From positions 1-64,000 of the forward strand of contig NZ_JACSNP010000006.1 in NCBI RefSeq assembly GCF_016900045.1: a stretch of DNA of 64,000 nt, in the 5' to 3' direction. Below are positions 1-64,000 of this stretch, piece after piece; positions within the stretch are counted from its first letter, which is position 1, and every line of letters starts with the position of its first letter. The stretch comes from Fusobacterium mortiferum (GTDB lineage: Bacteria > Fusobacteriota > Fusobacteriia > Fusobacteriales > Fusobacteriaceae). Below the pieces are notes generated by a model, which was not told the origin of the DNA, ran no database searches, and saw only the letters and a list, made by a program, of their open reading frames with translations. The position numbers were made by a program, and so were the translations under genes.

Positions 1-76
1 ATTATACCGCAATCTATAAATTATCTATAGAATTTTATATTAAATTATATATTTTTTATAACAGTCATACCCCTCC

Positions 77-1471
77 TTAAATACATTCACTTAATCTAAG
101 AATAGCCTTAGCATAAATTTCTATTCCAATTTTTAACATATCTAAATCTATACACTCATCAAAACTATGAGGATTGCCTTTAAACTCTCTGTAGTTAGGA
201 CCAAAGGCAACAGTATTAGGCATAAGTTTAGCATATGTTCCTCCACCTAAGGCAGCAGGTTCTTCATTTCTTCCAGTTATCTCTTTATATACCTCTTGTA
301 AAGTTTTTACAAGAATAGAGTTTTTTGGAAAATATAGTGGTGGATTATGGTTTTCTTTGTAAAAAATAATATTATTTTCTTGAGCTTTATTAGCTAAAGT
401 ACCATCTAATATTTTTTCTGTTGTAGAAATAGGATATCTAATATTGAACTTAATAGAGATAAAATCCTCTATCCTTTTTGTAATACCGGCACTAATAGTT
501 AGGTCTCCAGTTTCCTCATTACAACTTTTAATACCAAGAAGTTTACCATCAGTTGTTTCAGCAATATATTTAGCTATGAAATTACTGAAATTTTTTAAAG
601 AATCTTTCTCTTCAAGAACTTCATTTAAGAGCAGATACATACCTAAAATAGCGTTGATACCTCTTTCTGGAGAACTTGCATGAGCAGATTTTCCAGCAAT
701 ATTAACCTCTATATTTTCTCCAGTATTTCTAAATTCAAATTTACATTTAGAGATGCTATTTAGTTTTTCGATACCTTTAGTTAATTTTGAAAAACAAGAG
801 TTTTTTAAGATTATTTTTCCAAATTCTGGCACAACATTGGATCTAGTTCCAGCTTCAATATCTAAGACCTCTGTATTATTCCAATCTATCTTCTCTCTAA
901 AGGAAAAGGTATATATTCCTTTTTCAGAAAATATAACGGGGAATCTTCCATCTGGAGTAAAAGCATATTTAGGTGGTTTCTCTTGAGTAAGATAATATTT
1001 TATATCTTCATCTCCACTCTCTTCATTAGTTCCAAAGATAATTCTTACTCTTTTATTAAAAGTAGGATTAGTTTCTAAAATTGCTTTTAGGGAGTAAAGA
1101 GAAGAGATGATAGGTCCTTTATTATCAATAGCCCCCCTAGCAATTAGAAGATTATTTTTAATCTCTCCAGAGTATGGATTAACACTCCACTTAGAAATAT
1201 CTCCCTCTGGCACAACATCAATATGCCCTAGAATGGCGATATATTCATCTCCTTCTCCAATTTCAGCATAACCTATATAGTTATTTAAATTTTTAGTCTT
1301 AAATCCTAATTTTTTTGCTATTTCTAAGGTTTTTTCTAAACCATATTTTAAATTTTCTCCAAAAGGAGCTTCAGGTGTTGCCTCACCTTTAACTGTTTTT
1401 ATTTTTATTATCTTTACAATATCTGTAAGAATATTATTAAAGTTATGTTCAATATATTTTTTTATCATCAT
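77..1471 (-). CDS. M20-family dipeptidase (PepV/Sapep type)
   Basis: Metal-dependent cytoplasmic peptidase expected to split dipeptides. The 464 residues fit the PepV/Sapep subfamily of M20. Visible metal and catalytic motifs are GHIDVVPEG (His83, Asp85), GAIDNKGP (Asp116) and the Glu pair in TNEESGDED (Glu150-Glu151); a late His lies in NPHSFDE. The lid domain between about 190 and 320 is the usual M20 insertion. Two adjacent ATG codons are possible starts; the upstream AGAGGT slightly favours the second. The gene lies downstream of the PTS operon, separated by a terminator-like hairpin only about 15 nt before the start, so it is probably transcribed by read-through. The substrate is not determined by sequence. 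Confidence 0.88.
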   Translation of the reverse strand: MMIKKYIEHNFNNILTDIVKIIKIKTVKGEATPEAPFGENLKYGLEKTLEIAKKLGFKTKNLNNYIGYAEIGEGDEYIAILGHIDVVPEGDISKWSVNPYSGEIKNNLLIARGAIDNKGPIISSLYSLKAILETNPTFNKRVRIIFGTNEESGDEDIKYYLTQEKPPKYAFTPDGRFPVIFSEKGIYTFSFREKIDWNNTEVLDIEAGTRSNVVPEFGKIILKNSCFSKLTKGIEKLNSISKCKFEFRNTGENIEVNIAGKSAHASSPERGINAILGMYLLLNEVLEEKDSLKNFSNFIAKYIAETTDGKLLGIKSCNEETGDLTISAGITKRIEDFISIKFNIRYPISTTEKILDGTLANKAQENNIIFYKENHNPPLYFPKNSILVKTLQEVYKEITGRNEEPAALGGGTYAKLMPNTVAFGPNYREFKGNPHSFDECIDLDMLKIGIEIYAKAILRLSECI

Positions 1472-1483
1472 ATCTAACCTCTA

Positions 1484-1526
1484 AAAAGAAGGAGGCTATT
1501 GCAAACTTTTTATACAACAACCTCCT
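1484..1526 (-). terminator. Intrinsic terminator between PTS IIB and dipeptidase
   Basis: On the minus strand a 12-bp stem (arms 1515-1526 and 1490-1501, with G-U wobbles) is followed by a T-rich run. It probably reduces transcription from the PTS operon into the dipeptidase gene. The arms contain the GG-CTRTTG core that recurs in other terminators of this window. Confidence 0.7.
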
Positions 1527-1537
1527 AAATATTTTTA

Positions 1538-1843
1538 TTATCCAATTAATCCAAGAGCAAAGTCTAGAACTTTATCTCCCTTCATCATTCCATAATCAAC
1601 AGTATTGATTACTTCTACTTTTTTACCAACTGTAGCTGCAATTTTTTCAAGATCAGCTTTTTTATATTTTACTTGTGGTCCTAATAGGAAAACATCATAA
1701 GCGTTTAAATTTTCCTCGAACTTTTCAAGTCCAACAGCTTTGATTTCAACTTCTATTCCTTTTTTCTCAGCTGCTTCTGTCATTTTTTTAACCATTAAAC
1801 TAGTTGACATTCCTGCTGCACAAAGTAGTAATATTTTTTTCAT
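1538..1843 (-). CDS. PTS lactose/cellobiose-family EIIB component
   Basis: Phosphocarrier of a lactose/cellobiose-family phosphotransferase system; it takes phosphate from EIIA and gives it to the sugar bound to EIIC. The 101 residues are the usual length of a free IIB protein. The N-terminal P-loop is LLLCAAGMSTS, with Cys8 as the predicted phosphorylated residue. The partners IIC and IIA lie just upstream in the same operon. The sugar cannot be read from the sequence; the operon context with glycosylasparaginase suggests a GlcNAc-containing or chitobiose-like substrate (inference). Confidence 0.92.
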   Translation of the reverse strand: MKKILLLCAAGMSTSLMVKKMTEAAEKKGIEVEIKAVGLEKFEENLNAYDVFLLGPQVKYKKADLEKIAATVGKKVEVINTVDYGMMKGDKVLDFALGLIG

Positions 1844-1864
1844 AAATAAACACGCTCCTTAAAA

Positions 1865-3154
1865 TTATTCTTCAGAATTTGCTTCATCTTCCTCTTTTTT
1901 TGCTGCTTTATCTATAATTCTTAAGAATGGTAGATAGATCATTGCCCCAATTATTAAATTTACTATTTGCATAATAGAACCAGAGATATCTCCTACTGTT
2001 AAAAATCCACTAATAACTGCTGGTGTTGGCCAAGGGAAAGCAATTCCTATTGGTCTAGATACAATTCCAATTGTCATAGCTATATATTGAGTAGTAACCA
2101 TAACTAAAGGAATAATGTTAAAAGGTATTAACATTATAGGGTTTAGTATTACTGGTAAACCAAATAGAACAGGTTCATTGATGTTGAATAGACCTGGTAC
2201 CGCACCGATCTCTCCAACTGCTCTAATATGTTTACTCTTAGCAAAGATAATTATAGCTAGTAGTAGAGATAGAGTAGCTCCAGCTCCTCCCATCCATATC
2301 ATATCAAAGAATTGCTCTGTAACAACATGTGGTAATGGTTGTCCAGCTTGCATAGCAGCAATATTTTCAACTTGGTTTTCTAACCAGAAAGGTCTAACGA
2401 TTCCATTTACCATAGAACCACTATTAATTCCAACAGACCAAAGTACAGAAATAGCTAATACTGTAAATAGAGAACCTATATATGAAGTTCCAAGAGATTT
2501 TAATGGTACAGCTAGGACTTTATATACAAAGTCATGTATAGTTCCAAAAGAAGTATGCTCCATTCCCACTCTTAAAAGTAGAGCTAAAGTTAGAATAACA
2601 GCTCCAGGAATAAGAGCTTCAAAAGATCTAATTACTTCAGGTGGAACACCTTCAGGCATTTTTACTAATATATTTCTTTGGATAAAGAATCTAAAGATAA
2701 TAACAGTAGCTACACCTATTAACATAGCTATGAACATTCCTTTACTTCCTAGCCATTCAAAAGTTATTACATTTCCAAACTCAGCTGTTTTTCCTAGTGG
2801 AGTAAGAATTAAAAATGATGCCATTGATAAAAGTCCTACAGCTATACTATCTAAATCAAATTGTTTAGCTAGCTGTTGAGCTACTAAGAAAGAGATGTAA
2901 ACAGCTAACATTGAGAATGTAGCATTTACAGGGATATCAAATATATCCTTCCAATTTTCACCAAGTAAGCTTGCCATACCTCTTTGATAAGCAGGTAATG
3001 GAAAGGCTTGAATCATTAAAAATAATGAACCAATCATAAGAAGAGGCATCAACATTATAAATGCTCTTCTAATTCCATTGATGTATCTGTTTTGCTCAAT
3101 CCAAGCAGCAACAGGTACTAATTTTTCTTCCAAAATACTAATTAATCTGTTCAT
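1865..3154 (-). CDS. PTS lactose/cellobiose-family EIIC permease
   Basis: Membrane-embedded sugar channel of the same PTS. The 429 residues contain roughly ten hydrophobic segments and the family hallmarks near the middle and C-terminus (GGAGATLSLLLAI; GLFNINEPVLFGLPVILNP), which mark the substrate-binding region of the EIIC lac family. The C-terminal tail is acidic. It lies 21 nt before EIIB and 23 nt after the glycosylasparaginase gene, so the four genes are co-transcribed. Family assignment is firm; the substrate is inferred only from context. Confidence 0.93.
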   Translation of the reverse strand: MNRLISILEEKLVPVAAWIEQNRYINGIRRAFIMLMPLLMIGSLFLMIQAFPLPAYQRGMASLLGENWKDIFDIPVNATFSMLAVYISFLVAQQLAKQFDLDSIAVGLLSMASFLILTPLGKTAEFGNVITFEWLGSKGMFIAMLIGVATVIIFRFFIQRNILVKMPEGVPPEVIRSFEALIPGAVILTLALLLRVGMEHTSFGTIHDFVYKVLAVPLKSLGTSYIGSLFTVLAISVLWSVGINSGSMVNGIVRPFWLENQVENIAAMQAGQPLPHVVTEQFFDMIWMGGAGATLSLLLAIIIFAKSKHIRAVGEIGAVPGLFNINEPVLFGLPVILNPIMLIPFNIIPLVMVTTQYIAMTIGIVSRPIGIAFPWPTPAVISGFLTVGDISGSIMQIVNLIIGAMIYLPFLRIIDKAAKKEEDEANSEE

Positions 3155-3177
3155 ATGTCCTCCCTAATATTATATAA

Positions 3178-4140
3178 TTATTCAATTGGTTTTTGAATAC
3201 TTTTTTTATACTCTTCCATATATTCTTGTGAAACGACTTCTATTTTTACCTCTCTAGTCCCCTCAATAGGATTTGCAATATATACTTGAGGTTTTTCAGC
3301 AGAGGTAGCAGCAGCAAATGTAAACTCTACATTTGTTCCTATTCCCCACTCACCTTTATTGTTTAAGGCTATTACAGAGATAGCACCAGCATGCCCTCTT
3401 CTTTTCTTTAATTCCTCAGTGAAATCCATTACAGCTCCTTGAGCAGCTTCTTGAGGATGCTCTCCTCTTTTCATTCTCTGTACTACTTCATAAGAAAGAC
3501 AACCTTTCATTATGTCTTCTCCCAATCCAGTAGCAGCAGCTCCACCAATATCATTATTTACATAAAAACCAGAACCTGAAACAGGTGAATCCCCTACTCT
3601 ACCTCTTTTTTTCATAAATAACCCACTTGTAGAGGTAGCAGCAGCCATATCCCTTTCTTTATCAAGAGCTATCATACAGACAGTATCGTGACCGTCGTAT
3701 GGAGAAAGATTTTTCTCGTAGATCTCTTTTTTTCTTTTTTCCCATGTTTTTTTTGCTCTTTCAGTTAGCATATTCTGTCTAACAAAACCATTTTTATGAG
3801 CATAAGCCTCAGCTCCAGCTCCAACTAAGAAAATATTGAATCTATCTTCGCTTAGTTTTCTAGCAATAGAAACAGGATTTTTATAGTCTTTTATTCCAGC
3901 AACAGCTCCAATAGAAAGAGTTTTACCATCCATGAATGCTGCATCAAGTTCAACTTCACAATCTTCATTGGGAAGTCCACCATAACCTACCGATTTATAG
4001 AAAGGAAAGTCCTCCACTTGCATAATAGCTTTTTCTACAGCATCTTGGCACTTTCCATTTTCATTTAATATATCAGCACCTAATTTGATAGCATCTCCAG
4101 CCATTCTCCAAGTTGCTATCATACCCCATTCTTTTTTCAT
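3178..4140 (-). CDS. N4-(beta-N-acetylglucosaminyl)-L-asparaginase (glycosylasparaginase)
   Basis: Ntn-hydrolase expected to split GlcNAc-Asn into the amino sugar and aspartate. The self-cleavage/nucleophile motif GHDTVCM is present (Thr at about residue 153) and is followed by the family block TSTSGLFMKKRGRVGDSPVSG and a GLGED segment that contribute substrate-binding residues. No signal peptide is visible, so it should act in the cytoplasm. ATG at 4138-4140 is preferred over GTG at 4141-4143 because GGAGGA lies 7 nt upstream. The gene sits between EIIA and EIIC of one PTS operon, so the imported substrate is probably a glycosyl-asparagine or related N-glycan piece (inference). Confidence 0.9.
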   Translation of the reverse strand: MKKEWGMIATWRMAGDAIKLGADILNENGKCQDAVEKAIMQVEDFPFYKSVGYGGLPNEDCEVELDAAFMDGKTLSIGAVAGIKDYKNPVSIARKLSEDRFNIFLVGAGAEAYAHKNGFVRQNMLTERAKKTWEKRKKEIYEKNLSPYDGHDTVCMIALDKERDMAAATSTSGLFMKKRGRVGDSPVSGSGFYVNNDIGGAAATGLGEDIMKGCLSYEVVQRMKRGEHPQEAAQGAVMDFTEELKKRRGHAGAISVIALNNKGEWGIGTNVEFTFAAATSAEKPQVYIANPIEGTREVKIEVVSQEYMEEYKKSIQKPIE

Positions 4141-4158
4141 CACTTTATCCTCCTAAAA

Positions 4159-4473
4159 TTATTTATCTAATCTTTTATAAAGAGAAATCATCTCTTCAAT
4201 AAGCTCTCTAGCTAGGATAGAAGTCATTAAGTGGTCTTGAGCATGTACCATTAGTAGATTCATCTCTATACCATTTCCATCAGCTTCATTACAAATTAAT
4301 TCTGTTTGCATCTCATGAGCTGCTAAGCTTCTCTCTTTAGATTGCTCTAAGTATTCCTTAGCTTTTTCATAGTTTCCCTCTTTAGCTTCTTTTAAAGCTT
4401 CAAAGGCTAAGCTTCTAGCTTCTCCAGCATTCCCAACTATTGTCATTGCTATCTCTTCAATTGTTAAACTCAT
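4159..4473 (-). CDS. PTS lactose/cellobiose-family EIIA component
   Basis: First sugar-specific phosphocarrier of the PTS, receiving phosphate from HPr. The 104-residue all-helical protein carries the family motif VHAQDHLM, with His77 the predicted phosphorylation site and Asp80 the likely trimer metal ligand. It is the first gene of the minus-strand operon, directly behind a good sigma-70 type promoter. EIIB and EIIC of the same family follow downstream with an asparaginase between them. Confidence 0.93.
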   Translation of the reverse strand: MSLTIEEIAMTIVGNAGEARSLAFEALKEAKEGNYEKAKEYLEQSKERSLAAHEMQTELICNEADGNGIEMNLLMVHAQDHLMTSILARELIEEMISLYKRLDK

Positions 4474-4526
4474 TTTTACCTCCAGAAATTTTTGTTTAGA
4501 ATATAGTTTAAATTCTCTATGGTTTT

Positions 4527-4555
4527 ATCATATATCATCTTTTATAGAAAGTCAA
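4527..4555 (-). promoter_or_regulatory. Promoter of the PTS/glycosylasparaginase operon
   Basis: Minus-strand -35 TTGACT (4550-4555) and -10 TATGAT (4527-4532) are separated by 17 bp and precede the EIIA start by about 55 nt. No clear operator repeat is seen next to it. Confidence 0.7.
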
Positions 4556-4611
4556 ATTTAGAAAATTTAGAACTTTTTTCGTTTGTTTTATTAAGGAATT
4601 TTTTTATATCC

Positions 4612-4640
4612 TTGTTTTTTAATAGAAATAGTGGTAAACT
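4612..4640 (+). promoter_or_regulatory. Promoter of the Rep_3 gene
   Basis: TTGTTT (4612-4617), a 17-bp spacer and an extended -10 TGG-TAAACT (4632-4640) point to the rep gene. The predicted start of transcription falls at the left edge of the palindrome at 4649-4678. Confidence 0.6.
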
Positions 4641-4648
4641 AAAATATA

Positions 4649-4678
4649 TAACGAAATTATATATATAAAATTTCGTTA
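4649..4678. promoter_or_regulatory. Palindromic operator candidate at the rep promoter
   Basis: A perfect 10-bp inverted repeat (TAACGAAATT, 4649-4658, and its complement at 4669-4678) is separated by 10 AT-rich bases. It covers roughly +2 to +31 of the predicted rep transcript. Autorepression by a Rep_3 dimer at an inverted repeat in its own promoter is known for plasmid initiators, so this is a plausible operator; binding is inferred. Confidence 0.5.
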
Positions 4679-4729
4679 ATAAAATTTAAAAAAAATATTC
4701 AAAACTAGAAAAAATTTTGGAGGTTTTTT

Positions 4730-5845
4730 ATGGGGGAGAGTAGTGATAAGTTTTCTCTATTTAATTTTGAGTTGATAGGAAAAGATATTAAAATAGATTT
4801 TACTAAACATTTAACTAGAAAAGATAAAGAATTATTTCAATATATTAAGCTTCAGAAGTATAACCATATTTCATTATTAAAATTTTATGAAATATATTCT
4901 TTGAATGAAAAAGATGAGGTAATAAAATTTTTAAATAATTTAATGACAAAAAATATAACTATCTCTTCAAAGGAAAATAACTATTTTACAACGATTAGTA
5001 TTATACAGTCATATTATATTAATAATGCTATGATTTATTTAGTATTTTCTGATGAAATTACTAGTTCTTTTAAAAAAGGATCTTTTTTTGATAAATTAGG
5101 ACTTAGAAATATATTGTTTTTAGAGGAAAAATTTTCATATAGATTATATCAGTATATTTATAATAATAGAGAAAATACACTGTATATTCCTATTGAAACT
5201 TTAAGAGATATTTTAGAAATAGAGGATTCGTATAAAAGATTTTATGATATTGAAAAAAATCTATTAATTCCAATAATAGAGGATATAAGAAAAAATGGTG
5301 AAATAGAGTTGGAATATCAAAAAGTAAAAAATGGAGAGCATAAAAGTGCAAAAATTTTAGGAATTACTCTGTTGAGAAAAAATTTATCTCCGGTATCTAA
5401 AAGTGATGAAACTTCATTGATAATAGATAGATTAATGATTAGGTTAGGAAATAAAATTAAGAATTTTTCAGAAATATATGCTCTTCTTATGAAAAATCTA
5501 GCTGAATATGGAGAGGAGTATATAAAGGAAAAAGTAGATTATGTTTTAAAGAGTTTTAATGAGAATATAGAGGAACATTTGAAGAGAATATTTTTAGATA
5601 GAAATAGTGAGGAGAAACCAGACTTTAGAATTAAAAAGGAATTTAGAAGTTTATTTGAACTCCATTCTGAGATTTTTAATTATATTCAAAAAAGAAATTT
5701 AACACAACTTTCAACTTATATGTTTTTAGTGAAACTATACTCTTTAAAAGATAGAGATACATTGATTCTAAAGGACAAGAATTTGATAATAAAGATACAA
5801 TATAATAAAAATTCAATTTCAACAGTAGATTTTTTTCTAAAGTAA
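4730..5845 (+). CDS. Rep_3-family (RepB/RepE-like) plasmid-type replication initiator
   Basis: Predicted DNA-binding initiator with two winged-helix domains. The 371-residue product has a variable first half and a recognisable Rep_3 block at about 135-215: FSYRLYQYI, then LRDILEIEDSYKRFYDIEKNLL, then the basic, beta-rich segment EYQKVKNGEHKSAKILGITL. ATG at 4730 follows GGAGG with 7-nt spacing. The gene stands alone between a PTS operon and a MATE gene, with its own promoter, an operator-like palindrome and a strong terminator. No iterons, partition genes or toxin-antitoxin pair are visible, so it looks like a chromosomal plasmid remnant or a domesticated initiator. The second half beyond about residue 230 is less clearly related to known families. 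Confidence 0.7.
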   Translation: MGESSDKFSLFNFELIGKDIKIDFTKHLTRKDKELFQYIKLQKYNHISLLKFYEIYSLNEKDEVIKFLNNLMTKNITISSKENNYFTTISIIQSYYINNAMIYLVFSDEITSSFKKGSFFDKLGLRNILFLEEKFSYRLYQYIYNNRENTLYIPIETLRDILEIEDSYKRFYDIEKNLLIPIIEDIRKNGEIELEYQKVKNGEHKSAKILGITLLRKNLSPVSKSDETSLIIDRLMIRLGNKIKNFSEIYALLMKNLAEYGEEYIKEKVDYVLKSFNENIEEHLKRIFLDRNSEEKPDFRIKKEFRSLFELHSEIFNYIQKRNLTQLSTYMFLVKLYSLKDRDTLILKDKNLIIKIQYNKNSISTVDFFLK

Positions 5846-5900
5846 AAAAAATAAGAATTATTAATTGAATAGTTAGGATAAAATAGATAAATTAAAAAAG

Positions 5901-5948
5901 AAAGTTAGCTTAACTTAGTATTTTCATTCACTAAATTAAGCTAACTTT
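5901..5948. terminator. Bidirectional terminator between rep and MATE genes
   Basis: Long hairpin with outer arms AAAGTTAGCTTAA (5901-5913) and its complement (5936-5948), plus an inner TTAGT/ACTAA stem. It has A/T tracts on both sides and lies between convergent genes. Confidence 0.8.
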
Positions 5949-5994
5949 TTATAATAAGAAAAACTTTTAAATTTATAAAATATAGCTGTAAAGA

Positions 5995-7353
5995 TTATTT
6001 AATCAGATTTCTAATCCATTTTCCTGACAATAGTCTTGGAATAGTAGCTATCATCTTAAATGGTTCTTCTAGGCACGTTAAAGCATACACTATTGCAATT
6101 GGAGAGTTAAAGTAAACTGCTCCAATAAAAGATAAAGGAACTCCTATTCCCCATACTGCAACTAACTCTACTAATATTGCGTAAACCACATCTCCACCAC
6201 CACGTAGTACTCCAATAATTTGTACTATTCCAAAAAATCTTATAGGAACTAAAATAGACATTATTTTTAAAACTGTAATTAGATTTGATTTAGTTTCAGG
6301 TGTTATCTTGAATAATAAAGGAATAACTGGAGAGAGTATAAAAAATATTGCTCCAATTAATATTCCAAGAACTATTCCTAAAAGGCTGATTTTAATAGCT
6401 AACTCTTTAGCTTCTTTTTCTTTTCCAGCTCCTATACTATTTCCAATTACAATACTTGTAGCTATTGCTACTCCAATAGCAAATATATTGAACACACTAT
6501 TTATAGTATTAGCTATCTGCATAGTAGCAGTAGCATTTGTTCCCAATTTAGAATAAGCAATAAAGTAAGCCGTAATTCCTCCGATCCACATTACATCATT
6601 GAATACAACTGGTGTAGCAGTCTTAAAAAATCTTTTGATATAATCTTTAGTAAAAGAAAACATCTCACTAATTTTACCAGCTATAATATTTTTATCTTTT
6701 ATATAGATAATGTAGAGGATAAAACTCATTTCCATTAATCTAGCTATAGTAGTTCCAAGTGCAGCTCCTGTAACTCCAAGAGCAGGGACTCCAGATTTTC
6801 CAAAAATGAAAATATAATTTAAAACTCCATTGAAAATTAATCCTATTAAGCTTCCATACATTGGAATTTTAGTATAACCAGCACTTCTTAAAGCCATAGC
6901 AAAGGAAAGAGAAATACTTGTAAAAATGTAGCTAGGAGCTACGGCAGCTAAATAATTTTTTCCAAGAGTGTTAACCATTTCCTCTTTGGTAAATATTCCC
7001 ATAATATCTTCTGCCATAAATATTCCACCAATAGCAAATAAAATAGCAACAATAAGTGAAAATAGTAAAGATATTCCTAAAAATCTATAGATATTTTTTA
7101 CATCTTTTTTCCCCCAGTATTGAGCCATAAATATTCCAGCTCCCATAACAAATCCATTGGTAGCATTGTAGTATAACATGTAATATTGATTAGCTATCCC
7201 AGTAGAAGCTATGGCATTTTCACCAAGACTCCCAATCATTAGATTATCTAGTAGATTTAATGAAGCTCCTATCAAATTCTGTAAAATTATAGGTAGGGAT
7301 ATAATTAAAATATCTTTAAAAAATTTAATATCTTTTTTTAAATTGATTATCAT
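5995..7353 (-). CDS. MATE-family multidrug/toxin exporter
   Basis: Cation-coupled inner-membrane exporter of drugs or metabolites. The 452 residues make about 12 hydrophobic helices in two similar halves; the first half contains the MATE pattern SLPIILQNLIGASLNLLDNLMIGSLGENAIAS and the second the corresponding TPVVFNDVMWIGGITAYFIAYSKLGTNATATMQIANT. Length and topology match the family. It is monocistronic, with a perfect-consensus promoter and a terminator-like hairpin in its leader, so expression may be controlled by attenuation. Substrate is unknown. Confidence 0.92.
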   Translation of the reverse strand: MIINLKKDIKFFKDILIISLPIILQNLIGASLNLLDNLMIGSLGENAIASTGIANQYYMLYYNATNGFVMGAGIFMAQYWGKKDVKNIYRFLGISLLFSLIVAILFAIGGIFMAEDIMGIFTKEEMVNTLGKNYLAAVAPSYIFTSISLSFAMALRSAGYTKIPMYGSLIGLIFNGVLNYIFIFGKSGVPALGVTGAALGTTIARLMEMSFILYIIYIKDKNIIAGKISEMFSFTKDYIKRFFKTATPVVFNDVMWIGGITAYFIAYSKLGTNATATMQIANTINSVFNIFAIGVAIATSIVIGNSIGAGKEKEAKELAIKISLLGIVLGILIGAIFFILSPVIPLLFKITPETKSNLITVLKIMSILVPIRFFGIVQIIGVLRGGGDVVYAILVELVAVWGIGVPLSFIGAVYFNSPIAIVYALTCLEEPFKMIATIPRLLSGKWIRNLIK

Positions 7354-7365
7354 AAAATCCTCCTA

Positions 7366-7408
7366 AAAAAATAAAAGCAGGTGGGTTATTAGCTGCCCAT
7401 CTGCTTTT
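7366..7408 (-). terminator. Terminator-like hairpin in the MATE mRNA leader (candidate attenuator)
   Basis: On the minus strand, arms 7396-7408 and 7373-7385 form a 13-bp stem with one A-C mismatch, followed by a run of T (7372-7366). It lies between the consensus promoter at 7428-7456 and the ribosome binding site of the MATE gene, which is where an attenuator would sit. A tiny possible frame (TTG or ATG start, ending TAA) overlaps the ascending arm; its use is uncertain. Confidence 0.65.
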
Positions 7409-7427
7409 TCAAATTTATTACTTTGTT

Positions 7428-7456
7428 ATTATACTATTTTATTTATTTTCTGTCAA
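7428..7456 (-). promoter_or_regulatory. Consensus sigma-70 promoter of the MATE gene
   Basis: Minus strand shows exact TTGACA (7451-7456), a 17-bp spacer and exact TATAAT (7428-7433). It is the best match to consensus noticed in the window and lies about 75 nt upstream of the MATE start. Confidence 0.85.
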
Positions 7457-7477
7457 ACTAAGTAATTCTTTACCTTA

Positions 7478-7749
7478 CATAACTCCACCAGGACCTCCTC
7501 CTACTCCACAAGGCAGATATACAAATAGAGGATTTTCACTATTAATAGTTATATTTTTTTATTAAGTTGTTCTTGTAAACGAAGTGCAGCTACTGTGTAA
7601 CCTAAAAAAAGAATTTTAGAATTTTCATCATCTATAAAATGGCAATTTTTATCTAGGGTAGCTTGTTTACGCCCCTCTTCTACAGCTTTACTATAGTCAT
7701 CACTATATTCTATGACAGTAACTCCCTTTTTCATAAATTTTCCTTTCAA
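7478..7749 (-). pseudogene. dsdA: Fragment of D-serine ammonia-lyase (dsdA), frameshifted
   Basis: A 66-codon frame (7549-7749) encodes [19 protein letters not shown] followed by [17 protein letters not shown], closely resembling the middle of DsdA. After its stop, the next frame continues the same protein: ENPLFVYLPCGVGGGPGGV (to about 7478), the PLP phosphate-binding glycine loop of DsdA. The remnant covers only about 85 of some 440 residues; the catalytic lysine region and the C-terminal half are missing, and a frameshift interrupts it near 7549. A weak promoter and an RBS precede the first ATG, so a short peptide could still be made, but enzyme activity is excluded. Assignment rests on recalled DsdA motifs. 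Confidence 0.85.
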
Positions 7750-7765
7750 TAAATCTTTTAGTTAT

Positions 7766-7793
7766 ATTATATCATTTTTTTTAAAATTTACAA
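7766..7793 (-). promoter_or_regulatory. Possible promoter upstream of the dsdA fragment
   Basis: Minus-strand TTGTAA (7788-7793), a 16-bp spacer and TATAAT with an upstream TGA (7766-7771) resemble an extended -10 promoter. It may be a surviving original promoter or chance in AT-rich DNA. Confidence 0.4.
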
Positions 7794-7798
7794 AAAAT

Positions 7799-7830
7799 AA
7801 AAATAGCAGAATTTTTCATCTGCTATTTTT
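7799..7830. terminator. Orphan bidirectional terminator hairpin
   Basis: Perfect 12-bp arms AAAAATAGCAGA (7799-7810) and complement (7819-7830) with an 8-nt loop and A/T tracts both ways. No intact gene ends here, which fits loss of genes between the dsdA fragment and the ABC exporter. The rest of 7831-8033 holds no gene and no convincing promoter apart from a weak extended -10 at about 7980. Confidence 0.65.
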
Positions 7831-8033
7831 ATTCTATATAAAATATTTTGGGGAAAGATTTATTATGCACTAATGATAACATAGTAATATGACAAATATA
7901 TTACAAAGATAAAAAAATATTGTCCTAATCAAAGTAGAAAAATAATAAAAACTTTAAACTATAATTTCACTTAGTTTTATGATAAAATTAAATAGAAAAA
8001 AGCTTTGTCAAGCTAACTATATCAGGAGGAGTG

Positions 8034-9761
8034 ATGTTCAGATATTTTAAACCATATATATCTAGGGGAATAATAGCAGCTCTTTTTAAAATGGGAGAGT
8101 CCTTTGCAGATTTAACGTTACCACTTATAATGGCAAAAATTATAGATAGAGGAGTTATAAATAGAGATTTTGATTATATACTTTCTATGGGAGGAAAAAT
8201 GATATTAGTAGCTGGAATGGGTTATATTTCAGCTATCCTATCAAATTATGTTTCATCTCGAGCTTCACAAGAGTTTGGAGCTAACTTAAGAGAGAGTATA
8301 TTTAAAAAGATACAACACTTTACATTTAATCAATTAAATAAGTTCTCCCAAGCTTCATTAATAACAAGAATAACTAAAGATGTAGATCAGATTACCAATA
8401 TGTTTTTAATGTGTGTAAGAATGGTTTTAAGAGGATTAACAACAGGGATAGGAGCTGTAATTATGGCAGTGATTATAAATCCAACTCTATCCATTGTTTT
8501 TATAATAATAACACCTCTTATAATTTATACTACTCTTTATTATATGAGAAAATCTTTTGGACTTTATGATTTAGTTCAAAAGAAATTAGATAATTTAACT
8601 CTTATCTTAAGAGAGAATTTGTCAGGAATGAGAGTAGTGAGAGCCTTATCTAAAGAGAGAATAGAGGCAGAGAGATTTGATAAAAGAAATGATGAATTAA
8701 AGGAGCAAAGTATAGAAGCAGAGAGTTTAATGATAAGTAAGTTGCCCTTTATAACTTTAATTATGAATTTAGGAGTAGTAGCTGTACTATGGTTTGGTGG
8801 TATAAATGTACATTATGGGAATATGCAACTAGGAGAGATAGTAGCATTTATAAACTACTTGAATATGATACTATTCTCTATGAATGCTCTATCATTTCTA
8901 TTCACTCTTTATAGTAAAACAAGTGTATCTTATAAAAGAGTTAAGGAGATAGTAACTGAAAATATAGATGAGATTACTCAAGAGGAGTTTGAAAAAAATC
9001 TATCGGATAATATATTGGAATTTAAGCATGTATATTTTTCATATGATAAAAGTGATAAATATATTTTAGAGGATATAAATTTTGAAATAAAAAGAGGAGA
9101 AAATATAGGGGTAATAGGAGGGATTGGCTCAGGAAAATCTACATTAGTATCTTTAATTCCGAGATTTTATGATGTGGTAAAAGGGGAGATAACGATAGAT
9201 GGAGTCAATATACAAAAGTATAATGAAAGAGAATTGAGGAAAAAAATTGGACTTGTTTTACAAAAAGCTTTTCTTTTCTCGCAAAGTGTTAAAGATAATA
9301 TAAAATGGGGAAATCAAAGAGCTACTCAAGAGGAGATTGAATTGATGGCCCATATAGCTCAAGGGAAAGAGTTTATAGAAAAACTTCCAGAAAGTTATGA
9401 AACAGAGCTTATAAAGGGTGGAAATAATCTTTCCGGTGGACAAAAACAGAGAGTTTCGATAGCAAGAACTTTACTAAAAAAACCAGAGATACTGATTTTT
9501 GACGATAGTTTTAGTGCTCTAGATTTTATAACTGAGCATAGATTAAAAAATGAATTGAGAAATTATATGAGTAATATAACTACTATAACTATCTCACCTA
9601 AGGTTTCTTCGTTAATAAAAATGGATAGAATATTAGTAATAGATAATGGAAAAATAGCTGGTTTTGATACCCATGAAAATCTTATAAAAAATTGTAGTAT
9701 ATATAGAGAAATTTGTGAATCGCAGGAAATATGCGTAACGGAGGAGTGTAGCTATGAATAA
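8034..9761 (+). CDS. ABC exporter half-transporter with degenerate ATPase site (heterodimer subunit 1)
   Basis: Membrane exporter subunit: six transmembrane helices (about 10-300) fused to a nucleotide-binding domain (about 330-570). Walker A is GGIGSGKST and the signature is a canonical LSGGQ. Walker B ends in FDD, with Asp in place of the catalytic Glu, and the H-loop position reads SPKVSS with no His. This is the non-catalytic Walker site typical of heterodimeric exporters such as TM287/288 and BmrCD. ATG at 8034 is chosen because AGGAGGA abuts the GTG at 8031 but is well spaced from the ATG. The stop overlaps the next gene by 8 nt, so the two subunits are translated together. Substrate unknown. 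Confidence 0.9.
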   Translation: MFRYFKPYISRGIIAALFKMGESFADLTLPLIMAKIIDRGVINRDFDYILSMGGKMILVAGMGYISAILSNYVSSRASQEFGANLRESIFKKIQHFTFNQLNKFSQASLITRITKDVDQITNMFLMCVRMVLRGLTTGIGAVIMAVIINPTLSIVFIIITPLIIYTTLYYMRKSFGLYDLVQKKLDNLTLILRENLSGMRVVRALSKERIEAERFDKRNDELKEQSIEAESLMISKLPFITLIMNLGVVAVLWFGGINVHYGNMQLGEIVAFINYLNMILFSMNALSFLFTLYSKTSVSYKRVKEIVTENIDEITQEEFEKNLSDNILEFKHVYFSYDKSDKYILEDINFEIKRGENIGVIGGIGSGKSTLVSLIPRFYDVVKGEITIDGVNIQKYNERELRKKIGLVLQKAFLFSQSVKDNIKWGNQRATQEEIELMAHIAQGKEFIEKLPESYETELIKGGNNLSGGQKQRVSIARTLLKKPEILIFDDSFSALDFITEHRLKNELRNYMSNITTITISPKVSSLIKMDRILVIDNGKIAGFDTHENLIKNCSIYREICESQEICVTEECSYE

Positions 9762-11490
9762 AAGTATAGTGAAAAAATTAACTCCATATCTTTATAAATA
9801 TAGATATAAATTTTTATTTTTAATAATTTTAGCTATAATAGGAAATATTTTAACTTTAATAGGACCATATTTAGTTGGAAAGGCTATCAATGTAATACAT
9901 GTGAATATGAGTCATGATAATTTTATATATTTAGGTAAAATATCAATAGCCTTATTATTTACTTATATTTCAGGAGCTTTTCTATCTCTAATACAGAACG
10001 TAAAAATGAATAAAATATCTCAAGAGATAGTAAATGTGATGAGAAAAAACGCCTTTAATAAAATTCATAAATTTCCATTAAAAACTTTTAATGGTATGGC
10101 ACAGGGAAATATATTGACAATCTTAATTAATGATATAGATAATATTAGTAGTTCTCTTTCACAGATAGGGACCAGAATAGTTGTAAATATTTTAACTATA
10201 TCTACAGCTTTAGGAATTATGATCTATATAAGCCCATCTTTAACAATAATACAACTATTACTTGTTTCAATAACTGGGGTATTTTTAAAGGAGATAACTA
10301 AGAGGAGTAAAGAGAAAAGAAGGGTACAACAAAGATATTTGGGAAGATTAAATAGTTATATAGATGAAATTTTAACAGGACAAGCAGAGGTAAAGTCTTT
10401 TTCTTATGAAGAAAGAGCTATTGAAAGATTTAAAAAATTAAACTATGAATATAAAGAAAATGCTATAAAATCACTATTTTTTTCAGGGTTTAATTTTCCT
10501 ACTTTGAATTTTATAAATAATGTGGGATACTCTCTAATAATATTTACAGGAGCTATATTTATGTTAAATGGTAAGATTAATCTTGGAGAGTTATCTAGCT
10601 TTATAATCTACTCAAAGCTTTTTAATAGACCTATTGCTAGTATATCTGAAGCCTATAATATTATTCAAACGGTTATAGTAAGTTCTGAAAGATTTTTCTC
10701 TTTTATGGAATTAGAGGAGGATAAGCTCGGGGGAGATAGGGAATTATTAGAAGAGAATATTAAGGGTGATATAGAGTTTAAAGATGTAAGTTTTTCTTAT
10801 GATGGGAAGGTTGATGTATTGAAAAATCTATCATTTGAGGCAAAGGCTGGAAAAGTAGTAGCAATAGTAGGACCAACTGGAGGAGGAAAAACTACAATAG
10901 TAAATCTATTGATGAAGTTTTATGATATTTCATCAGGAGAGATAACAATAGATGGGATAAATATAGATGAGTATAAAAAGTCAGATATAAGAAAGATGTT
11001 TGGAATGGTATTACAAGATAGTTGGTTATTTACAGGAACAATTGAAGAGAATATAAGGTATGGAAATGAGAGTATTTCTCATGAAGATATAATAAAAAGT
11101 GCCAAACTTGCATGTGCTCATGATTTTATTAGCAAATTACCAATGGGATATGATACAATAGTAAGTGAGGATAATATGGTGCTTTCTAGTGGACAGAAAC
11201 AACTGATAACAATAGCTAGAATAATAGCATCTAATCCTAAGTTTTTAATTTTTGATGAAGCAACAAGTGGAGTAGATACTAGAACAGAGCTTAGACTTCA
11301 AAAGGCTATTGCAAATATAACAGAGAATAGAACAAGTTTTGTGATTGCTCATAGGTTATCAACTATAAAAAATGCAGATTTAATATTAGTTTTGAAAGAT
11401 GGAACTATAATAGAAAAGGGAACTCATAAAGAGTTAATGGAGTTAGAAGGATTTTATAATACAATGTATAATACACAATATGCTTTATAG
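9754..11490 (+). CDS. ABC exporter half-transporter with intact catalytic site (heterodimer subunit 2)
   Basis: Partner of the preceding gene. The 578 residues carry six transmembrane helices followed by a nucleotide-binding domain with Walker A GPTGGGKTT, Walker B FLIFDEATSGVD including the catalytic Glu, and H-loop FVIAHRLST. Its signature motif is altered to LSSGQ. That altered signature would pair with the degenerate Walker site of subunit 1, while the intact sites pair with each other, giving one active and one regulatory ATP site. Translation is coupled to subunit 1 by overlap. Multidrug or lipid export is likely; no substrate is predicted. Confidence 0.92.
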   Translation: MNKSIVKKLTPYLYKYRYKFLFLIILAIIGNILTLIGPYLVGKAINVIHVNMSHDNFIYLGKISIALLFTYISGAFLSLIQNVKMNKISQEIVNVMRKNAFNKIHKFPLKTFNGMAQGNILTILINDIDNISSSLSQIGTRIVVNILTISTALGIMIYISPSLTIIQLLLVSITGVFLKEITKRSKEKRRVQQRYLGRLNSYIDEILTGQAEVKSFSYEERAIERFKKLNYEYKENAIKSLFFSGFNFPTLNFINNVGYSLIIFTGAIFMLNGKINLGELSSFIIYSKLFNRPIASISEAYNIIQTVIVSSERFFSFMELEEDKLGGDRELLEENIKGDIEFKDVSFSYDGKVDVLKNLSFEAKAGKVVAIVGPTGGGKTTIVNLLMKFYDISSGEITIDGINIDEYKKSDIRKMFGMVLQDSWLFTGTIEENIRYGNESISHEDIIKSAKLACAHDFISKLPMGYDTIVSEDNMVLSSGQKQLITIARIIASNPKFLIFDEATSGVDTRTELRLQKAIANITENRTSFVIAHRLSTIKNADLILVLKDGTIIEKGTHKELMELEGFYNTMYNTQYAL

Positions 11491-11501
11491 GGGGGATTTT
11501 T

Positions 11502-11972
11502 TTGTTTTTAAAGAAGTTAAATATTTATAATCCGTTGACTAAAAAAGGATTTACACAGGATGTATCATTAATAATGGAACCAGCCATAGAGGCAATGTAT
11601 TTAGAATTAAAAAATAATCATGAAGCTCTTTTCAAACATAAGGAGCTACTATCTTTAAGTCCAGTTGGTATGAAAAATTTTAGTATGGAGATAACCGGTT
11701 ACGAGGGAACTGCCTTATATAAGATATTTCATGGAGAGGAGCTAGTTGTATTAGGAGAGGTTTTTACTGATGATAATGAAGTAAAGAAATTTACACAAGA
11801 TTTAGCACCAGAACTAGTTGAAGCTTATAGAAATATTCCATCAGCTCCTGTATCAACAATAATTTTTGCCAAGGACTTCTATAAATTGAATAAGATTATG
11901 CAGGAAACAATCTTTTCATTCTGTAGATTATTAGGATTTTCTGCAGTTAGAGTTTTAGTTGATCATAAATAG
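11502..11972 (+). CDS. Conserved-looking protein of unknown function
   Basis: No family is recognised. The 156-residue product appears soluble, mixed alpha/beta, with no signal peptide, membrane helix or metal-binding cluster. The start is TTG, 6 nt after a strong GGGGGGA that directly follows the stop of the ABC subunit 2 gene; this tight 11-nt spacing indicates it belongs to the ABC exporter operon. It may be an accessory or unrelated cytoplasmic protein. A bidirectional terminator follows. Confidence 0.7.
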   Translation: MFLKKLNIYNPLTKKGFTQDVSLIMEPAIEAMYLELKNNHEALFKHKELLSLSPVGMKNFSMEITGYEGTALYKIFHGEELVVLGEVFTDDNEVKKFTQDLAPELVEAYRNIPSAPVSTIIFAKDFYKLNKIMQETIFSFCRLLGFSAVRVLVDHK

Positions 11973-11983
11973 TAGTTAAAAGT

Positions 11984-12040
11984 AAAAGAGGTATAATCCA
12001 CAATGAGAGATAGGGTGAAAGGTGGATTTATACCTCTTTT
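11984..12040. terminator. Bidirectional terminator between ABC operon and galE
   Basis: Long inverted repeat, AAAAGAGGTATAA-TCCAC on the left and its near complement ending CCTCTTTT on the right, with A and T tracts at opposite ends. It lies between convergent transcription units. Confidence 0.85.
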
Positions 12041-12058
12041 GCTATTTAGTTATATTCA

Positions 12059-13048
12059 TTAATCTTCATATCCATTAGGATGAGATTTATGCCAATTCCA
12101 AGCAGTTTCTATAATTTTTTCAAGAGAGTTATATTTAGGTTTCCAATTTAATTCTCTCATAGCTTTTTCAGAAGTAGCTACAAGTTTAGCAGGGTCTCCA
12201 GCTCTTCTAGGTGATACAACAGCAGGTATAGGATGTCCAGTTACCTTTCTAGTAACTTCAATAACCTCTTTAACAGAGAATCCTTCTCCATTTCCTAGGT
12301 TGAATATAGCACTCTCTCCACCGTTATATAATCTTTTTAAAGCAAGGATATGAGCATCAGCTAAGTCCATTACATGGATATAGTCTCTGATACAAGTTCC
12401 ATCTGCAGTAGGGTAGTCATCTCCATAGATACTGATACTTTCTCTTTTTCCAAGAGCAACTTGTAATATGATTGGGATAAGATGACTTTCTGGGTTATGG
12501 TCTTCTCCAATTTCTCCACTTGGATGAGCTCCAGCAACATTGAAATATCTAAGAGCTGTAAATTTTATTCCATAAGCTACGTCACACCATTTCATCATCT
12601 TTTCAACTGCTAATTTACTCTCTCCGTATGGATTTGTAGGGAAAGTTTTATCAGTTTCTAATATAGGTATATTTTCAGGTTCTCCATAAGTTGCAGCTGT
12701 TGATGAGAAAACTATATTTTTTACATTGTGTTTTCTCATAGCTTTTAATAAGCAAAGAGTTCCATAGAAGTTATTTTCAAAATATTTTAAAGGTTCACTC
12801 ATACTTTCACCAACAAGTGAGAAAGCAGCAAAGTCAATAACTCCTTCTATTTTATTCTCTCTAAATACTTTATCTAAGAACTCTTCATCTCTTAAATCTC
12901 CAAGAACAAGTTTTGCTTTTTCATGAACAGCGTCCACGTGTCCTGTTAAAAGGTTATCAAGTACAACAACCTCTTCTCCACTATCTATTAAAGCTCTAGT
13001 TACGTGACTTCCTATGTAACCAGCTCCTCCACATACTAATACTGCCAT
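12059..13048 (-). CDS. galE: UDP-glucose 4-epimerase
   Basis: Interconverts UDP-galactose and UDP-glucose in the Leloir pathway and also supplies UDP-galactose for surface glycans. The 329 residues show the NAD-binding GGAGYIG (7-13) and the short-chain dehydrogenase pair Tyr141/Lys145 in YGESK, with the substrate motif RYFNVAGAHPSGEIGEDH. Length is typical. It is the last gene of the galK-galT-galE operon, 18 nt after galT. Confidence 0.97.
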   Translation of the reverse strand: MAVLVCGGAGYIGSHVTRALIDSGEEVVVLDNLLTGHVDAVHEKAKLVLGDLRDEEFLDKVFRENKIEGVIDFAAFSLVGESMSEPLKYFENNFYGTLCLLKAMRKHNVKNIVFSSTAATYGEPENIPILETDKTFPTNPYGESKLAVEKMMKWCDVAYGIKFTALRYFNVAGAHPSGEIGEDHNPESHLIPIILQVALGKRESISIYGDDYPTADGTCIRDYIHVMDLADAHILALKRLYNGGESAIFNLGNGEGFSVKEVIEVTRKVTGHPIPAVVSPRRAGDPAKLVATSEKAMRELNWKPKYNSLEKIIETAWNWHKSHPNGYED

Positions 13049-13066
13049 TTTTATAGCCTCCTTAAA

Positions 13067-14587
13067 TTAAATACTATTTACATGGTCAACAAATCTTATT
13101 AAACCAGCTTGTCCTTTCTCATCTCTTTTATAGACACCAGCATCTTCAAGAACTCTAGAGAAAGTAATTCCTACTTCAGATTTTAATATATCATGAGCAT
13201 TTTGAGAAGATATTTTTTCATGTTTTTTCATAATATTTTTTATCCAATCTAAATGCTTCTCAACTTTACTATCATTTTTTATCTTTTCTTCATAGTTAGA
13301 AGCAACGATATATTCACTTAAAATCTCTAACTCTTCTTTTAATCTTCCAGGTAGAACAGCAAGTCCCATTACCTCAATAAGTCCAATATTTTCCTTTTTA
13401 ATATTATGAACATCAGCATGAGGGTGGAATATTCCAAGTGGATGCTCTTCACTAGTTCTATTATTTCTAAGAACTAAATCTAATTCAAAGTTTTCTCCTC
13501 TTCTTCTAGCTATTGGAGTAATAGTGTTGTGAGGAGTATCCTTTGAATAAGCAAATATTCCAAGAGATTCATCACTGTATTCTCTCCAAGATTTTAAAAT
13601 TTTATCAGCTAATTCAACTAATTTAGCTCTATCTTTTCCAGTTATTCTAAGTACAGACATAGGCCATTTTACAATTCCAGCTTTTATATCTTCATATCCT
13701 TTGAAAATAACTTCTTTCTCTACAGGAGCTTTAGCCATAGGAAATTCATGGTGTCCACCTTGGTAATGGTCGTGGCTAAGGATAGAACCCCCAACTATTG
13801 GTAGATCTGCATTTGAACCTAGGAAATAGTGTGGAACTTGCTCTGTAAAACTTGTAAGTCTATCAAGAGCTTCCTTTGTAATTTTCATAGGTCTGTGTTC
13901 TCCAGAGAATACAATGGCATGTTCATTGTAATATACATATGGAGAATATTGAATAAACCAAGGCTCATTTGTTAGAGTTAGTGGAATAACTCTGTGATTT
14001 TGACGAGCAGGATGATTTACCCTACCAGAGTATCCCACATTCTCATAACAAAGTAGGCATTTTGGGTATGAAGACTGAGGCATTAATCTCTCTTTAGCAA
14101 TATCTCTAGGATCTTTTTCAGGTTTAGAAAGATTTACTGTTATTTCCATATCACCATACTCAGTAGCTGAGTACCAGTGCATGTTCTTTGCTATTCTATC
14201 CATTCTAATATAGTTAGATTTTTGAGCAAAGTCATAATAGAAATTAGTAGCTTCTTCTACTCCTTTATCTTGAGATATTTTTTCAAATTTTTCTATAATT
14301 TGAGTAGCAGTAGGAGTTAATTTTCCCATAATTTCAGTATCAAAAAGATCTCTCATAGTGATTGTATCCTCGATGATACCTTTTTCTACTGCATAATTAC
14401 ACATTCTATTTAAAATTTCAGTAGGGTATTCAGGAATTTCAGCTTCGCTATACTCTACATCTTCCCATTCATCTAATTTTAATAGGTGTAGTATCTCATT
14501 TCTAGCAATTATTTTATCATATTTTCCAATCAGATTATTTTTTAATCCAAAAGCAAGTAAAAGCTTTATATCTTTAAATATATTCAT
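13067..14587 (-). CDS. galT: UDP-glucose--hexose-1-phosphate uridylyltransferase (class II GalT)
   Basis: Transfers UMP from UDP-glucose to galactose-1-phosphate. At 506 residues it belongs to the longer Gram-positive-type GalT family rather than the short E. coli type. A family-specific block SYPKCLLCYENVGYSGR and the histidine-rich segment ILSHDHYQGGHHEFPM are visible; the latter holds candidate metal or nucleotide ligands. Its start overlaps the galK stop by one base (TAATG), so translation is coupled to galK. Confidence 0.95.
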   Translation of the reverse strand: MNIFKDIKLLLAFGLKNNLIGKYDKIIARNEILHLLKLDEWEDVEYSEAEIPEYPTEILNRMCNYAVEKGIIEDTITMRDLFDTEIMGKLTPTATQIIEKFEKISQDKGVEEATNFYYDFAQKSNYIRMDRIAKNMHWYSATEYGDMEITVNLSKPEKDPRDIAKERLMPQSSYPKCLLCYENVGYSGRVNHPARQNHRVIPLTLTNEPWFIQYSPYVYYNEHAIVFSGEHRPMKITKEALDRLTSFTEQVPHYFLGSNADLPIVGGSILSHDHYQGGHHEFPMAKAPVEKEVIFKGYEDIKAGIVKWPMSVLRITGKDRAKLVELADKILKSWREYSDESLGIFAYSKDTPHNTITPIARRRGENFELDLVLRNNRTSEEHPLGIFHPHADVHNIKKENIGLIEVMGLAVLPGRLKEELEILSEYIVASNYEEKIKNDSKVEKHLDWIKNIMKKHEKISSQNAHDILKSEVGITFSRVLEDAGVYKRDEKGQAGLIRFVDHVNSI

Positions 14588-15762
14588 TAAAATTCACCTA
14601 ACTTTCTACTTCCATCTCCGATTTTTGCTACATAGAAGTCAGCTACAAGTCCTGTTTTAGCTGTATATTTTTCTCCAACTGATTTTATAAATTCATCTAT
14701 ATTTTCATCTTTTACTATACTAACTGTACAACCACCAAATCCAGCTCCAGTCATACGAGCTCCTATTACTCCTTTAGCTTCCCAAGCAGCTTCAACTAAA
14801 GAATCAAGCTCAAAACCAGTAACTTCATAGTCATCTCTTAAAGATATGTGAGATTGGTTCATAAGCTCTCCAAAAGCTTTGATATCTCCCTCTTTTAATT
14901 TTTGTACAGCTTCAACTGTTCTTGCATTTTCTGAAACAGCATGAGTAGCTCTTTTTAATTGCTCTTCATCAGTTATAAAATGTTTAACTTCATTGAATTT
15001 CTCAACAGAAAGTTCTCCTAAATATTTGATATTTATTCCATGCTCATTTAATACCTTTACAGCAGCTTCACAAGATGCTCTTCTTTCATTATATTTAGAA
15101 TCAGCAAGACCTCTCTTTTTATTAGTATTAGCAATAACTACAGATGCTCCATTTAATGAGATAGGTGCATATTGGTAGTTAAGTGAGTTACAATCAAGTA
15201 GGATAGCATGATCTTTTTTACCCATTCCAATAGCAAATTGATCCATAATTCCACAATTTACTCCGATAAATTGGTTTTCAGCTTTTTGTGATAGTTTAAC
15301 CATATCAACCATATCTATATCTAAATTAAAGAAATCTTTTAAAACAACAGAAGTTAAAAGTTCTAGTGAAGCAGAAGATGAAAGTCCAGCTCCATTAGGG
15401 ATAGTTCCATTAATTAAGATATCAAATCCAGAATCAATTTTGTATCCAGCATCTATAAAAGTTTTGATAACCCCTTTTGGATAGTTAGCCCAGTTATCCT
15501 CTTTTTTATTTACTAACTCATCTAAAGAAAACTCTTTTATTCCCTCTTTTACAAAGTTTAATGAGTACATTCTAAATTTATTATCATCTCTTTTAACAGC
15601 AACTCCATAAGTTCCAAAATCAAGAGCACATGGGAAAACAAATCCACCATTGTAATCAGTATGTTCACCAATAAGATTTACTCTACCAGGAGAAAAGAAA
15701 ACATCTACCTTTCCCTCATAGTTGAAAACTTTTTTAAACTCTTTTATTAGATTTTGTATCAT
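14587..15762 (-). CDS. galK: Galactokinase
   Basis: Phosphorylates galactose at C1, the entry step of the Leloir pathway. The 391 residues contain the GHMP kinase signatures: the galactokinase block GRVNLIGEHTDYNGGFVFP near the N-terminus, the ATP loop GAGLSSSAS, and the C-terminal GARMTGAGFGGC. It is the first gene of the gal operon and is divergent from a ROK regulator across a 171-bp region that holds a promoter and an inverted repeat. Confidence 0.97.
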   Translation of the reverse strand: MIQNLIKEFKKVFNYEGKVDVFFSPGRVNLIGEHTDYNGGFVFPCALDFGTYGVAVKRDDNKFRMYSLNFVKEGIKEFSLDELVNKKEDNWANYPKGVIKTFIDAGYKIDSGFDILINGTIPNGAGLSSSASLELLTSVVLKDFFNLDIDMVDMVKLSQKAENQFIGVNCGIMDQFAIGMGKKDHAILLDCNSLNYQYAPISLNGASVVIANTNKKRGLADSKYNERRASCEAAVKVLNEHGINIKYLGELSVEKFNEVKHFITDEEQLKRATHAVSENARTVEAVQKLKEGDIKAFGELMNQSHISLRDDYEVTGFELDSLVEAAWEAKGVIGARMTGAGFGGCTVSIVKDENIDEFIKSVGEKYTAKTGLVADFYVAKIGDGSRKLGEF

Positions 15763-15800
15763 GTTTAACCTCCGATTAATTTATCTATTTACTTATCACT

Positions 15801-15828
15801 AGTATATAATATTTTTACATATAATCAA
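15801..15828 (-). promoter_or_regulatory. Promoter of the galKTE operon
   Basis: Minus-strand TTGATT (15823-15828), 16-bp spacer and TATACT (15801-15806), about 40 nt before the galK start. Confidence 0.6.
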
Positions 15829-15854
15829 GAAAAAAACATAAAAAATTCAAAAAG

Positions 15855-15875
15855 TTATTTTACTTTTTAAAATAA
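15855..15875. promoter_or_regulatory. Inverted repeat between galK and ROK regulator (operator candidate)
   Basis: TTATTTTA (15855-15862) and its exact complement (15868-15875) lie 5 nt apart between the divergent promoters. ROK repressors bind AT-rich dyads of this sort, but the local base composition makes chance possible. Confidence 0.4.
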
Positions 15876-15933
15876 GTTTGGAGTTTTATAGAGAAATAGG
15901 ATAAAATATATGTAGATAGTAAGGGGGGATACT

Positions 15934-17091
15934 TTGAAAATAGAGAATTTAAAATTAAAGATATTGGAATTGATAAAAGCTAAGAATGGAATATCTAGAA
16001 TAGATATTTCAAGAGAGTTTGGAATAACACCAGCAGCAGTTGGAAAGGTGATAAATGAATTTTTAGAGAAAAAGATTATAATAGAAGAGAGAGAAGGAGA
16101 ATCTAGTGGTGGAAGAAAACCATCTCTTTTAAATATCAATAAAGATAAGATAGGAAATATTTTAGGGGTGTATTTTGCACCTACGTTTGTTCAAGTAACT
16201 ATTGGAGATATAGATGGGAATATTATTTCAACTAGAAGATATAGATTGGGAGATCTAGGAGGGGATATAGTAGGAAGTACAGAGGAGATTATAGAGAAGG
16301 AGTTAACGAAGAATAGAGATGTAGAGGTAATCTCTGTTGTTATGAATGGACTTGTAGACAGTGAAAGAGGAGTATCGATTTTTTCACCACATTACAATAC
16401 AAAAAATATTTCTATTGTTGAAAGATTTCAAAAAAAGTTTAGAAAAAAAGTCTATTTAGAAAATGATGTTAGGGTAATGGCACTTGTAGAGAAGGTATTT
16501 GGTGAGTGTAGGGATAACCAAAATTTTGTTGTACTCAATGTAGAAGAGGGAGTAGGGGGAAGTATATATTTAAATGATATGTTGTACCATGGTTACGGCT
16601 CTATGTCTGGAGAGTTAGGTCATATGGTAGTTAAAAGAAATAGTTTAGAAAAATGCTCTTGTGGTAAAAGAGGTTGCCTAGAAACAGAAGTTTCCAATAG
16701 GGCTATCATAAAAAAGATTATGGCTCAAATTAGGATAAATAATCAATATAGCTCACTAAAAAAAGTATTAGATGAAGGTAAAAAGTTAGAGATAAAAGAT
16801 GTATTAGAGGGAGTAGAGGAGAGAGATATGCTATCACTTTCTGTAGTAGGGGAAGCTATACAATATATAGCTTACGCTCTAGATATGATAATCTCTGTAA
16901 TCAATCCAGAAAAAATAATCCTTTATGGAGAGTTTTTCCAAAATAAATATATTTTTAAATCTTTACTAAATGAGATAGGAAAGATAACCTTAGATGAGCA
17001 GAACTATCAGATAAAAAGATCTAAATTTTATGAAAAAATTTATGAGATTGCTCCTCTTGCTTTAGGGAATTATCTGATATTTAAGAAATAA
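15934..17091 (+). CDS. ROK-family sugar-responsive transcriptional regulator
   Basis: Probable repressor of the divergent gal operon. The N-terminal winged helix (about 8-60, GISRIDISREFGITPAAVGKVINEFL) is followed by a ROK sugar-kinase-like domain. The ROK zinc motif CSCGKRGCLET is present. The start is TTG, 5 nt after GGGGGGA. The inducer is probably galactose or a derivative, judged only from gene position. Length (385) is typical for the NagC/XylR group. Confidence 0.88.
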   Translation: MKIENLKLKILELIKAKNGISRIDISREFGITPAAVGKVINEFLEKKIIIEEREGESSGGRKPSLLNINKDKIGNILGVYFAPTFVQVTIGDIDGNIISTRRYRLGDLGGDIVGSTEEIIEKELTKNRDVEVISVVMNGLVDSERGVSIFSPHYNTKNISIVERFQKKFRKKVYLENDVRVMALVEKVFGECRDNQNFVVLNVEEGVGGSIYLNDMLYHGYGSMSGELGHMVVKRNSLEKCSCGKRGCLETEVSNRAIIKKIMAQIRINNQYSSLKKVLDEGKKLEIKDVLEGVEERDMLSLSVVGEAIQYIAYALDMIISVINPEKIILYGEFFQNKYIFKSLLNEIGKITLDEQNYQIKRSKFYEKIYEIAPLALGNYLIFKK

Positions 17092-17094
17092 TAA

Positions 17095-17130
17095 AAGAGA
17101 ATCTACTTCAAATAAGAGGTAGATTCTCTT
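17095..17130. terminator. Terminator between ROK gene and dehydratase activase
   Basis: Perfect 12-bp stem AAGAGAATCTAC (17095-17106) with complement at 17119-17130, placed between convergent genes. The T-rich tract is clearer on the minus-strand side. Confidence 0.7.
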
Positions 17131-17177
17131 CAAAGAATAACTAAGTAGTTATTTATTTTTGTATTGATAATATTTAA

Positions 17178-20100
17178 TTAAGATATTTTTTGATCCATGT
17201 TTTTTTTAGCTACTGATAGCATTAGTTTAATTCTATTAAGTTGATTTACTTCAGAGTAAGCTGGATCATAATCTATAGGAGTGATATTTACATTTTCATA
17301 CTCCTCTCTAAGTCTTTTAATCATACCTTTTCCAGTAATATGATTAGGAAGACAACCAAATGGTTGAACACAAACAATATTAGGAACACCATGTTCAATG
17401 AAATCAATCATCTCTCCCATCAAGAACCATCCCTCACCAGATTGATGACCAATTGAGATAAATTCAGAAGTTTTCTTGGCAGTTTCCTGTATAGAGATCT
17501 CCCTCATAAATCTAGCATGTTTAGATATAGCGTTATTAAGTATAGCTGTATATCTATCTAGTACCCATAATGCCCCTCTTAATTTTAATCCAGCCATCTT
17601 TCCCTTAAATTTTTCAGCAAGGAAGATATCGCTGTAGATACAGTATTTGATGAAGTTCATAAGTGATGAAGTATAGACTTCTCCACCCTCTTGTTCGATA
17701 AAATTAGCTAAATTATTATTAGCAAAAGGACTGAATTTAACTAAGATCTCTCCTACAATACCAACTTTGACTTTTTTCTCATCACTAATTGCTATTTTTG
17801 AAAACTCATCAACAATTAACTCACAATTTCTTTTAAATTCTGAAAAGTTTCCATTATGAAGATTGCTAATGACTTGTTGCTTCCATTTTGTATATAGAGC
17901 TTCACTCTCACCTTTCTTTAGTTCATAAGGTCTAGTGTGATATAGAAGTTTCATCAATAGATCCCCATATGATACAGCCATTAAAGCCTTGTGAATAAGA
18001 GGAAGTGATAATGAAAATCCCTCTTGTTTTTCAAAACCATTAGCATTTAATGAGATTATAGGTACCTTTTCAAATCCAGCATCTTTGATAGCTTTTTTAA
18101 GGAAACCAAGATAGTTAGTTGCCCTACAACTTCCACCAGTTTGAGATATCATAACTGCAGTCTTATCTAAATCATATTTTCCAGATTGAAGAGCAGAAAC
18201 AAGCTCTCCAATTACAAGAATAGACGGATAGCAAGCATCATTATTTACATATTTTAATCCACAGTCAAGAGCTTCTTGAGTTTCTGGAAGGATTTCAAGA
18301 TTATAGCCTTGAGCTTTAAAGGCATGTTTTATTAGATCAAAGTGCATAGGAGCCATTTGTGGAGCTAATATTGTATAATCTTTTTTCATAGCTTTTGTAA
18401 ACTCAGCTTTTTTATACTCTATTTTATGTTTAATACTGTTTGTTACAGAGTTTTTCTTATATTCAAGAGCAGCAAGTAAGCTTCTAATTCTAATTTTAAT
18501 AGCTCCAAGATTACTGATCTCATCTATTTTTAAAAGAGTATGTACTTTTCCATGGTTAGTTAAAATCTCATTAACTTGGTCAGTAGTGACAGCATCTATA
18601 CCACAACTAAAACTATTTAGTTCAATAAGCTCAAGATTAGGAGTTTTTCCTACAACTGTAGCTGCTCTATAGAGTCTAGAGTGGTAAGTCCATTGATCAA
18701 TAACTCTTAACTCTTCATCAATAGAACCAAGACTTGCTACAGCATCACCAGTTAATACAGCTATCCCAAAAGAGTTAATGATATTAGGTATACCATGATG
18801 TATCTCTTTATCACAGTGATAAGGTCTTCCACAAAGGACAACACCTATTTTATCTGTTCTTTCAAGTTCTTCAATAATCTCCTTAGCTCTATTTTGCATA
18901 TCTTTTCTAAAATTATATTTTTCTTCAAGCGCCTTATCTACAGCAGATTTAACTTCAGGCTTTGTAACACCAAATTTAGAAAACTCTTCCATTACAGTTT
19001 TGTAAAGAACTTCTCTATTTTCAAAGGAGAATACAGGAATCATCATATCAATATTTTTCTCTTTGATAATGTCCATATTATTTTTTATAACTTCAGGATA
19101 TGACATAACAATAGGGCAGTTAAATTGATTTTGAGATTTTTTATCCTCTTTCTCTTCAAATATTACACAAGGGTAAAAAATTCTATTTACTCCCTTATTA
19201 ACAAGATTCATAATATGTCCATGAACTAGTTTGGCTGGATAACAGATAGAATCTGAAGTTATAGTGTCTATTCCACTCTCATATAGTTTCTTAGAAGAGT
19301 CATCAGATAGGATAACTCTAAATCCAAGCTCAGTAAGTAGAGTAAACCAGAATGGATAAGAGTCATAGAAATTTAGAACTCTAGGTATTCCAATCTCCCC
19401 TCTAGTAGCTTGAGATAATTCTAACGGGGTATAGTTAAATAATCTGTTGTATTTGTATTCAAACATATTTGGAGCATGTTTTTTCTTCATTTTAGCAACA
19501 GGGTTATCACATCTGTTTCCCGAAATAAAATTTTCACCATTTTCAAACTTATGAATAGTTAATAGGCATTTATTAGTACACATTCCACAACGAGTAAGAT
19601 TAGTAGTGTAATGGAAGTTATCAAGCTCTTTCATATTCATAAGTGTAGATTTTTCTCCAGCTTCTTCTAGGGCAATAAGAGCTGCTCCAAAAGCTCCCAT
19701 AAGTCCAGCAATATTAGGTCTTATTACCTCTCTTTCAGAAACTTTTTCAAAAGCTCTTAAAACACAGTCATTTAGGAATGTTCCACCTTGTACTACTATA
19801 TAGTTTCCAAGCTCCTCTTTATTTTTAATTTTTATTACTTTAAACAGTGTATTTTTCACAACAGAGTAAGATAAACCAGCAGATATATCAGCTACCTCAA
19901 CTCCATCTTTTTGAGCTTGTTTTACTTTTGAGTTCATAAAAACTGTACATCTAGTACCTAAGTCGGCAGGGGATTTAGATGTAAGTCCGAGTTTTGCAAA
20001 TTCCTTTATATCCATTCCAAGAGAGTTTGCAAAAGTTTCTAGGAATGAACCACATCCCGATGAGCAAGCTTCATTAAGTAGAATAGAGGTAATGACACCA

Positions 20101-21413
20101 TCTTCTATTCTTAAACACTTCATATCTTGTCCACCAATATCAAGTATAAAATCAACTTGAGGTTGAAAGTGTTGAGCTCCTTTGTAGTGAGCGATGGTTT
20201 CAACAACACCTTTATCAACTCTAAGAGCAGACTTTATAAGATTTTCACCATATCCAGTTACACAAGAACCTTTAATTTTAATACCATCATGTAGTCTAGA
20301 ATAAAGAGTTTTTAAGTTACTAATTATATTATCTAAAGGATTTCCTTTATTGTGAGAATAGAAAGAGTAAAGTATCTCTTTCTCTTCTGAAATGAGTACT
20401 ATTTTTATTGTAGTAGAACCAGCATCAATACCGAGATAGGCATTTCCAGAATAACTGGCAATGTCTCTATTTTCTATCTTCTCTTTCTCATGTCTAGAAT
20501 AAAACTCTTCAATTTCCTCTTTGTTATTGAATAGTGGTTGAAGCCTTGAAGTTTCAGAAGTATCCTTTTCATTTAATTTTAAGAACTTATTCTTAAGTTC
20601 ATCTAAAGAATAAGAGTTACTATTTTCTTCGGAAAGTAGTGCTGCTCCTTGTGCTACAAAAATTTGAGAATTTTTGGGAAAAATCACATCTTCAGGAGAC
20701 AACTCTAAAGTTTCAATGAATCTTTTTCTAAGTTCACTTAAAAAGAAAAGAGGTCCTCCTAAGAAAGCTACTTTCCCAGTAATTTTTTTACCACAAGCAA
20801 GTCCAGTAATAGTCTGATTTACCACTGCTTGAAAAACTGATACAGCTATATTTCCCTTTTTTACTCCTTCGTTAACAAGAGGTTGAATATCTGTTTTAGC
20901 AAATACTCCACATCTAGCAGCAATAGGATAGATTGTGTCATAATTCTTTGCTAACTCATTTAAACCACTTGCATCTGTATTGAGAAGAGCTGCTATTTGA
21001 TCAATAAAAGCACCAGTTCCTCCAGCACAGCTACCATTCATTCTTTGGTCCATATCATTTTTTAAGAAAGTAATTTTAGCATCCTCTCCACCAAGTTCAA
21101 TAGCTACATCTGTTTCAGGAATCACCACTTCAATAGCTTTTATACAAGCAATAACTTCTTGTACAAACTCTGTTCCAATCCAATTAGCAATTCCCATACC
21201 ACTAGAACCTGTGAGATTTATCTTAAAACTGATATCTTCTCCATATTTTTCTTTGATAAATTTAAAAAATTCATCAAACATATTTTTAGTAGTCTCTCTT
21301 ACATTTGAAAGATGTCTTTGATAAATAGAATAGACAATATTTTTTTCCTCATCCAAACAAACAATTTTAACAGTTGTTGAACCAACGTCAGTACCAATAA
21401 AAAAATTTCTCAT
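17178..21413 (-). CDS. Multidomain 2-hydroxyacyl-CoA dehydratase activase-like protein
   Basis: ATP-dependent electron donor or activator type protein of the BadF/BadG/HgdC superfamily, fused to dehydratase-like domains. Two ASKHA activase domains are seen: domain 1 (about 1-265) with DVGSTTVKIV and cluster cysteines Cys129 (GSCAGGTGAF) and Cys168 (AARCGVF); domain 2 (about 325-590) with DAGSTTIKIV, Cys450/Cys454 and Cys489 (TRCTVF). A cysteine-rich segment RCGMCTNKCLL follows near 610, then a DUF2229-type region and an HgdB-like C-terminal half. At 1411 residues it matches the long single-chain form known in anaerobes rather than separate HgdA/B/C subunits. No dehydratase substrate genes lie nearby, so its reaction is unresolved. 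Confidence 0.85.
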   Translation of the reverse strand: MRNFFIGTDVGSTTVKIVCLDEEKNIVYSIYQRHLSNVRETTKNMFDEFFKFIKEKYGEDISFKINLTGSSGMGIANWIGTEFVQEVIACIKAIEVVIPETDVAIELGGEDAKITFLKNDMDQRMNGSCAGGTGAFIDQIAALLNTDASGLNELAKNYDTIYPIAARCGVFAKTDIQPLVNEGVKKGNIAVSVFQAVVNQTITGLACGKKITGKVAFLGGPLFFLSELRKRFIETLELSPEDVIFPKNSQIFVAQGAALLSEENSNSYSLDELKNKFLKLNEKDTSETSRLQPLFNNKEEIEEFYSRHEKEKIENRDIASYSGNAYLGIDAGSTTIKIVLISEEKEILYSFYSHNKGNPLDNIISNLKTLYSRLHDGIKIKGSCVTGYGENLIKSALRVDKGVVETIAHYKGAQHFQPQVDFILDIGGQDMKCLRIEDGVITSILLNEACSSGCGSFLETFANSLGMDIKEFAKLGLTSKSPADLGTRCTVFMNSKVKQAQKDGVEVADISAGLSYSVVKNTLFKVIKIKNKEELGNYIVVQGGTFLNDCVLRAFEKVSEREVIRPNIAGLMGAFGAALIALEEAGEKSTLMNMKELDNFHYTTNLTRCGMCTNKCLLTIHKFENGENFISGNRCDNPVAKMKKKHAPNMFEYKYNRLFNYTPLELSQATRGEIGIPRVLNFYDSYPFWFTLLTELGFRVILSDDSSKKLYESGIDTITSDSICYPAKLVHGHIMNLVNKGVNRIFYPCVIFEEKEDKKSQNQFNCPIVMSYPEVIKNNMDIIKEKNIDMMIPVFSFENREVLYKTVMEEFSKFGVTKPEVKSAVDKALEEKYNFRKDMQNRAKEIIEELERTDKIGVVLCGRPYHCDKEIHHGIPNIINSFGIAVLTGDAVASLGSIDEELRVIDQWTYHSRLYRAATVVGKTPNLELIELNSFSCGIDAVTTDQVNEILTNHGKVHTLLKIDEISNLGAIKIRIRSLLAALEYKKNSVTNSIKHKIEYKKAEFTKAMKKDYTILAPQMAPMHFDLIKHAFKAQGYNLEILPETQEALDCGLKYVNNDACYPSILVIGELVSALQSGKYDLDKTAVMISQTGGSCRATNYLGFLKKAIKDAGFEKVPIISLNANGFEKQEGFSLSLPLIHKALMAVSYGDLLMKLLYHTRPYELKKGESEALYTKWKQQVISNLHNGNFSEFKRNCELIVDEFSKIAISDEKKVKVGIVGEILVKFSPFANNNLANFIEQEGGEVYTSSLMNFIKYCIYSDIFLAEKFKGKMAGLKLRGALWVLDRYTAILNNAISKHARFMREISIQETAKKTSEFISIGHQSGEGWFLMGEMIDFIEHGVPNIVCVQPFGCLPNHITGKGMIKRLREEYENVNITPIDYDPAYSEVNQLNRIKLMLSVAKKNMDQKIS

Positions 21414-21467
21414 AATATAACTCCTTAAAATTTACTTTAAAATATTTTTAGTAAAAATTAAGAAGTT

Positions 21468-21806
21468 TTAAATGAGTAGTATGCGGGACTCATATCGAGT
21501 TAAAATTGTATAGTCTCCAATTTTATAGAGATGAGGTGTACTCTCTTTAATCTCTATAACTTTTTCAACTACAGGTTTTATCTCAAAGGAATTTAAGGAT
21601 GTTCCAGTTCTAATAATATTTTTAGCAAAAATTTCTACCTTATTAAGTTGGATAAAACCGTAACTTTCTGTATTATCGTTAGTACGTATCATATAGATAG
21701 CTTGATTTTTATCATAAAAGCTATTTACATCCATCTTAGGATTGATACTTGAACTAAAAAACAGAAGTAGAGTTGAAACGATAAAGTAAATGAATTTTTT
21801 CACCAC
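21468..21806 (-). CDS. Small exported protein of unknown function
   Basis: No family recognised. The 112 residues begin with a basic stretch and a hydrophobic core (KKFIYFIVSTLLLFFSSS), a probable signal peptide or anchor, followed by a mostly beta-rich region. There is no lipobox cysteine. The start is one of two adjacent GTG codons with GGAGGA 7 nt upstream. It lies 35 nt downstream of the HAD phosphatase gene and 54 nt upstream of the activase gene on the same strand, so it may be co-transcribed with both. Confidence 0.6.
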   Translation of the reverse strand: MVKKFIYFIVSTLLLFFSSSINPKMDVNSFYDKNQAIYMIRTNDNTESYGFIQLNKVEIFAKNIIRTGTSLNSFEIKPVVEKVIEIKESTPHLYKIGDYTILTRYESRILLI

Positions 21807-21841
21807 TTTTCTTTCCTCCTCAATTTTATAAGAATAAAAAT

Positions 21842-22573
21842 CTAAAAATTAGGATTTAAAATTTTAACATCAGCATTTACAGAGTAGATCACATCTTTTC
21901 TTTCAATAATGATTTCTGTTTTTGCTTTTAAGTTTTCATCATTTTTTATAGTATTAATAAGTTCTAAGCTAGGATTGATAGCTTTTGGATTACCAACTAA
22001 CTCTAGCATAGTTATATCTCCATGGGTATCTCCATAGGCATAGCTTTTCTCCAAATCAATTGTATATTTTTCACAAAATTTATTTATTGATTTTAATTTA
22101 TTTTTAGAATCCCACATTGGCGATATTTCACCAGTAAGAGCCCCTTTTTCATCGGTGTGGTAAGTAGAGCCACAAAAGTCATCTGCTCCCCATTTTTTTG
22201 CCATTCTTGAAACTAAAAAATCAGGGCTTCCAGATATAAAAATAACAAGATGTCCTTGCTCTTTATGCCATTTTATCATTTTTCTAGTATAAGCATATAC
22301 CTTATTTCCTTTTAATTCTACTACTTTGTCAGCTACAAAGTCATTATATTTCGTAGGAAGTCCTTTGATAGCATCAACATATGTACCAGTAAGATCTCCT
22401 AAGTAATTATCATAATTTCCAACTCTTTCATCCCAAAGTTTGAAAGCCTCTTTAACTCTTCTATCATATTCACTAAAATCTAATAAATCATACTTTATCA
22501 GTTTTTTAAAATGTTCAGTCAAAAGAGAGTTTCTAAAAATAGTACCATCAATATCAAAAAAAGCTGCAATCAT
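21842..22573 (-). CDS. HAD-superfamily IB phosphatase (SerB-like)
   Basis: Predicted phosphomonoesterase. Motif I FFDIDGTIF provides the nucleophile and acid/base Asp; motif II is VIFISGSPDFL; motif III/IV is SYAYGDTHGDITML. The cap lies between motifs I and II, as in subfamily IB (phosphoserine phosphatase-like or lysophosphatidic-acid-related phosphatases). The second in-frame ATG (22571-22573) is preferred: GGAGGG lies 7 nt before it but only 1 nt before the first. Substrate cannot be assigned. Confidence 0.87.
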   Translation of the reverse strand: MIAAFFDIDGTIFRNSLLTEHFKKLIKYDLLDFSEYDRRVKEAFKLWDERVGNYDNYLGDLTGTYVDAIKGLPTKYNDFVADKVVELKGNKVYAYTRKMIKWHKEQGHLVIFISGSPDFLVSRMAKKWGADDFCGSTYHTDEKGALTGEISPMWDSKNKLKSINKFCEKYTIDLEKSYAYGDTHGDITMLELVGNPKAINPSLELINTIKNDENLKAKTEIIIERKDVIYSVNADVKILNPNF

Positions 22574-22747
22574 AATCATACCCTCCTTTAAAATTATAGA
22601 TATTATTGTATTTATATTAGAAAAATTATAGTTGAAAAATAAAAAAAAGTCAAATGTTATCTTGGATAATAAAGAAAAGAAATAGAGATAAAAATTAAAA
22701 AGTTTTTAAATTTAAATAATATAATAGAGAATTTTTAAAATAGATGG

Positions 22748-22753
22748 TATAAT
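22748..22753 (+). promoter_or_regulatory. Extended -10 of the nuclease-thiN-permease-pepF operon
   Basis: TATAAT preceded by TGG, 29 nt before the nuclease start; no good -35 is seen, which is usual for extended -10 promoters. The intergenic 22580-22747 holds nothing else recognisable. Confidence 0.5.
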
Positions 22754-22781
22754 ATCTAAAGATATAAATTAGGGAGGAAGA

Positions 22782-23606
22782 ATGAGAAAGATAAGATTTT
22801 TTATTGTATATCTATTGATGATAGTTACAATGTTTGCTCAGGAAGGGTATATAGCTTCTTTTAATACTTTGAGATTAGGAAAAGCTCAGAAAGACTTTAA
22901 CTATATGAGTAAAGTTTTAAAGGAGTTTGATATAATAGGACTAATAGAGGTAATGAACCCGGTAGGGGTTGAAAAATTAGTAAAAGAGCTAGAAAAAGAG
23001 AGTGGGACTACTTGGAGATATCATATATCTCCATATGCCGTTGGAAGTACGAGTTATAAAGAGTATTTTGCATATATTTGGAAGAGTGATAGAGTTGAAT
23101 TTCTAGAGGCGAGAGGGTTCTATCCAGATGAGGTAAAAGGTTTTGAAAGACCACCTTATGGAGCTGATTTTAAGATAGATAATTTTGACTTTACTTTTAT
23201 TCTAGTTCACTCTAAGTTTGGAAAGAAAGAGTCTGAAAGAAGAGCTGAGGCTTTTGCTATGGATAGTGTATATGATTATTTTCAAGGTTTAGATGAAAAT
23301 GAGAATGATATAATAATAGCAGGAGACTTTAATTTAAGTGCTGATGATGAATCTTTTGAAAAGTTGTTAAATCACAGTGATGATATAGGATATGCTATTT
23401 CTCCAAGAATAAAAACAACTTTAGGTAAGGATAAACTAGCTAACTCATATGACAATATGTTTCTATCTAAGATATATACTAGTGAGTTTAAGGGAAAGAG
23501 CGGAGCATTAAATTTCACAAAAAAACAGTATAGAGTGATGAAGGATAAAGTTTCAGATCATCTCCCAATATTTATAGTTGTTGATACTGAGTTTGATGAT
23601 GATTAG
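22782..23606 (+). CDS. Secreted endonuclease/exonuclease/phosphatase-family nuclease (DNase I-like)
   Basis: Predicted extracellular or periplasmic Mg-dependent nuclease. A signal peptide occupies residues 1-19 (RKIRFFIVYLLMIVTMFA). The EEP fold motifs are all present: Asn28 (SFNTLRLG), Glu56 (GLIEVMN), His143 (LVHSKFG), Asp182/Asn184 (AGDFNLSADD) and Asp259-His260 (VSDHLP). The 274 residues match single-domain secreted DNases. It leads an operon with thiN (8-nt gap), a nucleobase permease and an anchored peptidase, suggesting nutrient scavenging from nucleic acids (inference). Confidence 0.85.
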   Translation: MRKIRFFIVYLLMIVTMFAQEGYIASFNTLRLGKAQKDFNYMSKVLKEFDIIGLIEVMNPVGVEKLVKELEKESGTTWRYHISPYAVGSTSYKEYFAYIWKSDRVEFLEARGFYPDEVKGFERPPYGADFKIDNFDFTFILVHSKFGKKESERRAEAFAMDSVYDYFQGLDENENDIIIAGDFNLSADDESFEKLLNHSDDIGYAISPRIKTTLGKDKLANSYDNMFLSKIYTSEFKGKSGALNFTKKQYRVMKDKVSDHLPIFIVVDTEFDDD

Positions 23607-23614
23607 AGGTAAAT

Positions 23615-24244
23615 ATGAGAGTAGCATATGTTTTTTTTAATGGAGAATTTTTGGGAAGTAAGGAGTATTATTTAAACATTTTGGAAAAAGATAGGGGAGA
23701 TATCTACTGTGCAGATGGTGGAGCAAATCTATTAGAGGAGTTAAAACTATTCCCAAAAGAGATTTGGGGAGACTTTGATTCTGTGTCGGAGGAAATATTA
23801 GATAAGTATAGAGAGAATAGAGTAGTAATAAAAAAATTCCCAAAAGATAAGGATTATACTGATGGGGAGTTAATATTACAATATATAGCAGAGAAAAAAT
23901 ATGAAAAAATTATTATAATTGGTGGATTAGGTGGAAGAAAAGACCACGAACTAACCAATTTAAATTTGATGTTTAAATTTAAAAATTTAAGCTTCTTAAC
24001 TGAAAAAGAGGAAATTTTTGCAATAGAGAAGTATAAGGAGTTTGTAGGAGCAAAGGGAAAAATAATATCTTTTATACCTTTTTCAGAGAAGGTTGAAGGA
24101 TTAACTTTAGAGGGATTTAAATATCCGCTTAAAGAGTATACTTTACATCAAGGGGATAGTATCTGTATGAGTAATATAGCTATTGAGGACAGATGTGTTG
24201 TTTCTTTTAGTAAAGGAAAGTTAATGGGAGTTGTAATAAAATAA
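23615..24244 (+). CDS. thiN: Thiamine pyrophosphokinase
   Basis: Converts thiamine to thiamine pyrophosphate using ATP. The 209 residues have the family motifs ADGGANLL, WGDFDS and the DYTDGELIL / GGLGGRKDHELTNL pair that forms the active site. A beta-rich C-terminal thiamine-binding domain follows. Length is standard. It is the second gene in the operon beginning with the secreted nuclease. Confidence 0.92.
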   Translation: MRVAYVFFNGEFLGSKEYYLNILEKDRGDIYCADGGANLLEELKLFPKEIWGDFDSVSEEILDKYRENRVVIKKFPKDKDYTDGELILQYIAEKKYEKIIIIGGLGGRKDHELTNLNLMFKFKNLSFLTEKEEIFAIEKYKEFVGAKGKIISFIPFSEKVEGLTLEGFKYPLKEYTLHQGDSICMSNIAIEDRCVVSFSKGKLMGVVIK

Positions 24245-24273
24245 AATTAAAAATATATGGAGGAAATTAAAAA

Positions 24274-25530
24274 ATGGAAAACAAAGAGCTTGTAACAGGA
24301 AAAACAAAATTTATTTTGGGAATACAGCATGTACTTGCTATGTTTGGAGCTACGGTGTTAGTCCCATTCTTGACTGGATTAAATCCATCATTAGCTTTGA
24401 TAGCTGCTGGAGTAGGAACTTTAATTTTCCACTTCTGCACTAAGAGAATAGTACCAGTATTTTTAGGTTCATCTTTTGCCTTTATAGGAGCTTTGACTTT
24501 AGTTTTAAAAAATGAAGGAATTGGAGCTATAAAGGGTGGAGTAATAGCAGCGGGATTTATATATGTTCTTATGTCTTACTTAGTAAAAACTTTTGGAGTA
24601 GAGAGAGTAAAATCATTCTTTCCTCCAATAGTAACAGGACCTATTATCATGTTGATAGGACTTAGAATGAGTCCAACAGCTTTAAATATGGCTGGTTATG
24701 CTAATGGAAAATTTGATACAAAAAGTTTAATCGTAGCTTTTGCAGTAATTGTAACAATGGTATCTATAACTATGATGAAAAAATCTTTCCTAAGACTTAT
24801 TCCAATATTAAGTGCTGTAATAGTAGGATATATAGTAGCAACTTTTTTAGGAATGGTAGATTTTAGTGTTGTATCTCAAGCTAAATGGATAGGATTATCA
24901 GCAGAGGCAGCAAGTGACTTATTTACAATTCCAAAGATGTCACTTACTGGAATAATAGCAATAGCTCCAATAGCTCTAGTAGTATTTATAGAGCATATAG
25001 GAGATATTACAACTAATGGAGCGGTAGTAGGAAAGGATTTCTTTAAAGATCCAGGAATACATAGAACTCTTTTAGGGGATGGACTTGCTACAATAGCGGC
25101 AGGGCTTTTAGGTGGACCAGCAAATACTACTTATGGAGAGAATACTGGAGTATTAGCAGTAACAAAGGTTTATGATCCTGCAATATTAAGAATAGCAGCT
25201 TGTTATGCGATAATTTTAGGATTTATAGGTAAGTTTGGAATATTACTACAAACAATACCTTTACCAGTAATGGGAGGAGTATCGGTTATACTTTTCGGTA
25301 TGATAGCCTCTGTTGGAGTAAGAACTGTAGTTGATGCAAGACTTGATTTTTCAAATTCAAGAAATCTAATAATAGCATCTATAATATTTGTATTAGGAAT
25401 AGCTGTGGATAATATTGTTATTTGGCAAACTGTTTCAGTTTCAGGATTAGCTTTAGCAGCTTTTGCTGGAGTAGTTTTAAATAAGATTCTTCCTCAAGAT
25501 AGAGAGATAAAATTAAAAAACTTAGATTAG
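24274..25530 (+). CDS. uraA: NCS2 uracil/xanthine permease
   Basis: Inner-membrane proton-coupled nucleobase importer. The 418 residues have about 14 hydrophobic segments. UraA-type substrate motifs are visible: VFIEHIGDITTNGAVVGKDF carries the key Glu, and GLLGGPANTTYGENTG is the second substrate-binding segment; both resemble uracil transporters more than xanthine ones. RBS GGAGG lies 7-11 nt upstream. Its place between a secreted nuclease and an anchored peptidase fits nucleobase salvage. Confidence 0.92.
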   Translation: MENKELVTGKTKFILGIQHVLAMFGATVLVPFLTGLNPSLALIAAGVGTLIFHFCTKRIVPVFLGSSFAFIGALTLVLKNEGIGAIKGGVIAAGFIYVLMSYLVKTFGVERVKSFFPPIVTGPIIMLIGLRMSPTALNMAGYANGKFDTKSLIVAFAVIVTMVSITMMKKSFLRLIPILSAVIVGYIVATFLGMVDFSVVSQAKWIGLSAEAASDLFTIPKMSLTGIIAIAPIALVVFIEHIGDITTNGAVVGKDFFKDPGIHRTLLGDGLATIAAGLLGGPANTTYGENTGVLAVTKVYDPAILRIAACYAIILGFIGKFGILLQTIPLPVMGGVSVILFGMIASVGVRTVVDARLDFSNSRNLIIASIIFVLGIAVDNIVIWQTVSVSGLALAAFAGVVLNKILPQDREIKLKNLD

Positions 25531-25542
25531 AGAGGTGGTAAA

Positions 25543-27489
25543 ATGAAAAATCTCATAATTATTGGATTTATCGCAGCATTAGCTGGACTCTATTTCACTA
25601 ATGAAAAGAGAGAGAAAAAAGAAGTAGTAAAAAATGAGATTATTAAACCACTTGAGAAGGAGAGTAAAGTGTTAAAAAGAAGTGAGATTGATAATAAATA
25701 TAAATGGAATATGAATGATTTCTATTCAGATTGGTTAGAGTGGGATAGAGAACTAGAGGAACTAAAAGCAATGATGAAAGAGATTCCTCAATACAAAGGA
25801 AAGATAAAAGAGGACTCTAAGAAGTTTATAGAGCTTATTCAATTAGAAGAAAAAATGGGAAGGTTATTAGATAAACTATACGTATATGTATATATGTTAA
25901 AAGATTTAGATTCTAAAGATGAAACATCTTCAGTAAAACTTCAAGAGATTCAATCGGTTTATACAGAGTATTCTGTAAGTGCGGCTTGGATAACACCAGA
26001 GATATTAGAAATTCCACAAGCTACTATGGAAAAATGGATAGAGGAAAATCCAAAATTAAAAGATCAAAGATTTGGACTTATGGAGATATATAGATTACAA
26101 GGACATGTATTAGATGAAGGAAAGGAGAAACTTCTATCTTATTATGGACAATATATGGGAGCTCCACATGATATATATGCTGAACTATCTATTTCAGATA
26201 TGAAATGGAATGAGGTAAAATTATCTGATGGTTATGAGGGACCTGTAACAAATGGTGTTTATTCAAAGGTTTTAGCTACTAATAGAAATCAAGAGGATAG
26301 AAAGAAAGCTTTTGAAGCTTTATATGGAGCTTTTAATAATAACAAAAATACTTATGGTGCTATCTATAGAGCACTACTTCAAAGAGATGTAGCTTCAGCT
26401 AAAGGAAGAAACTATAGTTCAAGCTTAGAAAAAGCTCTTGAACCTAAAAATGTACCAACAGAGGTATATACTACTTTACTAAAATCGGCAATAGATAATA
26501 ATGCCCCTCTACAAAGATACGTTAATTTAAGAAAGAAAGCCTTAGGACTGAAAGAGTATCACTACTATGACAACAGTATAAATATAGTTGAATATGATAA
26601 AAATTTTGATTATGATGTAGCTAAGGAGATGGTATATAATTCAGTAGCTCCATTGGGAGAAGATTACTCTAAAAAGATGAATACAGCTATAAGTGAAGGA
26701 TGGATAGATGTATTTGAAACTGAAAATAAAAGAAGTGGAGCTTACTCTATAGGAGTGTATGATGTACATCCATATATGTTATTGAACTATCAATCTACTT
26801 TAGATGATGTATTTACATTGGCGCATGAATTAGGACATACTTTACATACTATGCTTTCTAATGAAAATCAACCATATGCTACACACAATTATACAATATT
26901 TGTAGCTGAAGTGGCATCTACATTCAATGAGAGATTACTTCTTGATTATATGATAAAAAATTCAAATGATCCTATTGAAAAAATAGCATTGATAGAGCAA
27001 GCTTTAGGGAATATAGTAGGAACTTTCTATATTCAAACTCTATTTGCAAACTATGAGTATCAAGCTCATAAATTGATAGAGGAAGGAAAAGCAGTTACTC
27101 CAGATGTACTTAGTGGAATAATGGATAATCTATTTAAAGAGTATTTTGGAGATACAATAACTATGGACGAGTTACAAAAAATAATATGGGCAAGAATTCC
27201 ACATTTCTTTAACTCACCTTACTATGTATATCAGTATGCTACTAGCTTTGCTTCATCAGCAAATCTATATGATAGAATAACTAATGAAAAATATTCAGTT
27301 GAGGAGAGAGAAAGTGCTAAGGAAGCATATTTAACGCTTTTAAAATCTGGTGGAAATGACCACCCAATGTCTCAATTAAAAAAAGCAGGTGTTGATTTAG
27401 AGAAAGAGGAAAGCTTCCATGCTGTAGCAGTTGAATTTGATAGACTTCTGAATATACTAGAGGAAGAACTAAATAAATTAGAGAAATAG
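25543..27489 (+). CDS. pepF: Membrane-anchored oligoendopeptidase F (M3 family)
   Basis: Zinc oligopeptidase. The active site is intact: HELGH (His428, Glu429, His432) with the third ligand Glu456 in VAEVAST. The M3B layout and the C-terminal block PHFFNSPYYVYQYATSFASS are typical. Unusually, 648 residues include an N-terminal hydrophobic segment (about 3-19, NLIIIGFIAALAGLYF) followed by a charged linker, absent from ordinary cytosolic PepF of about 600 residues. No lipobox is seen. It probably sits on the outer face of the inner membrane and trims imported peptides (inference). A strong terminator follows. Confidence 0.93.
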   Translation: MKNLIIIGFIAALAGLYFTNEKREKKEVVKNEIIKPLEKESKVLKRSEIDNKYKWNMNDFYSDWLEWDRELEELKAMMKEIPQYKGKIKEDSKKFIELIQLEEKMGRLLDKLYVYVYMLKDLDSKDETSSVKLQEIQSVYTEYSVSAAWITPEILEIPQATMEKWIEENPKLKDQRFGLMEIYRLQGHVLDEGKEKLLSYYGQYMGAPHDIYAELSISDMKWNEVKLSDGYEGPVTNGVYSKVLATNRNQEDRKKAFEALYGAFNNNKNTYGAIYRALLQRDVASAKGRNYSSSLEKALEPKNVPTEVYTTLLKSAIDNNAPLQRYVNLRKKALGLKEYHYYDNSINIVEYDKNFDYDVAKEMVYNSVAPLGEDYSKKMNTAISEGWIDVFETENKRSGAYSIGVYDVHPYMLLNYQSTLDDVFTLAHELGHTLHTMLSNENQPYATHNYTIFVAEVASTFNERLLLDYMIKNSNDPIEKIALIEQALGNIVGTFYIQTLFANYEYQAHKLIEEGKAVTPDVLSGIMDNLFKEYFGDTITMDELQKIIWARIPHFFNSPYYVYQYATSFASSANLYDRITNEKYSVEERESAKEAYLTLLKSGGNDHPMSQLKKAGVDLEKEESFHAVAVEFDRLLNILEEELNKLEK

Positions 27490-27499
27490 ATATAATTAG

Positions 27500-27537
27500 A
27501 GGTTGTTGTAACTATAATTTACAGCAACTTCTTTTTT
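27500..27537 (+). terminator. Terminator after pepF
   Basis: 12-bp stem (27500-27511 with 27519-27530, two wobble pairs) followed by CTTTTTTT. It belongs to the recurrent GTTGTTG-type terminators of this window. Confidence 0.85.
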
Positions 27538-27572
27538 TATATAAACTATCTTTTATTTCTAAATATCCTATG

Positions 27573-27579
27573 ATATAAT
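27573..27579 (+). promoter_or_regulatory. Extended -10 upstream of the ThrE-type exporter
   Basis: TGA followed by TATAAT (27574-27579) about 33 nt before the start codon; no clear -35 hexamer. Confidence 0.45.
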
Positions 27580-27611
27580 CAATTGGATAAATTATTAAAG
27601 AGGAGTTAACT

Positions 27612-28379
27612 ATGGAAAAACAATTTGAGTATAGGGTATTAAACCTTGCTGGTGATGTGGGAGAAGCCCTTTTAGAGAGTGGTTCAGAAGTATATAGAGT
27701 AGAGAATAGTGTGTGTACGGTGGCAGAGTATTTTGGATTTTATCCTCAATGTTTTGCTACTCTTACTTGTATAATTATAACATTAGAGAATTCTAATGGG
27801 GAGATAATATCTTTAGTAAGAAGAGTAAAATCAAGAAGTACTAATTTAGATAAGGTATATAAGGTTTTCTCTTTAATTAAAAATATTGAGAATTATGATG
27901 TAGAAATTTTAGAAGAAAAATTACAAGAGATACGAAGAGAAGCACCGTACTCCTTTATATTAAATACTGCTGGGAATTGTATAGGAGCCTCTTTTTTCTC
28001 AATACTTTTTCTTGGAAATATGAATGATTTTATAGCTTCTTTTTTATCTGGATTGGTTGTAGCAATTTTTTCAAAAATATCAGATAAATTAAACTTAGGA
28101 ACTTTTTTTACTAATTTATTATGTGGATTTATGGCAACAGTAGCAGCTTATTTTTTTTACCATACAGGTTTTACCTCGGATGCTTCGATTACAATTATCT
28201 CAACTTTGATGATATTGGTTCCAGGGGTGGCTTTTATTAACTCTATGAGAGATATATTTGCCGGAGATTTGGTTACAGGAATGTCAAGATTAATGGAAGT
28301 AGTAATGATAGGAACCTCTATTGCAGTTGGTTCAGGAGTAGCACTTAATATTTTCTTAAAATTAGGAGGAACAATATGA
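27612..28379 (+). CDS. Threonine/serine exporter family protein, N-terminal part (ThrE domain)
   Basis: Large subunit of a split ThrE-like amino acid exporter. The first 120 residues form the cytoplasmic domain with LAGDVGEALLESGSEVYRVENSV; about five membrane helices follow, with the conserved LMILVPGVAFINSMRDIFAGDLVTG segment. The 255 residues match the DUF1212 half of ThrE. Its stop overlaps the start of the small subunit by 4 nt (ATGA). Threonine or serine export is the family role; the true substrate is unproven. Confidence 0.88.
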   Translation: MEKQFEYRVLNLAGDVGEALLESGSEVYRVENSVCTVAEYFGFYPQCFATLTCIIITLENSNGEIISLVRRVKSRSTNLDKVYKVFSLIKNIENYDVEILEEKLQEIRREAPYSFILNTAGNCIGASFFSILFLGNMNDFIASFLSGLVVAIFSKISDKLNLGTFFTNLLCGFMATVAAYFFYHTGFTSDASITIISTLMILVPGVAFINSMRDIFAGDLVTGMSRLMEVVMIGTSIAVGSGVALNIFLKLGGTI

Positions 28380-28828
28380 TAGATATCTATTTTAGTAATT
28401 GGATAGTACAGATAGTTGCATCAATAATAACTACTATTGGTTTTGGAATAATGTTTAATATTAGAAATAGAAATCTATTTCATACGGGAATAGCAGGAGG
28501 AATAAGTTGGGCTGTATACCTTTTAGGAAAAAATTATGGATTGACAGATGGACCAAATTATTTTTTAGCTACTCTATGTTTATCAATGTATTCGGAGATA
28601 GTAGCAAGAAAATTGAAAACTCCAGTTACAACTATACTAATAGCGGCTCTTATTCCCCTTGCACCAGGAGGAGGAATATATTATATGATGTATAACCTTA
28701 TAAATAAGAATTATCCATTAGCACTAGAAAAGGGAATAAGTACATTTATTATAGCGGGAGCTATGGCTGTTGGAATATTTACTGCAACTAATATTATGAG
28801 AATTTTTAAAGAGAATACAAGAAAATAA
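28376..28828 (+). CDS. Threonine/serine exporter family protein, C-terminal part (ThrE_2 domain)
   Basis: Small subunit of the split ThrE-type exporter. The 150 residues contain four to five membrane helices and the ThrE_2/DUF3815 pattern with PLAPGGGIYYMMYNL near residue 100. ATG overlaps the preceding stop, so the pair is translationally coupled and probably forms one complex. The gene ends at a converging terminator shared with asnA. Confidence 0.88.
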   Translation: MIDIYFSNWIVQIVASIITTIGFGIMFNIRNRNLFHTGIAGGISWAVYLLGKNYGLTDGPNYFLATLCLSMYSEIVARKLKTPVTTILIAALIPLAPGGGIYYMMYNLINKNYPLALEKGISTFIIAGAMAVGIFTATNIMRIFKENTRK

Positions 28829-28854
28829 GTAATCATTCAGGTATATTTTGATTT

Positions 28855-28884
28855 AAAAAAAACTGCTCAGCTATGCTGAGCAGT
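28855..28884 (-). terminator. Terminator of asnA
   Basis: Perfect 10-bp stem ACTGCTCAGC / GCTGAGCAGT (28862-28871, 28875-28884) with a 3-nt loop. On the minus strand it is followed by a run of eight T, so it ends asnA transcription. Confidence 0.9.
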
Positions 28885-28897
28885 CATTTAGAAATTC

Positions 28898-29893
28898 TTA
28901 TAGGAAATGAGCTCCAATTTTAGCAAATTTTTCAACCATTTCTTCTGGCCAAATAGAAGCTTGCACTTCTCCAATATGAAGTTTTTCAAGGAAGAACATA
29001 CAGATTCTAGATTGTCCAATTCCTCCTCCAACTGTATATGGAAGCTCTTTAGCTAAAAGTGATTTATGGAAAGGAAGTTCTTTTCTCTCCTCTTTACCAT
29101 CAAGTTTTAATTGAAGTTGTAAGCTCTCTTCACTTACTCTAATTCCCATAGATGAAAGTTCAAATCCTTGTTCTAGTACAGGGTTCCATACTAATATATC
29201 TCCGTTTAATTCCCAGTCATCATAGTCTGGAGCTCTTCCATCATGTTTTTTACCTGATCTTAAAGTTTTACCAATTTGAGAAATAAATACTGCCTTGTGC
29301 ACTCTACAGATCTCATTTTCTCTTTGCTTTGCTGTAAGTTCAGGATAAGCATCTTCTAACTCTTGAGAAGTTATGAAGAAAATATCTTCTGGTAGCTTTG
29401 TTGTAAATACAGGATATTCTCTATTGATGAATTCCTCTGTTTTTCTAAGTGCTTTATAGATATCTTTAACAATAGCTTTAAGAGTTTCAGTTGTTCTCTC
29501 TTCTTTATTTATAATAAGCTCCCAGTCCCATTGGTCAACATACATAGAGTGAATATTATCTAAATCCTCATCTCTTCTAATTGCATTCATATCTGTATAA
29601 AGTCCAGTATGTACAGGGAATTTATATCTTTTAAGAGCCATTCTTTTCCATTTTGCTAATGAATGTATAATTTGATACTCTTCATCTCTATCCCAGTGAG
29701 TATCGAAGTTAACAGGTCTCTCAATTCCACTTAAATCGTCATTTAGCCCAGAAGATTTTCTTACATAAAGTGGTGCAGATACCCTAGTTAAATTTAATTC
29801 ATAAGCTAAAGCTCTTTCAAAAAAATCTTTAACTTTTTTTATGGCTACCTCTGTTTCAAATAGATCCAATTTACACTCATAAGTTTTTGTCAT
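28898..29893 (-). CDS. asnA: Aspartate--ammonia ligase (asparagine synthetase A)
   Basis: Makes asparagine from aspartate, ammonia and ATP; class II aaRS-like fold. The 331 residues from ATG 29891-29893 match E. coli AsnA in length (330). Visible family blocks are RVSAPLYVRKSSGLNDDLSGIERPV near the N-terminus, LYTDMNAIRRDE and the C-terminal GGGIGQSRICMFFLEKLHIGEVQASIWPEE. That ATG is chosen because AAGGAG lies 8 nt upstream. Upstream is a leader with a peptide of six consecutive Asn codons and a terminator, so expression is predicted to rise when charged tRNA-Asn is scarce. Confidence 0.96.
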   Translation of the reverse strand: MTKTYECKLDLFETEVAIKKVKDFFERALAYELNLTRVSAPLYVRKSSGLNDDLSGIERPVNFDTHWDRDEEYQIIHSLAKWKRMALKRYKFPVHTGLYTDMNAIRRDEDLDNIHSMYVDQWDWELIINKEERTTETLKAIVKDIYKALRKTEEFINREYPVFTTKLPEDIFFITSQELEDAYPELTAKQRENEICRVHKAVFISQIGKTLRSGKKHDGRAPDYDDWELNGDILVWNPVLEQGFELSSMGIRVSEESLQLQLKLDGKEERKELPFHKSLLAKELPYTVGGGIGQSRICMFFLEKLHIGEVQASIWPEEMVEKFAKIGAHFL

Positions 29894-29925
29894 ATATATC
29901 ACTCCTTAACAGTTATTTATTAAAT

Positions 29926-29956
29926 AAAAAAGCCATTCGGTGTACCCGAATGGCTT
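29926..29956 (-). terminator. asnA leader terminator (attenuator)
   Basis: On the minus strand, AAGCCATTCGG (29946-29956), a 5-nt loop and CCGAATGGCTT (29930-29940) form a perfect 11-bp hairpin followed by a T run. It lies between the leader peptide and asnA. Its ascending arm and loop also form TCGGGTACA (29941-29949), complementary to the upstream segment TGTACCCGA (29967-29975), so terminator and antiterminator exclude each other. Confidence 0.9.
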
Positions 29957-30042
29957 ATAAACAAGGTCGGGTACAAATCAGTTAAACTCGAAAAAGATTT
30001 GTACCACAAGTAGAAAAACATATACTACTTAAAGTCCAAACC
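29941..30042 (-). promoter_or_regulatory. Alternative hairpins of the asnA attenuator
   Basis: Four pairing segments precede the terminator's closing arm. Segment 1 (GGTTTGGAC 30034-30042 plus AAGTAG 30025-30030) can pair with segment 2 (CTACTT 30008-30013 plus GTACAAATC 29996-30004). Segment 2 GTACAAATC can instead pair perfectly with segment 3 GATTTGTAC (29971-29979). Segment 3 can instead pair through TGTACCCGA (29967-29975) with segment 4 TCGGGTACA (29941-29949), which destroys the terminator. A ribosome waiting at the Asn run leaves 1 free: 1:2 and 3:4 form, read-through. A ribosome at the stop covers 1: 2:3 forms and the terminator folds. Pairings are seen; the mechanism is inferred. 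Confidence 0.75.
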
Positions 30043-30103
30043 TCGACATATTATTATTGTTATTATTAAATTGTGCAGTCAAACCAAAAATGTGAAATCT
30101 CAT
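30029..30103 (-). CDS. asnA leader peptide with six consecutive Asn codons
   Basis: A 24-codon frame begins with ATG at 30101-30103, preceded by GGAGG with 5-nt spacing, and stops at TAA 30029-30031. Its C-terminal half reads QFNNNNNNMSRFGL: codons 13-18 (30050-30067) are AAT AAT AAC AAT AAT AAT. It lies between a good promoter and a terminator upstream of asparagine synthetase, the classic arrangement of a translation-sensing attenuator. The peptide itself needs no function. The stop codon overlaps RNA segment 1 of the alternative hairpins. It is too short for ordinary gene callers. Confidence 0.88.
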   Translation of the reverse strand: MRFHIFGLTAQFNNNNNNMSRFGL

Positions 30104-30137
30104 ATCTGCCTCCATAAAATTTAAAATCTATGTGTTA

Positions 30138-30166
30138 AGGATACACCTTTTTAATAAAAAAGTCAA
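30138..30166 (-). promoter_or_regulatory. Promoter of the asnA leader transcript
   Basis: Minus-strand TTGACT (30161-30166), 17-bp spacer and TATCCT (30138-30143). Transcription should begin near 30131, about 28 nt before the leader peptide ATG. Confidence 0.75.
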
Positions 30167-30202
30167 CACTTTTTTGAAAAAATATTTTTAATTTTATAAA
30201 AG

Positions 30203-30248
30203 AAAAAAAGAAGTTATAAAAATATAGTACATAATCTTATAACTTCTT
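30203..30248 (-). terminator. Terminator of metK
   Basis: Perfect 12-bp stem (AAGAAGTTATAA 30208-30219 and complement 30237-30248) immediately after the metK stop, with a T tract on the minus strand. It separates metK from the asnA promoter. Confidence 0.85.
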
Positions 30249-30257
30249 TAAAATATA

Positions 30258-31412
30258 TTATTTATTTAATGCAGCTTTTAATTCTTCAACTTTATTTGTT
30301 TTTTCCCAAGGAATATCTAAATCAGTTCTTCCAATATGTCCAAATGCTGCTAAATCTTGATATTTGAATTTTCCACTTCTTAATTCTAGTGATCTTTCTA
30401 TTCCTCTAGGTGTTAAATCAAATACCTTTTTAACTGCTTCAGCAAGTTCTATCTCACTTACTTTTCCTGTTCCAAATGTATCTACTTTTACAGATGTTGG
30501 CTCTACTACTCCTATTGCATATGATAGTTGAACTTCACATTTATATGCTAAATCTGCCGCTACTATATTTTTTGCTACCCATCTTGCTGCATAAGCTGCT
30601 GATCTATCCACTTTTGAAGGGTCTTTTCCTGAGAAAGCTCCTCCACCATGTCTAAAGTATCCACCATAAGTATCTACTATTATCTTTCTTCCTGTAAGTC
30701 CAGTATCTCCGTGAGGTCCTCCTATAACAAATCTTCCTGTTGGGTTGATATGATATTTTTTTACATCAGCTGGATTTAAGTTATATGCTTCTAATACTGG
30801 TTTTATTACTCTTTCTTTTACGTCAGCTTTTATTTGTTCTTGTGTTACATCTGGATTGTGTTGTACTGATAATACTATTGTATCAACGTGATCTATTTTT
30901 CCATTCTCATCATAAGCTAATGTTACTTGAGCTTTAGCATCAGGTCTAGCCCAAGCTAACTCTTTACTTCTAGTCATTTTAGTAAGTTTTACAAGGATCT
31001 CTCTAGCTAGTACTAGTGCAAGAGGCATAAGTTCAGGAGTTTCTTTAACAGCTCCACCAAACATTATTCCTTGGTCTCCAGCTCCACCAACATCTACTCC
31101 CATAGCGATATCAGGTGATTGAGCATGTATAGCATTTAATACTCCACAGTTAGAGTCAAATCCCATACCTTCTCTATATCCAATTTCATCAATTTTTCTT
31201 CTAACGATATCTTGGATATCAATGTAAGTAGAAGTAGTAATCTCTCCTCCAACGATAACTTGTCCAGTAGTACAGAAAACTTCACAAGCTACTCTAGAGT
31301 TAGGGTCATCAGCAAGACAAGCATCTAATACAGCATCAGATATTTGGTCAGATACTTTATCAGGATGTCCAGGTGATACGAATTCAGATGTAAAATAAGT
31401 TAAATTTTTCAT
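30258..31412 (-). CDS. metK: S-adenosylmethionine synthetase
   Basis: Makes S-adenosylmethionine from methionine and ATP. The 384 residues contain the family signatures [17 protein letters not shown] near the N-terminus, [10 protein letters not shown] in the centre and [19 protein letters not shown] toward the C-terminus, with the three-domain layout and typical length. It is monocistronic and preceded by a SAM-I riboswitch with its own terminator, so its product represses its own transcription. Confidence 0.98.
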
Positions 31413-31451
31413 TTGTTTATTATCCTCCTAAAATTTTAACAAAAATATTAA

Positions 31452-31483
31452 TAAAAAATCCCTTCACCTAGATAGATGAAGGG
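31452..31483 (-). terminator. Expression-platform terminator of the metK SAM riboswitch
   Basis: Minus-strand hairpin with CCCTTCATC and GGTGAAGGG arms followed by a T run. The CATCTATC stretch in its ascending arm is complementary to GATAGATG just after the aptamer, giving the antiterminator used when SAM is absent. Confidence 0.85.
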
Positions 31484-31512
31484 CTCATAAATCAAGTCCA
31501 AGTTTTCATCCA

Positions 31513-31594
31513 TCTATCAGGAGTTAGCACCACACTTTTGAAAAGCAGGTTGCTGAGATGTCATAGGGCCAGTCCCTCAATCTCTCTTGATGGT
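31513..31594 (-). ncRNA. SAM-I (S-box) riboswitch aptamer upstream of metK
   Basis: The minus strand shows the conserved S-box landmarks in order: ATCAAGAGAG at the 5' side of P1, GAGGGACTGGCCC with the downstream ATGA segment, CAGCAACCTG, GTGGTGCTAA and closing CTCCTGAT. The terminator hairpin follows about 30 nt later, then the metK RBS. SAM binding should stabilise the aptamer, release the terminator and lower metK transcription. Confidence 0.95.
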
Positions 31595-31616
31595 TAACAC
31601 TTTAAATTTCCATGAA

Positions 31617-31645
31617 ATTATATCATTTAATACTAAAAAAGTCAA
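31617..31645 (-). promoter_or_regulatory. Promoter of the metK riboswitch transcript
   Basis: Minus-strand TTGACT (31640-31645), 17-bp spacer and exact TATAAT (31617-31622), about 25 nt upstream of the aptamer. Confidence 0.8.
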
Positions 31646-31670
31646 TAATTTATTTCTTGAAATTAGTGTG

Positions 31671-31696
31671 AAAATAAGTTGACAAAAACTTATTTT
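31671..31696 (-). terminator. Terminator-like stem at the end of the acetate transporter gene
   Basis: Perfect 10-bp inverted repeat AAAATAAGTT / AACTTATTTT with a 6-nt loop overlapping the stop codon region. The T residues lie mostly within the stem, so efficiency is uncertain. Confidence 0.5.
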
Positions 31697-32310
31697 GCGT
31701 GATTTTTAAATATTCCAAGTGGTTTACCTAAAGGTAAAAACTCTCTACCAAATGTCTTATTTAAAACATTTGCTGCTGAGGCATAAAATGAAACTAAAGC
31801 TATTAATAACTCAGCTAGAGCAGCTAAAAAGTGAGTAAAGTGGTAAGCTATTCCAAAAGATGAAAGAGCTAGTCCAATAAATAGGAAATCAATTAGTATA
31901 AATATAACAAGTAGTGTCTTATTAGTTTCAACAGCTCCGATTGTCATATATAGAGTAAAGATTAAGTAACCTATAAATGCAAATCCAAAAGTTTTAGGAT
32001 CTGCAGCAGCTCTCATAGCTTCTCCAAATACACCAAGTTGAATCATCCAACTCATAGCCATTCCAAACCAGAAGAAAGCATATCCACCAAAAGCAGTTGT
32101 TCCAAATACATTTCCATGTTTAATATCGTTTAAACATGCGATTAATTGTACAAAAGCTCCTAAGAAAATTGCCCAAGGAATAACTAAAGATACACTACTA
32201 ACAATTCCAAATTTACTAGCTGAAGCTACTAAAGTAACAATAGCAAGTCCTAAAAGTCCTAGTGCAGAAGGATCTGCAACTTCAATTTTAACATGATTAT
32301 TTTGATTCAT
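31690..32310 (-). CDS. satP: Acetate uptake/efflux transporter (GPR1/FUN34/YaaH, SatP-like)
   Basis: Six-helix membrane channel for acetate and related monocarboxylates. The 206 residues start with the family pattern ADPSALGLLGLAIVTLV (the NPAPLGL-like motif) and contain six hydrophobic segments; the C-terminus is cytoplasmic. It lies just downstream of the citramalate lyase genes, but has its own promoter. As the methylaspartate pathway yields acetate, a role in acetate release or uptake fits (inference). Confidence 0.9.
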   Translation of the reverse strand: MNQNNHVKIEVADPSALGLLGLAIVTLVASASKFGIVSSVSLVIPWAIFLGAFVQLIACLNDIKHGNVFGTTAFGGYAFFWFGMAMSWMIQLGVFGEAMRAAADPKTFGFAFIGYLIFTLYMTIGAVETNKTLLVIFILIDFLFIGLALSSFGIAYHFTHFLAALAELLIALVSFYASAANVLNKTFGREFLPLGKPLGIFKNHAK

Positions 32311-32355
32311 TTTAATATTTCTCCTTTAAATCTATAAAAATTTTGTCCAAGAGAT

Positions 32356-32384
32356 ATTTTAAGATTATTTATAAATTTTGTCAA
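32356..32384 (-). promoter_or_regulatory. Promoter of the acetate transporter gene
   Basis: Minus-strand exact TTGACA (32379-32384), 17-bp spacer and TAAAAT (32356-32361). Confidence 0.75.
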
Positions 32385-32423
32385 TAGAAAAAATTTATAT
32401 TTTTTGAGAAATATTAAGAAAGA

Positions 32424-33965
32424 TTATTTTTTTATCTGTTTTACTACATCTACAACAGAACCATCCCGATATTGTACAATAGCTACTATTTTCTCTTCAA
32501 ATTCAATAGGTTTTTCTTTTCCAGTCATTTTTTCAGCAATTTCTTTTAACTCTTCAATTGTCCTAATAGGAAGATTAGAGTTTTTAAATTTTTCAATTAA
32601 ATCTTCTCTTAAAGGATTTATAGCGATTCCTCTTTCAGTTACTAGGACATCTACAGTTTCACCAGGAGTTGTAATAGTAGTTATTTTTTCTTTAAGAACA
32701 GATATTCTGGCATTCACTAATTGAGAAACAATGATGCAAAGTTTAGAGCCAGCAGCAGTATCACTATGTCCACCAGATCCACCCATGATAATGCCATCAG
32801 AACCTGTAGTAACATTAACATTAAAAGCTGTATCTATCTCTGTAGCACCTAAGATAACAATATCGAGTTTGTTTACAACAGCTCCTTTATTATTGCAGTT
32901 AGCATACATTGAAGCTGACATTTTTATATGATTAGGATTTTCTTTAGCTGACTTTATTGCCTCTAAATCAAAGCATTGAACATCAAATAAAGCTTTAAAA
33001 AGCCCTTCTTTATACATATCAACAATATATCCAGTAATTCCTCCAGCAGCGAAACTACCAACTATATTCTTGTTTTTCATTAAACTTTTAACTTCAGCAG
33101 CAACAGCTAAAGATATTCCACCAGCACCAGTTTGAAAGCTTACTCCATCTTTTAGGTAGCCAGATTGTTCAATAAATTTAGCTGTTAAGTCAGCAACTTT
33201 TAAACCAATTGGATTTTTAGTTATCTGTGTAGTTCCAGATACAATTCCTTTAGGATCTCCAATAGCTTCTACAACCAAAACATAATCAATCAAAGTTTGA
33301 TTTATCTCTATTATTGGATTTGGGAAAGAAACAAGATTATCAGTAATAGCCACAACTAAGTGAGCATTTTCAACATCAGAGTGAGCATATCCTAAAGCAC
33401 CACAAGCTGATTTTCCTTCAACTCCATTGATATTCCCATATTCATCAGAGGTAGGAGCTGCAACAAAAGCAATGTCTACTTTTACTTCTCCTGTCTCCAT
33501 CAATCTAGCACGTCCTCCATGAGTGTGCATAATAGCTGGCTTTTGAAGTTTACCTTCAGAAATAGCCTGTGCCACAGGTCCAGATATATAGCCAGCATAA
33601 ATTTGTGTGATAATTCCTTTTTCAATATATTCAACAATAGGTTTATGACAAGGAAATATTGAGCTAGCAACTATAGTGATATTTTTATATCCTCTTTGAG
33701 CAATTTCTTTCATAATAAAATTTAAAACATAGTCACCATTTCTTAAGTGATGATGAAAAGAGAGTGTCATTCCATCTTTGAGTGGAAGAATATCCATTAA
33801 CTTTGAAATATCAGTGTACAGTTTATTATCATAGGGATTAATAGATTTAAAATTAAAATCTTTTTTTATAGTTCCCATTTTATTAGCAAGATAACCATTG
33901 TAATGAGTGACCTTACCATATCCCTCTATAAAATCAGGAATCTCTCTTCCTAATATATTTTTCAT
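32424..33965 (-). CDS. citF: Citrate/citramalate lyase alpha subunit (acyl-carrier transferase)
   Basis: Exchanges the acetyl group on the acyl carrier for the substrate acid, the first half-reaction of the lyase. The 513 residues match CitF in length and blocks, e.g. SFHHHLRNGDYVLNFIM, IMHTHGGRARLMETGEV and GIIMGGSGGHSDTAAGSKL. It is the last gene of a citD-citE-citF cluster next to glutamate mutase and methylaspartase genes, so the physiological substrate is probably (S)-citramalate rather than citrate. None of the holo-enzyme assembly genes citC, citX or citG is in the window. Confidence 0.93.
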   Translation of the reverse strand: MKNILGREIPDFIEGYGKVTHYNGYLANKMGTIKKDFNFKSINPYDNKLYTDISKLMDILPLKDGMTLSFHHHLRNGDYVLNFIMKEIAQRGYKNITIVASSIFPCHKPIVEYIEKGIITQIYAGYISGPVAQAISEGKLQKPAIMHTHGGRARLMETGEVKVDIAFVAAPTSDEYGNINGVEGKSACGALGYAHSDVENAHLVVAITDNLVSFPNPIIEINQTLIDYVLVVEAIGDPKGIVSGTTQITKNPIGLKVADLTAKFIEQSGYLKDGVSFQTGAGGISLAVAAEVKSLMKNKNIVGSFAAGGITGYIVDMYKEGLFKALFDVQCFDLEAIKSAKENPNHIKMSASMYANCNNKGAVVNKLDIVILGATEIDTAFNVNVTTGSDGIIMGGSGGHSDTAAGSKLCIIVSQLVNARISVLKEKITTITTPGETVDVLVTERGIAINPLREDLIEKFKNSNLPIRTIEELKEIAEKMTGKEKPIEFEEKIVAIVQYRDGSVVDVVKQIKK

Positions 33966-33988
33966 TTAAAAACACCTCGCCTTAATAA

Positions 33989-34861
33989 TTAATCAATAAG
34001 TCCCATTAGTCTTGCCATGTCCAAAGTATGGATAGCTCTGTTAATGATAGGAAGATCAACCATTTTACCATCTAAAGAGAAGACACCAAGTCCTTGTTTA
34101 TCCGCTTCATCTTTTGCCGCCATAACTCTTAAAGCATGATTGATTTCATCATTTGATGGAGCATAGGCTCTATGTATGGTGTCTATTTGTCTAGGATTTA
34201 TGCTTAGTTTACCTGTAAAACCAAGCATTTTAGCCTTTAATGTATCAGCCATCAACCCTTCATAATCGTTCGTGTCAGTGAAAGGAGTATCAATTGCATC
34301 TACTTTACAAGCTTTACAAGCATTTATAATTTTAGTTCTAGCATAAAGAAGTTCGTCGGAATTTTTAGTTCTTTTTACACCCAAATCTACAGCTAAATCC
34401 TCTCCTCCAAGTAAAACAGAGATAACTCTTGGACTAGCTTTAATAGTTTCATATACTTTTTCAACTCCATAAGTTGTTTCAACTAATGGGTGAATTTTTA
34501 TGCTTCCAGCTTCAAAGCCCTCTTCTTCTTCTATTGCATTTAATCTTTTATCCAATTCAGCTATATCTTCAGGACAAGATTTTGGTAAAAGAATAGCATC
34601 TGGTTTGAGTCTAGCAATAACCTCAATATCTTTATTAGCAAAAGGTGTAGCCAAAGGATTTATTCTAACAACAACTTCAACATCATTATATTCTATATTT
34701 TTTAAAGCTTCACTTACTAATATTCTAGCTGCATCTTTTTCAGTTAAAGCAACAGCATCTTCTAAATCAAATATCACAGCATCTGAACCAAATACAGCTG
34801 CTGTTTGTAACATACCAGGATTATTTCCTGGCATAAATAACATAGTTCTTCTTAATTTCAC
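33989..34861 (-). CDS. citE: Citrate/citramalate lyase beta subunit
   Basis: Cleaves the acyl-bound citramalyl (or citryl) thioester to a keto acid and acetyl carrier. The 290 residues form a CitE TIM barrel: RRTMLFMPGNNPGML at the start, the Mg-binding FDLEDAV, RINPLATPF, and LLGGEDLAVDLGVKR. The start is GTG with AGAGGTG 8 nt upstream. It lies 23 nt before citF and 30 nt after citD. With citramalate the keto-acid product would be pyruvate. Confidence 0.94.
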   Translation of the reverse strand: MKLRRTMLFMPGNNPGMLQTAAVFGSDAVIFDLEDAVALTEKDAARILVSEALKNIEYNDVEVVVRINPLATPFANKDIEVIARLKPDAILLPKSCPEDIAELDKRLNAIEEEEGFEAGSIKIHPLVETTYGVEKVYETIKASPRVISVLLGGEDLAVDLGVKRTKNSDELLYARTKIINACKACKVDAIDTPFTDTNDYEGLMADTLKAKMLGFTGKLSINPRQIDTIHRAYAPSNDEINHALRVMAAKDEADKQGLGVFSLDGKMVDLPIINRAIHTLDMARLMGLID

Positions 34862-34891
34862 TATAAATACACCTCTTATCTTAAGAATATA

Positions 34892-35161
34892 TTATAAACC
34901 TCTTATAACAGCAGCTTCAACTCTAGCCCTTATAGTATAATCAAGAGCCCCTTTATCTTGAGCTTGTACATGTACACTATCAATTCCTAGCTCTAGCAAT
35001 TTGCTTTTTATCAATTCTTTTATATGTTCACCAAATTGTTTTTGGACAGTACTTTCTAAATCTATCTCTATACCATCATTTGTGGGGGTAAGAATTAAGA
35101 ATATATCATTTGATTCTAGTGTCCCACATTTAGTAGCTTTTTTTAACGTCATATATTTCAC
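34892..35161 (-). CDS. citD: Citrate/citramalate lyase gamma subunit (acyl carrier protein)
   Basis: Small acyl carrier of the lyase, 89 residues. The prosthetic-group site CGTLESNDI matches the CitD motif; Ser17 is the predicted attachment point for the phosphoribosyl-dephospho-CoA arm. The first gene of the lyase trio, separated from the upstream methylaspartase gene by a terminator. Confidence 0.93.
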   Translation of the reverse strand: MKYMTLKKATKCGTLESNDIFLILTPTNDGIEIDLESTVQKQFGEHIKELIKSKLLELGIDSVHVQAQDKGALDYTIRARVEAAVIRGL

Positions 35162-35181
35162 CCTCTTTAAAAATTAAAGGA

Positions 35182-35215
35182 AAAGTGGCTGTTGTATTTT
35201 AACAACAGTCACTTT
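35182..35215 (-). terminator. Terminator between methylaspartase and lyase genes
   Basis: 14-bp stem with one mismatch (35202-35215 with 35182-35195) and a T-rich tail on the minus strand. It probably tunes read-through from the glm-mal genes into citDEF, for which no strong separate promoter is seen. Confidence 0.75.
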
Positions 35216-35232
35216 ATCCTAAGGTTATTAAA

Positions 35233-36480
35233 TTATCTATTTTTTCTTCTGTTAACTAAGGCTTCAACTCTAGCCATTTCATTAAATACTATCATAAACC
35301 CTTCATCAACACCCATTCCTGGTTTAGCTAAAACTTGAAGTGCTCCACAGGCCATTGCAATATTTGTTGTAACCTCAGCAGATCTATTTGTTTCGTTACA
35401 AGTTCCTCCGCAATAAGAACCTATTCCTACTTTATTACAGTAAAGAATAGCATCAGCAATATTATTAACTCCTCCTAGATCTGGAGTCTTAATTTGAACT
35501 ACATGACCAGCTTTTTTATCAGCAAAAAGTTTAATATCTTCTAAAGTGTTACACCATTCGTCTGCTACAAGTTCAACTTCGATTCCTCTTTTGTCTACTT
35601 CAGTTGTTAGAGCCGCTAAAGCTTCAATCTGTTTATCTCTGTCTTCAACATCCATAGGACCTTCTATTCTTAACTTGAAAGGTTTTGCTGCTTCAACTAA
35701 TGTAGATATGTAATCAGCCATTTTTGCTGTATCGCAGTCAAATGCTGCTCCAATAGTTCCATATACATCAATGTGGAATATAGGATAGTATTCAGAATTT
35801 ACTCTTTTTGATAGGATTCTATCTCTAAGCCATTTAACATAGTCAAGTAAAATTTCACCACGTTCCCCCAATTTTTCTTTAACATTGTTAATTAAAGCAT
35901 GAGGAAGGACATCAGCTCCTTTGATTATCATCTTATCTGCATTAATATATCTATCATCACCAGATTGAGTAAATATTGGTCTTTTTGAAATTTCAATTCC
36001 AGTATTATAATCTTTTTGAATTACCTCAGCCATAGTAACTTTTCTTGCTTTAGCAACGGCATCTAATAGAGCTTGAGTAATTCCATATCTTATAGCTGTA
36101 TGTAATCTTTTACCCTCAATTTGCATCGAATCAAACTCTTCAGCTAAAGTCTTAAAATTATTTAAATCTCTTCCTATCAATTTTGGAGCTATATTCTTTT
36201 CGATAACTGGAATAAAATCCTTTGCTAAAAATAGAGGATCTCTTCCACCAGCACCTGAATATTGAACGGCAGCACAATCTCCAAAAGCAACCTGTCCATC
36301 TTCTAATATTAATTGAACAGAGATAGATTCACCAGATTGTCTAATAGTTTCAAATCCTGGAGTGACTGATTTTCCTAAATAAAACATTCCATCATGTCCA
36401 GCTCCAGCTTTTATAGCTCTTTGGTCATCGAAATAGAATCCTGTTTTTCCTGCTGAGCAAACTACATCTACAATTTTCAT
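35233..36480 (-). CDS. mal: Methylaspartate ammonia-lyase
   Basis: Eliminates ammonia from (2S,3S)-3-methylaspartate to give mesaconate. The 415 residues align to the enolase-superfamily MAL without offset at key positions: His194 (LPHAL), metal ligands Asp238 (HIDVYG), Glu273 (RIEGP) and Asp307 (VADEW), and the base Lys331 (QIKTPDLGG). It follows glmE by 60 nt. With glutamate mutase upstream and the lyase genes downstream it forms the central step of the methylaspartate fermentation. Confidence 0.97.
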   Translation of the reverse strand: MKIVDVVCSAGKTGFYFDDQRAIKAGAGHDGMFYLGKSVTPGFETIRQSGESISVQLILEDGQVAFGDCAAVQYSGAGGRDPLFLAKDFIPVIEKNIAPKLIGRDLNNFKTLAEEFDSMQIEGKRLHTAIRYGITQALLDAVAKARKVTMAEVIQKDYNTGIEISKRPIFTQSGDDRYINADKMIIKGADVLPHALINNVKEKLGERGEILLDYVKWLRDRILSKRVNSEYYPIFHIDVYGTIGAAFDCDTAKMADYISTLVEAAKPFKLRIEGPMDVEDRDKQIEALAALTTEVDKRGIEVELVADEWCNTLEDIKLFADKKAGHVVQIKTPDLGGVNNIADAILYCNKVGIGSYCGGTCNETNRSAEVTTNIAMACGALQVLAKPGMGVDEGFMIVFNEMARVEALVNRRKNR

Positions 36481-36539
36481 AATATATTCCTCCTAATTTT
36501 TAACCCAAATTTCTTAAATATTATAATTAAAAATAACAA

Positions 36540-37997
36540 TTATTTATTTTCTGGTCTTCCAATTAAAGTTCCTTTTCCAACTGCAAAAATATCATCTACA
36601 ATCATTTGGAAAGTTACAGGTCTTCCTTCAAATTTAGCTCTTTCCTCTAATTGAGCCATATTGTAATCAACTAACTCCTTACTAAGTGGAACATTTCCTA
36701 CAGCAAGATATCTAACTTTACCAACATTATCTCTAGCTGGCATCATTTTACCAGCATTATAGATTGATGGGGCAAACGGAACATCAAGAACACCTTGTTC
36801 AAAGGCTTTTACTATACCGATAGCCCAATCTCCATTTCCAAGCTCATATACTTTATCTAAAATACATTTAGTTTCAGCTTTGATTATTTCAATCTCTTTT
36901 TCTAATTCTGGAGAGGTAGATAATTTTTGTCCTTTAAGTAGATTTAAAACCATTTTTGTAGCTCTAATACCAGCAGCATTAGCCTCTTTTGTAGGAACTC
37001 CAATAGCCTCGTGAGGAGTTTTAACAATAACTTTAGTAGCTCCAGCTAAGGCAGCAGCTGAGGCTCCGTTAGAGATAACACCGAAGGCTTTAGCTTCATC
37101 TTCAGGGAAACCACCCATCCATTGATGGAATACAGTAGTCAATTGAATATCGTTATATCCAAACTTTTTAAAATACTCTTCTGCTTGTTCTTCAAGAGCT
37201 CTTATTGCAGCCACATCTTGAATTAGGTTTCCACATTGACCATAACCTAAAGTGAGATTTTTAACCCCTTGTTCAGCAGCCATTAATCCTTCCAAGATTC
37301 CAACAGCATTGGACATTGAAGGTGGAACTAAAGTACCAGTTAAAGGTCCAAAAGGTTCTCTATTTATAGAAACTCCATGCTCTTCATACCATCCAACAAG
37401 TCTATCTACATATTGCCAATCAATAAGAGTTTTTTCTAAAGAAACAGACTTAGCATAGGGAACATTATAACTAATTCCTCCCCCCTCATCTGAAGTAAAT
37501 CCAGCAGCAATCATTATTTCTGAAAGAAGTCTAGCATCTGGAGTTCCATGTCTTAATTGAAGCGGAAGGCTAGTGGCTTCAACAACTTTTCTACATCCAG
37601 CTACTCCATGATTTACTCCGGGAAAACCATTAAGAAGTGATCTGCCAGCTTTTATAGATTCCTCTATCCCCTTTTCACAATTTTCATACTTATTTTGTCT
37701 AGTATAAGAGTCTATAGTGCTAGGTAATAAATCAGCTCCTCCCTCTTTATCAAGAAAGTTTAGAAGCTCAATATGTTGATCAATTAAAGCTACCCCTGCT
37801 CTAGGTTGTGCTAAAGTAATTCCGGATTTTTTAGCATCTATTAATTTTTTAGAGAAGCTTTTTGACTCAGGTAATGATTTGTGGTATTTAATAGCTTCTT
37901 CAAGGTCTACATCTTTACCAGTAGGCCAACCTTTTAAAACTTCTTCTCTCATTTGAAAGAATTCCTCTTCTGTCCATTTTTTAAATCTAAGTTTCAT
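36540..37997 (-). CDS. glmE: Glutamate mutase (methylaspartate mutase) epsilon subunit
   Basis: Catalytic TIM-barrel subunit of adenosylcobalamin-dependent glutamate mutase; rearranges L-glutamate to 3-methylaspartate. The 485 residues match the family length. Recognisable blocks are [33 protein letters not shown] with glutamate-binding arginines in [13 protein letters not shown], and [13 protein letters not shown]. It pairs with GlmS, which carries the cofactor tail-binding site, and lies between glmL and mal. Confidence 0.96.
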
Positions 37998-38035
37998 ATA
38001 TAATTAATCCTCCTTAAATATTCTTTAAATAAAGT

Positions 38036-39442
38036 TTAAGCTTTAACTAAAAATTTTTTCATTATTCTTATAGCTATATTTGGATATTCTTGGGCTAAAA
38101 GTCCCATAGCTGATAAAATATAAGTTTTATCAATTAAAAACTTTGGATTAACTGGTTTAAGATGAATGGGATCCTCTTGATTAAAATTACCTGCTTTTAA
38201 AATCTCGTGAGGATTTAAACTGTGAATAATAACTCCTCCAGTTCCAATAACATAAGGCGTTTCTGTTAAATCTTTTCCATTTTGATTAAACATAGTTCCC
38301 ATTGGAGTATATACACATTCTAATACACCACAATGGCGAGTCATTGCTAACTCTGTAGCTGCTTTAGCCATAGCTTCATCAAATTTTATCTCATCTTCAG
38401 TTTGTGGAACCATCTTTATATTATTATGTCTATAAAGGCATTGAGATTTAATGTCAATCTGTTTTAAAGAATCATGTAAATAGTTCCGAATCGTTTTTGT
38501 TCCAGCAGCTTCTAAAAGAGCTAGAGCGGAGTATCTCATTCCTAAATCACCCTCTACAGTTCTTTTAGCATAGGGTTCTTCTAAACCTTTTATCATAACA
38601 GAGGGTTTGGTAGGCTCTCCCTTAGCAATAGAGTGTATATCAGTTGTAGCTCCACCGATATCAACGACTATAAGATCTCCTAATCCATCTTCTTCATCAG
38701 TTCCAACTGCTAAAATTTCTGAGGCTTTGAGAACAGAAGCAGGAGTAGGCATAAGAATACCTTGAATAAATTCTTCAGCTTTTTTCATTCCTTTAGCTTC
38801 TACAATTTTATTCATAAAAACTTTTCTTATTTCCTCTCTTGAAGGTTCAACATTGAGCTTATTAATAAAAGGCATTACGTTATCAGTAATGTAATAATCT
38901 ATACTAGTACTTTTAAAAATGTTTTCAACATCATCTATGGCAGCTTTATTTCCAGCAACTACAACAGGAACATCTATTTTAAATTCAGCTAACATTTCAG
39001 CGTTGTGAATAATACAATCTTTATTTCCACCATCAGTTCCACCAGCAAGTAAAATAATATCCAAAGGAGTATTTTTTATCTCTTCAAGTTCTCGATGATT
39101 AAGTTCATAAGCGTAGGTTTTGATAACTCTAGCTCCTGCTCCCAAAGCAGCTTTTTTTGCAGCTTCTGCCGTGAGTTCTGGAACCAATCCTATAGCTATC
39201 ATTTTTAAACCACCTGCTGCAGAGGAACAAGCTGTCTTATTGACAAAATTAACTTTATTAAAATCTATTTTTTTGTTAATCTCAATCTTTAAATTTTCAA
39301 AGGCTTTATTGAATCCTATCATTATATCATCTTCAACAGTGGTAATATCTTTAGCAGTAGCTAAAATAGTTTCATTATCTAAATCAATAGCAGTTAGTTT
39401 AGTATAAGTGCTTCCAAAATCTATAGCTAAATAAGCATTCAT
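38036..39442 (-). CDS. glmL: GlmL/MutL chaperone-like ATPase of glutamate mutase
   Basis: ASKHA-fold protein found in most glutamate mutase operons, thought to reactivate or protect the cobalamin enzyme. From ATG 39440-39442 it has 468 residues. Phosphate-1 motif AIDFGSTYTK is at the N-terminus, and LLAGGTDGG and LIVVDIGGATTDIHS form the second ATP-binding elements. An upstream TTG at 39449-39451 is in frame but less well spaced from GAGAG. The gene lies between glmS and glmE. Confidence 0.93.
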   Translation of the reverse strand: MNAYLAIDFGSTYTKLTAIDLDNETILATAKDITTVEDDIMIGFNKAFENLKIEINKKIDFNKVNFVNKTACSSAAGGLKMIAIGLVPELTAEAAKKAALGAGARVIKTYAYELNHRELEEIKNTPLDIILLAGGTDGGNKDCIIHNAEMLAEFKIDVPVVVAGNKAAIDDVENIFKSTSIDYYITDNVMPFINKLNVEPSREEIRKVFMNKIVEAKGMKKAEEFIQGILMPTPASVLKASEILAVGTDEEDGLGDLIVVDIGGATTDIHSIAKGEPTKPSVMIKGLEEPYAKRTVEGDLGMRYSALALLEAAGTKTIRNYLHDSLKQIDIKSQCLYRHNNIKMVPQTEDEIKFDEAMAKAATELAMTRHCGVLECVYTPMGTMFNQNGKDLTETPYVIGTGGVIIHSLNPHEILKAGNFNQEDPIHLKPVNPKFLIDKTYILSAMGLLAQEYPNIAIRIMKKFLVKA

Positions 39443-39470
39443 AGTTATCAACTCTCTTTTTTAATTTAAA

Positions 39471-39890
39471 TTAATTGATGCCGAGGTCTTTTTTTAGATC
39501 TTCAGTTGTTTCTTCAATAGGAGTTCCAGGTTTGTATACTCTATCAAATCCCATTGCTTTGAATCTTTTCTCTACATCTTCCCAAACTTGTTTTCCGACT
39601 ACTATATTTCCACCAACATATAGCAAGATATTATCAAGGCCAGCTTCTTTACATTTTTCTCTCATACCTTGACAATCTAATTCTCCATGCCCGTATAGAG
39701 AAGAAACAATTATAGCATCTGCATCTGTTTCAACAGCAGCATTTATAAAATCAGCTTGAGGAGAAAGAACTCCAATATTTATAACATCAAATCCATTTGC
39801 TTCTAAAACGTGATGAATTATTTTATTCCCGACAGCATGACAGTCTGAACCAATAACTCCAATTACAACTTTTTTTCCATTTTTATTCAT
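39471..39890 (-). CDS. glmS: Glutamate mutase sigma (cobalamin-binding) subunit
   Basis: B12-binding subunit of glutamate mutase. The 139 residues have the base-off signature DxHxxG at Asp16-His18-Gly21 (SDCHAVGN), in which His18 replaces the dimethylbenzimidazole ligand, then SxL in VSSLYGHG and GG in YVGGNIV. First gene of the operon glmS-glmL-glmE-mal-citDEF. No cobalamin riboswitch is seen upstream. Confidence 0.97.
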
Positions 39891-39945
39891 AGAAAAAACC
39901 TCCTAATTTTCCAAATAATTGTATTAAATTTAAACCTTTGATAAT

Positions 39946-39973
39946 AATATACTACAAAAAATATAAAAATCAA
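39946..39973 (-). promoter_or_regulatory. Promoter of the glmS operon
   Basis: Minus-strand TTGATT (39968-39973), 16-bp spacer and TATATT (39946-39951), about 55 nt upstream of glmS. Confidence 0.55.
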
Positions 39974-40107
39974 TTATTATATAAAAAATGAATATTAAAT
40001 ATATAGGAACTTAATTTAATATATTGAATAGAGAAAAACAGATCAAAGGATTTAATAAAAAATTTAAAGAAAAACGAGGGATGAGTTAGAGAAATTCTGA
40101 TAAATAA

Positions 40108-40136
40108 TTGATTTTTTTAAAAAGGTATGGTATAAT
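40108..40136 (+). promoter_or_regulatory. Promoter of the rimP-nusA-infB operon
   Basis: TTGATT (40108-40113), 17-bp spacer and exact TATAAT (40131-40136) with an upstream TGG, giving an extended -10. Start of transcription is expected near 40143, about 85 nt before rimP. Confidence 0.8.
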
Positions 40137-40166
40137 AACTTGAATAAAGTAGTATGCTAGTTTAAA

Positions 40167-40197
40167 AGGGAGTGGATTTTTTGTCCACTCCCTCTTT
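40167..40197 (+). terminator. Leader hairpin before rimP (candidate attenuator)
   Basis: GGGAGTGGA (40168-40176) pairs perfectly with TCCACTCCC (40184-40192), followed by the weak tract TCTTT. It lies in the rimP leader, downstream of the promoter. A NusA-dependent terminator in the leader of the rimP-nusA operon is known in Bacillus subtilis, and the weak U tract would suit such control here (inference). Confidence 0.65.
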
Positions 40198-40228
40198 AGT
40201 AGTAAGATTTTAGAAAAGAGGTGAAAAT

Positions 40229-40711
40229 ATGGAAAAAATTGATAATCAAGAAAGAATAATAAAAAAGATAGAAGAGATAGTTACACCAGTTGTTCAAGAG
40301 ATGAATCTATCTTTAGTTGATATCGAATATATGCAAGATGGTGGTTACTGGTATGTTAGAATCTATGTAGAGAATTTAAATGGTGAAATAACACTAGAAG
40401 AGTGTGCAACTATAAGTAATAAAATAGATGAAGATGTAGACAGATTAATAGACCAAAGATTTTTCCTAGAGGTTTCTTCTCCAGGTATAGAGAGACCTTT
40501 AAAGAAAATAGAGGACTTTATAAGATTTAAGGGAGAAAAGATAAAAGTAAGTTTAAAACATAAACTTGAAGATAAGAAAAACTTTGAGGGAGTTTTAACA
40601 GAATGCAAAGATAATACAATCTACTTAGAAGTTGAAGAGGGAGAAATAGTAGAAATTCCTTTTTCAGAAATTAGAAAAGCAAATATTGTTTATGAATTTG
40701 ATGAAATTTAG
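40229..40711 (+). CDS. rimP: Ribosome maturation factor RimP
   Basis: Assists 30S subunit assembly. The 160 residues have the two RimP domains; conserved features are LVDIEYMQDGGYWYVRIYV, the LEVSSPGIERPL signature and RFKGEKIKVSLK in the Sm-like C-terminal domain. First gene of the rimP-nusA-ylxR-infB-rbfA order typical of bacteria; 23 nt before nusA. A leader hairpin upstream may control the operon. Confidence 0.96.
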   Translation: MEKIDNQERIIKKIEEIVTPVVQEMNLSLVDIEYMQDGGYWYVRIYVENLNGEITLEECATISNKIDEDVDRLIDQRFFLEVSSPGIERPLKKIEDFIRFKGEKIKVSLKHKLEDKKNFEGVLTECKDNTIYLEVEEGEIVEIPFSEIRKANIVYEFDEI

Positions 40712-40734
40712 AAGAAGTTTCAGGAGGGAAATAA

Positions 40735-41799
40735 ATGAAGAGTAAAGACGCTAAAATATTTTTAGAGGCTTTGGAAGAGTTAGAAAAAGAAAAAGGTATA
40801 AGCAAAGAAAATCTTCTTTTAACTGTTGAGCAAGCTTTATTAGCTGCTTATAAAAAGAACTATGGAGAAGAGGAAAATGTAGAAGTAGAGATTGACAGAG
40901 AAACTGGGGATGTAAAAATCTATGAAGTAAAAACTGTTGTTCCTACTGAAGACCTATATGATGCTGCTGTTGAAATTGCCTATGATGATGCTCTAGAGAT
41001 TAAAAAGAGAGTAAAAATAGGAGATGTTATCAGAATAGAGGTAAACTGTGAAGAGTTTAGAAGAAATGCTATTCAAAATGGAAAGCAAATAGTTATCCAA
41101 AAAGTAAGAGAAGCTGAAAGAGAGTATATTTATGATAGATTTAAAATAAAAGAACATGATATCATAAATGGAATCATTAGAAGAATTGATGAGAGAAAAA
41201 ATGTATTTATTGAATTCGATGGAATAGAGGCTATATTACCACCTATCGAGCAATCACCAGCTGATACATATAGAGTTGGAGAAAGAATTAAGGTTTATTT
41301 AGCTGAGGTTGAAAAAACAAATAAATTCCCTAAAATAGTTATCTCTAGAAAACATGAGGGATTATTAAGAAAATTATTTGAATTAGAGATTCCAGAAATA
41401 ACTTCAGGACTTATTGAGATAAAAGCTGTAGCTAGAGAAGCTGGATCAAGAGCAAAAGTTGCAGTTTATTCACAAGACCCTAATATCGATACTGTAGGAG
41501 CTTGTATCGGACAAAAAGGTCTTAGAATAAAAAATATAGTTAATGAGTTAAATGGAGAAAAAATTGATATAGTTATTTGGAAAGAATCAGTTGAAGAGTT
41601 TGTATCAGCTGTTTTAAGTCCAGCAAAAGTTGTAAGTGTAGAAGTAGAAGAGGAAGAAAATACAGCAAGAGTAATTGTAGATAGTTCACAACTTTCATTA
41701 GCAATAGGAAAGAATGGACAAAATGCAAGACTTGCAGCAAAACTAACTGGAATGAGAGTAGATATAAAAACTGCAGATAGTATTAAAGAGGGAGAATAA
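40735..41799 (+). CDS. nusA: Transcription elongation/termination factor NusA
   Basis: RNA-polymerase-associated factor for pausing, termination and antitermination. The 354 residues contain the N-terminal RNAP-binding domain (about 1-125, LTVEQALLAAYKKNYGEEENVEVEID), the S1 domain (about 135-200) and two KH domains (VGACIGQKGLRIKNIVNEL and SLAIGKNGQNARLAAKLTG). It lacks the C-terminal acidic repeats of E. coli NusA, as usual outside proteobacteria. The stop is one base from the next start. Confidence 0.97.
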   Translation: MKSKDAKIFLEALEELEKEKGISKENLLLTVEQALLAAYKKNYGEEENVEVEIDRETGDVKIYEVKTVVPTEDLYDAAVEIAYDDALEIKKRVKIGDVIRIEVNCEEFRRNAIQNGKQIVIQKVREAEREYIYDRFKIKEHDIINGIIRRIDERKNVFIEFDGIEAILPPIEQSPADTYRVGERIKVYLAEVEKTNKFPKIVISRKHEGLLRKLFELEIPEITSGLIEIKAVAREAGSRAKVAVYSQDPNIDTVGACIGQKGLRIKNIVNELNGEKIDIVIWKESVEEFVSAVLSPAKVVSVEVEEEENTARVIVDSSQLSLAIGKNGQNARLAAKLTGMRVDIKTADSIKEGE

Positions 41800-41800
41800 G

Positions 41801-42328
41801 TTGGAAACTGCTATTATTCATGAGAGAACTTGTCTTATATGTAGAGAGAAAAAAGAGAAGAAGGATCTATTTAGACTGGTAAAACAGGGTGAAGATAAGT
41901 ATAGTTTTGATGAAAAACAAAGGGCACAAAGTAGAGGATACTATGTTTGTAAATCTCATGAGTGCTTAAAGAGATTAGCTAAGCATAAAAAAATAAAAAT
42001 GAGTACAGATGATTTAATGAAAATGTTAAATCTATTGAAAAAAGGTGAAAAGGACTATTTAAATATTTTGAAGGCAATGAAAAATTCACAGGCTTTGTCT
42101 TTTGGAATGAATATGGTTTTAGAAGATATTGAACATACACATTTTTTAGTCTTAGCAGAGGATATAAGCGAAAAAAATGAGAGAAAGCTACTAACTAAAG
42201 CGAAAGAGTTAAATATAAAATTTGTGTATTTTGGTAGTAAAAATCAACTTGGTGAAGTCTTTGGTAAAGATGAAGTTAGTGTAATTGCTGTAAAAAGTAA
42301 GAAGATGGCCCGTGGACTCATAGATTAA
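41801..42328 (+). CDS. YlxR (DUF448) fused to an L7Ae-type RNA-binding domain
   Basis: Two small proteins encoded separately in Bacillus (ylxR and ylxQ) appear as one 175-residue chain. Residues 1-80 carry the YlxR pattern ERTCLICREKKEKKDLFRLV and RGYYVCKSHECLKR; residues 85-175 resemble the L7Ae/L30e fold (LVLAEDISEKNERKLLTKAKELNI...VIAVKSKKMARGL). It probably binds RNA. Start is TTG, overlapped by an RBS inside the nusA 3' end. Located between nusA and infB as expected. Confidence 0.87.
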   Translation: METAIIHERTCLICREKKEKKDLFRLVKQGEDKYSFDEKQRAQSRGYYVCKSHECLKRLAKHKKIKMSTDDLMKMLNLLKKGEKDYLNILKAMKNSQALSFGMNMVLEDIEHTHFLVLAEDISEKNERKLLTKAKELNIKFVYFGSKNQLGEVFGKDEVSVIAVKSKKMARGLID

Positions 42329-42351
42329 CCTATAATTTAGGAGGTATCTTA

Positions 42352-44532
42352 ATGAAAAAGAGAGTACATGAGTTAGCAAAAGAGTATGGAATGAATAGTA
42401 AAGATTTTTTAAATTTACTAAGAGATGAGATAAATTTGGATGTTGCATCGAACCTTTCTGGTTTAGATGATAGTGATGTTGAGAGGGTAAAAGAGTATTT
42501 TGAAAATATGACTGCCCCAAAAGAGATTGTGAAAGAGGAAAAAGGAGTAGCTTTGAATAAGAAACTTTTAGAAGAAGATGAAATTTTTGAAGAGGAAATG
42601 ACTTCAAGAAAAGGAAAGAAAAATAACAAAAAACATGTAAACAAAAAAGAATCATTTGATGGAAATGATGAAGAGAAAAGTAAAAAAAATAAAAAGAAAA
42701 AAGGTAGAAGAACAGATTTCGTTATGAAAACTGTTGAAGCAGCAGGATCTGAAACTATCGAAGAAGATGGAATGAAAATAATTAAAATAAGAGGAGAGAT
42801 AACTCTTGGAGATTTTGCTGAAAGATTAGGAGTATCAAGCTCAGAAATAATAAAGAAACTTTTCTTAAAAGGACAGATGTTAACAATAAATAGTCCTCTA
42901 TCAATAGAAACAGTAGAAGAGATAGCTATGGACTATGATGCGTTAGTAGAACAAGAGGAAGAGATAGAATTAGAGTTTGGAGAAAAATTTGCTCTTGAAG
43001 TAGAGGATAGAGAGGAAGATTTACAAGAGAGACCACCTGTAATTACAATTATGGGACACGTTGACCATGGAAAAACATCTTTACTTGATGCTATCAGAGC
43101 AAGTAATGTAGTTGATGGAGAAGCTGGAGGAATCACTCAAAAAATAGGAGCTTATCAAATAGTTAAAAATGGAAAGAAAATAACTTTCGTAGATACTCCT
43201 GGACACGAAGCTTTTACGGATATGAGAGCAAGAGGAGCGCAAGTAACTGATATAGCTATATTAGTTGTTGCTGCAGATGATGGAGTAATGCCTCAAACAA
43301 TAGAAGCATTATCACATGCTAAAGCAGCAAATGTACCAATAATTGTAGCTGTAAATAAAATAGATAAACCAGAAGCTAACCCAATGAGAGTAAAACAAGA
43401 GCTAATGGAACATGGACTTGTTTCAGTAGAATGGGGAGGAGAAACTGAGTTTGTAGAGGTATCAGCTAAACAAAAATTACATTTAGATGATCTTTTAGAT
43501 ACAATATTAATAACAGCTGAAATATTAGAGTTAAAAGCTAACCCTAAGAAAAGAGCTAAAGGGGTAGTATTAGAGTCAAGACTTGACCCTAAAGTAGGAC
43601 CAATAGCAGATATACTTGTTCAAGAGGGAACATTAAAAATAGGAGATGTAATAGTAGCTGGAGAAACTTATGGAAAAGTAAGAGCTCTAGTAAACGATAG
43701 AGGAGAGAGAGTTGATAGAGTAGAACTTTCTCAACCAGCTGAAATAATTGGATTTAACCAAGTACCTCAAGCTGGAGATACTATGTATGTAATCCAAAAT
43801 GAACAACATGCAAAAAGAATTGTAGAAGAGGTAGCTAAAGAGAGAAAATTATCTGAAATAAGTAAGAAAACTATAACTCTTGAGTCTCTATCTGAGCAAT
43901 TTGATAATGAAAATTTAAAAGAGTTAAATCTTGTATTAAGAGCAGATTCTAGAGGTTCGGTAGATGCTTTAAGAGAATCTTTATTAAAACTTTCAACTAA
44001 TGAAGTTGCAGTAAATATTATTCAAGCTGCATCAGGGGCTATTACAGAAAGTGACGTAAAACTTGCAGAGGTATCTAATGCAATCATAATAGGATTTAAT
44101 GTAAGACCTACGACAAAAGCTATCAAAGAAGCAGAAGCTAATGGAGTAGAGATTAGAACTTCTAACATAATTTACCACATTACTGAGGATATAGAAAAAG
44201 CTCTAACTGGTATGCTAGATCCAGAATACAGAGAGATCTATTTAGGAAGAATTGAGATCAAAAAAGTGTTTAAAGTTTCTAAAGTTGGAAATGTTGCTGG
44301 TTGTGTAGTTGTTGACGGAAAAGTAAGAAATGACGCTAACATCAGATTACTTAGAAATGGAATCGTAATGTACGAAGGAAAACTTGCATCACTTAAGAGA
44401 TTTAAAGATGATGCAAAAGAGGTTGTTGCAGGTCAAGAGTGTGGACTTGGAATTGAAAACTTTAATGATATCAAAGATGGAGATATAGTAGAAGCTTTCG
44501 AAATGCAAGAGGTAAAAAGAACTCTAAAATAA
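42352..44532 (+). CDS. infB: Translation initiation factor IF-2
   Basis: GTPase that places initiator tRNA on the 30S subunit. The 726 residues start with an IF2N domain (1-55), then a lysine-rich linker (85-120), a second IF2N domain (about 140-200), and the G domain with G1 GHVDHGKT (235-242), G3 DTPGHEAF and G4 NKID, followed by domains II-IV. The linker is short compared with E. coli. Strong AGGAGG upstream; 23 nt after the YlxR fusion gene. Confidence 0.98.
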
Positions 44533-44561
44533 TCTTTAAGATATGAAGGAGTGACTATTTT

Positions 44562-44924
44562 ATGAAAAGACAAAGATTAGCAGGAATAGAAAAAGAGATG
44601 AGTAGAGTAATATCTCAAGTTCTATTTGAAGAGATAAAAAATCCTAAAATAAGAGGATTGGTTTCTGTTACAAATATAAGAGTAACAGAGGATTTAAAAT
44701 TTGCAGATGTATACTTTAGTATAATGTCTGGACAGATGAATGGTGAAAAAGCAGTTGATAAAGAAACTGTTTTAGAAGGATTAAATCAAATAAAAGGGTA
44801 TCTAAGAAAAAGAGTAGCTGAAGAAATAGAGATAAGATATATACCAGAAATAAGAGTTAAACTAGATGATTCTATTGAGCATGCAATAAAAATATCAAAA
44901 CTTTTAAATGACTTAAAAGGATAG
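44562..44924 (+). CDS. rbfA: Ribosome-binding factor A
   Basis: KH-fold 30S maturation factor. The 120 residues match the family: RLAGIEKEMSRVISQVLFEEIKNPKIRGLVSVT, then DLKFADVYFSIM, and RYIPEIRVKLDDSIEHAIKI at the C-terminus. It follows infB by 29 nt and precedes recJ by 7 nt. Confidence 0.96.
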   Translation: MKRQRLAGIEKEMSRVISQVLFEEIKNPKIRGLVSVTNIRVTEDLKFADVYFSIMSGQMNGEKAVDKETVLEGLNQIKGYLRKRVAEEIEIRYIPEIRVKLDDSIEHAIKISKLLNDLKG

Positions 44925-44931
44925 TGATATA

Positions 44932-46650
44932 ATGCAATGGGAATATAGTTCACTACCTCAATCTCTAATTGATACTAAAGCTATACAATGGAAAAAAGAT
45001 AAACTACTAACTACCTTATTATTAAATAGAGGATTTTCAGATGAAAAAGGTGTTGATGAATTTATTAATCCTAAAATTTCTGATTTTAGAGATCCTTTTA
45101 AGTTTGAAAAAATGACAAGTGTAGTAGATAAAATATTGGAAAAAAGAGAAAAAAAAGAAAAAATATTTATCTATGGAGATTATGATGTTGATGGTATCAC
45201 AGCAGCAGTTTTTTTAGTAAAGGTATTTAGTGAGATAGGAATAGAAGTAGATTACTATATCCCTAATAGGATGGAAGAGGGATATGGCTTGGACAAAAAA
45301 GCCATAGACTTCATGAAAAAAAGAGGCTGTAAATTAGTAATAACAGTAGATACAGGCGTAAACTCTATAGAGGATGTAAGATACGCTGAAAGTTTAGGAA
45401 TAGATGTAATTGTAACTGATCATCACAAATCTACTAAGGATAAGGAGGATGATGAGTTACTTTTACTGAATCCAAAACTGAGTGAAACTTATGAGTTTAA
45501 GTATTTATCTGGAGCTGGTGTTGCTTTGAAAGTAGCACAGGGTGTATATAAAAAATTAAATGCTGATAAAGAAAAGCTATATCAATATATGGATATAGTA
45601 ATGATAGGAACTGTAGCAGATGTTGTTCCGATGGTTGATGAAAATAGAATAATAATAAAAGAGGGATTAAAGGTCCTTAGAAATACAAAAGTTAAGGGCT
45701 TAATGTATCTTTTAAAATATTTAAAATTTCAAAATAAGGAAATAAATACAACAGATGTAAGTTACTTTATCTCTCCACTTATTAATTCTTTGGGAAGAAT
45801 TGGTATATCTAAAATGGGAGCTGATTTCTTTTTAAAAAATGATGAATTTGAAATATATAACATCATTGAGGAGATGAAAAAATCTAATAAAAAAAGAAGA
45901 GAATTAGAAAAAGCTATATATGAAGAGGCTGACCATAAAATAAAAAAAATGGATAAAAAAAGTTTGAGATGTGCTTTTTTATATTCTAAAAAATGGCATC
46001 CTGGAGTAATCGGTGTTGTATCATCAAGGCTTAGTGTAAAGTATAATATGCCAATAGCTTTAGTAGCGTTAAGAGATAATATTGGAAAAGCTTCATGTAG
46101 AAGTATAAAAGGTGTCAGTGTATTTAATATTTTTCATACTATGAGAGATAAGCTTGTGCGTTTTGGAGGACATGACTTAGCCTCTGGATTTATAGTTAAA
46201 CAGGAAAATCTTAAAGATGTTGAAAGAATATTTAAAGAGAATATTGATGAGATAAAGGCTGAACAAGAGAAAAAAGCTTTAAAGATAGATATGGAACTAC
46301 CAGTTGAACAGGTAGATAATAGAGTATTTGAAGCAATGGAGAGTTTAGCACCATTTGGATTAGATAATCCTCACCCACTTTTTATAGACAAAAATCTTTC
46401 TTTTGACCATATTAAAAAGTTTGGAGTTAATGATAGACATTTTAATGGAATTATCAAGAAAAATGGAAGAGGTTATCATATGGTAGCCTTTGATATGGGA
46501 CATAAGATAAATGAGTTAGAAGCAAAAATACAAAAATTTGATATAGTATATTATCCAGAAAAGGTTATATATAAAGGTGAAGAGATTATCCAAATAAGGA
46601 TAAAAGATATAAAAATAAAAGATGATTTCTATGAAATTTTTACTAAATAG
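44932..46650 (+). CDS. recJ: Single-stranded-DNA-specific exonuclease RecJ
   Basis: 5'-3' exonuclease of recombination and repair, DHH superfamily. Catalytic motifs are visible: IYGDYDVDGITAAV, ITVDTGVNS and VTDHHKS in the DHH domain, GTVADVVPM, and RFGGHDLASGF in DHHA1. At 572 residues it is typical for a compact RecJ with a C-terminal OB fold. It begins 7 nt after rbfA, so it belongs to the infB operon. Confidence 0.96.
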   Translation: MQWEYSSLPQSLIDTKAIQWKKDKLLTTLLLNRGFSDEKGVDEFINPKISDFRDPFKFEKMTSVVDKILEKREKKEKIFIYGDYDVDGITAAVFLVKVFSEIGIEVDYYIPNRMEEGYGLDKKAIDFMKKRGCKLVITVDTGVNSIEDVRYAESLGIDVIVTDHHKSTKDKEDDELLLLNPKLSETYEFKYLSGAGVALKVAQGVYKKLNADKEKLYQYMDIVMIGTVADVVPMVDENRIIIKEGLKVLRNTKVKGLMYLLKYLKFQNKEINTTDVSYFISPLINSLGRIGISKMGADFFLKNDEFEIYNIIEEMKKSNKKRRELEKAIYEEADHKIKKMDKKSLRCAFLYSKKWHPGVIGVVSSRLSVKYNMPIALVALRDNIGKASCRSIKGVSVFNIFHTMRDKLVRFGGHDLASGFIVKQENLKDVERIFKENIDEIKAEQEKKALKIDMELPVEQVDNRVFEAMESLAPFGLDNPHPLFIDKNLSFDHIKKFGVNDRHFNGIIKKNGRGYHMVAFDMGHKINELEAKIQKFDIVYYPEKVIYKGEEIIQIRIKDIKIKDDFYEIFTK

Positions 46651-46665
46651 ATTTAAGGAGGAAAA

Positions 46666-47952
46666 ATGAAACACGAATTAAAAAAAATTGCAAACTCTGC
46701 AGTTGAGATCAAAATTTGTCTTACTGCTGAAGAAGTAAAACCAGTTAAAGAAGAGGTTTTAAAACAACTATCTAAAAAGGTAGAAGTACCTGGATTCAGA
46801 AAAGGACATGTACCTGTAAGTACTGTAGAAACTCAATTTAAAGATGCAGTAAAAGAAGAAGTAACAGATAAAGTATTACATAAATATTATGAAGAAGTAA
46901 TAAAAGCTGAAAATATTATGCCTATCAGCTATATTAACAGTGTAAAATCTAACTTAGGAGAAGAGTTCGACGTAACTTTCACAGTAGATGTATATCCAGA
47001 AGTAACTTTAGGAGAATATAAAGGATTAGAAGTTGAAAAAGAAACTTTCGAAATGACTCCAGAAAAATTAGATGCTGAAATAACTATGATGGTAAACAGC
47101 AAATCTAGATTAGAAGAAACAGAACCTGGATACAAAGCTCAAATGGGAGATACAGTAGATTTAGCATTTGAAGGATTTGTAGATGGTGTAGCATTCGAAG
47201 GTGGAAAATCAGACTCTCACGTATTAAAATTAGGATCTAAAATGTTCATAGATACTTTTGAAGATCAATTAGTAGGATATGAAGCTGGACAAGAGGGAGA
47301 AGTAAATGTAACTTTCCCAGCTGAGTATCACGCAGCTAATTTAGCTGGAAAACCTGCTGTATTCAAAGTAAAAGTAAACAGCATAAAAAAATTAGTAACT
47401 CCTGAATTAAACGATGAGTTAGCAAAAGAGTTTGGATTTGAAAATGTTGCAGATATGAAAGCTAAAACAGAAGAAAGAATCAAAACAAGAGAAGAAGAAA
47501 GAGTAAAAAATCAGTACATTGGAAAGTTATTAGATAAAGTTTCATCAACAAGTACTGTAGAAGTACCAGTATCTATGATAGCTAATGAAGTAAGAGCTAG
47601 AATAGCTGAAATGGAACAACAATTAGCAGCTCAAGGTATCGGATTCGATATGTATATGCAAATGACAGGAATGAACAGAGCTAAATTAGAAGCTCAAATA
47701 GCTCCAATGGCAGCTGCAAAAGTAAAAGCTGATTTAATACTTGAAGCAATAGCAAAAGCTGAAGGAATAGAAGTTTCAGAAGATGAAATAAAAGAAAAAA
47801 TGACTGAAATAGCTAAAATGTATGGAATGGATTTAGCTAAATTAGAAGAGGAATTAAATAAGCATAAAAACTATGATAACTTCAGAATGACAGTTAAAGG
47901 TGAATGCTTAATGCAAAAAGCTATTGATGTAATAGTAAATAATGCAAAATAG
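46666..47952 (+). CDS. tig: Trigger factor (ribosome-associated chaperone and prolyl isomerase)
   Basis: Binds nascent chains at the ribosome exit. The 428 residues show the N-terminal ribosome-binding signature VPGFRKGHVP (the GFRxGxxP motif), the central FKBP domain (about 150-245, GDTVDLAFEGFVDGVAFEGG) and the helical C-terminal chaperone arms. Separated from recJ by 15 nt and from clpP by a long perfect palindrome. The tig-clpP-clpX-lon order is widely conserved. Confidence 0.98.
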   Translation: MKHELKKIANSAVEIKICLTAEEVKPVKEEVLKQLSKKVEVPGFRKGHVPVSTVETQFKDAVKEEVTDKVLHKYYEEVIKAENIMPISYINSVKSNLGEEFDVTFTVDVYPEVTLGEYKGLEVEKETFEMTPEKLDAEITMMVNSKSRLEETEPGYKAQMGDTVDLAFEGFVDGVAFEGGKSDSHVLKLGSKMFIDTFEDQLVGYEAGQEGEVNVTFPAEYHAANLAGKPAVFKVKVNSIKKLVTPELNDELAKEFGFENVADMKAKTEERIKTREEERVKNQYIGKLLDKVSSTSTVEVPVSMIANEVRARIAEMEQQLAAQGIGFDMYMQMTGMNRAKLEAQIAPMAAAKVKADLILEAIAKAEGIEVSEDEIKEKMTEIAKMYGMDLAKLEEELNKHKNYDNFRMTVKGECLMQKAIDVIVNNAK

Positions 47953-47961
47953 TTATTAAAA

Positions 47962-47991
47962 GTATAGGAAGCAGAATTCTGCTTCCTATAC
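47962..47991. terminator. Perfect 30-bp palindrome between tig and clpP
   Basis: GTATAGGAAGCAG and its complement CTGCTTCCTATAC meet around a central AATT, giving a perfect 30-bp dyad. As RNA it makes a 13-bp hairpin with a 4-nt loop. There is no following U tract on either strand, so it may be a weak or factor-dependent terminator or an mRNA-stabilising stem. Confidence 0.55.
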
Positions 47992-48072
47992 CCTTAAAAT
48001 AATCTAGATTTTTTAAGTAAATAATTGAGAAGTATAAAGATATTTTTGAATTATTTATTTAAGGAGGTAGAT

Positions 48073-48648
48073 ATGTATAATCCAACTGTTATAGAGAATA
48101 ATGGTAGGTCAGAGAGAGCCTACGATATATATTCAAGATTACTAAAAGATAGAATAATATTTTTGGGTACAGAGATAGATGATAATGTTGCCAATGCAAT
48201 AGTGGCTCAACTTCTATTTTTAGAAGCTGAAGATCCAGAGAAGGATATAATCATGTATATAAATAGTCCTGGAGGAGTAGTAACTGCGGGAATGGCAATA
48301 TATGATACTATGAACTATATTAAACCAGATGTACAAACTGTATGTATAGGTCAAGCAGCAAGTATGGGAGCACTTCTTCTATCAGCTGGAGCAAAGGGAA
48401 AAAGATTTGCATTAGAGCACTCTAGAATTATGATACACCAACCATTAGGAGGGGCTAGAGGACAAGCTACAGATATAGAGATACAAGCTAAAGAGATTTT
48501 AAGAATGAAAGAGATGCTATCCCAAATTTTAGCTGATGTAAGTGGAAAATCAGTTGAAGAGATTTTAAGAGATACTGAAAGAGATAACTATATGTCAGCT
48601 CAGGAGGCAGTAGAATATGGTTTAATAGACCAAGTATTTAAGAAGTAG
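48073..48648 (+). CDS. clpP: ATP-dependent Clp protease proteolytic subunit
   Basis: Serine peptidase that forms the two-ring Clp chamber. Starting at ATG 48073, preceded by AGGAGG, the protein has 191 residues, and the catalytic triad falls at Ser97 ([11 protein letters not shown]), His122 (RIMIHQP) and Asp171, the same numbers as mature E. coli ClpP. An upstream in-frame start would add 16 residues without a suitable RBS and is rejected. clpX follows 14 nt later. Confidence 0.97.
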
Positions 48649-48662
48649 AAAGGAGAAAAAAG

Positions 48663-49901
48663 ATGAGTAAAAGAGCTAGATGTTCTTTCTGCGGAAGTAG
48701 TGAAAATGAGGTTTCAAAGCTATTTAGTGGAATAGATGGAGCACTTATATGTGATAGATGTATAGAAAGTTGCTTTAATATACTGGAATTATCAAAGGAG
48801 CATGTAAAAGTGGCTCTTCCAGGTGAGTTATCAGAGGAAACTTTACTTACACCAAAAGAGATAAAAGAGAGATTAGATGAGTATGTAATAGGGCAAGATG
48901 AGACAAAAAAAATACTTGCAGTAGCTGTTTACAACCACTATAAAAGAATTTTAGATAATGCAGAGAGAACAGATGAGAATGCAGTAGAATTACAAAAATC
49001 AAATGTTTTATTAATAGGGCCTACTGGGTCTGGAAAAACTCTTCTTGCTCAGACTTTAGCAAGAAGTTTAAAAGTTCCTTTTGCAATAGCTGATGCGACA
49101 ACATTAACTGAAGCTGGTTATGTAGGAGATGACGTAGAGAATGTACTAGTAAGACTTTTACAAGCAGCGGATTATGATGTTGAGGCAGCAGAGAAGGGAA
49201 TAATCTACATAGATGAGATAGATAAAATTGCTAGAAAATCAGAAAATGTTTCTATAACAAGAGATGTATCTGGTGAAGGAGTTCAACAAGCTTTATTGAA
49301 AATAATAGAGGGAACTAAATCACAAGTTCCACCTCAAGGTGGAAGAAAACATCCAAATCAAGAGCTAATAGAGATAGATACAAGTAATATCCTATTTATT
49401 GTAGGAGGAGCTTTTGAGGGATTAGAAAAAGTTATAAAATCTAGAACAAATAAAAAAGTTATAGGATTTGGTGCAGAAATATCTAAAGAAAAAGAGGAGA
49501 GAGTAGGAGAAGTATTTGCTAAAGTTTTACCTGAAGATTTAGTAAGACAAGGGATTATTCCAGAGCTTGTAGGAAGATTACCTATAATAACTACACTTCA
49601 AGATTTAGATGAAGAAGCATTAATTAAAATTTTAACAGAACCTAAAAATGCAATTATCAAACAGTATAAAAAACTATTTGATATAGAGGGAGTAGAATTA
49701 GAGTTTACACCAGAAGCATTAAGAAAGATAGCTAAACTTGCATTGGAAAGAAGAATAGGTGCTAGAGGACTAAGAGCTATAATAGAGCAAACAATGTTAG
49801 AGTTAATGTATGAAGTACCATCAGATGAAACTATTCAAAAGGTAGTAATAGGAGAGGAAGCAGTTCTTGATTCAAGTAAAGCTATTCTAGAAAAAGAATA
49901 G
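48663..49901 (+). CDS. clpX: Clp protease ATP-binding subunit ClpX
   Basis: AAA+ unfoldase that feeds ClpP. The 412 residues begin with a zinc-binding domain (Cys7, Cys10, Cys30, Cys33), followed by Walker A GPTGSGKT, Walker [11 protein letters not shown], the RKH-type pore segment in [11 protein letters not shown] and sensor-2 region [11 protein letters not shown]. The ClpP-contacting loop IGF is seen in KKVIGFGAE. Sits between clpP and lon. Confidence 0.98.
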
Positions 49902-49916
49902 ATGGAGGGACAACTA

Positions 49917-52223
49917 ATGAGTAAAACATTCTTTTTACCTACTAGGGATCTTATAATATTTCCAGGGATAGTAACCCCTCTTTATGTAGGTAGACTAAAA
50001 AGTATTAATACGCTAGAAGCAGCAGTAAGTACAAAGGGAAAACTTGTACTTGGAATGCAAAAAGATGCTTCTAAAGAGGAACCAGATTTATCGAAGGATA
50101 TAAATAACATTGGTGTTGTTGCTAATATATTACAAATAGTAAAGATGCCAAATAATAATATTAAAGTATTAGTAGAAGCTGAAGATAGAGTAGAGATTGA
50201 GAGTGCTACTATTGAAGAGGATATATATAAAGCAGAGTATAAAGTACTAAAATGTACAAACGGAACAACAAAAGAGGCTGAGGCTATTTATAGAAAAGTT
50301 TTAGGAGTATTTGAAAAATATGTTGGAATAACAGGAAAAGTATCCTCAGAACTTTTAGTAAACTTAAAAGGGATAAAAAATGTAAATAGTGCTATGGATA
50401 TTATATCTGCAAATCTTCCTTTAAAAAGTGATAAGAAACAGGAGCTTTTAGAAGTTTTAGATGTTAGTGAAAGAGGGATAAAGATACTAGAGCTTTTAAC
50501 TACAGAGATGGAGATAGCTTCTCTTGAGAAAAAAATTGATGATAAAGTAAAGGCAAAGATGAATGAAGCTCAAAAGAATTACTTTATAAAAGAGAAAATC
50601 AATGCTATGAAAGAAGAGTTAGGCGACTATTCTCAAGATGATGATATACTTGAATTAGTAGAGAAAGTAAAGAAGGCAAAGTTACCTAAAGATGTTAAGG
50701 CTAAAATAGATAGTGAGATGAAGAAGTTATCTAAGATGCCACCATTCTCTGCCGAAGCTACAGTATCAAGAAACTATATTGAAACTATAATAGAGCTTCC
50801 TTGGGATAAAACAACAAAGGATATAGTTGATCTAAAAAAAGCTAGTGAAATATTAGAGAGAGATCACTATGGATTAAAGGATGCAAAAAATAAAGTGTTG
50901 GATTTCTTAGCAGTTAAGAAATTAAATCCTAATATGAAAGGAAGTATCCTTTGTCTTGCAGGACCACCAGGAATAGGGAAAACATCTCTTGTTAGATCAA
51001 TAGCTGATGCCATGGGAAGAAAATTTGTAAGAGTATCTCTTGGTGGAGTAAGAGATGAAGCTGAGATAAGAGGTCATAGAAGAACTTATATAGGATCTAT
51101 GCCTGGAAAATTAATTAAAGCTATAAAAGAAGCTGGAACAAAAAATCCAGTTATATTATTAGATGAAATTGATAAAATGTCTAATGATTATAAAGGAGAT
51201 CCATCTTCAGCTATGCTAGAGGTTCTAGATCCAGAGCAAAATAGCCATTTTGAAGATCACTATGTAGATATGCCATTTGATTTATCAAAGGTATTCTTTG
51301 TGGCGACTGCTAATGATTTAAGAACAATATCAGCACCTTTAAGAGATAGAATGGAGATAGTAAATATATCTTCTTACACAGAGTTTGAAAAATTACATAT
51401 AGCTAAGAACTACTTAATTAAGCAAGCTAAAGAGGAAAATGGTCTTAAAAATGTAGAACTTTCTCTATCTGATAATGTAATTTTAAAAATTATAGATGAG
51501 TATACAAGAGAAGCTGGAGTTAGAAATCTAAAAAGAGAGATTATCACTCTATGTAGAAAAGCTGCTAGAGAGGTTGTAGAGGATAAAAAGAAAAAAATAG
51601 TTGTTAAGACAAATACTCTTGAAAAATATTTAGGAAAACCTAAATTTAGACCTGAGAAACAAAAAGAGAAAGAACCTAAAGTTGGAGTTGTAAATGGACT
51701 TGCATGGACAGCTGTAGGAGGAGTAACTTTAGAAGTTCAAGGAGTTGCTATCCCAGGAAAAGGAGAGATCTCTTTAACAGGAACTTTAGGAAATGTTATG
51801 AAGGAATCTGCTCAAGTTGCTTACACTTTTGTTAAAGCAAATATAGATAAATATAAGCCACTTCAAGAGGATTTCTTTGAGAAAAAAGCAATTCACTTAC
51901 ACTTCCCAGAGGGAGCTACACCAAAAGATGGTCCATCAGCAGGAATAACTATAACTTCTGCTATAATATCTGTGCTTACTGGTAGAAAGATAAGACAAGA
52001 TATAGCTATGACTGGAGAGATTACAATTACAGGAGAGGTTCTAGCTATTGGAGGAGTTAAGGAGAAGGTTATAGGAGCTCACAGAGCAGGTATAAAAGAG
52101 GTAATCCTACCTGAAGATAATAGAATAGATAAAGATGAAATTCCAGCAGAGATAGCAAAAGAGATGAAAATACATTTTGCTACTACTTATGAAGATGTAG
52201 AAAAGCTAGTTTTTGCTGAATAG
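49917..52223 (+). CDS. lon: ATP-dependent protease Lon
   Basis: AAA+ serine protease of protein quality control. From ATG 49917 it has 768 residues: LON substrate domain (about 1-195), AAA+ module with Walker A GPPGIGKTS and Walker B VILLDEIDK, and the protease domain with catalytic Ser in PKDGPSAGIT and Lys in GGVKEKVIGAHRAG. The ATG at 49902 is rejected because its following GGAGGG serves as the RBS for 49917. It follows clpX directly. Confidence 0.97.
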   Translation: MSKTFFLPTRDLIIFPGIVTPLYVGRLKSINTLEAAVSTKGKLVLGMQKDASKEEPDLSKDINNIGVVANILQIVKMPNNNIKVLVEAEDRVEIESATIEEDIYKAEYKVLKCTNGTTKEAEAIYRKVLGVFEKYVGITGKVSSELLVNLKGIKNVNSAMDIISANLPLKSDKKQELLEVLDVSERGIKILELLTTEMEIASLEKKIDDKVKAKMNEAQKNYFIKEKINAMKEELGDYSQDDDILELVEKVKKAKLPKDVKAKIDSEMKKLSKMPPFSAEATVSRNYIETIIELPWDKTTKDIVDLKKASEILERDHYGLKDAKNKVLDFLAVKKLNPNMKGSILCLAGPPGIGKTSLVRSIADAMGRKFVRVSLGGVRDEAEIRGHRRTYIGSMPGKLIKAIKEAGTKNPVILLDEIDKMSNDYKGDPSSAMLEVLDPEQNSHFEDHYVDMPFDLSKVFFVATANDLRTISAPLRDRMEIVNISSYTEFEKLHIAKNYLIKQAKEENGLKNVELSLSDNVILKIIDEYTREAGVRNLKREIITLCRKAAREVVEDKKKKIVVKTNTLEKYLGKPKFRPEKQKEKEPKVGVVNGLAWTAVGGVTLEVQGVAIPGKGEISLTGTLGNVMKESAQVAYTFVKANIDKYKPLQEDFFEKKAIHLHFPEGATPKDGPSAGITITSAIISVLTGRKIRQDIAMTGEITITGEVLAIGGVKEKVIGAHRAGIKEVILPEDNRIDKDEIPAEIAKEMKIHFATTYEDVEKLVFAE

Positions 52224-52238
52224 TGAGTGTGAGAGATT

Positions 52239-52844
52239 ATGAAGATAAAACAAGCTGAATTTGTAAAATCTGCAGTTTATGAGAAAGATTATCCAATGGA
52301 ACTTAATAATATGGAGTTTGCTTTTGTAGGTCGTTCAAATGTAGGGAAATCTTCTCTTATAAATAGTATAACTGGAAGAAAAAAACTTGCAAAAACAAGT
52401 AAGACACCAGGAAGAACACAACTTATAAACTATTTCAAAGTAAATAATGAGTTTTATATAGTTGATTTACCTGGATATGGATTTGCAAAAGTACCCAAAG
52501 AGATGAAGACTGAATGGGGAAAAACAATGGAAAGATATGTAGCAAGTGATAGAAAAAAACTTGTTTTTGTTCTATTGGATATAAGAAGAGTTCCAAGTGA
52601 AGAGGATATGGAGATGCTTGTTTGGTTAGATCATCATGATATACCATTCAAGATAATCTTTACGAAAATGGACAAAGTATCTAATAATGAAAAGTTTAGA
52701 TGTTTAAAAGATATAAGAAAAAAAGTGGAATTTCACAATGATGATGTGTTTTTCCACTCATCACTTAATGATACAGGAAAAGATGAGATTTTAAATTATA
52801 TAGATTCTCTTCTTATTAAAGAGGAGATAAAAGAGGAGGCATAG
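52239..52844 (+). CDS. engB: Ribosome biogenesis GTPase YsxC/EngB
   Basis: GTPase acting in 50S assembly. The 201 residues show G1 GRSNVGKSS, G2/G3 TPGRTQLINYF and DLPGYGFA, and G4 TKMDK, in the TRAFAC-type order. It is 15 nt after lon and is immediately followed by valS without a gap; the RBS of valS lies inside its last codons. Confidence 0.96.
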   Translation: MKIKQAEFVKSAVYEKDYPMELNNMEFAFVGRSNVGKSSLINSITGRKKLAKTSKTPGRTQLINYFKVNNEFYIVDLPGYGFAKVPKEMKTEWGKTMERYVASDRKKLVFVLLDIRRVPSEEDMEMLVWLDHHDIPFKIIFTKMDKVSNNEKFRCLKDIRKKVEFHNDDVFFHSSLNDTGKDEILNYIDSLLIKEEIKEEA

Positions 52845-55505
52845 ATGGAAGAGTTAAATAAGACATATTCTCCTAGAGAGATAGAGTCTAAATGGTACAA
52901 AATATGGGAAGATTCTAAGTATTTTGCTGGGAAAATGGAAGAAGGGAAAGAGAGCTATTCAATAGTTATACCTCCTCCAAATGTAACTGGAATCCTTCAT
53001 ATGGGGCACATATTAGATAACTCAATACAAGATACGTTAATAAGATATAAGAGAATGTGTGGATTTAACACTCTTTGGGTACCTGGATGTGACCATGCTG
53101 GTATAGCAACTCAAAATAAAGTTGAAAGAATGCTAGCTGAACAAGGGATATCAAAAGAGGATTTAGGAAGAGAAAAGTTCTTAGAAGAGACTTGGAAATG
53201 GAAAGAAAAATATGGTGGAATAATCACTAACCAACTTAGAAAAATAGGAGCTTCTCTAGATTGGGATAGAGAAAGATTTACTATGGACGAAGGACTTTCT
53301 AAAGCAGTTAGAAAAATATTTGTTGACCTATACAATGATGGATTAATCTATCAAGGGGAATACATGGTAAACTGGTGTCCTAGATGTGGAACAGCTCTAG
53401 CTGATGATGAAGTTGACCACGCTGAAAAAGATGGAAATCTATGGCACTTAAAATATCCAGTAAAAGATTCTGATGAGTATATTATAATAGCTACATCAAG
53501 ACCTGAAACTATGCTTGCTGACGTAGCTGTAGCAGTACATCCTGAAGATGAAAGATATAAGCACCTAGTTGGTAAAAAATTAGTTCTTCCATTAGTAGGA
53601 AGAGAGATTCCAGTAATAGCAGATGAGTATGTAGAGATGGAATTTGGTACAGGAGCTTTAAAAATAACTCCAGCTCATGACCCAAATGACTTCAACTTAG
53701 GTAAAAAATATGACCTACCTATTATAAACATGCTTACTCCAGAAGGAAATATAGTTGATGACTATCCTAAATATGCTGGAATGGATAGATTTGAAGCTAG
53801 AAAAGTAATAGTTAAAGAGTTAGAAGAGAGCGGAGTTCTTGTAAAGATAGAAAATATAAAACACAATGTAGGGCACTGCTATAGATGTTCAACTGTTGTT
53901 GAGCCAAGAGTTTCTAAGCAATGGTTTGTAAAGATGGAACCATTAGCTAAAAAAGCTTTAGAAGTAGTAAGAACTGGTGAGATAAAAATCATACCAAAAA
54001 GAATGGAAAAAATATATTTCAACTGGTTAGAAAATATAAGAGACTGGTGTATCTCTAGACAATTATGGTGGGGACACAGAATACCTGCATGGTATGGACC
54101 AGATAATCATATGTTTGTAGCTATGTCAGAAGAGGAAGCATATGCTCAAGCAAAAGCTCACTATGGAAAAGATGTAGAATTAGTACAAGAGGAAGATGTA
54201 TTAGATACTTGGTTCTCATCAGCATTATGGCCATTTTCAACTATGGGTTGGCCTGAAAAAACAAAAGAGCTTGAAACTTTCTATCCAACATCAACACTAG
54301 TAACAGGAGCAGATATCATATTCTTCTGGGTAGCTAGAATGATAATGTTCGGATTATATGAAATGAAGGAGATTCCATTTAAAAATGTGTTCTTCCATGG
54401 AATAGTTAGAGATGAAATTGGAAGAAAGATGTCTAAATCTTTAGGAAACTCTCCAGATCCATTAAACTTAATAGAAGAGTATGGAGCAGATGCAATAAGA
54501 TTCTCAATGATCTATAATACTTCTCAAGGACAAGATGTTCACTTCTCTGAAAAACTTTTAGAAATGGGAAGAAACTTTGGAAATAAAATTTGGAACGTTG
54601 CTAGATTCGTTATAATGAACTTAGAAGGATTTGATGTAAAATCTGTAAATAAAGATGAGTTAAAACTTGAATTAGTGGATAAATGGATATTCTCAAGATT
54701 AAATGAAACAACTAAAGAGGTTCATGCAAATCTTGATAAATTCCAACTTGATGATGCAGCTAAAGCTGTATATGAGTTCTTAAGAGGAGATTTCTGTGAC
54801 TGGTATGTAGAGCTTGCAAAAGTAAGACTATATAACGATGAGGAGTCTGGAAAAGAGTCTAAATTAACAGCACAATATGTGTTATGGACAGTATTAGAAG
54901 CTGGATTAAAACTTCTACACCCATTTATGCCATTTATAACAGAGGAAATTTGGCAAAAGATAAAAGTAGAGGGAGAAACAATAATGTTATCTCAATTCCC
55001 AGTTGTTGATGAAACACAAATTAATCCTGAAGTAGTAAACTCGTTCAAATATATTCAAGGAGTAATTTCTTCTCTAAGAAATATAAAAGCTGAAATGGGA
55101 ATATCTCCAGCTAAAGAGGTAAAAGTAGTTATAAAAACTTCTGATGAAAATGAATTAAAAACTTTAGAGGATAACTATCTATTTATCACAAAGTTAGCTA
55201 AAATAGAAGAGATGACTTATGGTAAAGATGTTGCTAAGCCAGATCAAAGTGGATTTAGAGTAACTGGAAATTCAGAGGTATATATGATACTTACTGGACT
55301 TTTAAATGTGGAAGCTGAAATTAAGAAAATTACAGAGCAAATAGAAAAAGTTCAAAAAGATCTAGATAAAGTAAATGCTAAATTAGCAGATGAGAGATTT
55401 ACTTCTAAAGCTCCAGCTCACATCTTAGAAAGAGAAAGAAGAATTCAAAAAGAGTATCAAGATAAGATGGATAAATTAACTGAAAACTTAAAGAACTTTC
55501 AATAG
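52845..55505 (+). CDS. valS: Valyl-tRNA synthetase
   Basis: Class I aminoacyl-tRNA synthetase. The 886 residues have the HIGH motif in PPNVTGILHMGH near residue 50, the editing (CP1) domain with ATSRPETMLADVAVAV, the KMSKS motif in GRKMSKSLGNS near 530, an anticodon-binding domain, and the ValS-specific C-terminal coiled coil (about 815-880). No T-box leader precedes it; expression follows the clp/lon/engB transcript. Last gene before a strong terminator. Confidence 0.98.
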   Translation: MEELNKTYSPREIESKWYKIWEDSKYFAGKMEEGKESYSIVIPPPNVTGILHMGHILDNSIQDTLIRYKRMCGFNTLWVPGCDHAGIATQNKVERMLAEQGISKEDLGREKFLEETWKWKEKYGGIITNQLRKIGASLDWDRERFTMDEGLSKAVRKIFVDLYNDGLIYQGEYMVNWCPRCGTALADDEVDHAEKDGNLWHLKYPVKDSDEYIIIATSRPETMLADVAVAVHPEDERYKHLVGKKLVLPLVGREIPVIADEYVEMEFGTGALKITPAHDPNDFNLGKKYDLPIINMLTPEGNIVDDYPKYAGMDRFEARKVIVKELEESGVLVKIENIKHNVGHCYRCSTVVEPRVSKQWFVKMEPLAKKALEVVRTGEIKIIPKRMEKIYFNWLENIRDWCISRQLWWGHRIPAWYGPDNHMFVAMSEEEAYAQAKAHYGKDVELVQEEDVLDTWFSSALWPFSTMGWPEKTKELETFYPTSTLVTGADIIFFWVARMIMFGLYEMKEIPFKNVFFHGIVRDEIGRKMSKSLGNSPDPLNLIEEYGADAIRFSMIYNTSQGQDVHFSEKLLEMGRNFGNKIWNVARFVIMNLEGFDVKSVNKDELKLELVDKWIFSRLNETTKEVHANLDKFQLDDAAKAVYEFLRGDFCDWYVELAKVRLYNDEESGKESKLTAQYVLWTVLEAGLKLLHPFMPFITEEIWQKIKVEGETIMLSQFPVVDETQINPEVVNSFKYIQGVISSLRNIKAEMGISPAKEVKVVIKTSDENELKTLEDNYLFITKLAKIEEMTYGKDVAKPDQSGFRVTGNSEVYMILTGLLNVEAEIKKITEQIEKVQKDLDKVNAKLADERFTSKAPAHILERERRIQKEYQDKMDKLTENLKNFQ

Positions 55506-55587
55506 GATACAATATAAAAGAACTTTATAGAATCTAAAAATTATTCAAATATTGTTAGGATATTTAAAAAGAATAAAGATTAATAAA

Positions 55588-55628
55588 GGGGCTGTTGCAA
55601 TTTAAAATTTGCAGCAGCCCAAATTTTT
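55588..55628 (+). terminator. Terminator after valS
   Basis: GGGCTGTTGCAA (55588... within 55588-55600) pairs with TTGCAGCAGCCC (55609-55620), one wobble, followed by AAATTTTT. It is the clearest copy of the recurrent CTGTTG-type terminator. Confidence 0.85.
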
Positions 55629-55646
55629 AAAAATAGTGGAGGGATT

Positions 55647-56432
55647 ATGATAAAAGCTGTATTTTTTGATGTAGATGGAACATTAGTTAGTTTTAAAACT
55701 CATAAAGTTCCTCAAAGTACATTAGAAGCTATAAAAAAATTACAAGCAAAAGGAATAAAGGTATTTGTAGCAACTGGAAGACATCCTTCAATTCTTACTG
55801 AAGGGAATAATGTTCATGAGATAGATTTTGATGGATTTGTAACATTGAATGGACAGTATTGCTTTACAAAGGATAGAAAAGTTATATATGAAAATAATAT
55901 TTGTAGAGAGGATATTGTAGCTCTTTTAGAATTTTTAAAAGAAAATAGATTTCCATGTGCCTTTGTAGAGGATAGAGATACCTATATGAACTATATTGAT
56001 GATGTAGTAGTAAATCTTTTAAAAAGTGTAAATGTACCATTGCCTCCAATTGAGGATATAGAGAGAGCAAAAGATGGAAAGGTATTTCAATTAAATCCAT
56101 ATATCCCTGTAGAATTTGAAGCGGAGGTTATGAAGGTTTTACCTAATTGTGAAGCAACAAGATGGAGCCCAACATTTATTGATGTAATTCCAGCTGGTGG
56201 TGGAAAACATGTAGCTATTCAAAAAATAATGGAGTATTATGGCTATAAAAAAGATGAGATAATGGCTTTTGGTGATGGTGGAAACGATAAAACAATGCTT
56301 ATGACAGCGGGAATAGGTGTTGCAATGGGAAATGCTAATGAGGATGTGAAAGAGATAGCTGATTATGTTACAACATCAGTAGATAATGATGGGGTTTTAA
56401 ATGCATTAAAACATTTTAATGTAATAGAATAA
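55647..56432 (+). CDS. Cof-type HAD hydrolase (HAD-IIB sugar phosphatase)
   Basis: Predicted Mg-dependent phosphatase of sugar or nucleotide phosphates. Motif I FFDVDGTLV, motif II VATGR, and motif IV MAFGDGGNDKTML with TAGIGVAMGNA are all present; the C2B cap lies between motifs II and III. The 261 residues are typical of Cof/YbjI/YidA proteins. It stands alone between the valS terminator and a LysR gene. Substrate cannot be assigned. Confidence 0.92.
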   Translation: MIKAVFFDVDGTLVSFKTHKVPQSTLEAIKKLQAKGIKVFVATGRHPSILTEGNNVHEIDFDGFVTLNGQYCFTKDRKVIYENNICREDIVALLEFLKENRFPCAFVEDRDTYMNYIDDVVVNLLKSVNVPLPPIEDIERAKDGKVFQLNPYIPVEFEAEVMKVLPNCEATRWSPTFIDVIPAGGGKHVAIQKIMEYYGYKKDEIMAFGDGGNDKTMLMTAGIGVAMGNANEDVKEIADYVTTSVDNDGVLNALKHFNVIE

Positions 56433-56552
56433 GATATAAAATGAGGGTGTAATTTAATAAATTATTATACTTTAAAGAGATTTTATGATAGAATATATTA
56501 TATAATCTTCATTGATTATATATATAATTTTGAGTTTGGGGAGTTGGTAGCT

Positions 56553-57425
56553 TTGGATTTACATTACCTAAAAATATTTTATGAAGTAGCTAAAGAGAAG
56601 AGTTTTACAAAAGCTGCGAGTAAATTATATATAAACCAATCTGCTGTCTCTATTCAAGTTAAAAAATTTGAAGAGATATTAAATGCCAAACTTTTTGATA
56701 GAAGTTCAAAAAAGATAAAGTTAACATATACTGGTGAAGCTTTATATAAAATGGCAGAAGATATTTTTGATAAAGTGAAAAGAGCAGAAAAAGAGATAGC
56801 AAGGATAATTGATCTAGATAGAGCTAAGATTTCAATAGGAGCAACTTCAGTGATAGGAGAACCGTTAATTCCTAGATTGATGAAAGGGTTTTCAAAGGCA
56901 CATGAAGAGATAGAGTATGAGCTTACAATCGGTGATAAAAATTGGTTATTAAAACTTTTAAAAGAGGGAGATTTAGATATACTTATCATAGATGAGGAGC
57001 ATATAAATGATCCAAATTTAGAAGTGATAACTATTGAGAAAATGCCATATGTTCTTGTAAGTACAAAGGAATATCACAGCATGGAAAGTGTTGCAAAAGA
57101 TCCTCTAATAACAAGAAGAAATATTCCTAATAATAATGAAGCAATAGCAGCTATTGAAGATAAATATAGAGTAGCTTTTAATACAAAAATAAATGTAAAT
57201 GGAAGCTTGGAAGTAATAAAAGGTATGGTAAGAGAAGAGATTGGAAATGTAATTTTACCTTATTATGCTGTACATAAGGAGATAGAAAAGGGAGAGTTTA
57301 AAGTAATATATAAGGTTAATGATATAAAAGATGGATATCAAGCTGTTATTACAAAGGATAAGAAAAGTTTGATACAGATAATAAAATTCATTAATTTTAT
57401 ACAAGATTATAAGATTCAATTTTAG
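56553..57425 (+). CDS. LysR-family transcriptional regulator
   Basis: N-terminal winged helix (MDLHYLKIFYEVAKEKSFTKAASKLYINQSAVSIQVKKFE) followed by a linker helix and a periplasmic-binding-protein-like effector domain (about 90-290). The TTG at 56553 is preferred: GGGGAG ends 9 nt before it but touches the other in-frame TTG at 56544, and it puts the HTH at the usual distance from the N-terminus. gmhA follows by 9 nt on the same strand, which is unusual for LysR proteins, often divergent from their targets. Its regulon is unknown. Confidence 0.9.
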   Translation: MDLHYLKIFYEVAKEKSFTKAASKLYINQSAVSIQVKKFEEILNAKLFDRSSKKIKLTYTGEALYKMAEDIFDKVKRAEKEIARIIDLDRAKISIGATSVIGEPLIPRLMKGFSKAHEEIEYELTIGDKNWLLKLLKEGDLDILIIDEEHINDPNLEVITIEKMPYVLVSTKEYHSMESVAKDPLITRRNIPNNNEAIAAIEDKYRVAFNTKINVNGSLEVIKGMVREEIGNVILPYYAVHKEIEKGEFKVIYKVNDIKDGYQAVITKDKKSLIQIIKFINFIQDYKIQF

Positions 57426-57434
57426 GAGGTTTTT

Positions 57435-58010
57435 ATGAATTTATTGGAATCATATAAGACTGAGTTAACTCTTTTAGAAAATTTTATAAAAGAGGAAGAG
57501 GAGAGAAGAGAAACAGAAAAGGTTGCTAAAGCACTAGCTGATACATTTTTAAAAGGAAATAAGGTTTTAATATGTGGAAATGGTGGAAGTAACTGTGATG
57601 CATTACATTTTGCTGAAGAGTTTACAGGTAGATTTAGAGGGGATAGAAGAGCATTACCAGCTATAGCTATTTCAGATTCATCACATATTACATGTGTAGG
57701 AAATGATTATGGATTTGATTATATTTTCTCTAGAGGAGTAGAAGCATACGGAAAAGAGGGAGATATGTTCTTCGGTATCTCTACAAGTGGAAATTCTTCA
57801 AATGTTATAAAAGCTGTAGAAGTGGCAAAAGCAATGGGAATGAAAACATGTGTTCTATTAGGTAAAGATGGAGGAAAACTTAAAGGGATGTGTGATTATG
57901 AGTTTATAATCCCAGGTAAAACTTCAGATAGAGTACAAGAGATACATATGATGATACTTCACATTATAATTGAAGGTGTGGAGAGAATAATGTTTCCTGA
58001 GAATTATTAA
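57435..58010 (+). CDS. gmhA: Sedoheptulose-7-phosphate isomerase (GmhA-like)
   Basis: First step of ADP-heptose synthesis for LPS inner core, or a related SIS-domain sugar isomerase. The 191 residues hold a single SIS domain with ICGNGGSNCDALHFAEEFTGRF, the GmhA substrate loop with a zinc-binding neighbourhood, and the C-terminal RVQEIHMMILHIIIE. Length and motifs match GmhA rather than DiaA. No other heptose genes are adjacent. It supports a Gram-negative, LPS-bearing host. Confidence 0.9.
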   Translation: MNLLESYKTELTLLENFIKEEEERRETEKVAKALADTFLKGNKVLICGNGGSNCDALHFAEEFTGRFRGDRRALPAIAISDSSHITCVGNDYGFDYIFSRGVEAYGKEGDMFFGISTSGNSSNVIKAVEVAKAMGMKTCVLLGKDGGKLKGMCDYEFIIPGKTSDRVQEIHMMILHIIIEGVERIMFPENY

Positions 58011-58035
58011 AATAAAAGTGAATAGATAAATTTAT

Positions 58036-58084
58036 ACTACATCTTAAAACTTAGATAATCTAAAGTAATAGATGTAGTTTTTTA
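58036..58084 (+). terminator. Terminator after gmhA
   Basis: ACTACATCT (58036-58044) pairs with AGATGTAGT (58070-58078), with an inner TTAGAT/ATCTAA stem, followed by TTTTTTAT. Confidence 0.85.
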
Positions 58085-58120
58085 TATATTTATAAGAAAT
58101 TAGTGGGGGAATTAATTATA

Positions 58121-59200
58121 ATGGAGATATCAAAAAAAATAGCACAAAGTATTGTTTTTGAAATGAAAAAAATTATAGAGAAAGATTTGAATTTTATAGA
58201 TAGTAATGGAATAATAATTGCTAGTACAGATGATAAAAGAATAGGAAGTTATCATGAAGGAGGGAAACAGGTAGTATTAAAAAATGATATTGTAAAAGTT
58301 ACTAGAGATGAAGAATATATAGGAGCTAAAAAAGGGATAAATTTACCACTTAAATTTAACGGGGAGTTAATCGGAGTAATTGGAATTTCTGGAGAAACTA
58401 ACGAAGTTGAAAAATATGGACAAATTATAAAAAGAATGTCAGAAATTTTGATAAAAGAGGCATATATTTTAAAGAAAAATGAAGAGGAAAATGAAAAAGA
58501 AAAGTTATTTTTAGAGGGATTACTTTTTCAAAATAATTATTTATATAATCCAAATATTTTTTCTAAAGATTTAGAAGTTTTAGAAACAATAAGAAGTGGA
58601 GCAGTAATAGTAGGAAAATTAAAAAAAAGATATGAATTAGAGTTTGTAAAACAATTTTATGAAAAGGTTAGAGTAAAAGTAAAAAAAAATAATGGATATA
58701 TGATGATCAATCAAAATTTGATGATAATATTGATACTTTGTAAAACTAAAGAGAAAATAGAAGATTTTATTTCAGAATTTGAAAAAGAGGAAGAAATTAT
58801 ATTTGGAATAGGAGAGATAAAAACTCAAATAGGAGCACTAAAAGATTCATATTATGAGGGAAAAGAAGCCTTAGAATGGGGAACTAAAAATAAAGAAAAA
58901 ATTACTTTTTATAGAGAACTAGACTTAGAACTTATTGTAATGAATATATCAGAGGAATTAGTAAAAGTATATAGAAAGAAAATTTTTAAAAATTTAACAG
59001 AAAAAGAATTACAAGAGCTTAAAGAAATATTTTTACTGTATGAAAAAAATAATGGATCTCTTCAAAAAATAGCGAAAGCTTTATTTATTCATATCAATAC
59101 ACTTCAATATAAATTAAATAAATTTTCAGATAAAATAAATTTAGATATGAGAAAATATGAAGATTTTACCAAAATTAAAATAGGGTTTATGTTGAAATAA
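58121..59200 (+). CDS. CdaR-family (sugar-diacid type) transcriptional regulator
   Basis: Probable activator of the adjacent glycerate genes. The N-terminal part (about 1-130) resembles the sugar diacid recognition domain (AQSIVFEMKKIIEKDLNFIDSNGIIIASTD). The C-terminal PucR-type helix-turn-helix reads LQKIAKALFIHINTLQYKLNKFS. ATG 58121 is chosen: GGGGGA lies 10 nt upstream, whereas the in-frame GTG at 58103 overlaps that RBS. E. coli CdaR controls glycerate/glucarate genes, and here gntP-type permease and glycerate kinase genes follow, which supports the same role. Confidence 0.88.
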   Translation: MEISKKIAQSIVFEMKKIIEKDLNFIDSNGIIIASTDDKRIGSYHEGGKQVVLKNDIVKVTRDEEYIGAKKGINLPLKFNGELIGVIGISGETNEVEKYGQIIKRMSEILIKEAYILKKNEEENEKEKLFLEGLLFQNNYLYNPNIFSKDLEVLETIRSGAVIVGKLKKRYELEFVKQFYEKVRVKVKKNNGYMMINQNLMIILILCKTKEKIEDFISEFEKEEEIIFGIGEIKTQIGALKDSYYEGKEALEWGTKNKEKITFYRELDLELIVMNISEELVKVYRKKIFKNLTEKELQELKEIFLLYEKNNGSLQKIAKALFIHINTLQYKLNKFSDKINLDMRKYEDFTKIKIGFMLK

Positions 59201-59205
59201 AAAAA

Positions 59206-59219
59206 TGTTATATATAACA
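59206..59219. promoter_or_regulatory. 14-bp perfect palindrome upstream of the GntP-family gene
   Basis: TGTTATATATAACA is a complete dyad just after the regulator stop and about 125 nt before the permease start. It could be a CdaR or global regulator site; the surrounding 59220-59344 is extremely AT-rich and several TATAAT-like hexamers prevent naming one promoter. Confidence 0.35.
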
Positions 59220-59344
59220 AATAAAAATGCATAAAATATTTAAAAATTTGTTTTATATAATATTGTTATTTATATTTTTATTTTATAATATATAAATATA
59301 ATGTATGTAAAATAATCTAAATATATAAAAAAAGGAGGAAAAGA

Positions 59345-60601
59345 ATGATAACAATATCAGCTTTAGGAGCAGTTGTTGGGCTTGGAGTAGCAATAATACT
59401 AATTATAAAAAAGATAAACCCAGCATACTCATTAATTTTAGGATCAATTATAGGTGGTTTAGTAGGAGGAGCTAATATCTCTGAGACAGTTTCTTTGATG
59501 ATAACAGGAGCTCAAGGTATGATACCTGCAATATTAAGGATAATTACAGCTGGAGTTTTGGCTGGAGTTTTAATAGAAACAGGTGCAGCTAGTAAAATTG
59601 CAGAAACAATTATAGAAAAATTAGGAGAATCAAAAGCTATAATTGCTATAGTTTTATCAACTATGATACTTACAATGGTAGGGGTATTTATAGATGTATC
59701 TGTAATAACTGTAGCACCAATTGCTATGGCAATAGCAAAGAGAACAAATCTTTCAAGAACAGGAGTTTTAATAGCTATGGTAGGTGGAGGGAAAGCTGGA
59801 AATATAATGTCTCCAAATCCTAATGCAATAGCAGCAGCGGATGCTTTTAATATTCCTTTAACTTCAGTTATGATAGCAGGAATTATTCCAGCTATATTTG
59901 GGATAATAGTGAGTGTTATTATAGCTAAAGCTCTTTCTAAGAAGGGAAGCCAAATATCAGATGATGATTTAGGTAATAAAAAGATAGAGGAAGGACCAAG
60001 CTTTATAAGTGCAATTATTGGTCCAGTTGTTGCTATATTTCTTTTAGCTTTAAGACCAGTAGCTGGGATATCAATAGATCCTTTAGTAGCTTTACCTATA
60101 GGTGGATTAATAGGATGTCTAGCTATGGGAAAAATAAAACACTTCAATAGTTACTGTATATTTGGTTTAGGGAAAATGGTAGGAGTAGCAATTTTATTAA
60201 TAGGAACTGGAACTATATCAGGAATAATAGCAAATTCAGGATTGAAAGATGTATTAACAAATTTTTTAACATCTACAGGAGCACCAGCATATTTACTTGC
60301 TTCACTATCTGGAATATTAATGAGTGGAGCAACTGCTTCAACTACTTCAGGAACAGCTGTTGCAAGTCAAGTTTTTGGACCAACAATATTAAGTTTAGGA
60401 ATATTACCTGTAAATGCTGCAGCAATGATACATTCAGGAGCAACTGTTTTGGATCATTTACCACATGGAAGTTTTTTCCATGCAACAGGTGGAAGTGTGA
60501 ATATGGAGATGAAAGAGAGGTTAGCATTAATACCATTTGAATCATTAGTTGGACTTAGTTTAGCAGTTGTATCAGCAATAATTTATGGAGTATTATTCTA
60601 A
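59345..60601 (+). CDS. GntP-family permease (probable glycerate/gluconate transporter)
   Basis: Inner-membrane proton symporter for small sugar acids. The 418 residues contain about 12 hydrophobic segments and family blocks VGGGKAGNIMSPNPNAIAAADAF and SGATASTTSGTAVASQVFG, plus GATVLDHLPHGSFFHATGGSVNM near the end. GGAGGAAAAG precedes the ATG. The next gene, glycerate kinase, begins 13 nt later, so glycerate is the likely cargo (inference from context). Confidence 0.9.
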   Translation: MITISALGAVVGLGVAIILIIKKINPAYSLILGSIIGGLVGGANISETVSLMITGAQGMIPAILRIITAGVLAGVLIETGAASKIAETIIEKLGESKAIIAIVLSTMILTMVGVFIDVSVITVAPIAMAIAKRTNLSRTGVLIAMVGGGKAGNIMSPNPNAIAAADAFNIPLTSVMIAGIIPAIFGIIVSVIIAKALSKKGSQISDDDLGNKKIEEGPSFISAIIGPVVAIFLLALRPVAGISIDPLVALPIGGLIGCLAMGKIKHFNSYCIFGLGKMVGVAILLIGTGTISGIIANSGLKDVLTNFLTSTGAPAYLLASLSGILMSGATASTTSGTAVASQVFGPTILSLGILPVNAAAMIHSGATVLDHLPHGSFFHATGGSVNMEMKERLALIPFESLVGLSLAVVSAIIYGVLF

Positions 60602-60614
60602 GAGGGAGAGTATG

Positions 60615-61751
60615 ATGAAGATAGTATTAGCACCAGATTCATTTAAAGAGAGTATGACAGCAAATGAGTGTTGTATAGCAATAGAAAAAGGATTGAGAAA
60701 GGTTATTCCAAATTTAGAATGTGTGTTAGTTCCTATGGCAGATGGAGGAGAGGGAACAACTCAATCATTAGTTGATGCAACAGGTGGAGAGTTTTATATA
60801 ACGGAAGTAACTGGACCATTAGGAGAAACGAGAGAGGCACGTTTTGGAATACTTGGAGATAAAAAAATAGCAGTTTTAGAAATGGCAGCAGCAAGTGGTT
60901 TGGAATTAGTTCCAAGAGACAAAAGAGATGCTATGATAACTACTACATATGGAACAGGAGAGTTAATAAAAGCGGCTTTAGATAGAAATGTAGAGACTAT
61001 CTTAATAGGAATAGGAGGAAGTGCAACCAATGATGGAGGAGCAGGTATGATACAAGCTCTTGGTGGAAAACTTTTAGATATAGATGGTAAAGAGATAGGA
61101 TTTGGTGGAGGAGCATTATCTAAATTAGATAAAATAGATATTTCTAATTTAGATAAAAGATTGAAGAATACAAAAATAATAGTGGCTTGTGATGTACAAA
61201 ATCCATTGACTGGTCCTACAGGAGCATCTCATATTTTTGGAAAACAAAAGGGAGCTAATGAAGAACAAAGAGAAATATTGGATAACAATTTGAAACAGTA
61301 TGCTGAAATAATTAGAAGAGATGTAGGAGTAGATATAGAAAATATAGCAGGAGCAGGAGCTGCAGGGGGACTAGGAGCTGGATTAATGGCTTTTCTATCA
61401 GCAGAATTAAGAAAAGGGATTGATATAGTTATAGAGTATAGCAAACTAGAAGAGAAACTTCAAGGAGCAGATTTGGTTATAACTGGAGAGGGAAGCATAG
61501 ATGGTCAAACTAGATTTGGAAAAACACCATATGGAGTAGCTAGAATTGCTCAAAGATATGGTATTCCAGTAGTAGCCTTTGCAGGAAATATAGGAAATGA
61601 TGTAAATCTTCTATATGAATATGGATTTACAGCTATATTACCAATACTTCCGAGAGTAGAAACTTTAGAGAATGCAATTTTGAATGGTAAAGAAAATATA
61701 GAATATGCGAGTGAAAATTTAGGAAGAGTAATAAAAATTTATAAAAAGTAA
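60615..61751 (+). CDS. Glycerate kinase (GarK/GlxK family)
   Basis: Phosphorylates glycerate to 2- or 3-phosphoglycerate. The 378 residues from ATG 60615 begin KIVLAPDSFKESMTA, the family signature, followed by PMADGGEGT, IGIGGSATNDGGAGMIQALGG and GAGAAGGLGAGLMAFL. AGGGAG lies 6 nt before this ATG; the adjacent ATG at 60612 is also possible. Ends the CdaR-permease-kinase unit, which feeds glycerate into lower glycolysis. Confidence 0.95.
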   Translation: MKIVLAPDSFKESMTANECCIAIEKGLRKVIPNLECVLVPMADGGEGTTQSLVDATGGEFYITEVTGPLGETREARFGILGDKKIAVLEMAAASGLELVPRDKRDAMITTTYGTGELIKAALDRNVETILIGIGGSATNDGGAGMIQALGGKLLDIDGKEIGFGGGALSKLDKIDISNLDKRLKNTKIIVACDVQNPLTGPTGASHIFGKQKGANEEQREILDNNLKQYAEIIRRDVGVDIENIAGAGAAGGLGAGLMAFLSAELRKGIDIVIEYSKLEEKLQGADLVITGEGSIDGQTRFGKTPYGVARIAQRYGIPVVAFAGNIGNDVNLLYEYGFTAILPILPRVETLENAILNGKENIEYASENLGRVIKIYKK

Positions 61752-61774
61752 AATAATATATATATAAAATATAT

Positions 61775-61803
61775 TTTACTTGAAATATTATATGTTATAT
61801 AAT
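61775..61803 (+). promoter_or_regulatory. Promoter of the lysine riboswitch/lysA transcript
   Basis: TTTACT (61775-61780), 17-bp spacer and exact TATAAT (61798-61803); transcription would start at about 61810, right at the aptamer. Confidence 0.7.
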
Positions 61804-61810
61804 AGCAAAA

Positions 61811-61977
61811 ATGATAGAGGTGCAATTGACATAAGTAGTATCTCGGAGTTTGACAGACTTTGAGGAGATATGAAAGGGGAGATTGCCGAAATGAAAATCA
61901 AGGTCAAAGGATTTTTGTTGGTAATTCAGATAAGATCTGCTTTACTGTCATTGAAAATTTCAATGGAGAGCTATCTA
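61811..61977 (+). ncRNA. Lysine riboswitch (L-box) aptamer upstream of lysA
   Basis: Conserved landmarks appear in order: GATAGAGGTGC (61813-61823), AAGTAGTATC, GAGGAGATATGAAAGGGGAGATTGCCGAA split by normal loops, AAGGTC, TTTTTGTTGG, TCTGCTTTACTGTCATTG and the closing GGAGAGCTATCT. P1 pairs GATAG (61813-61817) with CTATC (61971-61975). Lysine binding should favour the downstream terminator and shut off lysA. Confidence 0.95.
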
Positions 61978-62046
61978 ATACTATTATAATTTAATTACAA
62001 TAAATATTATATATTTTTTTATTTATTAAAAAATTATTTAAAAAGT

Positions 62047-62120
62047 AAAAGGATAGCAGATATTAAAAATTAAAGAGAGTATTTTAACTCAAATTAATTT
62101 TTAATAAAGCTATCCTTTTT
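62047..62120 (+). terminator. Expression-platform terminator of the lysine riboswitch
   Basis: AAAAGGATAGC (62047-62057) pairs with GCTATCCTTTT (62109-62119), with a second 13-bp inner stem (62061-62073 with 62094-62106), followed by T residues. GATAGC in its ascending arm can instead pair with GCTATC (61970-61975) of aptamer P1, forming the antiterminator. Confidence 0.88.
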
Positions 62121-62178
62121 AGTTTATAAAAATAGTTGGTTAGATAGAATCAAATACATAAAAAACTTGGAGGAAAAT

Positions 62179-63483
62179 ATGAGATTTTTTGGAACAATGA
62201 GAGATGAAAATGGAGTTTTATCAATAGGAGGAGTAAAAGTAACAGAGCTTGCACAAAGGTATGGAACTCCATTATATATAATGGATCAAGAATTGATTGA
62301 AGAGAATATGAGAAAATACAAAAAGAACTTTAGAAGTGAAAAATTCAAGACACAGATAGTTTATGCTTCAAAGGCTTTTTTAGCAAAGGCAATGTGTCAA
62401 TTAGTAGAAAAATATGATATGGATATAGATGCAGTATCAGGTGGAGAGCTATATACTATAAAGGCTAGTGGAATTGATATGCAAAGGGTACATATGCATG
62501 GAAATAATAAATCTATAGATGAGTTAGAGATGTGTGTCGAGTATGGAATTGGAAGTATAATAATAGATAATGAATTAGAGATAGATAATCTATCTGAAGT
62601 TTGTAAAAGAAAAGAAAAAAAGATAAAAGCTTTGTTGAGAATTAATATTGGGATAGATGCTCATACTCATGAGTATATAAAGACATCTAAACACTCATCA
62701 AAGTTTGGAGAATCAATTTTTGATGAAAAAATAGTAGATATTGTTGAAAAAATAGTTAAAGATAAAAATATAGAATTTTTAGGATTTCACTGCCATATAG
62801 GGTCACAAATATTTGATACAAAGGCTTTTTATGAAGGGATTGAAACAATGATATTAGAGACAAAGAGAATATCTAAGCTTTTAGGTGTGAAGATACCAGA
62901 GATAAATTTAGGAGGAGGATTTGGAGTTTATTATACAGAGAATGATGTAGAGGTAGATATTGAAAACTTTATGAGAAGTATGATAGAACATTTGGAGGCG
63001 AGTTTAGAAAAGTATAATCTGGACATAGAAAAAGTTTCAATAGAACCAGGAAGAAGTATAGTTGGAAATGCTGGAAGTACATTATATACTGTTGGAGGAG
63101 TAAAGCAGACATATGGTGGAATAAAGTATATGTTTATAGATGGTGGAATGACAGATAATATAAGACCAGCTCTATATCAAGCCGAATATGAAGCAACTAT
63201 TGCTAATAGACTAGATGGAGAGGAAAAAGAGGTAGTAACAGTTGCTGGAAAGTGTTGTGAATCAGGGGATCTGATTATAAAAGAGAAAGCTCTACCTAAG
63301 GCAGAGAGAGGGGATTTACTATTAGTATCAACAACTGGAGCTTATGGATATTCAATGTCAAGTAATTACAATAAGATAGTGAGACCAGCAGTGGTATTTG
63401 TAAAAAATGGTAAATGCTCTTTAGCAATTAGAAGAGAAAGTTTTGAAGATTTAGTAAAAAATGATTTAGCTATAGAGTTGTAA
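62179..63483 (+). CDS. lysA: Diaminopimelate decarboxylase
   Basis: PLP enzyme making lysine from meso-diaminopimelate. From ATG 62179 it has 434 residues. The PLP lysine is Lys65 in VYASKAFLAKA; further family blocks are GFHCHIGSQIFD, NLGGGFGVYYT, EPGRSIVGNAG and the catalytic cysteine segment GKCCESGD. GGAGGA lies 4-9 nt upstream; the TTG at 62167 overlaps it and is rejected. Controlled by the lysine riboswitch. Confidence 0.97.
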   Translation: MRFFGTMRDENGVLSIGGVKVTELAQRYGTPLYIMDQELIEENMRKYKKNFRSEKFKTQIVYASKAFLAKAMCQLVEKYDMDIDAVSGGELYTIKASGIDMQRVHMHGNNKSIDELEMCVEYGIGSIIIDNELEIDNLSEVCKRKEKKIKALLRINIGIDAHTHEYIKTSKHSSKFGESIFDEKIVDIVEKIVKDKNIEFLGFHCHIGSQIFDTKAFYEGIETMILETKRISKLLGVKIPEINLGGGFGVYYTENDVEVDIENFMRSMIEHLEASLEKYNLDIEKVSIEPGRSIVGNAGSTLYTVGGVKQTYGGIKYMFIDGGMTDNIRPALYQAEYEATIANRLDGEEKEVVTVAGKCCESGDLIIKEKALPKAERGDLLLVSTTGAYGYSMSSNYNKIVRPAVVFVKNGKCSLAIRRESFEDLVKNDLAIEL

Positions 63484-63591
63484 TTCTATAATTATGAATA
63501 TTAAATATAATAAAAATCCTTTATTTAATAAATTTAATTGTAAAAAATATGAATGAAAAAATAAAAAAATTGAATAATAGTAAAAAAAGAG

Positions 63592-63630
63592 AAACTCTAT
63601 TAAAATATTATAGTAAGATTAATAGAGTTT
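63592..63630. repeat. Inverted repeat between lysA and dapF
   Basis: Perfect 12-bp arms AAACTCTATTAA (63592-63603) and TTAATAGAGTTT (63619-63630) with a 15-nt loop. No U tract follows on the plus strand, so a terminator for lysA is doubtful; it may be an operator or mRNA stem. The rest of the 180-bp gap shows nothing else. Confidence 0.45.
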
Positions 63631-63663
63631 ATTAATTATGGAGAGAAGAGAGGGAAGGAAAAT

Positions 63664-64000
63664 ATGAGATTTTCAAAGTTACAAGCAGCAGGAAATGACT
63701 TCATTTTAATAAATGGTTTAGAGTATAGAGAGTTAGAGTTAAGTAGCACAGCTAAAAAAGTATGTGATAGACATTTTGGTATTGGTGCTGATGGAATGAT
63801 GACCTGTGAGGAAAGTAAGGTTGCAGATATAAAGATGAATTATTACAACTCTGACGGATCAAGAGGAGAGATGTGTGGAAATGGAATCAGATGTTTCTCA
63901 AAGTTTATCTATGATAATAGTATTGTAAAGAAAGAGCAATTCTCTGTTGAGACTGATGCTGGTATAAAGTATATAAATTTAACACTGGAAAATGGAAAGG
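63664..64000 (+). CDS. dapF: Diaminopimelate epimerase, 5' part (runs off the window)
   Basis: Interconverts LL- and meso-diaminopimelate. About 112 codons are present, starting at ATG 63664 with GGAAGGA upstream: FSKLQAAGNDFILING, then CDRHFGIGADGMM and NSDGSRGEMCGNGIRCF, which holds the first catalytic cysteine (Cys71). The remaining two thirds, including the second cysteine, lie beyond the window. Adjacent to lysA, consistent with a diaminopimelate/lysine pathway. Confidence 0.95.
   Translation, partial: MRFSKLQAAGNDFILINGLEYRELELSSTAKKVCDRHFGIGADGMMTCEESKVADIKMNYYNSDGSRGEMCGNGIRCFSKFIYDNSIVKKEQFSVETDAGIKYINLTLENGK

What the first reader, a model, noticed from the sequence alone, without database searches (positions are those of the whole stretch)
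29930..30166. Asparagine-sensing attenuator upstream of asnA: leader peptide with six consecutive Asn codons
Seen: on the minus strand a promoter (TTGACT-17-TATCCT) leads into a 24-codon frame with GGAGG and six Asn codons in a row (30050-30067), then overlapping inverted repeats, then an 11-bp terminator before asnA. Segment pairings 1:2, 2:3, 3:4 and the terminator form a mutually exclusive set whose switch point is the leader stop codon. Established: ribosome-mediated attenuation with regulatory codons is known for trp, his, leu and phe operons, mainly in proteobacteria; low-GC Gram-positives usually use T-boxes for amino acid supply. Inference: a ribosome stalled for charged tRNA-Asn permits asparagine synthetase transcription. 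I do not know of a described asnA peptide attenuator in Fusobacteria.
Basis: partly seen in the sequence, partly recalled or inferred. Interest (0 to 1): 0.92.

Follow-up and report, generated by a model that had tools for sequence, protein, structure and literature searches.

The report
Asparagine-sensing switch before asparagine synthetase gene
The bacterium appears to make its asparagine synthetase only when a ribosome stalls on a run of asparagine codons in a tiny decoy gene just upstream; the same arrangement sits before this gene in dozens of related Fusobacteria, where it does the job that a different RNA switch (the T-box) does in other bacteria.

Summary
It is the only leader-peptide-like ORF in the window.

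Of 78 Fusobacteriota genomes with asnA, 34 carry an Asn-run leader ORF directly upstream, in eight genus-level groups of two families. None of 80 outgroup asnA loci, mostly clostridial, has one; 8 of 20 sampled have a T-box instead.

In folding models a ribosome on the Asn codons yields hairpin 1:2 plus antiterminator 3:4; a ribosome at the stop codon hides segment 1 and makes termination easier in 16 of 18 leaders, clearly so in 12. Ribosome-mediated attenuation by Asn-tRNA charging is therefore very well supported, though no expression data were available.

T-boxes are rare in this phylum; 18 of 19 examined have an Asn specifier and precede asnB or asnS, and some genomes carry an asnS T-box and an asnA peptide leader together. 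A second, Arg-rich leader family precedes an amino-acid ABC transporter. I found no earlier report of an Asn leader peptide or of peptide attenuation in Fusobacteria.

The parts
30138..30166 (-). Sigma-70-type promoter: -35 TTGACT (30166-30161), 17-nt spacer, -10 TATCCT (30143-30138)
   Evidence: Sequence; a TTGAC[A/T]-17-TATNNT site some 30-51 nt before the leader ATG recurs in most relatives with the leader
30109..30113 (-). Shine-Dalgarno GGAGG of the leader ORF
   Evidence: an SD precedes the leader ORF in nearly all homologues
30029..30103 (-). Leader ORF, 24 codons: MRFHIFGLTAQFNNNNNNMSRFGL*
   Evidence: homologous ORFs at the same place in relatives
30050..30067 (-). Regulatory codons: six consecutive Asn codons (AAT AAT AAC AAT AAT AAT)
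   Evidence: runs of 3 to 12 consecutive Asn codons at the same place in 34 genomes
30025..30044 (-). Segment 1 (end of the leader ORF including its stop codon); pairs with segment 2
   Evidence: core GGRUUUG:CAAAUC kept in all 13 aligned g1/g5 leaders
29994..30013 (-). Segment 2 (core GGTACAAATC 30005-29996); pairs with 1 (stalled ribosome) or with 3 (ribosome at stop)
29967..29979 (-). Segment 3 (GATTTGTACCCGA); pairs with 2 (termination) or with 4 (antiterminator GTACCCGA:TCGGGTAC)
29942..29949 (-). Segment 4 (TCGGGTAC), in the terminator 5' arm and loop
29926..29956 (-). Intrinsic terminator: 11-bp stem, 5-nt loop, T tract
   Evidence: four stem pairs with changes on both sides across relatives
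28898..29893 (-). asnA, aspartate-ammonia ligase (331 aa), the regulated gene
   Evidence: TIGR00669 above cut-off

Best explanation
This is a ribosome-mediated transcription attenuator that reads the charging of tRNA-Asn. Shown by sequence and comparison: a promoter, a leader ORF with an Asn-codon run behind an SD, alternative hairpins and a terminator stand before asnA and are conserved. Shown by modelling: a ribosome held on the Asn codons leaves segment 1 free, so 1:2 forms, segment 3 is free to pair with 4, and pairing of 4 competes with the terminator; a ribosome that reaches the stop codon covers segment 1, so 2 pairs with 3, segment 4 is free and the terminator forms. Inferred: when Asn-tRNA(Asn) is scarce RNA polymerase reads into asnA and asparagine synthetase is made; when it is plentiful transcription stops near 29926 and yields a leader RNA of roughly 200 nt. 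The layout corresponds to the his-operon logic (B:C + D:E against C:D + E:F) without the first segment A.
For: Features present and more than chance. Conservation: Asn-run leader ORFs upstream of asnA in 34 of 78 genomes with asnA: g1 6/12, g5 7/7 (both paralogues in G031 and G034), g14 6/6, g13 1/1, g3 11/11, g2 1/2, g11 1/3, f6g29 1/1; terminators follow in g2, g3, g11 and f6g29 too, although the RNA between is unrelated in sequence. Specificity: among the listed hits of a phylum-wide scan, in-frame Asn runs in short SD-preceded ORFs were almost all asnA leaders; of 13 others read, 10 were starts of long proteins. Structure: with the ribosome masked at mid-run, terminator 5'-arm pairing to upstream RNA is predicted at 0.95-1.0 in 15 of 18 leaders; the energy gained by forming the terminator is smaller in the stalled than in the stop state by 3.4-8.7 kcal/mol in 12 of 18 leaders (shuffled means -0.1 to 0.8; 0-10 of 100 shuffles reach the value). 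Terminator covariation: 13 cells changed on both sides against a shuffled mean of 4.2, 0/500, for the termination state. asnS is over cut-off in 91 of 98 genomes, including this one, so Asn-tRNA can depend on free Asn. Outgroup: 0 of 80 other asnA loci have such an ORF; T-boxes in 8 of 20 sampled.
Against: No transcript, ribosome-profiling or reporter data were available. Covariation is weak for the antiterminator state itself (two pairs changed on both sides; 171/500 shuffles reach that), because the segments hardly vary. At equilibrium some leaders (L005, L009, L010, L011) keep 3:4 even with the ribosome at the stop, so the model there needs 2:3 to form first, during transcription. Six leaders, three of five in g14 among them, show almost no stalled/stop difference. 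Full-length RNA nearly always favours the terminator, so the switch must act kinetically, which was not modelled. The leaders are related and not independent tests.
Confidence: 0.92

Rival explanations
1. The leader senses general ribosome slowing (antibiotic or stress) or a nascent-peptide signal, not asparagine; the Asn run is just a slow stretch.
For: Short peptides that arrest ribosomes and control downstream genes are known; a uORF motif of this sort is reported before hflX (PMC8632094).
Against: The enriched codon matches the product of the downstream gene, the peptide around the run is not conserved between genera while the run is, and the gene is a biosynthetic enzyme.
Confidence: 0.04
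2. The Asn run is a repeat (AAT microsatellite) in an AT-rich region and the terminator merely trims read-through; no regulation.
For: Run length varies from 3 to 12, as repeats do; the genome is AT-rich.
Against: Runs mix AAT and AAC, stay in frame behind an SD, sit at the same place before the same gene in eight genus-level groups, and do not occur before 80 other asnA genes. Alternative pairings fit ribosome positions better than shuffles in most leaders.
Confidence: 0.02
3. A riboswitch or T-box-like RNA binds asparagine or tRNA-Asn directly and the ORF is incidental.
For: T-boxes control asnB and asnS in the same phylum and asnA in clostridia.
Against: No T-box or other Rfam family matches the asnA leader here or in sampled relatives, no T-box is found in this genome, and the RNA between the ORF and the terminator is not conserved among genera.
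Confidence: 0.02

Closest known systems
his operon attenuator of enteric bacteria (ribosome-mediated attenuation; from general knowledge)
   Different: Asn codons, asnA and Fusobacteria; lacks a first segment (A) that would let untranslated RNA terminate, so modelling predicts that untranslated leaders of g1 and part of g5 favour the antiterminator
trp operon attenuator (from general knowledge)
   Same: Ribosome position on regulatory codons chooses between antiterminator and terminator
   Different: In trp the stalled ribosome covers segment 1 so that 2:3 is the antiterminator; here the stalled ribosome leaves segment 1 free and 3:4 is the antiterminator, while 2:3 belongs to the terminating state
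T-box leaders (RF00230) of asnA, asnB and asnS
   Same: Same signal (uncharged tRNA-Asn) and same class of target; found on clostridial asnA and on fusobacterial asnB/asnS
   Different: A T-box binds the tRNA directly and needs no translated ORF; none is found at this locus
Cys-codon uORF candidates before cysS (uORFC-8-2, PMC8632094) and His leader peptides before hisS/hisZ in bacilli (PMC2965389)
   Same: Predicted peptide attenuators with codons for the cognate amino acid, found by comparative genomics outside the classical operons
   Different: Other amino acids, genes and phyla

Membership tests
Ribosome-mediated (leader-peptide) transcription attenuator | Short ORF with SD between promoter and terminator upstream of the regulated gene | tested here: met
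   conserved
Ribosome-mediated (leader-peptide) transcription attenuator | Cluster of codons for the amino acid made by the regulated gene | tested here: met
   Six Asn codons before asnA; 3 to 12 consecutive in relatives
Ribosome-mediated (leader-peptide) transcription attenuator | Intrinsic terminator between leader ORF and first gene | tested here: met
Ribosome-mediated (leader-peptide) transcription attenuator | Mutually exclusive antiterminator whose formation depends on ribosome position | tested here: met
   In silico only:
Ribosome-mediated (leader-peptide) transcription attenuator | Read-through rises when the charged tRNA is scarce | not testable with these tools
   No expression data
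Ribosome-mediated (leader-peptide) transcription attenuator | Untranslated leader defaults to termination (as in trp and his) | tested here: inconclusive
   Modelled untranslated pre-terminator RNA favours the antiterminator in g1 and some g5 leaders but not in others; kinetics not modelled
T-box leader (RF00230) | Match to the T-box covariance model (Stem I, specifier, T-box bulge) | tested here: not met
   no hit in the own genome
Any described Rfam cis-regulatory family | Match at gathering score | tested here: not met
   only the SAM and lysine riboswitches elsewhere in the window

The most novel reading that the evidence does not exclude
In Fusobacteriota the charging of tRNA-Asn is read by two unrelated RNA sensors, T-boxes on asnB and asnS and a leader-peptide attenuator on asnA, in some genomes (g13, g14) both at once; and the peptide device belongs to a wider, undescribed use of leader-peptide attenuation in this phylum (a second, Arg-rich leader precedes an amino-acid ABC transporter). 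The asnA device also lacks the segment that makes untranslated leaders terminate, so that an untranslated leader would read through.
Probability: 0.6. Interest if true: 0.75.

Novelty: new member of a known kind. Interest (0 to 1): 0.68.

Why it matters
To my knowledge no asparagine-specific leader peptide and no peptide attenuator in Fusobacteria has been described, and the searches here found none. It adds an amino acid and a phylum to one of the oldest known gene-control mechanisms. It also gives a clean natural comparison: the same signal, uncharged tRNA-Asn, is read by a T-box before asnA in clostridia, by a leader peptide before asnA in Fusobacteriaceae, and by T-boxes before asnB and asnS in other Fusobacteriota, so the question of why one RNA sensor replaces another becomes testable. 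It also gives a direct handle on asparagine supply in oral and gut fusobacteria.

Tried and rejected
T-box or riboswitch at the locus: Rfam at gathering and relaxed thresholds, no credible match. Asn leaders on asnS: upstream regions of 17 genomes read, none found. Asn-run leaders before other genes: 13 non-asnA in-frame hits read; 10 are starts of long proteins, one is a 10-aa ORF without a gene, one a 56-aa ORF, and one led to the ABC-transporter leader, which proved to be Arg-rich, not Asn-specific, once its relatives were read. Loci L001-L030 were first read in the wrong orientation, which gave false absences, corrected. G019 first looked leaderless; its leader is intact but separated from asnA by an insertion. 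Papers on asnA and Fusobacterium and on attenuators in Actinobacteria do not mention this element.

Full report
What is there. Reading the minus strand: promoter TTGACT-17-TATCCT (30166-30138), SD GGAGG (30113-30109), ORF 30103-30029 encoding MRFHIFGLTAQFNNNNNNMSRFGL, Asn codons 30067-30050, terminator 29956-29930 with T tract, asnA from 29893. The upstream neighbour is metK (30258-31412), which is followed by its own hairpin and T run and carries a SAM riboswitch at its own 5' end, so asnA is a separate unit. The asnA-leader terminator hairpin folds at -18.4 kcal/mol (z -5.5) and is the only terminator-like site that the scan reports nearby (shuffled mean 0.0). No promoter-like site lies between it and asnA. 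asnA passes the NCBIfam equivalog cut-off. A purpose-written scan for SD + short ORF with an amino-acid run or enrichment + terminator returned only this ORF in the whole window.

Conservation. asnA was found in 78 of 98 Fusobacteriota genomes. Reading the DNA upstream, 34 have an SD-preceded ORF with a run of Asn codons directly before asnA: 6 of 12 in g1 (the window's genus), 7 of 7 in g5, all 11 in g3, all 6 in g14, one each in g13, g2, g11 and f6g29. None was seen in g4, g6, the second clade of g1 (G024-G029) or family f4. f4 is Leptotrichiaceae: contig C48 of G066 has the same length, 118,247 bases, as the named record behind L139; f1 is then presumably Fusobacteriaceae. Examples: MKTLIFGITAQFNNNNNMSRFGL, MKGHIIFLSDLINNNNNNMLGFGLK, MFKLIMISNNNNNNNNNNNNMRGFVDR, MFINFNNNNYNCNNNNNNNNLLKFMLYNFHYPEI, MKTVVTSIANNNNL. 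Two genomes of g5 have two asnA paralogues, each with its own Asn leader. Outside the run the peptides differ strongly between genera, so the run, not the peptide, is what is kept. One record ends at a contig edge inside the leader (G005), and in one incomplete genome the part from the run to the terminator is missing (G056), which may be real or an assembly fault across AAT repeats.

Controls for the Asn run. In the own genome AAY x5 occurs at four separate sites, and the reversed control pattern gives about as many matches; only the asnA one sits in an SD-preceded short ORF. Among 80 asnA loci of the outgroup scan, nearly all Firmicutes, none has an Asn-run short ORF within 600 bases upstream, while 8 of 20 sampled have a T-box there. 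Many of those outgroup genomes are richer in G+C, so this control is imperfect; several of the low-GC clostridia among them carry T-boxes.

The switch. In the modelled pre-terminator transcript with a ribosome held in the Asn run, segment 1 (end of the ORF and its stop codon, 30044-30025) pairs with segment 2 (30013-29994) and segment 3 (GTACCCGA) pairs with segment 4 (TCGGGTAC) in the terminator 5' arm. With the ribosome at the stop codon, segment 1 is hidden and 2 pairs with 3 over ten base pairs, leaving 4 for the terminator. The same logic appears in g5, g13 and two of five g14 leaders with different sequences. The apical part of hairpin 1:2 is AAGUAG:CUACUU in L001, AAGUAA:UUACUU in L007, CUCAU:AUGAG in L011 and AAUGUU:AACAUU in L078 (read by eye), and L003 adds AAGUAG:CUGCUU. 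The probability that the terminator arm is engaged upstream is 0.95-1.0 in 15 of 18 leaders in the stalled state. The energy gained by forming the terminator is smaller in the stalled than in the stop state in 16 of 18 leaders (by 0.5-8.7 kcal/mol); shuffling the RNA between gives means of -0.1 to 0.8. The effect is marked in 12 leaders and small or absent in six (L010, L011, L040, L043, L077, L020). Covariation is good for the termination state, chiefly the terminator stem (0/500 shuffles), and weak for the antitermination state, whose bases hardly vary. The leaders are related, so they are not independent tests.

How it most likely works. Asn-tRNA scarcity stalls the ribosome early in the run; 1:2 forms as soon as 2 is made; 3 is therefore free when 4 emerges; 3:4 blocks the terminator and asnA is transcribed. 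With enough Asn-tRNA the ribosome reaches the stop codon, covers segment 1, 2:3 forms before 4 is made, and the terminator follows. The equilibrium models do not prove this order; it is the standard kinetic argument for such attenuators. AsnRS is present (asnS over cut-off in 91 of 98 genomes, including this one), so charging can depend on free asparagine. The untranslated leader is predicted to favour the antiterminator in g1 and part of g5, unlike trp and his, where untranslated RNA terminates (general knowledge); this is a prediction, not a finding.

T-boxes in the same phylum. Only 20 of 98 genomes have a T-box hit and this genome has none. Of 19 hits read, 18 show the sequence GAAGAACAC around the specifier position, that is AAC for Asn, and lie before asnB or asnS (or an asnS paralogue); one lies before a trpE homologue and carries TGG. 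In g14 (G054, G055, G056, G057, G059) and in G053, asnS has the T-box while asnA in the same genome has the peptide leader. The search used strict filters and may miss weak T-boxes, so 'almost only Asn' applies to the hits found.

A second leader family. Following a false Asn hit (L212) showed that a polar amino-acid ABC transporter operon (permease closest to cystine, ectoine and glutamine permease models, below their cut-offs) is preceded in about 40 of 50 regions read by an SD-preceded short ORF rich in Arg codons, for example MLRNFRMRNYRDKVYNNIALSIKMTALY in this genome, MLKLRRRRIRRSRTKNNNSYLIQLA, MIRRFRIRKNQKLN..., MKSIVRRRQFHMY. In the three regions read in full a terminator follows. This suggests an arginine-responsive attenuator and that peptide attenuation is used more widely in Fusobacteria. 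Its alternative structures were not analysed.

Prior knowledge. No paper found describes an Asn leader peptide or a peptide attenuator in Fusobacteria. A survey of 26 genomes that included a fusobacterium reports uORF candidates but its main text does not mention asparagine. The library lacks most subscription papers, possibly including fusobacterial transcriptome maps, and supplements could not be read, so novelty is provisional.

Noticed in passing
Own genome G000:C44 around 27.8-28.1 kb, minus strand (L229); homologues L213-L262: Arg-rich SD-preceded short ORF before a polar amino-acid ABC transporter operon, with a terminator after it in the regions read in full; candidate arginine-responsive peptide attenuator in about 40 of 50 regions read.
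   Followed up: partly
L166-L169, L264-L271, L296-L319, L336 (T-box loci): T-boxes in Fusobacteriota are few, and 18 of 19 read carry an Asn (AAC) specifier and precede asnB or asnS; one precedes a trpE homologue (L167).
   Followed up: partly
L003 (G019:C8), about 3210 to 2510 on the minus strand: An insertion of about 700 bases (partly withheld as N, mobile-element-like) lies between the intact Asn attenuator and asnA, separating the gene from its leader.
   Followed up: no
L065 (G056): The Asn-run leader runs almost directly into the asnA SD with the switch region and terminator missing; possible natural deletion or assembly fault across AAT repeats.
   Followed up: no
L234 (G038), G037, G025-G029: The ABC-transporter permease gene with the Arg-rich leader lies next to asnA: downstream on the same strand in g6, divergent in the second clade of g1.
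   Followed up: no
window 31507-31596 (-) and 61807-61981 (+): SAM riboswitch before metK and a lysine riboswitch, both over Rfam gathering scores.
   Followed up: no
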